The translations under genes and the position numbers were made by a program. Below are positions 1 to 35,827 of a stretch of DNA of 35,827 nt, in pieces. The notes under the pieces were generated by a model. That model did not search any database and was not told the origin of the DNA. It saw only the letters and a program-made list of their open reading frames with translations. Numbering within the stretch: position 1 is the first letter of the stretch; each line of letters begins with the position of its first letter. The stretch lies in IMG/VR virus record IMGVR_UViG_3300042525_000101, positions 1 through 35,827 of that record; one strand, written 5' to 3'. This DNA comes from a virus.

Positions 1-180
1 TTTCTTGGGCTTTGGGGGTTTCCATCCCATAGCTTTGAACCGTTCTCTGATATCGGTTCCTGGCGGTGTCCATTTGAATTTGTTGTCCAAAATGGTTAGC
101 GGTTCTGATGACTCGCTCTTAGGCGCGGATGCGCGCGCGGGAGAATTTTTGACTAAGGCGAGTTTCTTAGCTGGTGACAT
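1..180 (-). CDS. Small phage protein of unknown function, 3' end cut by window edge
   Basis: The reading frame starts at ATG 180-178 behind a strong AGGAGG ribosome binding site (bases 183-188) and stays open for 60 codons to the left edge. The product begins MSPAKKLALV, is rich in Lys, Pro and Ser, and carries the segment KFKWTPPGTDIRERFKAMGW followed by a Pro/Lys tail. I recognise this only as a small phage protein type; no function can be given. The same segment occurs in the partial gene at the right edge (35679-35827) with about 85% base identity. This is either one repeat-bearing gene broken by the assembly, a tandem duplication, or two strain variants. Confidence 0.75.
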   Translation of the reverse strand, partial: MSPAKKLALVKNSPARASAPKSESSEPLTILDNKFKWTPPGTDIRERFKAMGWKPPKPKK

Positions 181-278
181 ACAACCTCCTGATGACAATG
201 CCTCTAGGACTCGATTAGAGCACCATAGCGGCGAGAAAACGAAAAAGGGTAAGCGAGGATATCACCTACCCATGAAAA

Positions 279-293
279 GGCCTTAAAACGGCC
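279..293 (-). terminator. Weak stem-loop with short U-run after the 56-residue gene
   Basis: On the minus strand, GGCC, a 7-base GTTTTAA loop and GGCC are followed by TTTT, directly after the stop codon of the gene at 294-464. The stem is only 4 bp, so termination would be inefficient. It is one of several similar stem-loops in the gaps of this small-gene cassette. Confidence 0.3.
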
Positions 294-464
294 CTATTTG
301 CAATTGACTGAAAACGGAACCATTACGATATCGCGGTGGCCTGCCAGGGTTAGCCTGGCAATCAATTTGATACAGCGCCAACGTGGTCTAAGCTTTTGAC
401 CTAATGGCGTGCTATACGCTACCGGAGTTTTGTATTCCCGAATCTGATAGAAAATCTTTTGCAT
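294..464 (-). CDS. Hypothetical basic protein, 56 residues
   Basis: This open frame runs from ATG 464 to TAG 296-294 and encodes 56 residues beginning MQKIFYQIREYKTPVAYSTP. It is rich in Arg and Lys (about nine) and has no clear membrane segment or domain I recognise. The start is supported by AAGGGGAT placed 4-11 bases upstream, the same ribosome-binding motif used widely in this genome. The gene lies in a co-directional cassette of very small genes downstream of an ArdC-type antirestriction gene. Its interior holds a 7-bp stem-loop at 350-368 (TGCCAGG/CCTGGCA), which may only reflect coding sequence. Confidence 0.65.
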   Translation of the reverse strand: MQKIFYQIREYKTPVAYSTPLGQKLRPRWRCIKLIARLTLAGHRDIVMVPFSVNCK

Positions 465-478
465 ATCTAATCCCCTTA

Positions 479-494
479 AAACGGCCTACAGGCC
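479..494 (-). terminator. Stem-loop upstream of the 56-residue gene
   Basis: CGGCC, a TGTA loop and GGCCG form a 5-bp GC-rich stem, followed on the minus strand by TTTT and on the plus strand by AAAAAA. It sits between the 32-residue gene (560-658) and the start of the 56-residue gene at 464, so it could act as a weak terminator or attenuator. A second imperfect stem (AGGGTT at 503-508 with AACCCT at 523-528) lies just upstream of it in the same leader. Confidence 0.4.
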
Positions 495-534
495 GAAAAA
501 ATAGGGTTACCGATATCCTGGCAACCCTTGATAG

Positions 535-557
535 AAAAACGTCTTAAAACGTTTTGA
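535..557 (-). terminator. Stem-loop with U-run after the 32-residue gene
   Basis: On the minus strand AAAACGT pairs with ACGTTTT across a TTTAAG loop and is followed by further T residues, immediately after the stop codon at 560. The stem is 7 bp but AT-rich, which suggests a modest intrinsic terminator or an RNA-stabilising end. Confidence 0.4.
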
Positions 558-559
558 AG

Positions 560-658
560 TTATGTTTCATTTTTGGAACCGAATAACCAAATCAAAAGAA
601 AAATGCTGCCTGGTGGTATTAGCAAACAAATAATTGCAAGAATAGTATTTCTATCCAT
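560..658 (-). CDS. Predicted single-pass membrane peptide, 32 residues
   Basis: The frame from ATG 658 to TAA encodes MDRNTILAIICLLIPPGSIF and then LLIWLFGSKNET. One hydrophobic segment of about 21 residues (6-26) has a Pro-Pro-Gly kink in the middle, with polar residues at both ends. The start lies two bases after the stop codon of the upstream gene (661-855), with no strong ribosome binding site of its own, so translational coupling is likely. Function is unknown; candidates are a holin-like accessory, a superinfection-exclusion peptide or an inhibitor of a host membrane protein. Shortness makes the call uncertain; spacing and composition support it. Confidence 0.5.
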   Translation of the reverse strand: MDRNTILAIICLLIPPGSIFLLIWLFGSKNET

Positions 659-660
659 GT

Positions 661-855
661 TTAAACCATTTTGATGCTGTAAACGTAACCAGGTGGAGAG
701 TTCAGCATATCGCGCATTAGTTCTGATCGCTCTTTAACAATTACCTGGAAACCGTCCGGTATTGCTTGCAATTGACTGCGGATTACTTTCTCGGCCTGCT
801 TTAAACTGCTTGCATAACCTATAATTTCTCTATGGTTGAAAATAGGTTTTTTCAT
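661..855 (-). CDS. Hypothetical protein, 64 residues
   Basis: This frame starts at ATG 855 with GGAGATTAGAT directly upstream, a leader shared by several neighbours. The product starts MKKPIFNHREIIGYASSLKQ and continues as a mixed alpha/beta-looking soluble protein with many charged residues. No domain is recognised. It is followed after two bases by the 32-residue membrane peptide, so the pair is probably co-translated. Confidence 0.65.
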   Translation of the reverse strand: MKKPIFNHREIIGYASSLKQAEKVIRSQLQAIPDGFQVIVKERSELMRDMLNSPPGYVYSIKMV

Positions 856-867
856 ATCTAATCTCCA

Positions 868-951
868 TCAAAATGATAACAAAACGAAAAGGAATGCCCA
901 TAAGACCAGGAAAGCTACAAAGCCGCCTAGCATTTCGAGTAAGGTTTGCAT
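868..951 (-). CDS. Predicted membrane peptide, 27 residues
   Basis: The frame from ATG 951 to TGA encodes MQTLLEMLGGFVAFLVLWAF and then LFVLLSF. It is almost entirely hydrophobic from residue 8 onward, consistent with a single membrane helix. AAGGGG lies seven bases upstream of the start, a well-placed ribosome binding site, and this is the main evidence that so short a frame is translated. It fills the gap between the genes at 961-1188 and 661-855. Function is unknown. Confidence 0.55.
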   Translation of the reverse strand: MQTLLEMLGGFVAFLVLWAFLFVLLSF

Positions 952-960
952 GGTTTCCCC

Positions 961-1188
961 TTAGTCCGTTACTGGTTGCGCAAGGTCAATAGTCCAAGAA
1001 TGCGGTATCGGTTTATTCGCTCTGAAACCATTTGAAGGGTATCCGCCTATTGCATCAAATTGAATGTTTCCAATAGTAAACGATTGTTTAATGGTATGCG
1101 GTAAGTAAAGTTTAAACGTGCCATGCTCCGTGATTACTTTAAAAAGCTTGCCAATGTTTAATGGTTGCCTGGTTTTAAGGGTTTTCAT
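961..1188 (-). CDS. Hypothetical protein, 75 residues
   Basis: I place the start at ATG 1188 (MKTLKTRQPLNIGKLFKVIT) because the GGAGATTCGACA leader then sits at the same distance as in the genes starting at 2106 and 2296. An in-frame ATG five codons upstream (1203) would put the ribosome binding site inside the gene. The product looks like a small soluble beta-rich protein. No family is recognised. It lies downstream of the ArdC-like gene across a gap that holds two stem-loops. Confidence 0.65.
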   Translation of the reverse strand: MKTLKTRQPLNIGKLFKVITEHGTFKLYLPHTIKQSFTIGNIQFDAIGGYPSNGFRANKPIPHSWTIDLAQPVTD

Positions 1189-1212
1189 CTGTCGAATCTC
1201 CATTTAGGAATC

Positions 1213-1250
1213 GGCGTAAAACACGCCCATAAGCCGCCATAAGCGGCTTA
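1213..1250 (-). promoter_or_regulatory. Two tandem stem-loops in the gap after the ArdC-like gene
   Basis: Bases 1230-1237 (TAAGCCGC) pair perfectly with 1243-1250 across a 5-base loop, and 1213-1217 (GGCGT) pair with 1223-1227. They lie 11 bases beyond the stop codon of the ArdC-like gene and 25 bases before the next start. There is no U-run, so an mRNA processing or stability element, or partial attenuation, is more likely than termination. Confidence 0.45.
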
Positions 1251-1260
1251 CAGTCAGGTT

Positions 1261-2106
1261 TTAAGCGGCTATCAGTTCCTCGGCCTGTTGACCGCAGTTC
1301 ATCAAGAAATCGGTAGCTTGTTGCGCCAGGCCTGAAGCTTTGAATATCGCTTTGTTGTCATTTTTTAAGGCCTTCAACCAGGATTCAATGTAACCAGCAT
1401 GGCGCAAATCGCCTTTGATTTGATGATGCTGACATAGGAATGCAGCGCCGAGTTCAGCAACTAATTCCTCGAAAGCATAGTCAGCATTGCCGAATCTACC
1501 CTTGCTTAAATCCCGATCACAGCGCGATTTCTCGCTAGTCCAATGTGTTAGCTCATGGAATGCAGTAGCGTAATAATGCTCTGATGACTGGAAAGTACCT
1601 AGTTCAGGCATTCTGATAACGTCACTACTAGGAATGAAACAAGCGGTATCGCCACCATGCACGATTCGAGCGCCGGTAGCTGCAATGCGTTTCTCGCAAG
1701 CTTCAATCTTGGCATTGTCGTTAGGAATATCGCCTGACGGGATGATCGGGAAATTGTCTACTTGCGAAACATTAAACACAAAATAGGCTTTTGCGAATGC
1801 GTAAGCTTTTTCCTCGCCTTCTGGATTGGTTGATTTGGCCTGACTCCAGAAAACAATCTTAGTACCCTTTTCACCCTTTTTGACCTGAGCGCCCTTGTCT
1901 GCCCATTGCTTATAGGTGCCCCATACTGGTACGTCATAACGTAAGCCGGACATAGCCAAGATAAGGCGATTAATGCCGCGATAAGGTTTCTGACTGACAA
2001 TATTCTTATCGGCGCCCATTGGTGCATTCCAGGGCTTTACCCACGGTGCAGCACCCTTTTCCAGTTCTGCAATGATTGAATCTGTGATTTCTTGATAGAT
2101 GTTCAT
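1261..2106 (-). CDS. ardC: ArdC-like antirestriction protein (ssDNA-binding plus zincin domain)
   Basis: The 281-residue product matches the two-domain ArdC plan. An N-terminal domain (about 1-115) has the family features AELEKGAAPWVKPW, PYRGINRLIL and WGTYKQWADKGAQVKKGEKG, known in ArdC and plasmid TraC-type primases as an ssDNA-binding module. A C-terminal zinc metallopeptidase-like domain carries HELTHW (184-189) and a downstream EELVAELGAA segment (213-222) that supplies the third ligand. ArdC proteins protect incoming DNA from host restriction, and early expression fits the promoter at 2369-2341. The start has the GGAGATTAGACA leader. The family call is firm; protease activity and target are not known. 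Confidence 0.92.
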   Translation of the reverse strand: MNIYQEITDSIIAELEKGAAPWVKPWNAPMGADKNIVSQKPYRGINRLILAMSGLRYDVPVWGTYKQWADKGAQVKKGEKGTKIVFWSQAKSTNPEGEEKAYAFAKAYFVFNVSQVDNFPIIPSGDIPNDNAKIEACEKRIAATGARIVHGGDTACFIPSSDVIRMPELGTFQSSEHYYATAFHELTHWTSEKSRCDRDLSKGRFGNADYAFEELVAELGAAFLCQHHQIKGDLRHAGYIESWLKALKNDNKAIFKASGLAQQATDFLMNCGQQAEELIAA

Positions 2107-2134
2107 TGTCTAATCTCCGTTAAGGAATTGAGGA

Positions 2135-2296
2135 TTAATTGTCGTTGGCTAGATTGTAGAAACCTAAGCCTAGTAACGAAGCGCCGAAAAAGCATAGCGC
2201 TACGCATGACGATATCGGAGCGCTTACCAGTACCGCGACGATAGTCAGAGCATTAAATACTAGCGATGAGAGGATGAGAGCTGTTGAATCTTTCAT
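2135..2296 (-). CDS. Predicted two-pass membrane protein, 53 residues
   Basis: The frame from ATG 2296 to TAA encodes a protein starting MKDSTALILSSLVFNALTIV, with two hydrophobic stretches (about 6-27 and 30-46) and a polar NLANDN end. GGAGATTCGACA lies directly upstream. This is the first gene behind the minus-strand promoter at 2369-2341, just ahead of the ArdC-like gene, so it should be expressed immediately. Function is unknown. Confidence 0.65.
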   Translation of the reverse strand: MKDSTALILSSLVFNALTIVAVLVSAPISSCVALCFFGASLLGLGFYNLANDN

Positions 2297-2340
2297 TGTC
2301 GAATCTCCTGAGAGGAATTAATCAAGTGTTGCTGAAACGT

Positions 2341-2369
2341 ATTATATGATTATATTCGTGATTATTCAA
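2341..2369 (-). promoter_or_regulatory. Minus-strand sigma70-type promoter for the left early cassette
   Basis: On the minus strand TTGAAT (2369-2364) is separated by exactly 17 bases from TATAAT (2346-2341), a perfect -10 with a 4-of-6 -35 match. Transcription would start near 2334, about 38 bases before the first gene (2296). Divergent location and early-type genes downstream fit a host-RNA-polymerase promoter. Confidence 0.75.
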
Positions 2370-2399
2370 CCTGATAGCTAATGATATATTTCTATCAGG
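2370..2399. promoter_or_regulatory. Inverted repeat next to the left early promoter (operator candidate)
   Basis: CCTGATAG (2370-2377) and CTATCAGG (2392-2399) are perfect 8-base arms around a 14-base AT-rich spacer, and the repeat directly abuts the upstream edge of the -35 box. The position suits a dimeric activator or a repressor. The small HTH protein encoded at 29744-29986 is a candidate binder, but nothing links them directly. Confidence 0.55.
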
Positions 2400-2510
2400 A
2401 AACGATAAATGATAGACGCACTATATAGTTATATATAGCTATATTGTCATGTAGGTTATTGTCCTATATGTAATATGGTCAGTATGTTGCGGAAAAGGTA
2501 AGATAGTAGT

Positions 2511-2550
2511 ATGACAACACGCCCGATGTGGTTGTCATTTTCCTATCGGG
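2511..2550. ncRNA. Candidate H-type pseudoknot or overlapping operators in the divergence region
   Basis: ATGACAAC (2511-2518) pairs perfectly with GTTGTCAT (2531-2538). The 12-base loop contains CCCGAT (2522-2527), which is complementary to ATCGGG (2545-2550) downstream. Stem 1 of 8 bp, stem 2 of 6 bp and connecting loops of 3, 3 and 6 bases give standard H-type pseudoknot geometry. No gene overlaps it. If not transcribed, the 28-base inverted repeat could be a protein-binding site. The strand is undetermined. Confidence 0.35.
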
Positions 2551-2602
2551 GTAGGGTAAAGCTATCAATACCAGGTATTTAATATGCGTATGCTATTGAT
2601 TA

Positions 2603-2678
2603 TGGTCTGATCTGGCCTGTTATTGGTCTGGTAACTGTCAGCTTGGTAATATTGTCCGTTTGGTAACTCGATTGGTCT
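2603..2678. repeat. Cluster of six TTGGT-type short repeats
   Basis: TGGTCT (2603-2608), TTGGTCT (2623-2629), TGGTAACT (2629-2636), TTGGTAAT (2643-2650), TTGGTAACT (2660-2668) and TTGGTCT (2672-2678) share one orientation at spacings of roughly 5-20 bases. They lie in a non-coding region between the divergent promoters. Binding sites for a phage regulator or an iteron-like replication element are possible. The irregular spacing keeps confidence low. Confidence 0.4.
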
Positions 2679-2730
2679 AGGTGGGGGTGGGATGGCGTGC
2701 CCCCCAACTGGCTCCCCCCAAAAGTTTTTT
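2679..2730 (+). other. G-run/C-run segment followed by T-tract (structured RNA candidate)
   Basis: GGTGGGGGTGGGATGG (2680-2695) is followed by two C-runs (2700-2705 and 2714-2719) and then by AAAAG and a T6 tract (2725-2730). The G-run can pair with either C-run, giving alternative hairpins, and the G-rich strand could also form a two-tier quadruplex. It lies upstream of the strong terminator at 2786-2812, so it may be part of a short plus-strand transcript. Confidence 0.35.
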
Positions 2731-2767
2731 CTGTTTTTTGGTATTGTTTGGTTTCTTCGCTGAAGCC

Positions 2768-2782
2768 CTCTCGTGGTGAGAG
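2768..2782 (+). other. Small hairpin immediately before the strong terminator
   Basis: CTCTC (2768-2772), a GTGGT loop and GAGAG (2778-2782) form a 5-bp stem ending three bases before the terminator stem. Two adjacent hairpins, the second followed by a U-run, are typical of the 3' end of a structured small RNA. Confidence 0.35.
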
Positions 2783-2785
2783 TTC

Positions 2786-2812
2786 GCCCCTGGTTGTCAG
2801 GGGCTTTTTTTT
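2786..2812 (+). terminator. Strong rho-independent terminator
   Basis: GCCCCTG (2786-2792) pairs with CAGGGGC (2798-2804) around a GTTGT loop, followed by eight T residues (2805-2812). This is a textbook intrinsic terminator on the plus strand. No protein-coding plus-strand gene lies upstream in the window, so it must end a non-coding transcript or read-through entering from the left. It overlaps the -35 box of the promoter described next. Confidence 0.85.
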
Positions 2813-2822
2813 CGCCTATGAT
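2794..2822 (+). promoter_or_regulatory. Plus-strand late-operon promoter overlapping the terminator
   Basis: TTGTCA (2794-2799) and TATGAT (2817-2822) are each 5-of-6 matches to sigma70 consensus with an exact 17-base spacer. The predicted start near 2829 gives a leader of about 20 bases, with GGGAGG (2838-2843) before the first gene at 2850. The -35 box lies in the loop and 3' stem of the terminator, so upstream transcription ends where late transcription begins. Confidence 0.7.
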
Positions 2823-2849
2823 GATTATGTGGTGATAGGGAGGTTAGGT

Positions 2850-3080
2850 ATGTATAGTGAGGGTGGTATGGAGATTATGGTTGAGAGAGGGGTTGTGATG
2901 CCGCCTAAGTTGGAAAGTCGTTATCCGCATGGAGAGATGGAAGTGGGTGACAGCTTTTTTGTGGTGGGGTTAGGGATGCAGGTTGTGCTGAATGCCAACT
3001 GGAGAGCGAGTAAGAAGTTGGGGTGGAGGTTTTCTGCAAGGAAAGAGGGGGATGGTATTAGGGTATGGAGGGTGACATGA
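2850..3080 (+). CDS. Small phage protein with MEVGDSFFV motif, 76 residues
   Basis: I choose ATG 2850 because GGGAGG lies six bases upstream and an open frame further left runs through the terminator. The product has the pattern SRYPHGEMEVGDSFFV (about 22-37), KLGWRF and GIRVWRVT at the C-terminus. Proteins with MxVGDSFxV, RxLGxxFxxR and RVWRV are common small phage accessory proteins of unknown function, possibly the family called DUF7303; that name is from memory. It is the first gene of the late operon. Its TGA overlaps the next start (ATGA). Confidence 0.75.
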   Translation: MYSEGGMEIMVERGVVMPPKLESRYPHGEMEVGDSFFVVGLGMQVVLNANWRASKKLGWRFSARKEGDGIRVWRVT

Positions 3081-3274
3081 AGGTAGTGGAACTGAGAGAG
3101 GACTATGTGGACATGGCGCAGGATGATTACTGGGAGGCCGTACACCGCATGAATCAGGCTGAGTTGATTATGGAGTTACGTCGGCAACAGGCAAGGTCTG
3201 CTGGGCTGCTGGCAGAGTGTTTGTCAGAGTTGTCGAGAATTAAAAGGGTGGTGAATGGATCAGCCTACGCCTGA
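3077..3274 (+). CDS. Hypothetical acidic helical protein, 65 residues
   Basis: The start at ATG 3077 is preferred over 3065 because GGAGGG then lies upstream and the ATGA overlap with the previous stop is typical of this operon. The protein (MKVVELREDYVDMAQDDYWE at the N-terminus) appears all-helical with heptad-like Leu spacing toward the C-terminus. No domain is recognised. It overlaps the following gene by 20 bases. Confidence 0.6.
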   Translation: MKVVELREDYVDMAQDDYWEAVHRMNQAELIMELRRQQARSAGLLAECLSELSRIKRVVNGSAYA

Positions 3275-3515
3275 GGAGAAGTACCGAGAGGAGTTATTGC
3301 TATCCAGAACGGTTCTCAGAAATGAGATGAGAAGGGCGTCACACGCTTATTCGCCAGCCGAGAGGCGGGAGTTAGTGAAGACTTGGAATGAGGTCTACAA
3401 GCCAGAAGTGGCGCGGGAACTGTTGCGGGTAGCAAGGAACAAAGAGGCAATGTATCGCATTGCTAACTGGAACTTGAGCGAGTTTGATAAGGAGCGTCGT
3501 GGTGGCAAACGATAA
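3255..3515 (+). CDS. Hypothetical charged helical protein, 86 residues
   Basis: The product (MDQPTPEEKYREELLLSRTV) is strongly charged and predicted helical, ending in a basic RRGGKR tail. AGGGTGG precedes the ATG. It overlaps the previous gene by 20 bases and the next by 14. In position, one gene ahead of the DUF5672-like gene and two ahead of terminase, it could be a small terminase or DNA-binding accessory, but no motif supports that. Confidence 0.6.
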   Translation: MDQPTPEEKYREELLLSRTVLRNEMRRASHAYSPAERRELVKTWNEVYKPEVARELLRVARNKEAMYRIANWNLSEFDKERRGGKR

Positions 3516-4296
3516 GTATTCTGATATTACGGTCGTTGCCATTTATGGCGATGGGCGAGGACGGATAGCCCTGCCAGCTTTAAAGAAGACTGCGGCAGCA
3601 CTGCCTGGCAGCAAGCAGTTGTTAATTACTAATGTGGCGGTAGCGACAGATGTTCCGCAGAAGTTGATAGCACACGGTCTGGACTACCATGCCTATTCTG
3701 AGTTTGTTCTGTACGGGTTGCATCACTACATTGATACGCCGTATGCCTTGATCGTGCAACATGATGGGTGGGCGTTAAACGCTGATAACTGGCGAGATGA
3801 ATGGCTGACCTACGACTATGTGGGTGGGCTGACACACGCAGCACTAACATCTTATGGTCAGTACAAGATCATGTACACCTGGTGGGGTGAGTCAGATATC
3901 AGAACAGTACAGAACGGCGGCTTTAGCCTGCGTAGTAAGGCCATGCTAGAAGCGCCTTCTAAGTACGGCATCATGCGTAACCAAATGCCTGATCCGATGC
4001 TGATGAATGAGGATGTCCAGGTCTGCTGCTTTATGCGACCTGCGCTAGAGAATGTGGGTATTCAGTTCTGCCCTGATGAACTCTCTAAATACTTTTCTTT
4101 TGAACATTTGGGCCCACCTCATGAGGGTATGGACTTAACCAAGGTGTTTGGTCATCACGCAAGGTTTAGACAGTTGCTAGATGATGACAAAGTGCTATGG
4201 AAGTTGACCAAAGAACAGATGGCAAACTTCTTGGGTGAAGACGCTGTGTTTGCATTGTTTGCTGACCACTATAAATATGAAATGCTAATGGCATGA
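3502..4296 (+). CDS. DUF5672-like protein (putative glycosyltransferase-type)
   Basis: The 264-residue product shows features I associate with DUF5672: YALIVQHDGWALN followed by WRDEWLTYDYVGG in the first half, then NGGFSLRSKAML, and NEDVQVCC further on. DUF5672 proteins resemble GT-A glycosyltransferases and often sit in glycan-modifying contexts. Several in-frame starts exist (TTG 3484, GTG 3499, GTG 3502). I chose GTG 3502, seven bases after AAGGAG. The stop overlaps the terminase start (ATGA). Acceptor substrate is unknown; placement beside packaging genes suggests a virion or DNA target, which is inference. Confidence 0.75.
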   Translation: MANDKYSDITVVAIYGDGRGRIALPALKKTAAALPGSKQLLITNVAVATDVPQKLIAHGLDYHAYSEFVLYGLHHYIDTPYALIVQHDGWALNADNWRDEWLTYDYVGGLTHAALTSYGQYKIMYTWWGESDIRTVQNGGFSLRSKAMLEAPSKYGIMRNQMPDPMLMNEDVQVCCFMRPALENVGIQFCPDELSKYFSFEHLGPPHEGMDLTKVFGHHARFRQLLDDDKVLWKLTKEQMANFLGEDAVFALFADHYKYEMLMA

Positions 4297-6059
4297 AATT
4301 TAATCTCGCGCAGTTTTACAAGTTTTGCTCACAGCTAAAGATTGAAACCAAAGAGCAAGGCTTGAAGAAGATGGATGTGCTACTAGGCACACAAACCTAT
4401 GTGATGGATGAGATCAACAGAGGATTGGCTGAAGACATTCACTTCTTTGTGATCCTAAAGGGGCGTCAGCTTGGCATCACGACAATCTCTTTGGCTTTAG
4501 ACCTTTACTGGCACTTTATACACAATGGACTTCAAGGCACACTCACCACAGACACAGAAGAAAACCGAGATATGTTCCGGTCAACCCTTGCCATGTACAT
4601 GGAAGGTCTACCCAAGGAATACCGGATACCGCTTCTTGCCCACAACCGGAATCAGCTTCAACTCAAGAATAGAAGCCGCCTCTTTTATCAAGTCGCGGGG
4701 CTTAGAGCAAAAGGCTCACTTGGTCGCGGTAAGGCCATCACGTTTCTACACGGAACAGAAACTTCGTCTTGGGGTGATGAAGAAGGACTAGCATCACTGC
4801 TAGCATCTTTGGCTGAAACTAACCCGAATCGTTTGTACATCTTTGAGTCCACTGCGCGTGGATTTAATATGTTCCACGATATGTACGTCACCGCGAAACG
4901 CGCTAAAACACAAAGAGCAATCTTCTGTGGCTGGTGGCGTAACCAGTTCTATTCTGTCGATGCCGATTCACAGATTTACAAAGTCTATTGGGATGGCAAG
5001 CTAACGCCTGAAGAAAAAGAATGGACACGCGACATTAAGAAACTCTACGACGTAGAGATCAACAGTCGGCAGATGGCTTGGTGGCGTTGGAAGCTACATG
5101 AGGGCATCAAGGATGATGCGCTGATGTATCAAGAATTCCCGCCCACTGAAGACTATGCGTTCATCATGACGGGAACTTCGTTCTTCTCGAACGCCCGTTG
5201 CACGGACATGATGAAGATCGCCAAGAAGATTGGTTGCGACTATTACCGCTACAGCATGGGCGCAAACTTCTTGGACACGGAAGTGGTGAAGTCTACTGAG
5301 CGCTTGGCAACCCTAAAGATATGGGAGGAACCAGTTGATACGGCTTATTACGTTATTGGTGCAGACCCTGCTTATGGCAGTTCTGATTGGGCTGATCGTT
5401 TTTGCATACAAGTCTTCCGTTGCTACGCTGACGGTATGGAGCAAGTTGCAGAGTTTGCGACACCGGAGATGAACACCTATCAGTTCGCGTGGGTGATCGC
5501 CCACCTTGCTGGCGCTTACAAGAACTCGACACTTAACCTTGAGGTCAATGGTCCTGGTCAGGCGGTCATCAATGAACTGCGAAACTTAAAGCGTCAAGCA
5601 GCAACGCTGACAGGTCAACAAGGCTATGACTTGATGAACGTGCTTGGAAGCATGAGTAACTACATCTGGCGGCGTAACGATACGTTAGGTGGCATCAGTA
5701 ATAGCATCGGCTGGATCACCACATCACAGACCAAAGAGCGAATGCTGTCGTACATGAAGGATTACTTTGAACGCAACATGATGGCAATCTATTCGACTGA
5801 GTTGATTGATGAGATGAAGACCATTGTGCGTGATGGTTCAAGCATTGAAGCAACAGGCAGGAACAAGGATGATCGTGTGATGGCAGCGGCTTTGGCTTGC
5901 GCGGCATTTGCCGAACAGGTGCAGCCTAAGTTAATCAACATGAAAATCACCCGCGAGATGAGCAGAAAGACAGATGACATGACGCCAGAGCAGGTGGCGG
6001 TGGGCAGGAACGTATCTGATTACTTGAAAAGAATTGGTATTTATGGAGGCAATGCGTGA
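4293..6059 (+). CDS. terL: Terminase large subunit (packaging ATPase-nuclease)
   Basis: At 588 residues this has the length and order of a two-domain TerL. The N-terminal ATPase has a Walker A-like LKGRQLGITT (55-64), with the GRQxGxT form usual in phage terminases. Downstream acidic residues in SSWGDEE (158-164) and FESTARG (184-190) fit the ATPase core. The C-terminal RNase H-like nuclease shows IGADPAYG (355-362, Asp358), LEVNGPG (416-422, Glu417) and KDDRVMAAALA (525-535, Asp526/527), the three acidic positions of the metal site. It moves genomic DNA into proheads and cuts concatemers. It overlaps both neighbours by four bases. Confidence 0.93.
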   Translation: MKFNLAQFYKFCSQLKIETKEQGLKKMDVLLGTQTYVMDEINRGLAEDIHFFVILKGRQLGITTISLALDLYWHFIHNGLQGTLTTDTEENRDMFRSTLAMYMEGLPKEYRIPLLAHNRNQLQLKNRSRLFYQVAGLRAKGSLGRGKAITFLHGTETSSWGDEEGLASLLASLAETNPNRLYIFESTARGFNMFHDMYVTAKRAKTQRAIFCGWWRNQFYSVDADSQIYKVYWDGKLTPEEKEWTRDIKKLYDVEINSRQMAWWRWKLHEGIKDDALMYQEFPPTEDYAFIMTGTSFFSNARCTDMMKIAKKIGCDYYRYSMGANFLDTEVVKSTERLATLKIWEEPVDTAYYVIGADPAYGSSDWADRFCIQVFRCYADGMEQVAEFATPEMNTYQFAWVIAHLAGAYKNSTLNLEVNGPGQAVINELRNLKRQAATLTGQQGYDLMNVLGSMSNYIWRRNDTLGGISNSIGWITTSQTKERMLSYMKDYFERNMMAIYSTELIDEMKTIVRDGSSIEATGRNKDDRVMAAALACAAFAEQVQPKLINMKITREMSRKTDDMTPEQVAVGRNVSDYLKRIGIYGGNA

Positions 6060-6448
6060 TCGACATTATTCCTAAAAAGGAATTGTTAAGAATTATCAAA
6101 GCGTTTGTGGCTGATGAGAGGCGAGGGATACCGCTGGAGTTGTTTTCAGAGTTGTGTGGTGTTGACCGCAAAACGCTCTATAACGTGTTCATCAATGAAA
6201 AGTATCCGATGACTGAACTAATCCAGCGCAGAGTGTCCAGAGGGTATGACGCCTGGCGTAATGGCGAGGTGGCGGTCATGGAGCGCTACGGCAAGAAATG
6301 GATCGAATGGCGCAAAGAACCCAAGATGCGGATGGTCAGAGGCTATGGCCTGACATTGAAAGATGGCGAGATCAAACTGGATATTGGTATTAAGAACCGT
6401 CTTGATTATTCTGGTTATTCACTTGATGATAAATTGAAGGGGATATGA
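6056..6448 (+). CDS. Helix-turn-helix-like protein next to terminase, 130 residues
   Basis: The start is GTG 6056, overlapping the terminase stop (GTGA), with GGAGG seven bases upstream. Residues about 24-52 (GIPLELFSELCGVDRKTLYN) read as a helix-turn-helix with the usual small residue in the turn. The rest is Trp- and Lys-rich (WIEWRKEPKMRM) and ends in a beta-rich segment. DNA binding next to TerL makes a small terminase role plausible, though TerS usually precedes TerL, so a regulator or unrelated packaging accessory is equally possible. Confidence 0.65.
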   Translation: MIDIIPKKELLRIIKAFVADERRGIPLELFSELCGVDRKTLYNVFINEKYPMTELIQRRVSRGYDAWRNGEVAVMERYGKKWIEWRKEPKMRMVRGYGLTLKDGEIKLDIGIKNRLDYSGYSLDDKLKGI

Positions 6449-6450
6449 TT

Positions 6451-6933
6451 ATGGGAATATTGCGTGATTATCATTGTCAGACACACGGCTACTTCGAGTC
6501 GTTTGATGCCAAGTGTCCGATGAAGAACTGCGATGAAGAAGTGTCTATCGTGCATCTACAGCCGGTGGGTTTAAAGTCTGATAAGACTAAACACAACGAC
6601 AAGACCTTGAGTCAGTTGGCAATGGACTTTGACATGACGGATATCAAGTCGGTGCGCGAGGGCGAAAGCCAATCGGGTTATCTAACGCGCAACAACAAGA
6701 CGCCACCGGAAGCGCCAAGAGAGCAGCGCCCTGGTGACGCTGTGATGTGGGGCAATACGTCCGGTACTCGCTGGAATCTGGACAGCTTGGTAAAGGGCAA
6801 TGGTTATCGTTCTATTAACGGTGAACCTGTGGGCGTGAACCCTAAAGACCTTGGTAACTTGACAGCACCCAAGACTGCGAGTTATATAGCCGACCATGAC
6901 AACCTGCAAATAAATCCAAATGCGGATACCTAG
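6451..6933 (+). CDS. Zinc-ribbon phage protein preceding portal, 160 residues
   Basis: I use ATG 6451 because AAGGGG (6437-6442) is eight bases away; ATG 6445 would leave only two. The N-terminus has the metal-binding pattern DYHCQTHGYFESF and CPMKNC (Cys, His, then CxxxxC), a small zinc ribbon common in proteins encoded beside phage portals. The remainder is polar with WGNTSGTRWNLDSLVKGNGY near residues 100-120. Function is unknown; context suggests head assembly or packaging. It overlaps the portal gene by 14 bases. Confidence 0.7.
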   Translation: MGILRDYHCQTHGYFESFDAKCPMKNCDEEVSIVHLQPVGLKSDKTKHNDKTLSQLAMDFDMTDIKSVREGESQSGYLTRNNKTPPEAPREQRPGDAVMWGNTSGTRWNLDSLVKGNGYRSINGEPVGVNPKDLGNLTAPKTASYIADHDNLQINPNADT

Positions 6934-8545
6934 CAACCCACTGCATCGTGAGGAGTTCTATCTGGACTTAATCCAGAAGTGCTTTGTGTCACGGGAGGAA
7001 CGCAAGGCTGATTACTCCGCACTTCGATCCTACTATTTGTTTGGCGCAGCGCCGGAAGAATCACCGGCGCTTTTTAATAAGATTTTCCCGCATATCGACC
7101 AGTTGACCTCGTTCCTGTACTCCGCAGAAACGACACGCTTTACCATTAACCTCGGCGCTGAAGTTAGTCCTCAAGAACACCGCAAGATTCCCGTTCTGAC
7201 GAACAAACTGAACGACGAATGGCTAAACAGCAACTGTGATCAGGTCTTCTCTACTGCCCTAACCTGGGCGCTGTGCTTTGGCACAACCTACGTCAAGCTA
7301 ATCGTCAACAATGGCGTTCACCCCTACATGGTGGAACCGTCTTGTATCGGCGTCTTGCGTGAGGATGTTCCCTACACAGACCGCCAAGAAGCGATAGCGC
7401 AGACCTACTACATCACCAAGTCAGAACTCTACGCTCGTCTGTACTCGCATCCTAAGCGTGATGAGATTGTCAAACGGGTCACATCGTCCTACCAGCCGCA
7501 GCAACTTGACATTCCTGATGGCATTGACCGCATCATTATGTCGCAGACCAACCCGACTATGACAGGTACAGTCAACCTAGACTTGTCCGGCATGAACCGC
7601 TACAAAGCGCGGGTGGCTGAAGACACGGTAGAGATGACGGAACTGTGGGTCTGGAACGATGACACGCTGGACTATCAGGTGGTTACGATTGCCGAACCGG
7701 ATGTCATCATCTATGACCGACCAGGTGAGCAAGTCTTTTTGAAAGGCGAACTGCCGTTCGTCCAGCTTTGCCCGAACCCAATGTACGACTACTACTGGGG
7801 TCAGAGCGAGGTGCAGCGTTTGGTGTTCTTGCAGTCGTTGCGGAACAAGCGCATGACGGAGATTCTAGACTTGCTGTCTAAGCAAGTTTCTCCACCAACG
7901 GCATTGATTGGCTTTACCGGCATCTTGGATGAAAAGAACTTTGCGTTGAATCGGGCAGGCGGCTTGCTGGCAACCGATATGCCTAACGCTAAAGTTGAGA
8001 AGATGGCTCCGCAAATGCCAGGTGACTTGTTCGAGGTAATCCGTGAAGTGGATCAGATGTTCGCGGAAGCGTCAGGTATTACAAGCGTACTCTCAGGCAG
8101 AGGGGAAACCGGCGTCAGAAGCCAAGGTCACGCCTCTCAACTCGCCCGACTTGGCTCCTCAAGAGCGAAAAAACGTGCGCTCATCATTGAAGATAGTCTG
8201 GAAAAAGTAGCCACACTGTTCCTAAAACTGATTCAAGCCTACGATGACAGCAAGCTGAAAGACGCTGAAGGGTTGTCATTTATAGCAGAACAGTTTACAA
8301 ACAACTATGTGGTGAAGGTAGACGCGCATTCCAACAGCCCAATCTTTACGGAAGACCTGCGACAGCTTGCCTTCAATATGTTTAAGGCTGGCGCTATCGA
8401 CAAGGAATCTTTGATAGATTTGCTTGAACCGCCGATGAAGCAGTTGCTGAAGGAAAAGCTGAAGATAATGGAAGCAAAGCAGGCACAGCAGCCGCAACAG
8501 CAACCGCAACAAAGTAAACCTGACCTAAAAGCAGTGGGGGAATAA
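6920..8545 (+). CDS. Portal protein (head-tail connector ring)
   Basis: The 541-residue length, the place between terminase and scaffold/capsid, and the sequence pattern all fit a podovirus-type portal. It has an early helical region with RSYYLFGAAPEE, a core with LPFVQLCPNPMYDYYWGQSE (about 280-299), a long helical stem region with SGITSVLSGRGETGVRSQGH (about 390-409), and a Gln/Pro-rich tail ending near 541. The portal forms the dodecameric channel through which DNA is packaged and ejected. ATG 6920 lies within the end of the preceding gene with no clear ribosome binding site, so coupling is likely. TAATG overlaps the next start. Confidence 0.88.
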   Translation: MRIPSNPLHREEFYLDLIQKCFVSREERKADYSALRSYYLFGAAPEESPALFNKIFPHIDQLTSFLYSAETTRFTINLGAEVSPQEHRKIPVLTNKLNDEWLNSNCDQVFSTALTWALCFGTTYVKLIVNNGVHPYMVEPSCIGVLREDVPYTDRQEAIAQTYYITKSELYARLYSHPKRDEIVKRVTSSYQPQQLDIPDGIDRIIMSQTNPTMTGTVNLDLSGMNRYKARVAEDTVEMTELWVWNDDTLDYQVVTIAEPDVIIYDRPGEQVFLKGELPFVQLCPNPMYDYYWGQSEVQRLVFLQSLRNKRMTEILDLLSKQVSPPTALIGFTGILDEKNFALNRAGGLLATDMPNAKVEKMAPQMPGDLFEVIREVDQMFAEASGITSVLSGRGETGVRSQGHASQLARLGSSRAKKRALIIEDSLEKVATLFLKLIQAYDDSKLKDAEGLSFIAEQFTNNYVVKVDAHSNSPIFTEDLRQLAFNMFKAGAIDKESLIDLLEPPMKQLLKEKLKIMEAKQAQQPQQQPQQSKPDLKAVGE

Positions 8546-8712
8546 TGGCACAAGATGCAATTTCACCAAAGGCTGACCAACCGAGAGCAGGCACAACGGC
8601 TCCGATGAAAGATTCACCCCGCCAGCCTAATTTGCAGTATCGGGTGCAAGGCGTAAGGAGTTTTGACCGTAGCCCGTCCACACGGACTTACGGACGTACA
8701 GTAAGGGGATAA
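8545..8712 (+). CDS. Hypothetical Arg/Pro-rich protein, 55 residues
   Basis: The frame starts at ATG 8545, sharing its first base with the portal stop codon (TAATG), and ends at TAA 8710-8712. The product begins MAQDAISPKADQPRAGTTAP and ends RSPSTRTYGRTVRG. It is basic, low in hydrophobic residues and probably disordered. No family is recognised. It lies just upstream of two even smaller basic frames, suggesting a group of DNA-binding or assembly peptides. Confidence 0.6.
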   Translation: MAQDAISPKADQPRAGTTAPMKDSPRQPNLQYRVQGVRSFDRSPSTRTYGRTVRG

Positions 8713-8730
8713 ACCTGTCAGGAGATGACG

Positions 8731-8772
8731 ATGTACAAGAAAATGAAGCGCGGTCGCAAGACTCGTCGGTAA
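8731..8772 (+). CDS. Basic micropeptide MYKKMKRGRKTRR
   Basis: This 13-codon frame has AGGAGATGACG directly upstream, a strong well-spaced ribosome binding site in an otherwise gene-free stretch. Eight of its 13 residues are Lys or Arg. A second frame of identical length and composition follows 67 bases later, which argues against chance. Binding to DNA, RNA or the capsid interior is a reasonable guess from charge alone. Frames this small are normally missed by gene finders. Confidence 0.5.
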   Translation: MYKKMKRGRKTRR

Positions 8773-8839
8773 TTCCTAGTAAGGAATGGGGTATGGCTGA
8801 CTTCCCCTGTTAAGTTGGCCGCATTTTGTGGAGGCTACT

Positions 8840-8881
8840 ATGGCACGCAAAGGTCGCAAAGGTCGTAAAGGCCGCAAGTAA
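8840..8881 (+). CDS. Basic micropeptide MARKGRKGRKGRK
   Basis: This 13-codon frame with GTGGAGG upstream encodes a near-perfect repeat of GRK. Eight of its 13 residues are Lys or Arg and three are Gly. Codons for the repeated unit vary (CGC/CGT, GGT/GGC, AAA/AAG), so the peptide repeat is not a simple DNA microsatellite and looks maintained at the protein level. It matches the preceding micropeptide in length and charge. A nucleic-acid-condensing or scaffold-associated role is a guess. Confidence 0.55.
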   Translation: MARKGRKGRKGRK

Positions 8882-8892
8882 TCCTTATGGAT

Positions 8893-8936
8893 TTCCCTAA
8901 GGGGCGGGGAGTTTAAATATACGCCCCTACTTGACA
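8893..8936 (+). promoter_or_regulatory. Hairpin and perfect -35 box before the first scaffold-region gene
   Basis: AGGGGCG (8900-8906 region) can pair with CGCCCCT about 15 bases later, and TTGACA (8931-8936), a perfect -35 hexamer, follows. No convincing -10 lies 16-18 bases on, so an internal promoter for the capsid genes is only possible. A small inverted repeat (AAGCT at 8938-8942, AGCTT at 8950-8954) follows the -35 box. The rest of 8882-8985 holds no gene I can support. Confidence 0.3.
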
Positions 8937-8985
8937 AAAGCTATTAAAAAGCTTACTTCTATCGCCAAAATTAATTGGGGTATTT

Positions 8986-9429
8986 ATGAGCGTACCACCG
9001 GATCAACTGATGCAAATGATGCGTAGCCAGCGTGGGGCTGAACAGCCTTCTCCTTTGGCCTCTGAAGCGTCTGCAACAGATCAAACCCCGCCAATGTCTG
9101 CCCCAATGTCCACACCAGAACCCAAAATGGGTAATCGTGAAGGCGCAATGGTCAACTTAGGCTTGGCGATGGACTTGATTCAACAAGCGCTGCCTGCGTT
9201 AGGTAGCGATTCGCCTGAAGGCGCTAAAGTCTTGTCTGCGCTACGCACTTTAACGGGTGTTATTGGCGGCAAGAAAGAATCCGTTGATGAATTGAAGCAG
9301 TCTGAGATTCTTCAGATGCTACAGACACTTCCGCAGGCGGGTGGCGCAACGCCGGAAGGTAAAGCTTTGGCAGCAGCGCCAGCAATACCTGGTATGCAGA
9401 TGCCAGGCGCAACCCCTCAACCTATGTAA
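8986..9429 (+). CDS. Hypothetical head-region protein, 147 residues
   Basis: The protein has a disordered Pro/Ser/Met-rich N-terminus (to about 50), a central helical block MVNLGLAMDLIQQALPALGS with SALRTLTGVIGGKKESVDEL (about 55-105), and a Pro/Met-rich C-terminal tail. Between portal and major capsid this architecture fits a scaffold-associated or head-assembly protein. I do not recognise a named family. A GGGG ribosome binding site precedes ATG 8986. Confidence 0.65.
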   Translation: MSVPPDQLMQMMRSQRGAEQPSPLASEASATDQTPPMSAPMSTPEPKMGNREGAMVNLGLAMDLIQQALPALGSDSPEGAKVLSALRTLTGVIGGKKESVDELKQSEILQMLQTLPQAGGATPEGKALAAAPAIPGMQMPGATPQPM

Positions 9430-9438
9430 GGAGAAATC

Positions 9439-9624
9439 ATGGATTTATTTAAGCCTCGCGGTGCAGCCGCACCTCGTAAAGCTACCGACAACAACCAGCA
9501 GAATGGTCAAATCGTTAATACTCCACGTTACTCGGAGTTTGGCGGTCTGAAGAACGCTGGCGCAGCAGGCAGCAAGAACAAGATGCAAGTTCAGAAGCCT
9601 GGTGACGGTAAGCGCGTTATCTAA
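9439..9624 (+). CDS. Hypothetical basic protein, 61 residues
   Basis: The product starts MDLFKPRGAAAPRKATDNNQ, is Gly/Asn/Lys-rich and predicted disordered. AAGGAGAAATC precedes the ATG, nine bases after the previous stop. It sits between two putative scaffold genes. It could be a minor head component or scaffold partner; nothing specific supports either. Confidence 0.65.
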   Translation: MDLFKPRGAAAPRKATDNNQQNGQIVNTPRYSEFGGLKNAGAAGSKNKMQVQKPGDGKRVI

Positions 9625-9642
9625 TTTATTAAGGGGATAGTC

Positions 9643-10173
9643 ATGTCATTAGAAGACCTAACACCAGAAGCCCGTGACGAACTGGCTTTGCTTGCAAAAC
9701 AACTGTCCGAGAATCCTGAAACCCGCAAAGACTTTCTGCGTCAAGTGCGGAAGGTTAAGCCGGAGATGCCGATTCCCGAACTGGAAATTGAAGACTACAC
9801 GCGCCATGCGGTAGATAAAGCGTATGACCGTGTAAATCAATTGGAAGCAAAGTTGCGTGAGCGCGATGCGATGGATGAACTCAACAAGCGTCGTAGCAAG
9901 TTGAAGTCCAAAGGTCTGATTGACAACGACGAAGATATTGAAGAAGTGGAGAAGGTGATGTTGGAAAAAGGCATTACTAACCACGAAGCAGCAGCAGAAT
10001 ACTGGCGCTGGATGCAGCAATCTGCCGCACCGACGCCAACGGGTTACAACCCGTCAACTATCAACAAGTTCGACCTGTCGAAATACTGGAAGAACCCTGT
10101 TGCTGGCGCACGGGATGAAGCAGCAAAAGCACTCAATGAGTTGCGGAAAAACCCGCGACCCATTGGCCTGTAA
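9643..10173 (+). CDS. Putative scaffolding protein
   Basis: The 176-residue product is highly charged and helical, with a coiled-coil-like centre (DKAYDRVNQLEAKLRERDAM around 68-87, then a charged helix) and a basic C-terminal segment NKFDLSKYWKNP, KALNELRKNPRP. Length, charge and position immediately before the major capsid gene are those of phage scaffolds, which nucleate prohead assembly and bind capsid protein through a basic C-terminus. AAGGGGATAGTC precedes the start. No protease motif is visible. The call rests on context and composition. Confidence 0.7.
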   Translation: MSLEDLTPEARDELALLAKQLSENPETRKDFLRQVRKVKPEMPIPELEIEDYTRHAVDKAYDRVNQLEAKLRERDAMDELNKRRSKLKSKGLIDNDEDIEEVEKVMLEKGITNHEAAAEYWRWMQQSAAPTPTGYNPSTINKFDLSKYWKNPVAGARDEAAKALNELRKNPRPIGL

Positions 10174-10203
10174 ACAAGGGGATTTTTGACTCGGAGATAA
10201 ACT

Positions 10204-11205
10204 ATGCCTATTGGTGGCGGTATTCTTCCGGCAACGGGTAGTACGCAATTTACGGAACTAACTTACGTTACCCGTAGGGCGTTTATCCCGAAGCTGGTCG
10301 TACAACTCTATAACTCGACACCGCTGATGGCGGCTCTGATTGCTAACTCGCAACAGGCTTCCGGCGGTGTTTCCTCTGTAACTGTTCCTGTCCAGGGTTC
10401 ACAGTTCGTAAACGCTCAGTGGTCAGACTACAGCGGCTCGTTCGCTCAACCGTCTGTTCAGCAGGGTGCTTACAACGCTGAATTTAACCTGAAGCTAATG
10501 ATTGCCCCAGTACCGTTTCTCGGTATGGAAGGTGCAGTTCAGCAAGACGCAGCTATCATTCCTCTGATCGAAGCGCGTATGAACGACGCGACTAACGTGA
10601 TGATGGATGCAATGGCAACTGCCTTGTACAACAACACGACGAACACCCAACAGTTTACCGGCCTACCGGCTGCTGTTTCCTCGTCGGGTACTTACGGCAA
10701 CATTAGCCGTTCGGCCTACACTTGGTGGCAGTCGAAAGAGTATGCCGCTGGTTCGGTCAACCCAACTCGTCAAAACATCCTTCAGTACATCAGCGGAACC
10801 GTGAAGAACGGTGCTGAAGTACCGTCGTTTGGTGTTTGCGGTTTCGGTACTTGGACTCTGTTGGCTCAAGACTTTGTTGGTCAAGAGCAGTACATGATCA
10901 CCCCAGGTAACGGCTTTGATGGTGACGCCAATGGTCCTCAAGCAGCTTTCCGTGCTTTGATGGTCGCTGGTGTGCCAATTTATCCTGATCCTTATTGCCC
11001 TGAAGGTACTGTTTACTTCCTGAACAGCAACTACCTGTCGCTCTACATCCATGAGCAGGGTTCGTTTGTGTTCACGGGCTTTGAATCGACCCTTCCGAAC
11101 TGGCAGATTGGCTACGTTGGCGCAGTGCTGACGATTGCTGAATTGGTCAATACGAAGCCTAAGTCGATGACCAAGGTCACGGGCTACAACTCTTTGACAC
11201 TGTAA
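10204..11205 (+). CDS. Major capsid protein
   Basis: The 333-residue product follows the scaffold and reads as an HK97-fold major capsid protein. It has an N-arm region, PKLVVQLYNSTPLMAALIAN (about 30-49), a long helix-rich middle (ARMNDATNVMMDAMATALYN near 123-142), a typical FRALMVAGVPIYPDPYCPEG segment (about 247-266) and the ending WQIGYVGAVLTIAELVNTKP. CGGAGATAAACT precedes the start. It should be the most abundant virion protein. The assignment is from position, length and pattern; the protein family within the fold was not determined. Confidence 0.87.
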   Translation: MPIGGGILPATGSTQFTELTYVTRRAFIPKLVVQLYNSTPLMAALIANSQQASGGVSSVTVPVQGSQFVNAQWSDYSGSFAQPSVQQGAYNAEFNLKLMIAPVPFLGMEGAVQQDAAIIPLIEARMNDATNVMMDAMATALYNNTTNTQQFTGLPAAVSSSGTYGNISRSAYTWWQSKEYAAGSVNPTRQNILQYISGTVKNGAEVPSFGVCGFGTWTLLAQDFVGQEQYMITPGNGFDGDANGPQAAFRALMVAGVPIYPDPYCPEGTVYFLNSNYLSLYIHEQGSFVFTGFESTLPNWQIGYVGAVLTIAELVNTKPKSMTKVTGYNSLTL

Positions 11206-11218
11206 AGGAGAAATAGTC

Positions 11219-11554
11219 ATGGCTCTTGGCTTAAATAAAATTCTGGTAGCAGGCGCAGCCACTAACGCTGCGGCGGCATATTTCCAGGTGCAAGCTGCTG
11301 GTAACGCTACAGTAGTTCTGCCAGCCGGTACTTACTACATTGCACCGACTGCAAATGTCACCATCGAACTGAATACCAACACTACTGGCAATATCAGCAA
11401 TGCTTCTTGGAGCGTTGTGGTTGCCAATAACACAGGTGGTCTGTTCATTGCTGACGGTACTAACGTCCGTGCGAATGTGTTGGCAGGCACTCCCACGATC
11501 ACGCTGTTCACCGTTGATGGTGGTGAACCAGTAAGCAGCACTTACGCATCGTAA
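11219..11554 (+). CDS. Putative head decoration or minor structural protein
   Basis: The 111-residue protein is rich in Ala, Asn, Thr and Val in alternating patterns (ATVVLPAGTYYIAPTANVTI) consistent with a beta-sandwich. It follows the capsid gene by 13 bases with AAAGGAG before the ATG. Small beta proteins just after the capsid gene are often decoration or cement proteins, but trimerisation or capsid binding cannot be seen here. Confidence 0.6.
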   Translation: MALGLNKILVAGAATNAAAAYFQVQAAGNATVVLPAGTYYIAPTANVTIELNTNTTGNISNASWSVVVANNTGGLFIADGTNVRANVLAGTPTITLFTVDGGEPVSSTYAS

Positions 11555-11563
11555 GGGGGCGGC

Positions 11564-11974
11564 ATGGATGCTAACCATGTAGGTTCGTTATACCCCGATG
11601 GATTTGGCAATTTTGCTATTGCTCATGCGGTCAACGTCAGCGTTGGTTCAACTGGCAATGCGGTTGCTCAACTTCCTGTTGTGGGTGGCACTTCTTACAT
11701 TGTTCGCAGGATTACTGTCGCTAGAGCAAATCAGAGCATTGCTGCTGCAAACGTGACAATTTTGACATCTAACGATGGCAATACGTCTAACGCAGTTAGC
11801 AATGCGACTGTTTTGAGTTCTGTAGATGGCACGACGAAGTGGCAAGATTTGACGCTTTCCACTACTGCGTTGTCTACGTCTTACTCTGCTCGTTCACTGT
11901 TTGTACGGGTGAACACAGCGGTAACTAGCGGCACTTGCGACATTACTGTTTACGGTGACATTATTACGTTATGA
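11564..11974 (+). CDS. Putative beta-rich structural protein, 136 residues
   Basis: The product (MDANHVGSLYPDGFGNFAIA) is low in charge and rich in Ser, Thr, Asn and Val, with strands predicted throughout. GGGGGCGG precedes the start nine bases after the preceding stop. It resembles the previous gene product in composition, and both are probably head or connector surface proteins. No family is recognised. It overlaps the next gene by four bases. Confidence 0.6.
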   Translation: MDANHVGSLYPDGFGNFAIAHAVNVSVGSTGNAVAQLPVVGGTSYIVRRITVARANQSIAAANVTILTSNDGNTSNAVSNATVLSSVDGTTKWQDLTLSTTALSTSYSARSLFVRVNTAVTSGTCDITVYGDIITL

Positions 11975-12309
11975 CAACTATCTATGTGACTAATCGGAGC
12001 GAGAAGGCTCTGATCCAAAACTACGCTTTTAAAGACTATAAGTTTCCTGTAAACGAACCAGTTGAGATCAGCGTAGAGATGGCACGTCATGTATTTGGTT
12101 ATGAGCAGGAAAATAAACTTCCTGCAATGGTGATGCTTGGGTTATGCAAATCGACCAATGAGATCGAAGAAGGTTTGGTCAGGTTGGCAAAGTTTGAGAT
12201 AACCCAAGACAAGCCGGAACAGAATCGCTTTTTATCCCCTGGCGATGACTCAGTAACCCCCCTTGTGCCTAAAGCACATCGGGGGAGAACAGTCGTTAAA
12301 GCCGCTTAG
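11971..12309 (+). CDS. Hypothetical head-tail junction protein, 112 residues
   Basis: This small soluble protein (MTTIYVTNRSEKALIQNYAF) has a beta N-terminus and helical middle, and ends in a basic HRGRTVVKAA tail. It overlaps the preceding gene (ATGA) and precedes the adaptor-like gene. Location between capsid and connector genes suggests a head-completion role. No motif proves it. Confidence 0.55.
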   Translation: MTTIYVTNRSEKALIQNYAFKDYKFPVNEPVEISVEMARHVFGYEQENKLPAMVMLGLCKSTNEIEEGLVRLAKFEITQDKPEQNRFLSPGDDSVTPLVPKAHRGRTVVKAA

Positions 12310-12322
12310 ATATGGGTTTTAA

Positions 12323-13168
12323 ATGGCAACTCTTAACAGCTATATCACGGAAGTCCGGAGGCTGTTGCACGATGCAAACGGAAATTTTTACTCCGACTCC
12401 GAACTGACTGATTACATCAATGGTGCGCGGGAACGTGTTGCCAGAGATACCGGCTGTTTAAGAAAACTGCAAGTTGCTCAAACACCAATAGCACCAGTTG
12501 GTTATTCCGGTAATCCTGTGCCTTGGGCTGCAAATACTGCGGTCAATCTGAATGACTTAATTTTTTCAAACATCTTTACCTATGTCGTTACTACGGCAGG
12601 AACAACAGGCGATCAACCGCCACCGTATCCAGATTCTTATACGAACTTCCCGCCATCAGCGCCTTTTGCGAATGGCACGGCTCAGTTTCAGTACGCAGGC
12701 AATGTCGAGATTATTCCTTATGACAGTTTGCCAGAAGCTGGTCAGACGTTAGACATTCTGAACATTAATGTGTTTTGGGGGAACAGCCGCTACCCGCTGT
12801 CCTATATGTCTTGGACACAGTTCAACGCACAGTTACGGTATTGGCAGAACTATATCGGGCGTCCAGTAGCGTTTTCGGTATTTGGTCAAAACCAGATTTA
12901 CATTTCGCCAGTACCTGACCAGGTTTACACCATTGAGGTAGACACAACCGTTTTGCCTTTGCCGCTAATCAATGGCGCACAGGTAGACACGATTATTGAT
13001 CCGTATACAACACCTGTTGCGTATTACGCATCGTATACGGCGAAGTTTAAAGAACAGTCTTATGGCGAATCTGAAATTTTCTACCAGCAATACATCAGCA
13101 AGGTTCGCTCTGTACTTAACACGACGTTCACAAGGCGAATGCCTGACCCCTATAGCACTCCGTTCTAA
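12323..13168 (+). CDS. Head-to-tail adaptor-like protein
   Basis: The N-terminal helical unit LNSYITEVRRLLHDANGNFY followed by SDSELTDYINGARERVARDT (about 4-43) is a pattern I associate with P22 gp4-type and related adaptor proteins that bind below the portal. The remaining beta-rich part (to 281) includes YWQNYIGRPVAFSVFGQNQI and a segment typical of tail-ring proteins. Position between capsid and the tail hub-like gene agrees. I infer a ring joining portal and tail. Confidence 0.7.
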   Translation: MATLNSYITEVRRLLHDANGNFYSDSELTDYINGARERVARDTGCLRKLQVAQTPIAPVGYSGNPVPWAANTAVNLNDLIFSNIFTYVVTTAGTTGDQPPPYPDSYTNFPPSAPFANGTAQFQYAGNVEIIPYDSLPEAGQTLDILNINVFWGNSRYPLSYMSWTQFNAQLRYWQNYIGRPVAFSVFGQNQIYISPVPDQVYTIEVDTTVLPLPLINGAQVDTIIDPYTTPVAYYASYTAKFKEQSYGESEIFYQQYISKVRSVLNTTFTRRMPDPYSTPF

Positions 13169-13170
13169 CT

Positions 13171-15135
13171 ATGGCTGCGACAGAGCAAAAGAAAAGCTAC
13201 GAGGTAGTCAAGAACTTCAAAGGTGTCAACACCAAGGCTAACCGCACGGCTATTGAAAAGGATGAGTTTGCATGGCTAGAAAATGCCATGCCTATCGGTT
13301 ACGCCAACCTAAAGATTGTTCCAACGTACACCACTGCAAACGTCACGTTTGCCAATACAGTAACTACTTTAGCATCTTGCAACATCAACAATGATGATCT
13401 TGCGCTAGGGTTTTGTGCGGACGGAAGGGCTGAGTATGTCAACGTCATTGGTTACAGTAAAGGAAATGTCGCAACTGCTGGTACGTTTTCTAATGGCGGT
13501 ATTAACATCACAGAGTGGAAAAGCGAACGCATACTTATCGGCGATCCAAACAACGGTGTCTATTCTTGGGATGGCACTAATCTTGTATCTATTGGATCAG
13601 TTGGATCAGTAGTTATTACCAATGGCGGTAGCAATTACTCTAATGTGCCTGCGGTGGTGATTAGCGCCCCGAATGAAACAGGCGGGATACAAGCAGAAGC
13701 ACAAGCCTCGGTGTTGGCGAATGTAGTCACAGCGATTACCTTGACAGAGGCCGGATCGGGTTACACATCACCGCCTACGGTCACAATCTCTGGTGGTGGT
13801 GGTGCAAACGCTACGGCAATTGCTAGTTTGTCTACGTTTAGAAAAGGCACTGTGTCGGTGCTGATTACAAACGGTGGTTCAGGCTACACCAACGCAGCTA
13901 ACACGGTAGTGACAATTGCAGGTGGTGGTGGTGCAAACGCAGCAGGTACGGCTGTTGTGGCAGGCGGTCAGATTACCCGTGTGGTGATGACCAATCCTGG
14001 CACAAACTACACCAACAACTCAAATATCACTGTCACGATTACGGGTGGTGGAGGCAGCAATGCGACAGCCAAAGCAGTCATCCTCACCGACCCGATCTCA
14101 GGCATCCAAACCTTTTCGGGCAGAACTTGGGTTAGTCAGGGAAGAACGGTTAGTTATTCTGCTGCTGGTAGCTACAGCGACTTTACAAGCGTTTCTGCTG
14201 GCGCACTTACTCTGACTGACTCGACACTGCACAGTAATATCGTGCAACTGTTGTCAGCCAATAACTTTCTGTACATCTTTGGTGAAGACAGCATTAACGT
14301 CTTTTCTGATGTCAGGGTGACCAATGTTGGCACAACCATTTTTACCAACACGAACGTCAGTGCGTCAGTAGGTACGCGCTTGCCTTACGGTCTGTTCCCG
14401 TATTTTCGTTCAGTATTGTTTATGAATGAGTACGGGATGTACGCCTTGGTTGGCTCGACCACATCCAAGATTTCAGACCCGCTAGACGGTGTATTTCCGA
14501 ACATTGACTTTACGACCGCCATCATCACGGCAGGTCAGGTGCTGCTGAATAACATTCTGTGTGCTGCGTTTAACATCCGGTACAACGACAACGGTACTTT
14601 TCGGTATGTCCAAGCGGTGTTTTTTGATAAGAAATGGTTTTTTACCAATCAGAACACAGCAACCAAGTTGGTAACGTCGATCCAAACAGGCGGCAAGATC
14701 AATATGTACGGCACGACAGGCACAGACTTTCTGTATCTGTATTCCGATTCTACGGGTATTGTGCCAAGTATTATCGAAACGGCATTAATGCCGATGACCG
14801 ATCCGATTAGAACAAAGCAGGCGTTAAAGATTGGTATTGAGGCAACTATCTCTGGTGGTGGCATTTTGCTAACAACGGTGGATAGTGAATCTGGTGCTAG
14901 TCCGGTTTACACGCTTGGCAATTTTGTTAATTGGATTAATAATTTTGGAAATCCAATTTCTTGGTTAAATAATTCTTCATTTGTTGTTCAGTGGATTGGT
15001 GGTCAGGGATTTGTGCTGTACAAAACAGACGCGCAACAATGGGGTAAGTATCTTGGTATGACCGTTACTTCCAATTCATCAGCAATGGTGATTAACGGTT
15101 TTGAGTACGAACATGAATTGAGAGTGAGGTTCTAA
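13171..15135 (+). CDS. Tail hub/stabilisation-type protein with four SGYT repeats
   Basis: The 654-residue protein begins with a pattern common in P22 gp10-like and short-tail hub proteins (KNFKGVNTKANRTAIEKDEF, residues 15-34, then WLENAMPIGY) and its later part (about 310-654) has LFPYFRSVLFMNEYGMYALV-type strands. Inserted at about 147-304 are four repeats of roughly 38 residues with the core TNGGSGYTNxxxVTIxGGGG. Such repeats are frequent in phage fibres and bacterial surface proteins and may form an exposed beta domain. Start ATG 13171 lies two bases after the previous stop. Confidence 0.68.
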   Translation: MAATEQKKSYEVVKNFKGVNTKANRTAIEKDEFAWLENAMPIGYANLKIVPTYTTANVTFANTVTTLASCNINNDDLALGFCADGRAEYVNVIGYSKGNVATAGTFSNGGINITEWKSERILIGDPNNGVYSWDGTNLVSIGSVGSVVITNGGSNYSNVPAVVISAPNETGGIQAEAQASVLANVVTAITLTEAGSGYTSPPTVTISGGGGANATAIASLSTFRKGTVSVLITNGGSGYTNAANTVVTIAGGGGANAAGTAVVAGGQITRVVMTNPGTNYTNNSNITVTITGGGGSNATAKAVILTDPISGIQTFSGRTWVSQGRTVSYSAAGSYSDFTSVSAGALTLTDSTLHSNIVQLLSANNFLYIFGEDSINVFSDVRVTNVGTTIFTNTNVSASVGTRLPYGLFPYFRSVLFMNEYGMYALVGSTTSKISDPLDGVFPNIDFTTAIITAGQVLLNNILCAAFNIRYNDNGTFRYVQAVFFDKKWFFTNQNTATKLVTSIQTGGKINMYGTTGTDFLYLYSDSTGIVPSIIETALMPMTDPIRTKQALKIGIEATISGGGILLTTVDSESGASPVYTLGNFVNWINNFGNPISWLNNSSFVVQWIGGQGFVLYKTDAQQWGKYLGMTVTSNSSAMVINGFEYEHELRVRF

Positions 15136-15981
15136 ATGCCAGTTCCAAATACATTTGCCAATGCAACAACGTCTATACCGTTGTCGCAATTGGATGCCAA
15201 TTTTGCTACCCCGATCACGTTAGGCAATACTGCCATTCAGCTTGGCAACACGGTCACAACGCTCAACAACATGAGTTTTGCGAATGTGACTATTACCAGC
15301 GTATCAACGCCGATTACTGCTGCACAAGGCGGTACTGGTTTAACCAGTTTGACCGCAGAGAATGTGTTGATTGGTAATGGCGCAAATGCTGTCAAGGTTG
15401 TAGCGCCAGGCACTGCTGGTAACGTGCTGGTGTCTACGGGAACCACTTGGGCTAGCCAAGCGCCAGGCGCAGTCAGCGGCAATGTCACCATTGGTAACAC
15501 GACGATTGCATTAGGTGGTACTGCAACGTCGGTCGGTAACTTAACGCTGACAAACGTTACGATTAGCAGTGGCTCAATGACGGGCAACATTGCTAACTCT
15601 AGCGTGTCTAACACCAGTGTTGGCAACGCAGTATCGGACAGCGTTAATGTGGTTGGTTATATGGGCTTGCCACAGAATAGCCAGAATGGTAACTACAACG
15701 TCGTGTTAGGTGATGCGGGTAAACATATTTATCACCCTGCTGGTCAGGCTGCGGCAACTTACACCTTTCCTGCAAACTCAAATGTGGCGTTTACAGTTGG
15801 CACGGCAGTGACCATTATTAATGGCTCCGCGAACAACGTCACCATTGCGATTACCACTGACACGATGACGTTGGCAAACTCGGCTAACACTAGTTCACGC
15901 GTTTTGACTGCTAACGGTGTCGCAACTTGCGTAAAAATTGCAAGTACGTCGTGGATTATTTCGGGAGCAGGCTTGTCATGA
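15136..15981 (+). CDS. Tail fibre-like protein
   Basis: The 281-residue product contains AAQGGTGLTSLTAENVLIGN followed by APGTAGNVLVSTGTTW (about 61-106), a hallmark module of phage tail fibres and spikes. The surrounding Thr/Asn/Val-rich repeats suggest a trimeric beta structure. The C-terminal half (VVLGDAGKHIYHPAGQAAAT onward) looks like a folded beta head or adhesion domain. It starts directly after the preceding stop and overlaps the Gly-rich gene. Host-surface binding is inferred. Confidence 0.75.
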   Translation: MPVPNTFANATTSIPLSQLDANFATPITLGNTAIQLGNTVTTLNNMSFANVTITSVSTPITAAQGGTGLTSLTAENVLIGNGANAVKVVAPGTAGNVLVSTGTTWASQAPGAVSGNVTIGNTTIALGGTATSVGNLTLTNVTISSGSMTGNIANSSVSNTSVGNAVSDSVNVVGYMGLPQNSQNGNYNVVLGDAGKHIYHPAGQAAATYTFPANSNVAFTVGTAVTIINGSANNVTIAITTDTMTLANSANTSSRVLTANGVATCVKIASTSWIISGAGLS

Positions 15982-16832
15982 CAGGCATTACACAGGCGCT
16001 TTTTATGGGCTACGGCGCTGCCGGAGGTGGCGCTCTTTACATGAGTGTATCTACGTCCGGCGCAACTGAAACGACAGACGGAGATTACAAGGTCGCTACG
16101 TTTAATGGCTCCGGCACATTTACGGTCAATTCGCTTGGATCAGATGGAACTTATGGCAATAAGGTTTCGTATATCGTCGTCGCCGGTGGCGGCGGCGGGG
16201 GTGAGACCTATGGCGGCGGTGGTGGCGCTGGCGGCATGAAAACCGCAGGAACCACAACAACGCCTAGTTTAACTGTTGCAGCTCAAGCGTACACCGTTAC
16301 GGTTGGCGGCGGCGGCGCAGTCGCTACAAACGGTACAGGTTCATCGTTAGGCGCTTTAGTTACAACTACTGGTGGTGGAAAAGGTGGCAGTTCTTACGCT
16401 GCTGGATCAAATGGTGGCTCTGGTGGTGGTGGTGCTGCTGCTGCTTCAGGAGGCACCGGCACTTCTGGTGAAGGTAACAATGGTGGAGCAGGAAAGCTTG
16501 ATAACAAAGGCGCTTCACAAGGCGGTGGTGGCGGTGGTGGCAAAAACGGAACAGGGGCAGATGCTGCTGGTACCGGTGCTGCTGGTAACGGTGGTTCTGG
16601 TTTAGCTTCTTCGTTGTCTGGTTCGTCTGTAACTTACGCTGGTGGTGGTGGCGGTGGGTCACTAAATAGTACTAGAGGAACCGGCGGTGCTGGCGGTGGT
16701 GGCAATGGCGGTCAAATATCGGTCAGCCCAACAGCAGGTTCGCCAAACACCGGTGGCGGTGGTGGTGGCGGGAGAATATCAGCTGCTGCTGGCGGCTCCG
16801 GCATCGTCGTTATTCGTTGGAGGTTCCAGTAA
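15978..16832 (+). CDS. Glycine-rich adhesin-like tail protein
   Basis: I start at ATG 15978 (ATGA overlap). The 284-residue product has a short N-terminal domain, YKVATFNGSGTFTVN, VSYIVVAGGGGGG, and then long Gly runs to the C-terminal GGSGIVVIRWRFQ. This order (YxVxxFxGSGTFTV, VAGGGGGG, Gly-rich core, GGSGIVVIRY-type end) is that of phage Gly-rich tip domains. In T-even-type adhesins, poly-Gly II helices pack into a sandwich with variable loops that contact the receptor. A receptor-binding role is the best inference. Confidence 0.75.
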   Translation: MTGITQALFMGYGAAGGGALYMSVSTSGATETTDGDYKVATFNGSGTFTVNSLGSDGTYGNKVSYIVVAGGGGGGETYGGGGGAGGMKTAGTTTTPSLTVAAQAYTVTVGGGGAVATNGTGSSLGALVTTTGGGKGGSSYAAGSNGGSGGGGAAAASGGTGTSGEGNNGGAGKLDNKGASQGGGGGGGKNGTGADAAGTGAAGNGGSGLASSLSGSSVTYAGGGGGGSLNSTRGTGGAGGGGNGGQISVSPTAGSPNTGGGGGGGRISAAAGGSGIVVIRWRFQ

Positions 16833-17188
16833 TGGCTCATTTTGCTGAACTAGACGAAAACAACATCGTCCTTCGTGTCATCGTCGTAAGCAACGAAATG
16901 CTGCTGGAAGACGGTCAAGAGTCAGAAGCCAAAGGGATTGCGTTCTGCAAACAGCTTTTTGGTGAAGACACTATCTGGATGCAAACCAGCTACAACGGTA
17001 ACAAGCGCAAGAACTATGCTGGCGCTGGTTTTGTCTATGATCAAACCCGTGATGCTTTCATAGCGCCAAAACCAGAAGAAGATGGCTGGATATTGGATGA
17101 AGAAACCTGCCAATGGCGTAATCCTGAACTTGAGGCGGCGATAGCAGCAACTAACATTGGAGTGACCCGTGTCCAGTCCGGTAACTGA
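16832..17188 (+). CDS. Conserved phage protein following fibre genes, 118 residues
   Basis: The start ATG 16832 shares its first base with the preceding stop codon; a start five codons upstream would lie inside the fibre gene. The pattern MAHFAELDENNIVLRVIVVS, then GIAFCKQLFG, QTSYNGNKRKNYAGAGFVYD and RDAFIAPKP is that of a conserved phage protein often found with tail fibre genes, including in cyanophages. Its function is not established; fibre assembly or tail-tip association is the usual guess. Confidence 0.75.
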   Translation: MAHFAELDENNIVLRVIVVSNEMLLEDGQESEAKGIAFCKQLFGEDTIWMQTSYNGNKRKNYAGAGFVYDQTRDAFIAPKPEEDGWILDEETCQWRNPELEAAIAATNIGVTRVQSGN

Positions 17189-17540
17189 CCTAAAACTCGT
17201 TGACAACGTCTTCGTCAAGATGCACCGATGCTTAAACGTCGGTGATACGCATGAAGGTCACGCCCATGTGTTTGACCACATCACGCTGTTGGCAACTGGT
17301 AAAGTGCTGATGAAGCATGACAACGGCGAACAGGAGTTCACTGCGCCGCATCTGATCGTGACACCTAAAGGAATCGTTCATCAGTTTATTGCGTTAGAGC
17401 CACAAACAGTCTTTTGCTGCATCCATGCAATTAGGGATGGTGACGGAGTTGATGATGTCGCTTCTCCAGACTTGACTCCAGAGCAGCAGTGGGAATTGTT
17501 GAGTAAATATAAACTAACGTCAGACTTGCCGGAGGCATAA
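17169..17540 (+). CDS. Cupin-fold protein
   Basis: The 123-residue product has a cupin metal-site pattern: HEGHAHVFDH (about 28-37) and, later, Gly-bearing TPKGIVHQFIALEP with another His, placed as in cupin motifs 1 and 2. Start GTG 17169 overlaps the previous gene by 20 bases with only a weak GGAGTGA upstream. Single-domain cupins appear in several phage tail regions with no known role; binding a metal or a carbohydrate is possible. Confidence 0.65.
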   Translation: MSSPVTDLKLVDNVFVKMHRCLNVGDTHEGHAHVFDHITLLATGKVLMKHDNGEQEFTAPHLIVTPKGIVHQFIALEPQTVFCCIHAIRDGDGVDDVASPDLTPEQQWELLSKYKLTSDLPEA

Positions 17541-17870
17541 ATGGGAATTAATGCTTTTACAAAAACTGGTAACACTGTCACGTTCTTGGCGGCTACCACT
17601 GCCCCAACTGCGGTGCAATGTTCGTCTACAACTATTGGCGGCAATCAGTACCGAATCATTAACGCAGGAACCATTACTGTATTTCTAGGTTATGGCACGA
17701 CCGCTGATGCAGCTAACAGTTCAGCGCAGATTGTTACCAGCAGCCAAGCTGCATTTCCACTGTTGCCAAACACCGATGAGATTCTGACGTTTGTTCCGAA
17801 TGCGTATTTCACGGGTATCACGGCTTCTGGCAACGCTACTATTTACATTACGCCAGGCGATGGTTTATAG
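17541..17870 (+). CDS. Small beta-sandwich structural protein, 109 residues
   Basis: The product (MGINAFTKTGNTVTFLAATT) is a low-charge beta-rich protein ending IYITPGDGL. It resembles the protein encoded at 27641-27988 in overall length, the early VTF/VRI strand pattern, the N(Q)xRIxN segment and the near-identical VTPGxGL ending, so the two are probably paralogues. Location among fibre genes suggests a virion surface component. Confidence 0.6.
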   Translation: MGINAFTKTGNTVTFLAATTAPTAVQCSSTTIGGNQYRIINAGTITVFLGYGTTADAANSSAQIVTSSQAAFPLLPNTDEILTFVPNAYFTGITASGNATIYITPGDGL

Positions 17871-17901
17871 ACCGACATGAAAGTAAATATGATATTGTAT
17901 A

Positions 17902-17921
17902 GCCTCTTACTTAGGAGGCTT
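17902..17921 (+). promoter_or_regulatory. Hairpin covering the ribosome binding site of the HNH gene
   Basis: AGCCTC (17902-17907) pairs with GAGGCT (17916-17921), which contains the AGGAGG Shine-Dalgarno core (17914-17919 region) of the gene starting at 17923. A TATGAT hexamer at 17889-17894 could be the -10 of an own promoter, but its -35 is poor. Sequestration of the ribosome binding site would repress translation from the long late mRNA. Confidence 0.6.
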
Positions 17922-17922
17922 T

Positions 17923-18378
17923 ATGAAAACCTGTTCAACGTGCAAGATAGAAAAAGAAGTAACTGAATACTACAAAGGTTACGCAAAATGCAAAGCCTGT
18001 TGTTATGAAATAAACAAGAAATATAGAGCCTCTGACCGAGGAAAAGAAGTAAGGCGTAAAGAAGCAATCAACGCTCGATTGTCTGGCAAAAAACAAATTA
18101 GACAAAAGCGTTATGAAGAAACGGAAAAAGGAAAGCTAGTATCTAAAAAGTATTATCAAAGTAAGTATCAATCGCCAGAAGGCAAAGCAAGGCAGGCAGC
18201 TAAAAACGCAGTGAAATATGCAATAAAGACAGGTAAATTAGTGAAAGAGCCGTGTTTTGTATGCGGATTAAAGGAATCGGTAGCGCATCATTCCTCGTAC
18301 GCAAAAGACATGAGATTAGTTGTAACGTGGTTGTGTACTCGACACCACAATGAAATACATAACCCTGTAGAGGTGTGA
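17923..18378 (+). CDS. HNH-type endonuclease, probable free-standing homing nuclease
   Basis: The 151-residue protein has an N-terminal zinc-finger pattern (MKTCSTCKIEKEVTEYYKGY then CKAC, Cys at about 4, 7, 24, 27), a Lys-rich linker and a C-terminal HNH-like end with CFVCGLKESVAHHSSY and LCTRHHNEIHN (His pairs and CxxC). It interrupts a run of fibre genes and is the only gene there with an unusually Lys-rich, Gly-poor composition, as expected for a mobile endonuclease. The N-terminal module is shared with the HNH protein at 35111-35497. Confidence 0.78.
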   Translation: MKTCSTCKIEKEVTEYYKGYAKCKACCYEINKKYRASDRGKEVRRKEAINARLSGKKQIRQKRYEETEKGKLVSKKYYQSKYQSPEGKARQAAKNAVKYAIKTGKLVKEPCFVCGLKESVAHHSSYAKDMRLVVTWLCTRHHNEIHNPVEV

Positions 18379-18379
18379 A

Positions 18380-19096
18380 ATGCTAAAGGTTGCAGGCGGT
18401 GTAGGCGGTGGTAGTAACGGCACAGTTACTTTAGTTAATACGGGTACTGGCTTAACTGGTGGCCCTATTACGACCTCCGGTACGATTGCGCTTGCAAACA
18501 CAGCCGTTACTGCCGGTACTTATGGCACTGCTAGCGAGGTTTCTCAGGTTGTCATAGACGCACAAGGACGCATTACTAGCGCATCTAACGTTGCTATTGC
18601 TATTGCTAACAGCGCGGTGTCTGGTCTTGGCACGATGTCTACGCAGAATGCCAACAATGTGGCGATCACAGGTGGCAATGTTACTGCTACCAATGTTACT
18701 ACTACGAATTCTTTTATTGGCGCGGCATTCCAAGCTTCAGGTAGCGGTGGTGGTACGTTAAAAAATTCAGGCGGCACACCACAAATGCAGTGGGGATCGG
18801 GCGGCGGTAACAACTTATCGCTTGAAGTTGCTACCAATATCAATCCTGCTAATGCTGCGGTCAGTATTAGCCCAACAGGTACAGGCACAGTAACAATTAA
18901 TCCTGCTGGTGGTGGTTCTGCAAACCTAACCAGTGTGACTGCGGCTAATGTAACTATCACTGCTAACTTGTTTGCTAACCTAGCAACAAGCAATACAGCG
19001 GCAATGCCTGATCCTAGTCTGCCGTTAGCGCCAGAAGGTTACATAACGGTATATGTGAATGGAAGTGCTAAGAAAATCCCGTATTACGGAGTCTAA
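18380..19096 (+). CDS. Tail fibre or spike segment
   Basis: The 238-residue protein contains VTLVNTGTGLTGGPITTSGT followed by IALANTAVTAGTYGTASEV (about 16-54), a repeat module widespread in phage fibres, and then VVIDAQGRITSASNVAI. The C-terminal half is Gly/Asn/Thr-rich. It starts one base after the HNH gene stop, with GAGGTG upstream. It may once have been adjacent to the fibre genes before the HNH gene arrived. Function is host attachment by inference. Confidence 0.7.
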   Translation: MLKVAGGVGGGSNGTVTLVNTGTGLTGGPITTSGTIALANTAVTAGTYGTASEVSQVVIDAQGRITSASNVAIAIANSAVSGLGTMSTQNANNVAITGGNVTATNVTTTNSFIGAAFQASGSGGGTLKNSGGTPQMQWGSGGGNNLSLEVATNINPANAAVSISPTGTGTVTINPAGGGSANLTSVTAANVTITANLFANLATSNTAAMPDPSLPLAPEGYITVYVNGSAKKIPYYGV

Positions 19097-19321
19097 ATGG
19101 AAGGCCAAATGCTCTTTAATCTTGTTGTTGGGGTCGCTGCATTTTTTGGTGGCTGGACACTGAACAACATTACACGGATGTTGAACCGGATTGACGATGA
19201 CATTCGGGAGTTGCCGCACATTTATCTAAGCAAAGACGATTACAAGAACGACATTCATGAGATCAAAGGGATGTTGGGCAAGATTTTCGATAAGTTAGAA
19301 GGTAAGGCCGACAAAACATGA
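19097..19321 (+). CDS. Small membrane-anchored protein with coiled tail, 74 residues
   Basis: One N-terminal hydrophobic helix (LFNLVVGVAAFFGGWTL, about 6-22) is followed by an amphipathic, charged segment MLNRIDDDIRELPHIYLSKD and a helical end. This layout is common for small phage proteins near tail and lysis genes. It could be a holin-like or spanin-like protein or a virion-associated membrane peptide. GGAG precedes the ATG. It overlaps the next gene by four bases. Confidence 0.6.
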   Translation: MEGQMLFNLVVGVAAFFGGWTLNNITRMLNRIDDDIRELPHIYLSKDDYKNDIHEIKGMLGKIFDKLEGKADKT

Positions 19322-19662
19322 ACATGGACGCTCTTAGCATTGTGAAGTTCGGCGATAGGGATTCGCTAGGAGAGTTTTTGTTTGAAAACGGGCTACAGCA
19401 CAAGTTATTCCAAGAAACCTTTATGGATCAGGGCATTTCAGTGCCTGTTTTCCCTTTAATTGACGCAAATATCGACAATTTGGACGATTGGTTACAGGTT
19501 CACCAGGTCGAACACCAAGCATTTGCAAGCCTTTTGGGGCTAAATAACCCCTTTAATTTGCTTGATACGGATTGGAATAGAGAGGAAGATTTCTACGATT
19601 GGATCGCTAGTCACTTGTATATTCACGAACAAATTGCAGCATCCCTTAACTTGTCGAGTTGA
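19318..19662 (+). CDS. Hypothetical acidic protein, 114 residues
   Basis: The product (MNMDALSIVKFGDRDSLGEF) is acidic and helical with many Leu, Phe and Trp residues and repeated Asp-Trp pairs (DDWLQVHQVEHQAF, EEDFYDWIASHLYIHEQIAA). No domain is recognised. Gene order between tail and ejection genes suggests a structural or assembly partner. Confidence 0.6.
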   Translation: MNMDALSIVKFGDRDSLGEFLFENGLQHKLFQETFMDQGISVPVFPLIDANIDNLDDWLQVHQVEHQAFASLLGLNNPFNLLDTDWNREEDFYDWIASHLYIHEQIAASLNLSS

Positions 19663-19664
19663 AC

Positions 19665-19997
19665 ATGATTGCTCCTCCCCAACCAAATATGAATGTTGCA
19701 GCGCAACAAAATGCAGATGTGATGCAAGCTATGCAAGGCGGTTCTGATCCTATGGGTGATCCGCAGGTGCAGCAGGCAAAGGCAGGCGTCATGCAGATGA
19801 TGGAGCAGTTTGGCATTACGCCAGAGCAACTACAGCAGTTGGGAAAGTTGGCAGAAATGACGATCCAAAATCCGCAGGCTTACCCGATGTTTATAGGAAA
19901 GTTGCAAGAATTTGGGATGAATGATGCGCAGTCACTTAGGGGTGAGATTGACTATCAGGCATTAGCGGTATTTGCTACTGTAGCCAAATTAATTTAA
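19665..19997 (+). CDS. Hypothetical Met/Gln-rich protein, 110 residues
   Basis: I start at ATG 19665, just after the previous stop, rather than at a TTG two codons earlier. The first 35 residues are Gln/Met/Pro-rich (NMNVAAQQNADVMQAMQGGS). The rest is helical, MMEQFGITPEQLQQLGKLAE and onward. It lies directly before the first large ejection-type gene and could be a virion core accessory. No family is recognised and the ribosome binding site is weak. Confidence 0.6.
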   Translation: MIAPPQPNMNVAAQQNADVMQAMQGGSDPMGDPQVQQAKAGVMQMMEQFGITPEQLQQLGKLAEMTIQNPQAYPMFIGKLQEFGMNDAQSLRGEIDYQALAVFATVAKLI

Positions 19998-20012
19998 AGG
20001 CAGGAACTGATT

Positions 20013-21800
20013 ATGGCAACTGATCCTCGCGCCGGAATATCAATGTCACCAGAAAAACAAGTCGAGTATTTGTTTATGCGCGACTTGAATAGAAGCGCTG
20101 ATCCGGCTGGAAAACAGTTTTGGACGGAAAGAGCAACACAAGTTCCCCCCGCCCAACTTAATGCAGAGTTTCGTGCTGCTGCAAAAATAGAAAATCCCCA
20201 AGCGGGAAATCTAAGATATAGATCATCTGGAATAACTTTACCTGGCGATCCTGGCTACCAAGAATACAGAAACCCAAGTTTTTTTGATTTAGTAAAACCC
20301 TTTGTTGTTCCTATTGTTGCAATTGTCGCACCTACGTTAATTCCTGCTATTGGTTCTGCTTTAGGTGCTACGACTACTGCTGGTGCGGCTGCGTTAGGTA
20401 GTGGCGTTGTGAATGCGGGGGTGACTGCTGCAACAGGTGGTTCGGCAGCAGATATTGCCAGATCATTCGCTGGTGGTGCTGCCGGTGGGTACGCAGGTGT
20501 AACGGCTAGTGAGGCGGTTAAAGCAGCAGAAGCCGCCGGTAAGATAGGAATATCAAGTTCACTACCTGCTGGTGTTTTACCTGCTGCTGCGGGTGGTGCT
20601 GCCGGTACTGGCGCGAGAACATTAGTAGAAACGGGTGACGTACCCAAATCATTACAGGCTGCTGGTTTATCAGGATTAGCATCAGGCGCTGGTCAGGTCG
20701 CATCCGTAACAGCACAAGGTGCGTTACCAGCAGATACAAGTAGAACAACACAAGCGTTAGTTGCTGGTGGTGCTGGTGGCGCAACGGAGGCCGCCATTGA
20801 AGGTGCAAACCCGATTACAAGCGCTATTGGTAGTGCGCTACAAACCTCTCGTATAACTTCCGCACAAGATGCAGACGCAGCGCGTAGAGCAGAGGAAGCA
20901 AGAAGACAGCAAGTTATTTCTGCTTTTGAACAGCCGACTACGCCTGGCACACAATTTGGATCAGCAACGGCGGGAGCAACGCCAGCGCGTTTACCTGGAT
21001 ATACAACCACTGAGTTTGATACGCCTGAATTTACAGCTTCTGGCAGACCTATTGCTGGAAGATTTGATCCGACCATTGTTGGCGGTGAAGAAACGTTAAG
21101 TCCTAGCGATAGGCTTGCGTTAGATGAATTAAGGCGTGCTGCGATTACGGGCGATGTGCAAACTTTAAGAGAAGTAACGCAAACAGGCGGGTTGCCAACC
21201 GCAACGCCAAGTACAACTATCAATCCTGCGCTTGCTTCAACAACGGGCTTTACAACAAGACAGCCATCAACACCTACCCGTACTGGTGGCGCTGCTGGAT
21301 TAACAGGTCAAACAACAACGAATAGAGATGCGCAGATATTAAATTTAACGGGTATTGCAAGACCTACGGACAGATTGCCAGGCGTAGATGTTACTGGTCA
21401 AGAAGAACTTGACAGGTTGCCTAATGTTGACGTGATTGGTGAAGATGAGATTGATAGATTGCCAAATGTTGACGTTACTGGCGAGGAAGAAACAGAATTT
21501 ACTAGAAGGCCGACTGAAGACACAATTGTTAGCCAACGATTCCCGCTAACACCTGATGAGCCAATAATTAAAAGACCACCAATTATTGACTACAGATCTT
21601 TTAATGTTTTCGATCCTACTTTTACTGTGCCACCGATAACGCCTACTACTATGGCGCCAGGTTCAAGCGCATTAGCGCAGGCATTGGGTGTGGGTGATCC
21701 TGGGGTGTCGTATTTAGGTAAGAAGGGTAAGGAACGTAAGCCTGTTTGGAACGTGGAGTCGTTAAAACTATCAGATGAATTAGGTGGACGTTATGGCTAA
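20013..21800 (+). CDS. Putative ejection/internal virion protein with DUF4214-like N-terminus
   Basis: The 595-residue protein opens with VEYLFMRDLNRSADPAGKQF and WTERA (about 17-41), matching the YxxxLxRxxDPxGxxYW pattern of DUF4214. A hydrophobic Ala/Gly-rich stretch (about 94-290) with FVVPIVAIVAPTLIPAIGSA and several Gly-zipper-like segments follows, and could insert into membrane. A disordered half comes next. At about 453-493 there are three repeats of DRLPxVDVxGxxE. First of three large genes typical of podovirus ejection proteins, it probably leaves the capsid with the DNA. Confidence 0.65.
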   Translation: MATDPRAGISMSPEKQVEYLFMRDLNRSADPAGKQFWTERATQVPPAQLNAEFRAAAKIENPQAGNLRYRSSGITLPGDPGYQEYRNPSFFDLVKPFVVPIVAIVAPTLIPAIGSALGATTTAGAAALGSGVVNAGVTAATGGSAADIARSFAGGAAGGYAGVTASEAVKAAEAAGKIGISSSLPAGVLPAAAGGAAGTGARTLVETGDVPKSLQAAGLSGLASGAGQVASVTAQGALPADTSRTTQALVAGGAGGATEAAIEGANPITSAIGSALQTSRITSAQDADAARRAEEARRQQVISAFEQPTTPGTQFGSATAGATPARLPGYTTTEFDTPEFTASGRPIAGRFDPTIVGGEETLSPSDRLALDELRRAAITGDVQTLREVTQTGGLPTATPSTTINPALASTTGFTTRQPSTPTRTGGAAGLTGQTTTNRDAQILNLTGIARPTDRLPGVDVTGQEELDRLPNVDVIGEDEIDRLPNVDVTGEEETEFTRRPTEDTIVSQRFPLTPDEPIIKRPPIIDYRSFNVFDPTFTVPPITPTTMAPGSSALAQALGVGDPGVSYLGKKGKERKPVWNVESLKLSDELGGRYG

Positions 21801-22908
21801 ACAAATTGCAAAACTGCTGAAGGCTACCATTCAAGACAGCAGCGACCTTAAACAGATTGCCAAACAGCTTGCCGGTAAAGGCAGGGGTGGTGACAGTATG
21901 CTTGTCCACATCACGCCTAGAGAAGCCATGATGCTGAAAGACGCTGGTGGCGCTGGCACGATCAACCCTGATACGGGGCTGATGGAGTTCTATGATGGTG
22001 GCTATGACCTAATGCGATACGCAGGTGAGCCAGATATTAGGACGGGTGGTTATACCAGAGCGCCTACAACGAACGCTTACACAGCCTCAGATTTTGAAAC
22101 CCCAACAAGAACAACCACACCAAGTTTTCAAGATACCTATACTTTAGTGCCTGACAACTACGTTCCAAATGTAAGAACGGGTGGTTACGTTTCTCCTGAA
22201 AGTGTTGAGCCAACAAGTCGATTAGGTTTATATGGCGTAAGACCTGGCGGTGTCGGTTTTAGAGCGCCTACTGCCCAACGGCCTATTGCCGAAGGTATTT
22301 CGTTGCAACAAGCACAAGCTGCTGCTCCGTCTGCGCCAGTTTTCCCAGGCGCATACACGCCAGTAGGTGAAGTACAGCAGGCGTTGACTAAAGAGCCAAC
22401 AACGGCACAGCGTTTAAGGTCGACACTGACCAGCCCAAGAATGATTGAAAACTTGGCATTAGGTGGATTGTCTGCCTTGCCAGGAATTATTGCTTCAAGG
22501 AATGCGGCTAGACAAGGTCAACGTGCTAAAGAAGAAATGCAAGCGATGGCAGCACCTTATCGTCAGCGCGGTCAGGAACTTCTTGCTCAAGCACAGTCTG
22601 GTGCGTTAAGTCCTGCCGAGCAACAGCAACTGCAAGCTATGCAAGCACGGATAGCGCAAGGTGTAGCAGGTCGTGGTGGCGTAGGCGCAGAACAAGCACA
22701 AGTTCAACTAGAAGCTTTCCGTCAACAAATCTTGCAAAACAAATATGACTTAGGTCTGAAAGTGTCTGGAATTGCTGATTCGATTGCGACAGGCGCTATT
22801 AGAGCAGGCTTGGAAGCAGATCAGTATGTCAGTGAATTAACTGGCAACTATTTCTCTAATGCTATGCAAATGGCAATGATGAACATGGGTCAAAGACCGC
22901 AAACGTGA
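21793..22908 (+). CDS. Putative ejection protein with HITPREA motif
   Basis: The start ATG 21793 (GGTGGA upstream) overlaps the previous gene by eight bases. The 371-residue product has GKGRGGDSMLVHITPREAMM (about 29-48) and GTINPDTGLMEFY just after, a motif pair that recurs in virion proteins of many tailed phages. A disordered region and a helical C-terminal half with Gln-rich coils (about 240-330) follow. Location and composition suggest an internal virion protein released at infection. Biochemical role is unknown. Confidence 0.65.
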   Translation: MAKQIAKLLKATIQDSSDLKQIAKQLAGKGRGGDSMLVHITPREAMMLKDAGGAGTINPDTGLMEFYDGGYDLMRYAGEPDIRTGGYTRAPTTNAYTASDFETPTRTTTPSFQDTYTLVPDNYVPNVRTGGYVSPESVEPTSRLGLYGVRPGGVGFRAPTAQRPIAEGISLQQAQAAAPSAPVFPGAYTPVGEVQQALTKEPTTAQRLRSTLTSPRMIENLALGGLSALPGIIASRNAARQGQRAKEEMQAMAAPYRQRGQELLAQAQSGALSPAEQQQLQAMQARIAQGVAGRGGVGAEQAQVQLEAFRQQILQNKYDLGLKVSGIADSIATGAIRAGLEADQYVSELTGNYFSNAMQMAMMNMGQRPQT

Positions 22909-22915
22909 GGTAAAC

Positions 22916-24355
22916 ATGGCTGATCCAAGATTTTCTAGCGCGTTAGAGAACATCACTGGAATGCGTGATCCGCTTGCTGGTTCTGCGGTTACTGGGCGTA
23001 CACAAGCCCCTAAACAAGATTTTATGACGCCTCAAGCTAGGCTTAGCAGAGAGTATCAAATACAAGATGAGCTGATTCCAAAACTCGGAAATTTGGCAGT
23101 GCAGTCTGCTGAGTTTGAGGGTTTGACCAAAAAGGAAGCAGCTACTAGAGCCGCTGAGGTTGCTAAAGGTGAACGTCAACTTGCGGAGGAAAGAGCAACC
23201 ACATTAGAGCAGCCAGCGCTGCGTCAAGAGCGTACACAGTTGCGTCAAGAACTTGGTAAGCCATTTGTGCCGACTCAAGAAAACGCTCAAGAAATGGCAA
23301 CCATTTTTAGTTTTATTGGTGTATTAGGGTTTGCGTTAGGTGCTGGCGGCAAGAACAATTCCATACAAGCCATGAGCGCCATGAATGGCATGATGGAAGG
23401 TTACAAACAAGGAAACATAGCGCGTTACGAAAAAGAGAAAGATATTTTTTTAAATAACGTCAAATCTTTAACAACGAAAATTTCTGCTATTGATGCAGAA
23501 CTGGATGACATAGCGCAACTTGCTTCTATTAGCTATGACAAAGGCATGGCAAAACTTAAAGAGGTGGCTTTGCAGAATGAAGCTGACTTTTTAATAAAGT
23601 ATTCCGATAAAGTTGGCTTGCCAAAAACCATTGAATATGTGAAATCATTAAAAGCCTCTAATGACAAAAACATTGATAGATTAGAAAAAGAATTGGCAAG
23701 AGTTGCAACGGCAGAACAAAAGTTTCAGAACGACAAAATTATGGAAGCCATCCGGCAGTCTGGACGCCGAGATATTGTCGTTTTGCGAGATAGTCTAAGA
23801 GGTGATGGCAAGGGTGGCGGTCAAAAGCTTACTGAAAAAGATCGTTCAGCGCATCGTTTGCGTGAAAACCTGATTCCTGAGTTAGAGGAAGGTATTGACA
23901 TACTTGACCGTTTGAACCGAGATGGTCAATGGAGCAAGATGACTTCCTTACTAGCCGTAGACACTAGAGCCGCAGAACTTGCGTTCAAGGATGATCCAGA
24001 GGCACTAAAGCTAATCAGAACCTTTGCATTCTTCCGTAGTAAAGAATTTGAAACGGGTGGTAAGGCACTAACCAGAATAGAAGACCGCATTCTTGCTCCG
24101 CTGTATAGGTCTGACTTGCGTGTTTATGAGGCGGTCAGAAACGCGATGGTTCAGGGCGTGACTGAAATGTCGAGAGAGAAATCGCGGTTAGAAGACCAAT
24201 TCCCGCAACTAGGTGGTGGTGTTGATCGTCGTAGCGAAATGCCAGCGCCTAAATCTATGCCAAGCGGTGACAAGCTGAAGGCTTACGCAGACGCCAACTT
24301 CGGTGGCGATCAAACCAAAGCTAAAGACTTCTTACGTTCACAGGGGTATCAATAA
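22916..24355 (+). CDS. Putative internal virion/ejection protein, coiled coil
   Basis: The 479-residue product is mostly helical and charged, with coiled-coil segments around 75-125 and 185-270. A hydrophobic patch ATIFSFIGVLGFALGAGGKN (about 126-145) may be a membrane-active helix. GAGG lies before the start and the stop overlaps the next gene. Second partner in the ejection set. No lytic transglycosylase or protease motif is visible. Confidence 0.62.
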   Translation: MADPRFSSALENITGMRDPLAGSAVTGRTQAPKQDFMTPQARLSREYQIQDELIPKLGNLAVQSAEFEGLTKKEAATRAAEVAKGERQLAEERATTLEQPALRQERTQLRQELGKPFVPTQENAQEMATIFSFIGVLGFALGAGGKNNSIQAMSAMNGMMEGYKQGNIARYEKEKDIFLNNVKSLTTKISAIDAELDDIAQLASISYDKGMAKLKEVALQNEADFLIKYSDKVGLPKTIEYVKSLKASNDKNIDRLEKELARVATAEQKFQNDKIMEAIRQSGRRDIVVLRDSLRGDGKGGGQKLTEKDRSAHRLRENLIPELEEGIDILDRLNRDGQWSKMTSLLAVDTRAAELAFKDDPEALKLIRTFAFFRSKEFETGGKALTRIEDRILAPLYRSDLRVYEAVRNAMVQGVTEMSREKSRLEDQFPQLGGGVDRRSEMPAPKSMPSGDKLKAYADANFGGDQTKAKDFLRSQGYQ

Positions 24356-26712
24356 TGGCTGTTGACATTAGCGATCTACCAAAACCGTCGCAAACAGATT
24401 TTAGCGACCTGCCGACACCTAAAGCGCCTTCAGCGCCTAAAGCGCCGACAACATCACCTGAAAAGCCGTTTGGACAGCGCTTAGAAGACATTGGTGTTGC
24501 GACAGGTGTTGGTACTGCTGCTGGCGCTTTTTCGCCGGAGATTGCTTTTGGTACAGGCTTGCTACTAGAAAAGTTTCCCCTGTCTCCTCCACCTGTTAGA
24601 GCCGCTGGTAGAGCCATGCAAGCCGCAGCCCCGTCTATGGAAGGCGCTAAAGGTCGTGCGCTTGGTTCTTTGGCTGGTGGCTTTGGTGGATTGACTAGCG
24701 AAACGGCAGGGCAGGCGGCTGAGTTGTTTGGCGCTTCACCACCTGTTGCAGAGAGCGCCAGAATTGTTGGTGGTCTGTTGCCACTTGAGGCAGTGACCAG
24801 CGGCACAAGAGGCGTTGGTTCATTGGTTAGTATGATTAAGCCAGGCGCCGGTACTGCTTACAACATGATGAGAAGCGTCATGCAAGATGTGGGCGTGGCT
24901 AATCTCGCAGGCAAGCAGCGTGAACTGGTTATGCAGCGGATTGAAGAACTCCGCAAGTCACCGTTTACGACTGACGCTCAAAAGAAGATTTACGACACGA
25001 TTGCCGATTCCGTTAGCAAATCTACCAACATAGCGGAGGTTGAGGCTGATCTGGCTAGACGCGCTGCTGAAGCAGAGGCTAGAGGTGTGCGTAGTACGGC
25101 AGAAACCGTATCTAGAGAAGAACGGGAACGCGGCGTTAAGTTAGCCGGAACCAGGGCAGAATTAGAAGAAGCAAAAAGAACTCTGGTAGATAGGGCTAAG
25201 AGTGGGTTGCGGCAGGTAGGCGATGCCACTGTCGAACTGTCGCAGATGGGTAGAACGCTGCGTGACAGGATTTTGCAAAGGTTTGAAACCGGATCATTGG
25301 AACGGTCGGATGCTTACAAGCAGCAGAAGGCTTTGCGTGATCAGGCTGTGGCTGCAAAAGAAAGCCAAGGTATTCTGGTTGAGTCGTTGCCAGAATACAA
25401 AACACTTGTACAAGACCTCCGTAACAAGTTGCTGAAAGGCCAAATCGCTCAACAGCAGAAGACAGCGCCGGTTACTGAGCCTGGCGTGTTAAAGGCTTAT
25501 CAAAACATCTATGAAGCAGTAACAGCGCGTCGTGTGGAAGTAGGCGCCAATGAGATGGGTAATCCTGTTTACAAGACGTTTCCTACTTCGTTTGATGCGC
25601 TAGATGATGTGCGTCGGCGTTTGGGTGATGTTGCTTTTGGTAAAGAGGTTGAGGGTTACTCTGCTATTGGTTCGAACATTGCCAAAGAGTATTACGCAAA
25701 AATCAGCCAGATTCAGTCTAAGTTTGCTGGTGAAGCGCATGATGTGTTGCAAAGCGAGTATGAGATTGCTTCTCGGCTGCTAGAGAAGTACAGAACTAAG
25801 GCGGGTGCTAAAGCGACTGCGTTAGACCGGATAGATCCTACTCAATTCAAAACGGATGCCAAGGGATTGCCTGCTGCGTTGTTCAACAGTCAACAGTCTG
25901 TGGCAGACGCTATTGCATTGACGGGTGATCGGAACCTGGTAGTTCAAGAAGCTAGAAACTATGTGGCTAGAACGATTGCCAACATGGATGCTAAAGCCGC
26001 AAAAAACTGGCTTACTAGCAAACAGAACTCAGATTGGTTGAGCGCGTTGCCGGAAGTCAGAACTGCTGCCAACAACTACGTTATGAACCTAGAGCGTGCT
26101 GAAGGCATGGCTGCGGGTGCTGGTAAGGTTGCGACAAGGAAAGAAGCGTTAGAGCGCCAGGCCGGTAGAGAAGCTGGCAAGGCGCTGGAGATCGGCGAAA
26201 AAGAAGCTGGCAGGCTGGTTAAAGAAGGCGAGAAGGCTGCTGGCGCAATTACCGATGCAGCGAGAAAAGAAGCCGCGACCATTCTGAGTACGGCTGAACC
26301 TGCTGCCCGTGTCCAAGAGATCATTACGTCGGGTGACAGAACCTTGTGGGATCGGGTTGCGCCAGCGATTGCAGCTAGTCCTAATGGCAAGCAAATTTTG
26401 GAGCAAGCGATTCGTCAGACGATGGCTGACAGAGCGCAGCAAGGCGTGTTCGGCGCACAGCGTTTCTGGCAAACCAGCCTGAAGGATTCATTAGCCAGGA
26501 CAGGCTTGATGCCTACTAATAAGATCAATGAGATCAGTCAGCAACTCGATGCTATTGCTAATTCGGCATTGCCAGAGCAACAGAAACTCACCTTGTTTGG
26601 CAGAACCATTAAGAACATCATTGTGACTTACGGAGCGCCTGCTGTTGGCACATCTGCCTACGATGTCATTACTGGCGCAGGCAAACCAACTTCTATGCAA
26701 CCAGTGAGGTAA
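24355..26712 (+). CDS. Large internal virion/ejection protein, 785 residues
   Basis: This is the largest protein of the window. After a Pro-rich start (MAVDISDLPKPSQTDFSDLP) come Gly/Ala-rich, membrane-compatible helices (about 45-165) and then a very long Ala/Glu/Lys/Arg-rich helical region with a strong coiled-coil pattern (about 205-310 and 590-650). A more globular part (about 380-560) lies between. In podoviruses the last and largest of the three ejection proteins forms part of a trans-envelope conduit; the analogy is by order and composition only. No peptidoglycan-cleaving motif was found. Confidence 0.65.
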   Translation: MAVDISDLPKPSQTDFSDLPTPKAPSAPKAPTTSPEKPFGQRLEDIGVATGVGTAAGAFSPEIAFGTGLLLEKFPLSPPPVRAAGRAMQAAAPSMEGAKGRALGSLAGGFGGLTSETAGQAAELFGASPPVAESARIVGGLLPLEAVTSGTRGVGSLVSMIKPGAGTAYNMMRSVMQDVGVANLAGKQRELVMQRIEELRKSPFTTDAQKKIYDTIADSVSKSTNIAEVEADLARRAAEAEARGVRSTAETVSREERERGVKLAGTRAELEEAKRTLVDRAKSGLRQVGDATVELSQMGRTLRDRILQRFETGSLERSDAYKQQKALRDQAVAAKESQGILVESLPEYKTLVQDLRNKLLKGQIAQQQKTAPVTEPGVLKAYQNIYEAVTARRVEVGANEMGNPVYKTFPTSFDALDDVRRRLGDVAFGKEVEGYSAIGSNIAKEYYAKISQIQSKFAGEAHDVLQSEYEIASRLLEKYRTKAGAKATALDRIDPTQFKTDAKGLPAALFNSQQSVADAIALTGDRNLVVQEARNYVARTIANMDAKAAKNWLTSKQNSDWLSALPEVRTAANNYVMNLERAEGMAAGAGKVATRKEALERQAGREAGKALEIGEKEAGRLVKEGEKAAGAITDAARKEAATILSTAEPAARVQEIITSGDRTLWDRVAPAIAASPNGKQILEQAIRQTMADRAQQGVFGAQRFWQTSLKDSLARTGLMPTNKINEISQQLDAIANSALPEQQKLTLFGRTIKNIIVTYGAPAVGTSAYDVITGAGKPTSMQPVR

Positions 26713-26714
26713 TC

Positions 26715-26852
26715 ATGCCGCTGACAAAGGGTTTTAGCAAAAAGACAATAAGCAAGAACATTCGTCGTGAGATGAAGCGTGGGAGGCCACAGAAGCAAGC
26801 GGTGGCTATTGCTCTTAATGTTGCTAGGAAAGCAAAGAAAGGAAGAAAATGA
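26715..26852 (+). CDS. Small basic protein (PLTKGFSKKTISKNIRREM type), 45 residues
   Basis: The frame from ATG 26715 to TGA encodes MPLTKGFSKKTISKNIRREM and then KRGRPQKQAVAIALNVARKA plus KKGRK. KKTISKNI, the xPQKQAVAIA core and a Lys-rich end are shared by a widespread small phage protein type, which I recall as DUF6496-like. About 16 of 45 residues are Lys or Arg. Nucleic-acid binding is plausible; function is not established. It overlaps the next gene by four bases (ATGA). Confidence 0.75.
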   Translation: MPLTKGFSKKTISKNIRREMKRGRPQKQAVAIALNVARKAKKGRK

Positions 26853-26977
26853 TGCGTAACCGTAGACCGCAAGAAGCTGGTATTGGTGATCAAACGCCAC
26901 CACCAACCATGATCAAGCCGATGCGTAAGATGAAGCGTCAAGAACAGGCCATGCAGAAGCGCAAGAACAAGCGATGA
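26849..26977 (+). CDS. Small basic protein, 42 residues
   Basis: The frame from ATG 26849 to TGA (product MMRNRRPQEAGIGDQTPPPT and a Met/Lys/Arg/Gln-rich C-terminal half) has GGAAGA upstream and overlaps both neighbours by four bases. It is very basic and probably partly helical at the C-terminus. No family is recognised. It is one of six such tiny basic proteins encoded in the late operon. Confidence 0.65.
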   Translation: MMRNRRPQEAGIGDQTPPPTMIKPMRKMKRQEQAMQKRKNKR

Positions 26978-27174
26978 CTAAGAAGATTAAGGGGATAAAT
27001 CCAGAGTTGGAGAAGGCGATTGGTGATCTGCTGAAGGCCACCATGTCCGACCCGACCGCTAGCCTGACGGACAAATCCAAGATCATCGACAGAGCGTTAA
27101 AACTTGAACAACTAAAAGCCAGAATATCGGATGATGATTGGGGTTCAGGGTTTGCTGATGATGAGGATGAGTAG
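26974..27174 (+). CDS. Hypothetical protein, 66 residues, small-terminase-like composition
   Basis: The product starts MTKKIKGINPELEKAIGDLL, has a helical middle with SLTDKSKIIDRALKLEQLKA, and ends with a very acidic DDDWGSGFADDEDE tail. A basic start, helical centre and acidic tail recall small DNA-packaging proteins of T7-like phages, but similarity is of composition only. It overlaps the preceding gene (ATGA). Confidence 0.6.
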   Translation: MTKKIKGINPELEKAIGDLLKATMSDPTASLTDKSKIIDRALKLEQLKARISDDDWGSGFADDEDE

Positions 27175-27211
27175 TAAGATATGAGTATCCATTTCGAAAG
27201 GGGATACAAGT

Positions 27212-27436
27212 ATGGATGCTATTTCACTGGTACGCTTGGCTTTGAGTGTCATCAGCGAGAGATTGTTAGTGATTCTGGCTTTGTGCCTGAATTTCGCACT
27301 CGCTTGCTGGACAATGTGGGGATTGATGTGGGAGAGGCTGGTAGCGTTAGCCGTGTTTGCGTTATTCAGCTACCTTTTGATAAGAATGGAAAGGAATAAA
27401 GATGCGCGACAAGAAAGATCTAACGCTCAAGAGTAG
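27212..27436 (+). CDS. Predicted two-pass membrane protein, 74 residues (holin candidate)
   Basis: AAGGGG with proper spacing precedes ATG 27212. The product has two hydrophobic helices (about 16-36 and 41-58: LLVILALCLNFALACWTMWG and ERLVALAVFALFSYLLI) and a charged C-terminus RMERNKDARQERSNAQE, the size and layout of a class II holin or antiholin. A 3-TM holin-like gene lies about 550 bases downstream, so this may be a partner. An alternative frame at 27181-27399 lacks these features. The end overlaps the next gene by 35 bases. Confidence 0.6.
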   Translation: MDAISLVRLALSVISERLLVILALCLNFALACWTMWGLMWERLVALAVFALFSYLLIRMERNKDARQERSNAQE

Positions 27437-27641
27437 CGTGCCTGGGGCTGAAGAACTGAACTACAGCCAGAAATACGCGAAAGCAATCCGTCCTCAGAAA
27501 CCATCTGATACGACAGAACGTTATCAGAAGTGGCAACCAGGTCAAGTACCTATGGGTGGCTTCCGTTCCACCTTCTGCTTTGATGACAGCTACAACAGCA
27601 AAGAAAGCCCGACTTCAGGCGGTGGCAAGAAGGTGTACTAA
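27402..27641 (+). CDS. Hypothetical protein, 79 residues
   Basis: This polar, partly disordered protein (MRDKKDLTLKSSVPGAEELN) has a Tyr/Trp/Pro-rich middle and a GFRSTFCFDDSYNSKESP segment. It shares its last base with the next start. Its start lies within the preceding gene. No family is recognised. Confidence 0.6.
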   Translation: MRDKKDLTLKSSVPGAEELNYSQKYAKAIRPQKPSDTTERYQKWQPGQVPMGGFRSTFCFDDSYNSKESPTSGGGKKVY

Positions 27642-27988
27642 TGGCTAACAACATTGCTTTTCAAGAGATGGGCAAAACGGTGCGGATTAACGTCAGCACC
27701 ACTGCCAATACCGTAGCCGTAACTGCTGATTCTCCGTGTAATCAAGTTCGTATTCACAACGGTACGGCAGGAGAAGTGTTTATTCGTTGCGGATCAACAG
27801 CCACAAGCAATGTTGCCATCCCTGTAGCTGGAACGCCGAATTACGGCACAGTGTTGCATAACAATGCGACGGTAGTTTTTACAGCACCTAGAACACCAAC
27901 GACTGAAGGCGGCTACATATTTTATGTATCTGCAATTGTGGCGTCGGGTACAGCAGTTGTGTACGTCACGCCAGGTGAAGGTTTGTAA
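27641..27988 (+). CDS. Small beta-sandwich protein, paralogue of 17541-17870
   Basis: The 115-residue product (MANNIAFQEMGKTVRINVST) is beta-rich with low charge, contains NQVRIHNGTAGEVFIRCGST, and ends VVYVTPGEGL. The matching ending and strand order in the protein at 17541 indicate a duplicated structural family. Placement next to lysis genes is unusual for a virion protein but not rare in tailed phages. Confidence 0.6.
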   Translation: MANNIAFQEMGKTVRINVSTTANTVAVTADSPCNQVRIHNGTAGEVFIRCGSTATSNVAIPVAGTPNYGTVLHNNATVVFTAPRTPTTEGGYIFYVSAIVASGTAVVYVTPGEGL

Positions 27989-28395
27989 TGTCGCTTGATC
28001 CGATCAGCGCCATACTCAACATTGGCAGCAAAGTCATAGACCGGCTTTGGCCTGATCCTGCTCAAGCTGCTGCCGCAAAGCTAGAACTGTTTAAGTTGCA
28101 ACAGTCTGGCGAGTTGCAGCAGATTATGGGGCAGTTAGAAATAAACAAAGTGGAAGCTGCGAACGCTTCCGTTTTTGTTTCTGGGTGGCGTCCTTTTATC
28201 GGCTGGATATGTGGCGCTGCTTGCGCTTGGAACTGGATCGGGATAAGCGTAGCCAAGACGATTGCAGCGTTTGCCCACTACGACATCAACCTAAGTCCTG
28301 CTGACCTGTCTGAGATGTTGCCGGTATTGATGGGAATGCTTGGCCTGGGTGCGCTGCGTACTGTTGAGAAGATTCAAGGAGTGGCGGCAAAGTGA
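27988..28395 (+). CDS. Holin, 3-TM GTA/phage type
   Basis: The 135-residue product shows the pattern of the GTA-type 3-TM holin family: an N-terminal IGSKVIDRLWPDPAQAAAAK, a Glu/Gln-rich helix, then VSGWRPFIGWICGAACAWNW (about 64-83), a second helix and a third, PVLMGMLGLGALRTVEK (about 112-128). Holins permeabilise the inner membrane at a set time and let endolysin reach peptidoglycan. The endolysin gene follows directly, overlapping by four bases, which supports the role. Confidence 0.85.
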   Translation: MSLDPISAILNIGSKVIDRLWPDPAQAAAAKLELFKLQQSGELQQIMGQLEINKVEAANASVFVSGWRPFIGWICGAACAWNWIGISVAKTIAAFAHYDINLSPADLSEMLPVLMGMLGLGALRTVEKIQGVAAK

Positions 28396-28811
28396 TTAAC
28401 AGCCGTAAGATTGAAGACCTGCTGCCAGTGGTTCGGGAGCGCGTCGAGAAGATGATTGCTGATTGTGAAGCAGAAGGTATAGAACTGCTTGTCACTAGCA
28501 CCTACCGAGATAACTTCAGCCAAGCAGCGCTGTACGCTCAAGGCAGAACCGCACCAGGAAGGATTGTCACGAATGCACGGGCTGGTCAGTCTTTTCATAA
28601 TTACCGTTGTGCTGTGGATGTCGTTCCGTTACTACACGGAAAACCTGTTTGGGATGCCAAGAACTCGATCTGGCAAGACGTTGGCAGAATAGGCAAAGCA
28701 GCAGGATTAGAGTGGGCGGGTGATTGGAAGCGGTTTAAGGAATATCCGCACTTCCAGTTCACAGGTGGCCTGACATTGGCGCAACTACAGCGAGGAGCCA
28801 AAATTGTCTAA
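28392..28811 (+). CDS. Endolysin, M15-family peptidase
   Basis: Start GTG 28392 overlaps the holin stop (GTGA). The 139-residue protein has the VanY/CwlK-type M15 signatures TSTYRD (35-40), SFHNYRCAVDVVP (67-79, Zn ligands His69 and Asp76), and a C-terminal WAGDWKRFKEYPHFQF (108-123, third ligand His120). These zinc peptidases cut peptide cross-links or L-Ala-D-Glu bonds in peptidoglycan. No signal peptide is seen, so release by the upstream holin fits. Confidence 0.9.
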   Translation: MINSRKIEDLLPVVRERVEKMIADCEAEGIELLVTSTYRDNFSQAALYAQGRTAPGRIVTNARAGQSFHNYRCAVDVVPLLHGKPVWDAKNSIWQDVGRIGKAAGLEWAGDWKRFKEYPHFQFTGGLTLAQLQRGAKIV

Positions 28812-29034
28812 GAACGTGAAGCTGTCGGTAGGTAGGGGTGAGAAGCTATCCGTTAAGGCTGGCAGTGGACTGACCGCCAAAGGCAGAGCCAAGTACAACC
28901 GTGCGACGGGTAGTAACCTCAAAGCACCCACCAAAGATACCTCTAGCCCTCGCCACAAGTCTTTCTGCGCCCGTAGCCGTAACTGGACAGGTGAGCGCGG
29001 TAAAGCTGCTAGAAAGCGCTGGGGTTGCCGGTGA
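28804..29034 (+). CDS. Small basic protein (GLTAKGRAKYNRATGSNLKAP type), 76 residues
   Basis: A TTG start at 28804 with GAGGAG seven bases upstream is the best fit. The core GLTAKGRAKYNRATGSNLKA (about 22-41) and SPRHKSFCARS (about 48-58) belong to a small protein type common in phages, which I recall as DUF6321-like; function unknown. It is rich in Lys and Arg and ends GKAARKRWGCR. It overlaps the endolysin by eight bases and the next gene by four. Confidence 0.72.
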   Translation: MSKNVKLSVGRGEKLSVKAGSGLTAKGRAKYNRATGSNLKAPTKDTSSPRHKSFCARSRNWTGERGKAARKRWGCR

Positions 29035-29543
29035 GCCATCCAGCACAGATTGAATTCGTTGCCAGCCTCAAGTCACAGTTCCCTGATTACTTTGTTCGCA
29101 AGAACGTCCTGGAAGTTGGTAGCCTAAACATCAATGGATCAATACGTCCATTTTTTGAGCAATGTATCTATGTTGGCGTTGATCTTGGCGCAGGAGCCGA
29201 TGTTGATGTGGTGGCTAGAGGAGAAGACCTCGCCTACCCTGATGGCAGTTTTGATGTTGTTGCTAGTTGCGAGTGCTTTGAGCATAATCCTGAGTGGGTG
29301 AAAACCTTTGCCAATATGATCAGGATGTCATCCGGTCTGGTCTTCTTTAGCTGTGCGACTACCGGACGGGCAGAGCATGGCACACGCCGCAGCAACCCGT
29401 ATGACGCGCCCTTCTGCGGTGACTATTACCGCAACCTAACCGAGCAAGACTTCCGAGAAGCGTTTGACCTATCGGAATTCAAGCAGTATGCTTTTGCTAC
29501 CAATGATCAGGCGCATGACCTTTACTTTTGGGGTGTCAAATGA
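29031..29543 (+). CDS. Class I SAM-dependent methyltransferase
   Basis: I start at GTG 29031 (GTGA overlap, GGGG upstream); TTG 29025 is an alternative. The 170-residue product has motif I-like VLEVGSLNINGS (about 26-37), an acidic strand end YVGVDLGAGADVDVV, a post-motif region GEDLAYPDGSFDVVASCECF (about 66-85) and motif-4-like residues, as in Methyltransf_11-type enzymes. No DPPY-type DNA methylase motif is present, so a small-molecule, sugar, lipid or protein substrate is more likely than DNA. Location after lysis genes gives no hint. Confidence 0.78.
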   Translation: MSHPAQIEFVASLKSQFPDYFVRKNVLEVGSLNINGSIRPFFEQCIYVGVDLGAGADVDVVARGEDLAYPDGSFDVVASCECFEHNPEWVKTFANMIRMSSGLVFFSCATTGRAEHGTRRSNPYDAPFCGDYYRNLTEQDFREAFDLSEFKQYAFATNDQAHDLYFWGVK

Positions 29544-29695
29544 AAGAAGGACTCTACGCAAACATCCATGCCAAGAGAGCAAGGATCAAGGCAGGTAGTG
29601 GGGAGAGGATGAGAGCGCCAGGAAGTAAAGGCGCTCCCACCGAGGCTGCTTTTAGGAAGTCAGCAAAAACAGCCAAAAGAGGAACAAAAAGGTAA
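29540..29695 (+). CDS. Small basic protein (GLYANIHAKRxRIxxGSGE type), 51 residues
   Basis: The frame from ATG 29540 (ATGA overlap) to TAA encodes MKEGLYANIHAKRARIKAGS, GERMRAPGSKGAPTEAAFRK and a short Lys-rich end. This pattern is a well-spread phage protein type of unknown function, often seen next to the other small basic types here. It is the last gene of the plus-strand operon and overlaps a possible minus-strand membrane peptide (29652-29747). Confidence 0.75.
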   Translation: MKEGLYANIHAKRARIKAGSGERMRAPGSKGAPTEAAFRKSAKTAKRGTKR

Positions 29696-29747
29696 GGATC
29701 GTTATGGCGATCCCCACCAGCATACCTGCTATAAACAGGATAATCAC
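29652..29747 (-). CDS. Possible membrane peptide, 31 residues, antisense to the last late gene
   Basis: GTG 29747 overlaps the stop codon of the HTH gene (GTGA), the coupling usual in this operon. The frame encodes 31 residues, almost all hydrophobic (IILFIAGMLVGIAITILTFL, then a Phe/Leu/Trp-rich end), a clear single membrane helix. Its last 44 bases overlap the plus-strand 51-residue gene on the opposite strand. Shortness and overlap make it uncertain, but the start coupling and composition are not what a random antisense frame usually shows. Confidence 0.45.
   Translation of the reverse strand: MIILFIAGMLVGIAITILTFLFLFWLFLLTS
29696..29713. other. Hairpin between convergent operons
   Basis: GGATCG (29696-29701), a TTATGG loop and CGATCC (29708-29713) begin directly after the stop codon of the last late gene. 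The stem is 6 bp but no T-run follows on either strand, so it is at best a weak terminator or an RNA-end stabiliser. Confidence 0.35.
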
Positions 29748-29986
29748 TCGATAGAACTACCTGGCAGGTAGCCTCTAATCTTATCCAGACTCCAATCTGT
29801 CGCATCATGCACCGCCAGCAAGTAGGTGGGCGTAAACGTCATCTTCCCATGCCGCAGTCTGCTCAACACAGAAGGCGTGATCTCTAAGAACTCTGACAGT
29901 TCTCGATCATTTTTCAGATTGAACTCATCCTTGATGATGTCAAAGATGTCATGTTCTGGCATATGCTTTTTAGTTTCTTCTGACAT
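29744..29986 (-). CDS. Cro/CI-like helix-turn-helix regulator, 80 residues
   Basis: After a polar N-terminus the segment NLKNDRELSEFLEITPSVLS followed by RLRHGKMTFTPTYLLAVHDA (about 23-62) is an HTH of the lambda-repressor family: acidic first helix, turn, Ser-rich recognition helix, then closing helices. The protein is just large enough for one DNA-binding domain, as in Cro. AAGGAGAAACC precedes the ATG. It lies at the end of the right minus-strand operon and could bind the palindrome at 34989-35004 or the inverted repeat at 2370-2399 to control early genes. Confidence 0.78.
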   Translation of the reverse strand: MSEETKKHMPEHDIFDIIKDEFNLKNDRELSEFLEITPSVLSRLRHGKMTFTPTYLLAVHDATDWSLDKIRGYLPGSSIE

Positions 29987-29995
29987 GGTTTCTCC

Positions 29996-30730
29996 TTATG
30001 GTGCTGGCGTCAGAGCGCCTTCAAAGACATAGGTTCCAACGTGCGCTAGGTGCGCCCAGGGTGCTGCGTGAACTGCACCGCCAGACTCGCGCCAGATACG
30101 GCAGAAGTGGTAATCCTCTGACAGCAAGCGGTTTGTGCCTGGTTCAATGCTGGTGGCAAAGAACTCTTTGATCTCATCAGCCTTGATGTTGCCAGCTAGG
30201 TCTGTGACATCGTTGGTGTAGGTTGGAACTTGGTCTGCCAGCTTCTCGAACACTTCCCGTTTGATGATCATGAAACCTGTGCCGCCATTCCAAATCTCGA
30301 CAGGTTCGCTGACAGGCACAGTCACCTCGCCTGTGTAGCCCACAAGGTTGACCACAAAGCTACCTGTGTGCCATTTCAGTTCGTCTGGTGATACACCGGC
30401 TTCTACTGCTCTGGTGATGCCATGCCAGTTGATTTCTTTCTTAGGATAGATGCCACAGATAATGTCTTTGTCAGCGTCTAGCATCGGGAAGACATCACCA
30501 GGATTGAAGCGTATGTCAGCGTCAATGAAGAACAAGTGAGTGCAGTCAGTCTTTAGGAACTGGTGAACCAATGCGTTGCGTCCTCTGGTGATCAGGCTTT
30601 CGTTGAACATAAAGGACATCATGGTGGTGATCTCTTTGTCACGCATCATGTTGTTTAGTTGCAATAAAGACTGAGCATAGAAGCCGAAACACTGACCGCC
30701 GTACATTGGTGTTGCGATAAATACTTTCAT
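29996..30730 (-). CDS. GT-A fold glycosyltransferase
   Basis: The 244-residue protein starts MKVFIATPMYGGQCFGFYAQ, a family-2-like nucleotide-sugar-binding start. It has LITRGRNALVHQFLKTDCTH and then the DxD motif in FFIDADIRF (67-75, Asp70 and Asp72), followed by GIYPKKEINW, WNGGTGFMIIKREVFEKL and SEDYHFCRIWRESGG. These match phage-encoded glycosyltransferases that use UDP- or similar sugars. It overlaps the winged-helix gene by four bases in an operon with a DpdA-like gene. Its acceptor may be modified DNA, a virion protein or host glycan; no direct evidence selects one. Confidence 0.85.
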   Translation of the reverse strand: MKVFIATPMYGGQCFGFYAQSLLQLNNMMRDKEITTMMSFMFNESLITRGRNALVHQFLKTDCTHLFFIDADIRFNPGDVFPMLDADKDIICGIYPKKEINWHGITRAVEAGVSPDELKWHTGSFVVNLVGYTGEVTVPVSEPVEIWNGGTGFMIIKREVFEKLADQVPTYTNDVTDLAGNIKADEIKEFFATSIEPGTNRLLSEDYHFCRIWRESGGAVHAAPWAHLAHVGTYVFEGALTPAP

Positions 30731-30933
30731 ATTGTCATCCTATAAAACCACTTGTCATTACGCCGCTGACAGTCGATCTGATAACCGTTCTGCCGCAACT
30801 CCGAGATGATGCTATTAACTGCACAGACACCTGCTTTCTGGATGATCTCCAGGGTAGTAAACTCGCCACCGCCTGACAGCAACTTAAACACGCGCTGCAA
30901 GCGATCAGACTTAGTTAGGTTCGCTGCGTTCAT
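30727..30933 (-). CDS. Winged-helix DNA-binding protein, 68 residues
   Basis: The sequence TKSDRLQRVFKLLSGGGEFT followed by TLEIIQKAGVCAVNSIISEL (about 7-46) and a C-terminal wing (YQIDCQRRNDKWFYRM) is a compact winged helix. GGAG lies eight bases before ATG 30933. It overlaps the DpdA-like stop codon and the glycosyltransferase start by four bases each. It may regulate this operon or act as an adaptor; similar small proteins are frequent in phage accessory operons with unknown targets. Confidence 0.75.
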   Translation of the reverse strand: MNAANLTKSDRLQRVFKLLSGGGEFTTLEIIQKAGVCAVNSIISELRQNGYQIDCQRRNDKWFYRMTI

Positions 30934-31676
30934 AAAAATGACTCCTGAATAAAATTGATTTTTCTATCCCAAAAAACAATGGATTGGTTAGATTCAATTC
31001 TTTCTCTGATAATCATTGCCCTAGCCTCTTTTGTTGGCGGTGTGTAAGTTCCTTTCCAATGTGAATCAAGCCCGATGTTTCTTCCTATGTTTGTGCTGTC
31101 AGCAGATGCAAATGGAAACTTTGAAAATATTTTTGGATCAAGCATTCTTAAACCGTGAATTTTTGTACACGGTCTTCCAGACTTGTCGCAAATAACATCC
31201 ATTGCTTCTCTCATTCGAATCCACCAAGCATCAGTTCCTATTTGTGCGTAATCGCCAGAACTGCCTAAACAAATGCGAGGCCAATTAGAAACAAGTCTGT
31301 CTAGCCTTTCCAAGCTTTCATGCAAATGCCAAACTGGAGCGCCAACATGAGGAAACTTTTTTGCCCAAGGCCATTCATCTAACAAAGCATCGTTGTCATC
31401 TTCATCTCCATCAATGACATCTGGAATAACGGCAAAATCAAATGATGGATAACGATGCAACTCTGCAACCCATTCGTAGTATTCAGACCAGTCTGTAACT
31501 GGTTTCCCTGATCTCCATGCAGAAAACGCACCATTGTCTAAAGCAAAAGATTGAGAAACCTCCAAAGCAATTGTGAGTTGATCTGGATGTTTAAACGACA
31601 CAAAGGCATGACCATTTGCAATTGCCCTAACCGCAGCAGTAGCTGGTGTTATTGGAAGCCCATGATAATGAATCAA
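30930..31676 (-). CDS. DpdA/TGT-like transglycosylase (7-deazaguanine insertion candidate)
   Basis: The 248-residue protein shows, in the right order, equivalents of the tRNA-guanine transglycosylase (TGT) barrel motifs: ALDNGAFSAW (45-54; TGT has TDSGGFQ), FAVIPDVIDGD (81-91; substrate-binding Asp region), LGSSGDY (137-143; GGLAVGE region) and KIHGLRML with ASADSTN (172-179, 190-196; the catalytic Asp region). The TGT zinc motif is absent. Short TGT paralogues of this kind in phages belong to the DpdA group, which exchanges guanine for a deazapurine in DNA and so blocks restriction. No preQ0-synthesis genes were recognised. Fold is likely; DNA as substrate is inference. Confidence 0.68.
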   Translation of the reverse strand: MIHYHGLPITPATAAVRAIANGHAFVSFKHPDQLTIALEVSQSFALDNGAFSAWRSGKPVTDWSEYYEWVAELHRYPSFDFAVIPDVIDGDEDDNDALLDEWPWAKKFPHVGAPVWHLHESLERLDRLVSNWPRICLGSSGDYAQIGTDAWWIRMREAMDVICDKSGRPCTKIHGLRMLDPKIFSKFPFASADSTNIGRNIGLDSHWKGTYTPPTKEARAMIIRERIESNQSIVFWDRKINFIQESFL

Positions 31677-31993
31677 GATATATCCTCCACTCTAATAACG
31701 TATCTGCCTTTAACATTCTTGCGCCAGCCGTGAACTTCAACTCGAATACCGGCATCTCTGACCAGCGCAATCGTGGGTGATTCTTGAATCTTCTTGATCC
31801 TCTCTGCGACACCTGTGCTAGTCACTTGAACGGCTAAGACTTCGTTCTTGCGAATAGCCAGGATGTCGCACCATCCCCAAAGGTCTTGACGTATCTTTGA
31901 CCAAGGATTCCACTTCTCGACTATCGCGCAGAAGTAGCCTTGTTCTCGCAGATACTCAAGACTGCGTTGGGTTGGTGTTTTAGAGGAAGCCAT
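31673..31993 (-). CDS. PD-(D/E)XK-like nuclease of VRR-NUC/resolvase type
   Basis: The 106-residue product has TPTQRSLEYLREQGYFCAIV, an EKWNPWSKIRQDLWGWCDIL segment and VLAVQVTSTG, a pattern common in small phage nucleases. The core Asp (in WCDILAI, about 43) and the Gln in AVQVT (about 56) sit where PD-(D/E)XK sites are; the usual (D/E)xK is replaced by QVT, as in many of these phage proteins, so activity needs proof. Overlap with both neighbours is four or fewer bases. It may process recombination intermediates with the exonuclease and RecT-like proteins. Confidence 0.7.
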   Translation of the reverse strand: MASSKTPTQRSLEYLREQGYFCAIVEKWNPWSKIRQDLWGWCDILAIRKNEVLAVQVTSTGVAERIKKIQESPTIALVRDAGIRVEVHGWRKNVKGRYVIRVEDIS

Positions 31994-32295
31994 CAGAAAG
32001 GAATGGCATCGTCCTTGAATGGGTCATACTCTCTAGGCTTCTTGAGCGTAGCCTGTGGCGCTTCCATTGGTGGCTTGCGGTAATTAGGATCGGGTGTCCA
32101 GTTGTCCTGCGCCAAGCTAATCAGTTCGCCGATTCTGGTTGCCTTCTTCCAAGCAGCGATCTTGATTTGCTCACCTGCTTTGAAATCTCTGTCCACAGTG
32201 ATCACGCCCTTGTAATCAGGCTGTGCGCTGCCAGGCGCTTTCTTATCGTTCTGAAAGAGTACGCCCTTGCCTGGTTCTGATTGATGCTGTTTCAT
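31993..32295 (-). CDS. DUF736-like protein with SSB-type acidic tip, 100 residues
   Basis: The region GVLFQNDKKAPGSAQPDYKG (11-30) and the following ITVDRDFKAGEQIKIAAWKK resemble DUF736, a small OB-like domain. The last ten residues, DPFKDDAIPF, mimic the bacterial SSB tip (acidic followed by IPF) that recruits exonucleases, helicases and RecO-like partners. It lies between the RecT-like and nuclease genes, so a phage ssDNA-binding or protein-recruiting role is likely. No conventional SSB was found elsewhere in the window. Confidence 0.75.
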   Translation of the reverse strand: MKQHQSEPGKGVLFQNDKKAPGSAQPDYKGVITVDRDFKAGEQIKIAAWKKATRIGELISLAQDNWTPDPNYRKPPMEAPQATLKKPREYDPFKDDAIPF

Positions 32296-33101
32296 ACTTC
32301 CTCCAAGGTAGTGACTGCTGCCAAGACTTTGGTCTTTGCTGTCGGTGTCATGTTTTCAATAACGTGCTGGTTTGCCTTCTTAAATGCTTTTAGCTTCTCC
32401 AGCTTCTGCTTGTCATCAAGCTTTCCTGCTTTTACCTTTGAAATCATTTGGTAGAAAATAGTCTCCCAAGCGTCTAAGTTCTCCGCCAAGTCGTATGGTT
32501 CCTCTTGACCTGGAATGTACAGAGGCAAAAAATCTTCACCTACGGCCTTAGCTGACTTAATCTCGTCAACGATGTCTGCCGCACCCATGTCTTTGATCTC
32601 TGGTGCAGCAGTCTTTGCCGGTTTATCGTCAAAGTCTTGGACTTCTTCGACGCTATAGGTTCCAACCACACAGCCTGGATACACTGCTCTGATTCCTTCT
32701 GAGATGCAGCGCGATCTAAGCATTGCGCGAGGATACTTATGCCATCCCGAACTAGGCTTAACCAATCCAATATGCTTTGCCTGATCGATAGTCCAAGTAA
32801 CAGTAATAGACCCACCAGCAGGGTGGCTGAAAACACCAGAAACTCGTTCATCTGTGTAGTCCTCCCATTGAACTTTGCCGCCTGAGGTTTGGAAACGTGC
32901 CAGCATTGCGTCAGCCTTGAGTGCTGGTCTGCCTTGGATAATGTGATAGTCACGCGCAGCTATTGCAGGGTGCTGGCCTTCCGCTTGAGCGATCAGCATT
33001 AGCGCCATAGCTTCGTCTGCGGTCTTGACACCAAATAGACCTGACTTAGCCACAGCTAACGCCATGCGTTCTATGTCTTGCACTGGTACTAAGTTACTCA
33101 T
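32292..33101 (-). CDS. RecT-family single-strand annealing protein
   Basis: The 269-residue protein has the RecT-type pattern: AMALMLIAQAEGQHPAIAAR, DYHIIQGRPALKADAMLARF (about 28-67), a beta-rich middle with WTIDQAKHIGL, and SSGWHKYPRAMLRSRCISEG (about 117-136) followed by IRAVYPGCVVGTYSVEEV. The C-terminal third is helical and charged. RecT-like proteins anneal complementary single strands made by a partner exonuclease; the YqaJ-type gene two places upstream is that partner. Overlaps of four bases with both neighbours show strong coupling. Confidence 0.85.
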   Translation of the reverse strand: MSNLVPVQDIERMALAVAKSGLFGVKTADEAMALMLIAQAEGQHPAIAARDYHIIQGRPALKADAMLARFQTSGGKVQWEDYTDERVSGVFSHPAGGSITVTWTIDQAKHIGLVKPSSGWHKYPRAMLRSRCISEGIRAVYPGCVVGTYSVEEVQDFDDKPAKTAAPEIKDMGAADIVDEIKSAKAVGEDFLPLYIPGQEEPYDLAENLDAWETIFYQMISKVKAGKLDDKQKLEKLKAFKKANQHVIENMTPTAKTKVLAAVTTLEEV

Positions 33102-33382
33102 TTCTCATCTCCTGTCTTTTTAGCGTGAATACCACAATACCCCTTGCCATCAATTTCTGTGGACGCTCTCGATTCACATTGCACCCAGTGTTCGGCTAGA
33201 AGAATATCCCCTTCCGCTGTTTTCAATCTCCGTGCCTTTTTAACGCCTTGGCATCTAGGATTTCCACCAACAGGTTTTTTCTCTAATCTTTTACAAGTTG
33301 GACACCATGAATAATCGAATCTTTCTTCACCCTTCATGTATAGCCTTAACTCAACTTCTTCAGGCGTGTTTATGAATTTCAT
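33098..33382 (-). CDS. Zinc-finger protein, 94 residues
   Basis: The protein has CPTCKRLEKKP (27-37), a single Cys in NPRCQGVKKARR, then WVQCESRASTEIDGKGYCGI with a nearby His, providing at least five Cys and a His for one or two zinc sites. It sits between the exonuclease and RecT-like genes. Such proteins are usual in phage recombination operons, but the role is unknown. It overlaps the RecT-like start by four bases. Confidence 0.68.
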   Translation of the reverse strand: MKFINTPEEVELRLYMKGEERFDYSWCPTCKRLEKKPVGGNPRCQGVKKARRLKTAEGDILLAEHWVQCESRASTEIDGKGYCGIHAKKTGDEK

Positions 33383-33391
33383 CTCATCTCC

Positions 33392-34297
33392 TTATTTAAG
33401 TAGGAATCTGCGACTACCTGGGGTTTCCACGACAAACTTCTCATAGATGTCTGGCATGGCCTGTTGAAACAACTTGCTATCAAACTTACTGCTTGCTTTA
33501 GCGGTGCGCCAGGTTGCTAGGGTTCTGCCAGCTAAATCTGTTAAGGTAGACCTGTCTGTCATGTAGCCTCTGATAGCGACCTCTAGTGCTTCTGACTGAT
33601 CCTCTAGTTCCTTGATCTTGGCCTTGTAGGCTTTCAGCGCTTCACAGGCTTTCTCGACAGCGCCAGACGCGACAATCGTGGCTTCTGTGGACTCAGGATA
33701 GATAAGCTTCACGCTGTCGAGAGAATCAGGTTCTGGCAGGGTATTGGTGGCTACCATGCCCCAAAGTTTTGCCATTTGCCGAATCAGGTCTTCTTTCATC
33801 TCTGGCGTGATGTTGAAGTGATAGGTGCGGAAGGCTTGCCCACCAAACAGGACTGCAAGGTATATCTCGCTGACGTTATGTACGGCAGCTTCGTGGATGA
33901 GTTGTGCCATATCAGCAGCAGGTACCACACCTGTTTCTTCGTCGAACTTAGACATAACGCCAGCGTTGTAATTTTTGCATTCAACGAGCGTTCGTCCATC
34001 TGCACTGATGTAATCAAAGTGAGAGCGCATCCACGTTTCGACCGGATGTGAAAGTGCATAGTCAGCGTCCTTGAGTTCGATCTTGTACTTGTCTTGAAAT
34101 AGTCTGGCAATCGTGGGTTCCATCACTTTGCCCATTTGCACAGCTTCAATGTTGCTCAGATCAGGCGCTTCCTTTTTACCTAGCTTTTCTAGGATGACGT
34201 CAGCAGCTTTGCCATTAGCAGCTTTACGGCTGTCACCTGACCACCAAGCGGAGCGCCGGACTTCTGGCGCAAAATCAGATTCATTAGGACTTGTCAT
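33392..34297 (-). CDS. YqaJ-type phage exonuclease
   Basis: The 301-residue protein opens with a conserved RRSAWWSGDSRKAANGKAAD segment (14-33), then MGKVMEPTIARLFQ (55-68, Glu60), RSHFDYISADGRTLVECKNY (91-110, Asp95, Glu106, Lys108) and MAQLIHEAAV (130-139, Gln132). These are the nuclease motifs of the YqaJ/lambda-exonuclease PD-(D/E)XK family, which degrades one strand of duplex DNA to expose single strands for RecT/Bet. The C-terminal third is helical and ends in a basic segment. The start overlaps the 47-residue gene stop (ATGA). Confidence 0.88.
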   Translation of the reverse strand: MTSPNESDFAPEVRRSAWWSGDSRKAANGKAADVILEKLGKKEAPDLSNIEAVQMGKVMEPTIARLFQDKYKIELKDADYALSHPVETWMRSHFDYISADGRTLVECKNYNAGVMSKFDEETGVVPAADMAQLIHEAAVHNVSEIYLAVLFGGQAFRTYHFNITPEMKEDLIRQMAKLWGMVATNTLPEPDSLDSVKLIYPESTEATIVASGAVEKACEALKAYKAKIKELEDQSEALEVAIRGYMTDRSTLTDLAGRTLATWRTAKASSKFDSKLFQQAMPDIYEKFVVETPGSRRFLLK

Positions 34298-34437
34298 TGA
34301 GTTTCCCCTTTTGTAACTTCAAGATACTGACGGATTAAGATTTGAACTGCTTGCTCGAAAGATATGTTTAGCAACATTGCGCGACAGGCAATCTCACAGG
34401 TTAGCGACCAAGGTAGCTTGGCTATTTCATTAGTCAT
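34294..34437 (-). CDS. Hypothetical protein, 47 residues
   Basis: This frame runs from ATG 34437 to TGA and encodes MTNEIAKLPWSLTCEIACRA and then a helical MLLNISFEQAVQILIRQYLE with a short polar end. It overlaps the previous gene (34434-34676) and the exonuclease by four bases each, which strongly supports translation. No family is recognised; a small helical partner of the recombination proteins is possible. Confidence 0.65.
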   Translation of the reverse strand: MTNEIAKLPWSLTCEIACRAMLLNISFEQAVQILIRQYLEVTKGETQ

Positions 34438-34676
34438 GGCGCACCCCTTTCGCGTATTAGTAAGGCGGCAGCTATAGTGCCGTAGCCATCTATGCCAGCT
34501 TGTTCACAAACCTTCGCGCATCCCTCTCGCTCTGCTGCTGCGACTAGGTTGGAAAATTGAACTAACCATTCAATATGTTGCGGCTCGAAACCATTGGTGT
34601 ACCAGGTTGGGGGAAGTCCTCTGAGGCCAAGCAGACCAGACTGCTGCGCCATGCGGACAATGTCATCTTTGGTCAT
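34434..34676 (-). CDS. Conserved small phage protein (MTKDDIVRMAQ type), 80 residues
   Basis: The pattern MTKDDIVRMAQQSGLLG, then WLVQFSNLVAAAEREGCAKV with CEQAGIDGYGTIAAALLIRE, is a very common type among tailed phages of Gram-negative hosts, usually encoded in early or replication operons. The AAGGGGATGCC leader precedes the ATG. Function is not known. The two Cys (about 53 and 57) and amphipathic helix suggest a small protein-protein binding module. Confidence 0.75.
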   Translation of the reverse strand: MTKDDIVRMAQQSGLLGLRGLPPTWYTNGFEPQHIEWLVQFSNLVAAAEREGCAKVCEQAGIDGYGTIAAALLIRERGAP

Positions 34677-34685
34677 GGCATCCCC

Positions 34686-34961
34686 TTAGAACGGACAGTC
34701 ACGCATAGCTTCCTCGAACTCCTGGCGCTTCTTTTCGCGTTCAATAGACATTTCTTCATTCAGGACAAAGAAACGCGCAGATTGACCGCAGTCACCAAGC
34801 CGGTAGGACTGACGTTGAGCAAAGCAATAAGGGTAATCTTCCTTGCCAGTTACCATGCTGACCTCGGTAACTTCTGGATTGATACAGCGGTCTTTTTGAC
34901 CGTGTGGGTTGCCGTAGAACGCGCAGTCTACGCACAACTTAATGTCTTTTAGATACGTCAT
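34686..34961 (-). CDS. Cys-rich phage protein, 91 residues
   Basis: The sequence has CVDCAFYGNPHGQKDRCINP (10-29), CFAQRQSYRLGDCGQSARFF (46-65) and a final CPF, a spacing (CxxC, C-P, C, CG) seen in small phage Cys-rich proteins of unknown function. It is the first gene after the operator-bearing promoter at 35039-34989, with AAGGGGATTAGTT as leader, so it should be made earliest in the right operon. Zinc binding is likely. Confidence 0.7.
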   Translation of the reverse strand: MTYLKDIKLCVDCAFYGNPHGQKDRCINPEVTEVSMVTGKEDYPYCFAQRQSYRLGDCGQSARFFVLNEEMSIEREKKRQEFEEAMRDCPF

Positions 34962-34988
34962 AACTAATCCCCTTCAGGTTCTAATCGC

Positions 34989-35004
34989 TGTGCAAAATTG
35001 CACA
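34989..35004. promoter_or_regulatory. Palindromic operator at the right early promoter
   Basis: TGTGCAA and TTGCACA are perfect 7-base arms around AA. The predicted transcription start of the minus-strand promoter (about 35005) lies at its edge, so a bound dimer would block initiation. The HTH protein encoded last in this operon is a natural candidate for autoregulation. Confidence 0.65.
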
Positions 35005-35011
35005 ACCGGAC

Positions 35012-35039
35012 ATTACAGTACCACAAATAAATTTAACAA
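35012..35039 (-). promoter_or_regulatory. Minus-strand promoter for the recombination operon
   Basis: TTGTTA (35039-35034) and TGTAAT (35017-35012) lie 16 bases apart on the minus strand, with 4-of-6 and 5-of-6 matches to sigma70 consensus. The leader of about 45 bases to the first gene (34961) contains the palindrome. Divergent orientation from the HNH gene at 35111 supports the assignment. Confidence 0.55.
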
Positions 35040-35069
35040 TGAGTAATTTCTATTAGACTTTCTTTTGTG

Positions 35070-35100
35070 TTAGGATAAAACAATTATCCATTTATCCTAA
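35070..35100 (+). promoter_or_regulatory. Perfect 10-base inverted repeat upstream of the second HNH gene
   Basis: TTAGGATAAA (35070-35079) pairs with TTTATCCTAA (35091-35100) across 11 bases; the loop contains a third half-site, TTATCC, that can form an alternative hairpin with GGATAA. The downstream arm runs into the AAGGGTG ribosome binding site (35099-35105). Translational control by hairpin or repressor binding is plausible. Confidence 0.6.
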
Positions 35101-35110
35101 GGGTGACCAC

Positions 35111-35497
35111 ATGAAAACGTGCAGCCGCTGCAACACCGAAAAACCTCTTGATGCTTACTATCAGCGACACACAACCAAAGATCGGCTTTGCTCTTGGTGC
35201 AAGGATTGTCACAAAAAGCGCGTAAAAGAAAACCAATGGAAACGACCGCAAAACGTGGGGATACATACCTCGCGTGTGCCGCCCTGGTTGACCAAAGATG
35301 ACTGGATGGCGATAGCTGGAATTTATGAAACCGCCAAACATCTGACTAAAACATTGCGCGTTCAAATGGTTGTCGATCACATAATTCCTTTGCGCGGGGA
35401 AAATGTTTCCGGCCTTCATGTTCCATCCAATTTGCAGGTCATCAGCGCGTCTGAAAACAGCAGCAAAAGGAACACGACCTGTGGACAAGTCTGTTAA
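35111..35497 (+). CDS. HNH endonuclease with N-terminal zinc finger, 128 residues
   Basis: The product begins MKTCSRCNTEKPLDAYYQRH with Cys pairs at about 4/7 and a second CSWCKDC cluster, then a Lys-rich linker. Its HNH region contains MVVDHIIPLRGENVSGLHVP and SNLQVISASENSSKRN, which fits the His-Asn-rich fold of phage HNH nucleases. AAGGGTG precedes the ATG. The N-terminal module resembles that of the HNH gene at 17923. It lies alone on the plus strand between two minus-strand units, consistent with an independent mobile gene or a packaging-associated HNH. Confidence 0.85.
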   Translation: MKTCSRCNTEKPLDAYYQRHTTKDRLCSWCKDCHKKRVKENQWKRPQNVGIHTSRVPPWLTKDDWMAIAGIYETAKHLTKTLRVQMVVDHIIPLRGENVSGLHVPSNLQVISASENSSKRNTTCGQVC

Positions 35498-35511
35498 TAA
35501 CCTGTGTACAA
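35480..35511. other. Two DnaA-box-like sites
   Basis: TGTGGACAA (35480-35488) and TGTGTACAA (35503-35511) match TGTGGATAA, the reverse complement of the DnaA box, at 8 and 7 of 9 positions. The first lies within the end of the HNH gene. With the AT-rich repeat region that follows, an origin is possible but unproven. Confidence 0.3.
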
Positions 35512-35544
35512 ACTTGCTGGCATGATTCTTGGTTATATAGAATA

Positions 35545-35607
35545 TAGTACTGTTCTACATTAGTACTACTACATTACTAGTTCCTTAATACTACTGTCGT
35601 AGTATTA
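35545..35607. repeat. TAGTACT repeats and a perfect 22-base palindrome
   Basis: TAGTACT occurs at 35545-35551 and 35561-35567, 16 bases apart. Bases 35586-35594 (TAATACTAC) pair with 35599-35607 (GTAGTATTA) across TGTC. The region 35498-35678 is non-coding and strongly AT-rich. A regulatory binding cluster or origin element is the likely explanation. Confidence 0.55.
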
Positions 35608-35645
35608 TCGACAATGGTTATATTTCTTAAAAAATATGTATATGG

Positions 35646-35680
35646 AAAAACCCGATTTGCTTAAAAATTAAGCAGGGGTT
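35646..35680 (-). terminator. Terminator of the minus-strand gene at the right edge
   Basis: On the minus strand AACCC (35680-35676) pairs with GGGTT, and TTAAGC/GCTTAA form the inner stem with a short A/T loop; a T-run (bases 35650-35646) follows. It begins at the stop codon of the partial gene 35679-35827. The stem is AT-rich with an internal bulge, so efficiency may be moderate. Confidence 0.55.
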
Positions 35681-35827
35681 ATTTTCCGAATGTGGGGCGT
35701 TTGGGCTTTGGGGCTTTCCATCCCATAGCTTTGAACCTCTCCCGAATATCGGTTCCTGGTGGAGTCCATTTGAATTTGGAATCCAAAATGGTCAACGGTT
35801 CTGATGACTCAGGCTTGGGCGCAGAGG
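35679..35827 (-). CDS. C-terminal part of a small phage protein, homologous to the gene at 1-180
   Basis: The frame is open from the right edge to TAA 35681-35679. The visible residues are SAPKPESSEPLTILDSKFKW, TPPGTDIRERFKAMGWKAPK and PKRPTFGK. All but the last few align with the product of 1-180, with changes such as NK to SK and KPPK to KAPK. If the two ends were joined directly, the combined frame would be 329 bases, one short of in-frame. The two are therefore probably separate repeat units or variants rather than one gene cut cleanly. Confidence 0.72.
   Translation of the reverse strand, partial: SAPKPESSEPLTILDSKFKWTPPGTDIRERFKAMGWKAPKPKRPTFGK

What the first reader, a model, noticed from the sequence alone, without database searches (positions are those of the whole stretch)
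8731..8881. Twin 13-residue basic micropeptides between portal and scaffold
Two frames of exactly 13 codons (MYKKMKRGRKTRR and MARKGRKGRKGRK), each with a strong, well-placed ribosome binding site, lie 67 bases apart in a gap that would otherwise be called empty. Synonymous codon variation in the GRK repeat suggests selection on the peptide. Peptides that small would be missed by gene finders. DNA condensation, capsid lining or scaffold binding are possible roles.
Basis: partly seen in the sequence, partly recalled or inferred. Interest (0 to 1): 0.68.

Follow-up and report, generated by a model that had tools for sequence, protein, structure and literature searches.

The report
Twin 13-residue phage genes plus pseudoknot
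A group of mostly freshwater phages carries two extraordinarily short genes (about 13 amino acids each, mostly lysine and arginine) next to the DNA-packaging genes, kept by selection in about 200 related sequences together with a folded RNA knot just in front of the second one, and existing annotations miss them.

Summary
MYKKMKRGRKTRR (MP1, 8731-8772) and MARKGRKGRKGRK (MP2, 8840-8881) are the only SD-led, Lys/Arg-rich micro-ORFs in the window. Of 216 distinct related loci, 199 hold at least two such ORFs in this place, 15 one, 2 none. Sense-frame pN/pS is 0.29 (MP1) and 0.31-0.41 (MP2), against 1.5 or more in the other two sense frames. Length (10-17 aa), charge (+5 to +9) and basic C-terminus are kept; frames relative to neighbours are random, so they are free-standing genes.

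New here: the spacer holds an H-type RNA pseudoknot (8788-8820) with compensatory changes in both stems, about 21 nt before the MP2 start. A pseudoknot-only scan of IMG/VR met MP2 just downstream in every hit that could be read. It stays when MP1 is lost, and its sequence tracks MP2, not MP1. A covarying hairpin and TTGACA box after MP2 suggest that the twins end the packaging transcription unit.

Best reading: two nucleic-acid-binding micropeptides of the packaging module, MP2 under translational control through the pseudoknot, perhaps autogenous (as in T4 gene 32). Translation and binding are untested; DNA condensation or capsid lining is possible but unproven.

The parts
8545..8712 (+). p55: 55-aa basic ORF overlapping the portal stop, upstream neighbour of MP1
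   Evidence: ORF list; relatives of it found in many related loci
8720..8724 (+). Shine-Dalgarno AGGAG of MP1
   Evidence: sequence; SD kept in relatives
8731..8772 (+). MP1 micro-gene, MYKKMKRGRKTRR
   Evidence: pN/pS 0.29 in frame
8773..8786 (+). P1: small hairpin TTCCTAGTAAGGAA directly after the MP1 stop
   Evidence: seen by eye in most spacers; covariation not counted; absent in some loci
8788..8820 (+). H-type pseudoknot: stem 1 8788-8791 with 8804-8807, stem 2 8795-8803 with 8812-8820
   Evidence: strict search against shuffles; pair counts with compensatory changes
8830..8834 (+). Shine-Dalgarno GGAGG of MP2
   Evidence: sequence; SD kept in relatives
8840..8881 (+). MP2 micro-gene, MARKGRKGRKGRK
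   Evidence: pN/pS 0.41 (13 aa) and 0.31 (12 aa) in frame
8900..8928 (+). P4: hairpin AGGGGCG...CGCCCCT behind MP2, terminator-like but without a T run
   Evidence: stem sequence differs widely but stays paired among relatives
8931..8936 (+). TTGACA box, probable -35 of a promoter for the 147-aa gene and the capsid genes
   Evidence: TTGAC[AT] in 205 of 213 loci; the window's own -10 is poor, 2 of 6
8986..9429 (+). 147-aa ORF, next gene downstream; no family match

Best explanation
MP1 and MP2 are real, free-standing genes for Lys/Arg-rich peptides of about 13 residues, the last genes of the phage's terminase-portal-p55 transcription unit. Shown by comparison: coding conservation, a covarying H-type pseudoknot, and the pseudoknot being tied to MP2. 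Inferred: both peptides bind nucleic acid, most likely phage DNA or RNA around head filling, and the pseudoknot beside the MP2 ribosome site sets MP2 translation, plausibly as an autogenous switch in which surplus MP2 binds and stabilises its own pseudoknot and blocks initiation. Component estimates: real selected peptides 0.95; real pseudoknot 0.93; pseudoknot acts on MP2 0.75; nucleic-acid binding 0.8; role in DNA packaging or head filling 0.4; autogenous feedback 0.35.
For: 199 of 216 distinct loci hold two or more SD-led basic micro-ORFs in the same place. In-frame pN/pS 0.29 and 0.31-0.41, other sense frames 1.5-3.8. Charge and C-terminus kept. Pseudoknot: 136 of 155 spacers against about 60 shuffled, score 24 or more 115 against about 11; 9 of 12 pairs with double changes, covariation 0.335 against 0.147. 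Knot-only scan of IMG/VR: MP2 just behind the knot in every readable new hit; S2-to-ATG distance 20.9 +/- 2.4 nt. Knot kept when MP1 is lost, gone where MP2 is lost. Partial Mantel spacer-MP2 r 0.42 (p 0.001), spacer-MP1 r 0.06 (p 0.095). Precedent for a pseudoknot operator: T4 gene 32 (PMC3014915); for short arginine-rich RNA binders: PMC8633718.
Against: No translation, peptide or binding data. Lineages L105 and L331 keep both peptides without the knot. Stem 2 has mid-helix mismatches in some lineages. The spacer used in the Mantel test includes the MP2 SD, MP1 varies less, and recombination borders could add to the contrast. The autogenous step rests on analogy alone.
Confidence: 0.45

Rival explanations
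1. Virion micro-protamines: both peptides are made in bulk and packaged with the genome or bound to the inner capsid, neutralising DNA charge as protein J does in phiX174; the pseudoknot merely tunes output.
For: Charge +5 to +9 on 10-17 residues; strong SDs; place in the packaging-head module; drift of sequence at constant composition in MP2.
Against: Not measured in virions. MP1 keeps a near-fixed KRGRKTRR end, more than charge alone needs. MP1 has been lost in several lineages. Tailed phages usually fill heads without such peptides (general knowledge).
Confidence: 0.3
2. Leader peptides: translation of MP1 or MP2 acts in cis, and ribosome slowing on the basic codons controls RNA folding or downstream expression; the free peptide has no role.
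For: Size typical of leader peptides (general knowledge); structured RNA follows each ORF.
Against: Knot and MP2 persist without MP1. A TTGACA box lies between MP2 and the next gene in 205 of 213 loci. Amino acids rather than codons are conserved: CGT, CGC, CGG, AGA and AGG are all used for Arg.
Confidence: 0.12
3. Host-directed peptides: the basic peptides bind host ribosomal RNA, nucleoid DNA or another host target during takeover.
For: Composition resembles small RNA-binding peptides (PMC8633718); recurrent penultimate Cys.
Against: They lie in the packaging-head module next to the portal in all relatives read, not among takeover genes.
Confidence: 0.09
4. Not coding: the ORFs are by-products of conserved DNA or RNA elements.
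For: The region does hold conserved structured elements.
Against: In-frame pN/pS 0.29-0.41, third positions most variable, SD and stop kept, length changes by whole codons. The pseudoknot lies outside both ORFs.
Confidence: 0.04

Closest known systems
phiX174 / Microviridae DNA-binding protein J
   Same: very small DNA-binding phage protein that takes part in genome packaging (PMC13386984); small, basic
   Different: J belongs to ssDNA phages with a different capsid and is larger (more than 20 aa, from memory); here a tailed dsDNA phage, 10-17 aa, two genes in tandem, pseudoknot attached; no DNA-binding data
T4 gene 32 autogenous operator (pseudoknot bound by gp32)
   Same: H-type pseudoknot upstream of the ribosome site of a gene whose product may bind nucleic acid (PMC3014915)
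   Different: gp32 is a large single-strand-binding protein with an A+U-rich operator behind the knot, the knot 67 nt from the start codon; here about 21 nt, no such A+U tract, product of about 13 residues; regulation untested
Arginine-rich RNA-binding motifs (lambda N, HIV Rev, BIV Tat)
   Same: short Arg/Lys-rich peptides able to bind structured RNA specifically (PMC8633718)
   Different: those are segments of larger proteins; here the motif would be the whole gene product; RNA binding untested
Predicted phage small genes (Fremin et al. 2022)
   Same: computational class of very small phage genes
   Different: paper not held here, so whether this family is listed could not be checked; the pseudoknot link would not be part of such a catalogue

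Membership tests
Microviridae protein J | encoded in a Microviridae (ssDNA) genome with its capsid protein | tested here: not met
   neighbours are large terminase, portal and tailed-phage major head protein
Microviridae protein J | binds DNA and enters the virion | not testable with these tools
   needs biochemistry or virion proteomics
T4 gene 32-type pseudoknot operator | H-type pseudoknot in the leader of the regulated gene, upstream of the ribosome site | tested here: met
   covarying knot about 21 nt before the MP2 ATG
T4 gene 32-type pseudoknot operator | the gene product is a homologue of gp32 and binds the knot to repress its own translation | tested here: not met
   MP2 has 10-17 residues and cannot be a gp32 homologue; binding itself is not testable here
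Arginine-rich RNA-binding motif | short segment rich in Arg | tested here: met
   62% Lys+Arg in both window peptides
Arginine-rich RNA-binding motif | specific binding to a structured RNA | not testable with these tools
   needs binding assays
Leader peptide (attenuation) | acts in cis on a downstream gene of the same transcript | tested here: inconclusive
   MP1 can be lost with knot and MP2 kept; TTGACA box behind MP2; transcripts not mapped
Known structured RNA (Rfam 15) | match at or above a family's gathering score | tested here: not met
   none in the window; only chance-level matches at 8540-9000

The most novel reading that the evidence does not exclude
A self-contained ribonucleoprotein switch of minimal size: a free-standing gene of 10-17 codons whose entire product is an arginine-rich RNA-binding motif that recognises a covarying pseudoknot in its own mRNA and so sets the supply of a micropeptide used in phage DNA packaging, with a tandem companion (MP1) that is duplicated or lost independently.
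Probability: 0.25. Interest if true: 0.88.

Novelty: new variant of a known kind. Interest (0 to 1): 0.72.

Why it matters
If translated, these are among the shortest phage genes with clear purifying selection, and they sit in the packaging module of a phage group that is common in IMG/VR yet has only two GenBank relatives, neither annotating them. Their size makes every residue testable. The pseudoknot link gives a ready experiment on how a peptide of about 13 residues could regulate itself; a 2010 review noted that the T4-type gene 32 knot might then be the only viral pseudoknot known in translational autoregulation (PMC3014915).

Tried and rejected
Chance ORFs: rejected. Fusion or stop readthrough from p55 to MP1, or from MP1 to MP2 with the knot as a recoding signal: rejected, because the frame relation is random across loci. 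Known RNA family: none. Far relatives of the capsid protein or terminase (Mx9, TM7 phage, Stenotrophomonas BUCT555, Bradyrhizobium and Microcystis phages, Manatee Spring ct52p938, Hydrogenobaculum phage 1): no comparable SD-led pair found. Other GenBank phages: only the two Manatee Spring records match the portal or the region's DNA. Host: a scan of genome contigs gave four MAG contigs of different phyla, too weak to name a host. MP1-MP2 correlation beyond the upstream-region distance: none. Literature searches for such micro-genes in phages found nothing comparable; a search for phage structured RNAs with pseudoknots returned two papers that were not read. The phage small-gene paper of Fremin et al. 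is not held. Structure prediction was not attempted, because 13-residue peptides are below the tool's 30-aa minimum.

Full report
Observation. Both ORFs exist exactly as described: MP1 MYKKMKRGRKTRR at 8731-8772 with AGGAG 6 nt before the ATG, and MP2 MARKGRKGRKGRK at 8840-8881 with GGAGG 5 nt before the ATG, 67 nt apart. No other SD-led ATG ORF of 9-17 aa with at least 40% Lys+Arg exists on either strand of the window, and Markov-simulated sequence gives 0.03 per + strand at the 50% level. The gap is not otherwise empty: a 55-aa ORF (p55, 8545-8712) sits between portal and MP1. The neighbours are large terminase, portal and a tailed-phage major head protein by PHROGs, the portal also by Pfam. 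The window is a virus record of 35,827 bases.

Conservation. The portal protein was used as an anchor to fetch relatives from IMG/VR with three different queries, plus one scan with an MP1 DNA pattern. After removal of duplicates 216 loci could be read from the portal stop onward. Some came from the MP1 pattern scan, so the count is not fully independent of MP1, but the first portal-only set already showed both peptides in nearly every locus long enough to read. 192 loci have exactly two SD-led basic micro-ORFs, 7 list three, 15 one and 2 none. Of the seven with three, six are expansions of the MARKMKKGRKSCK / MRKMHKKSRKSKR / MARKARKGRKARK type; the extra item in L331 (MRQNRRDYSRK) looks like the end of p55. 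Among loci with one, most have lost MP1 and kept MP2 (L226, L230, L232, L271, L273, L302-L304, L315, L321, L324); L038 and L300 keep an MP1 frame that my start-codon or SD filter did not accept, L164 keeps MP1 with a weak SD, and L096 keeps MP1 and has lost MP2. Of the two with none, L322 has the MP2 frame with ATA in place of ATG, and in L062 a different gene follows p55. In the MP1-pattern scan every hit with enough flank lay between portal and the 147-aa gene. The two GenBank relatives from Manatee Spring carry both ORFs without annotation.

Coding selection. Among two-ORF loci MP1 has 65 and MP2 44 different peptides. pN/pS in frame is 0.29 for MP1 (92 sequences of 13 codons) and 0.41 or 0.31 for MP2 (13 or 12 codons), against 1.5-3.8 in the two other sense frames; the antisense frame that shares third positions is also low (about 0.4), as expected from codon geometry. 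Third positions vary most. Lengths change by whole codons (11-17 aa for MP1, 10-17 for MP2), net charge stays +5 to +9, and the last residue is Lys or Arg in all but one distinct peptide. MP1 keeps a near-fixed KRGRKTRR end, while MP2 drifts within a mainly Lys/Arg/Ala/Gly alphabet. Cys occurs almost only at the penultimate position (11 of 12 in MP1, 7 of 7 in MP2), with a minimum of 4 and 8 changes on a quick portal tree. Frame relations p55-MP1 and MP1-MP2 are random, so the ORFs are independent genes and not parts of a recoded product.

The pseudoknot. The spacer contains GGGG UAU GGCUGACUU CCCC UGUU AAGUUGGCC (8788-8820), an H-type pseudoknot in which the loop of a short stem pairs with downstream sequence. 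A strict search found such a knot in 136 of 155 distinct spacers, 115 with score 24 or more, against about 60 and about 11 in shuffled spacers. On an alignment of 37 spacers, 89.2% of cells pair (shuffled 78.9%; slid partners 41-59%), 9 of 12 pairs have double changes, 43 cells against 13 shuffled have double changes, and the covariation score is 0.335 against 0.147 (0 of 500 shuffles). The alignment was not fitted to the structure, but the structure was drawn up by eye from the same sequences. Examples: stem 2 GGUUUCUC/GAGAAACC (L087), GGGCGCAU/AUGUGCCC (L193), UGUCGCUC/GAGUGGCA (L179); stem 1 GAGG/CCUC (L111). In several lineages stem 2 carries mismatches near its middle, where the common form has tandem G.U pairs.

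Pseudoknot and MP2 belong together. A scan of all IMG/VR contigs with a knot-only DNA pattern gave 114 stretches; in the newly fetched ones an MP2-type ORF starts 4-22 nt behind the knot in all but one, which ends at the contig edge, and the phage context is the same family. The distance from stem 2 to the MP2 ATG is 20.9 +/- 2.4 nt. When MP1 is lost the knot and MP2 stay; where MP2 is lost (L096) the knot is gone; two lineages keep both peptides without the knot (L105, L331). Spacer distance correlates with MP2 distance after removal of the upstream-region distance (partial Mantel r 0.42, p 0.001) but not with MP1 (r 0.06, p 0.095), and MP1 with MP2 shows none. Caveats: the spacer includes the MP2 SD site, MP1 varies less, and a recombination border between MP1 and the knot could add to the contrast.

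Transcription context. After MP2 comes a hairpin (8900-8928 in the window) whose stem changes widely yet stays paired among relatives, followed by TTGAC[A/T] in 205 of 213 loci, with a -10-like hexamer of at least 4 of 6 matches in 170 of them when the best of four spacings is taken. The window's own -10 is poor (2 of 6). I infer that the pair ends the terminase-portal-p55 unit and that the 147-aa gene, scaffold and capsid have their own promoter; no transcript was measured.

Mechanism. Shown by comparison: two selected micro-genes and a covarying knot tied to MP2. Inferred from composition: nucleic-acid binding. Inferred from position: a role around DNA packaging. Inferred from anatomy: control of MP2 initiation by the knot. 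The autogenous version follows the T4 gene 32 precedent, where gp32 binds a pseudoknot upstream of its own start codon (PMC3014915), and the finding that arginine-rich motifs bind RNA specifically as short peptides (PMC8633718). The phiX174 J protein is the precedent for a small DNA-binding phage protein in head filling (PMC13386984). No membership in either is claimed.

Limits. All evidence is comparative. The relatives share about 81% or more capsid identity where measured, and the far relatives examined lack the pair, so this is a feature of one phage group; how far it extends in between was not settled, because relative searches return only the best 80 loci. Published catalogues of phage small genes could not be opened, so an earlier automatic listing of these ORFs cannot be excluded.

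Noticed in passing
window 8931-8970 and the same place in relatives: Behind the TTGACA box many relatives carry a palindrome overlapping the -10 (GTTTGTAAGTGGTTACAAAC, GTTAGTAATTGTTTACTAAC, AACTGGGTTCTAATCCAGTT); the sequence changes between lineages but the symmetry stays, as for an operator whose repressor co-evolves.
   Followed up: partly
MP1 and MP2 of relatives (one search list): Arg-to-Cys changes recur almost only at the penultimate residue of both peptides (KSCR, KGCK, KVCK); minimum 4 changes (MP1) and 8 (MP2) on a quick portal tree. Unexplained.
   Followed up: partly
L330, L333, L335, L341, L342, L343: Tandem expansion to three micro-genes of about 13 codons; only one pseudoknot, in front of the last one.
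   Followed up: partly
window 8545-8712 and 9439-9624: Two further small basic ORFs (55 and 61 aa) without any PHROG or Pfam match flank the micro-genes in the head module.
   Followed up: no
window 1261-2106, minus strand: ArdC-type antirestriction protein: ArdcN domain plus zincin-like metallopeptidase domain.
   Followed up: no
window 32292-34297, minus strand: Probable recombination pair: a weak RecT match (below the Pfam cut-off) beside a YqaJ-like exonuclease.
   Followed up: no
L429, L431 (genome contigs): Contigs with both peptides lie in MAGs of uncultured beta proteobacteria, a weak hint at the host; other MAG hits name unrelated phyla.
   Followed up: no
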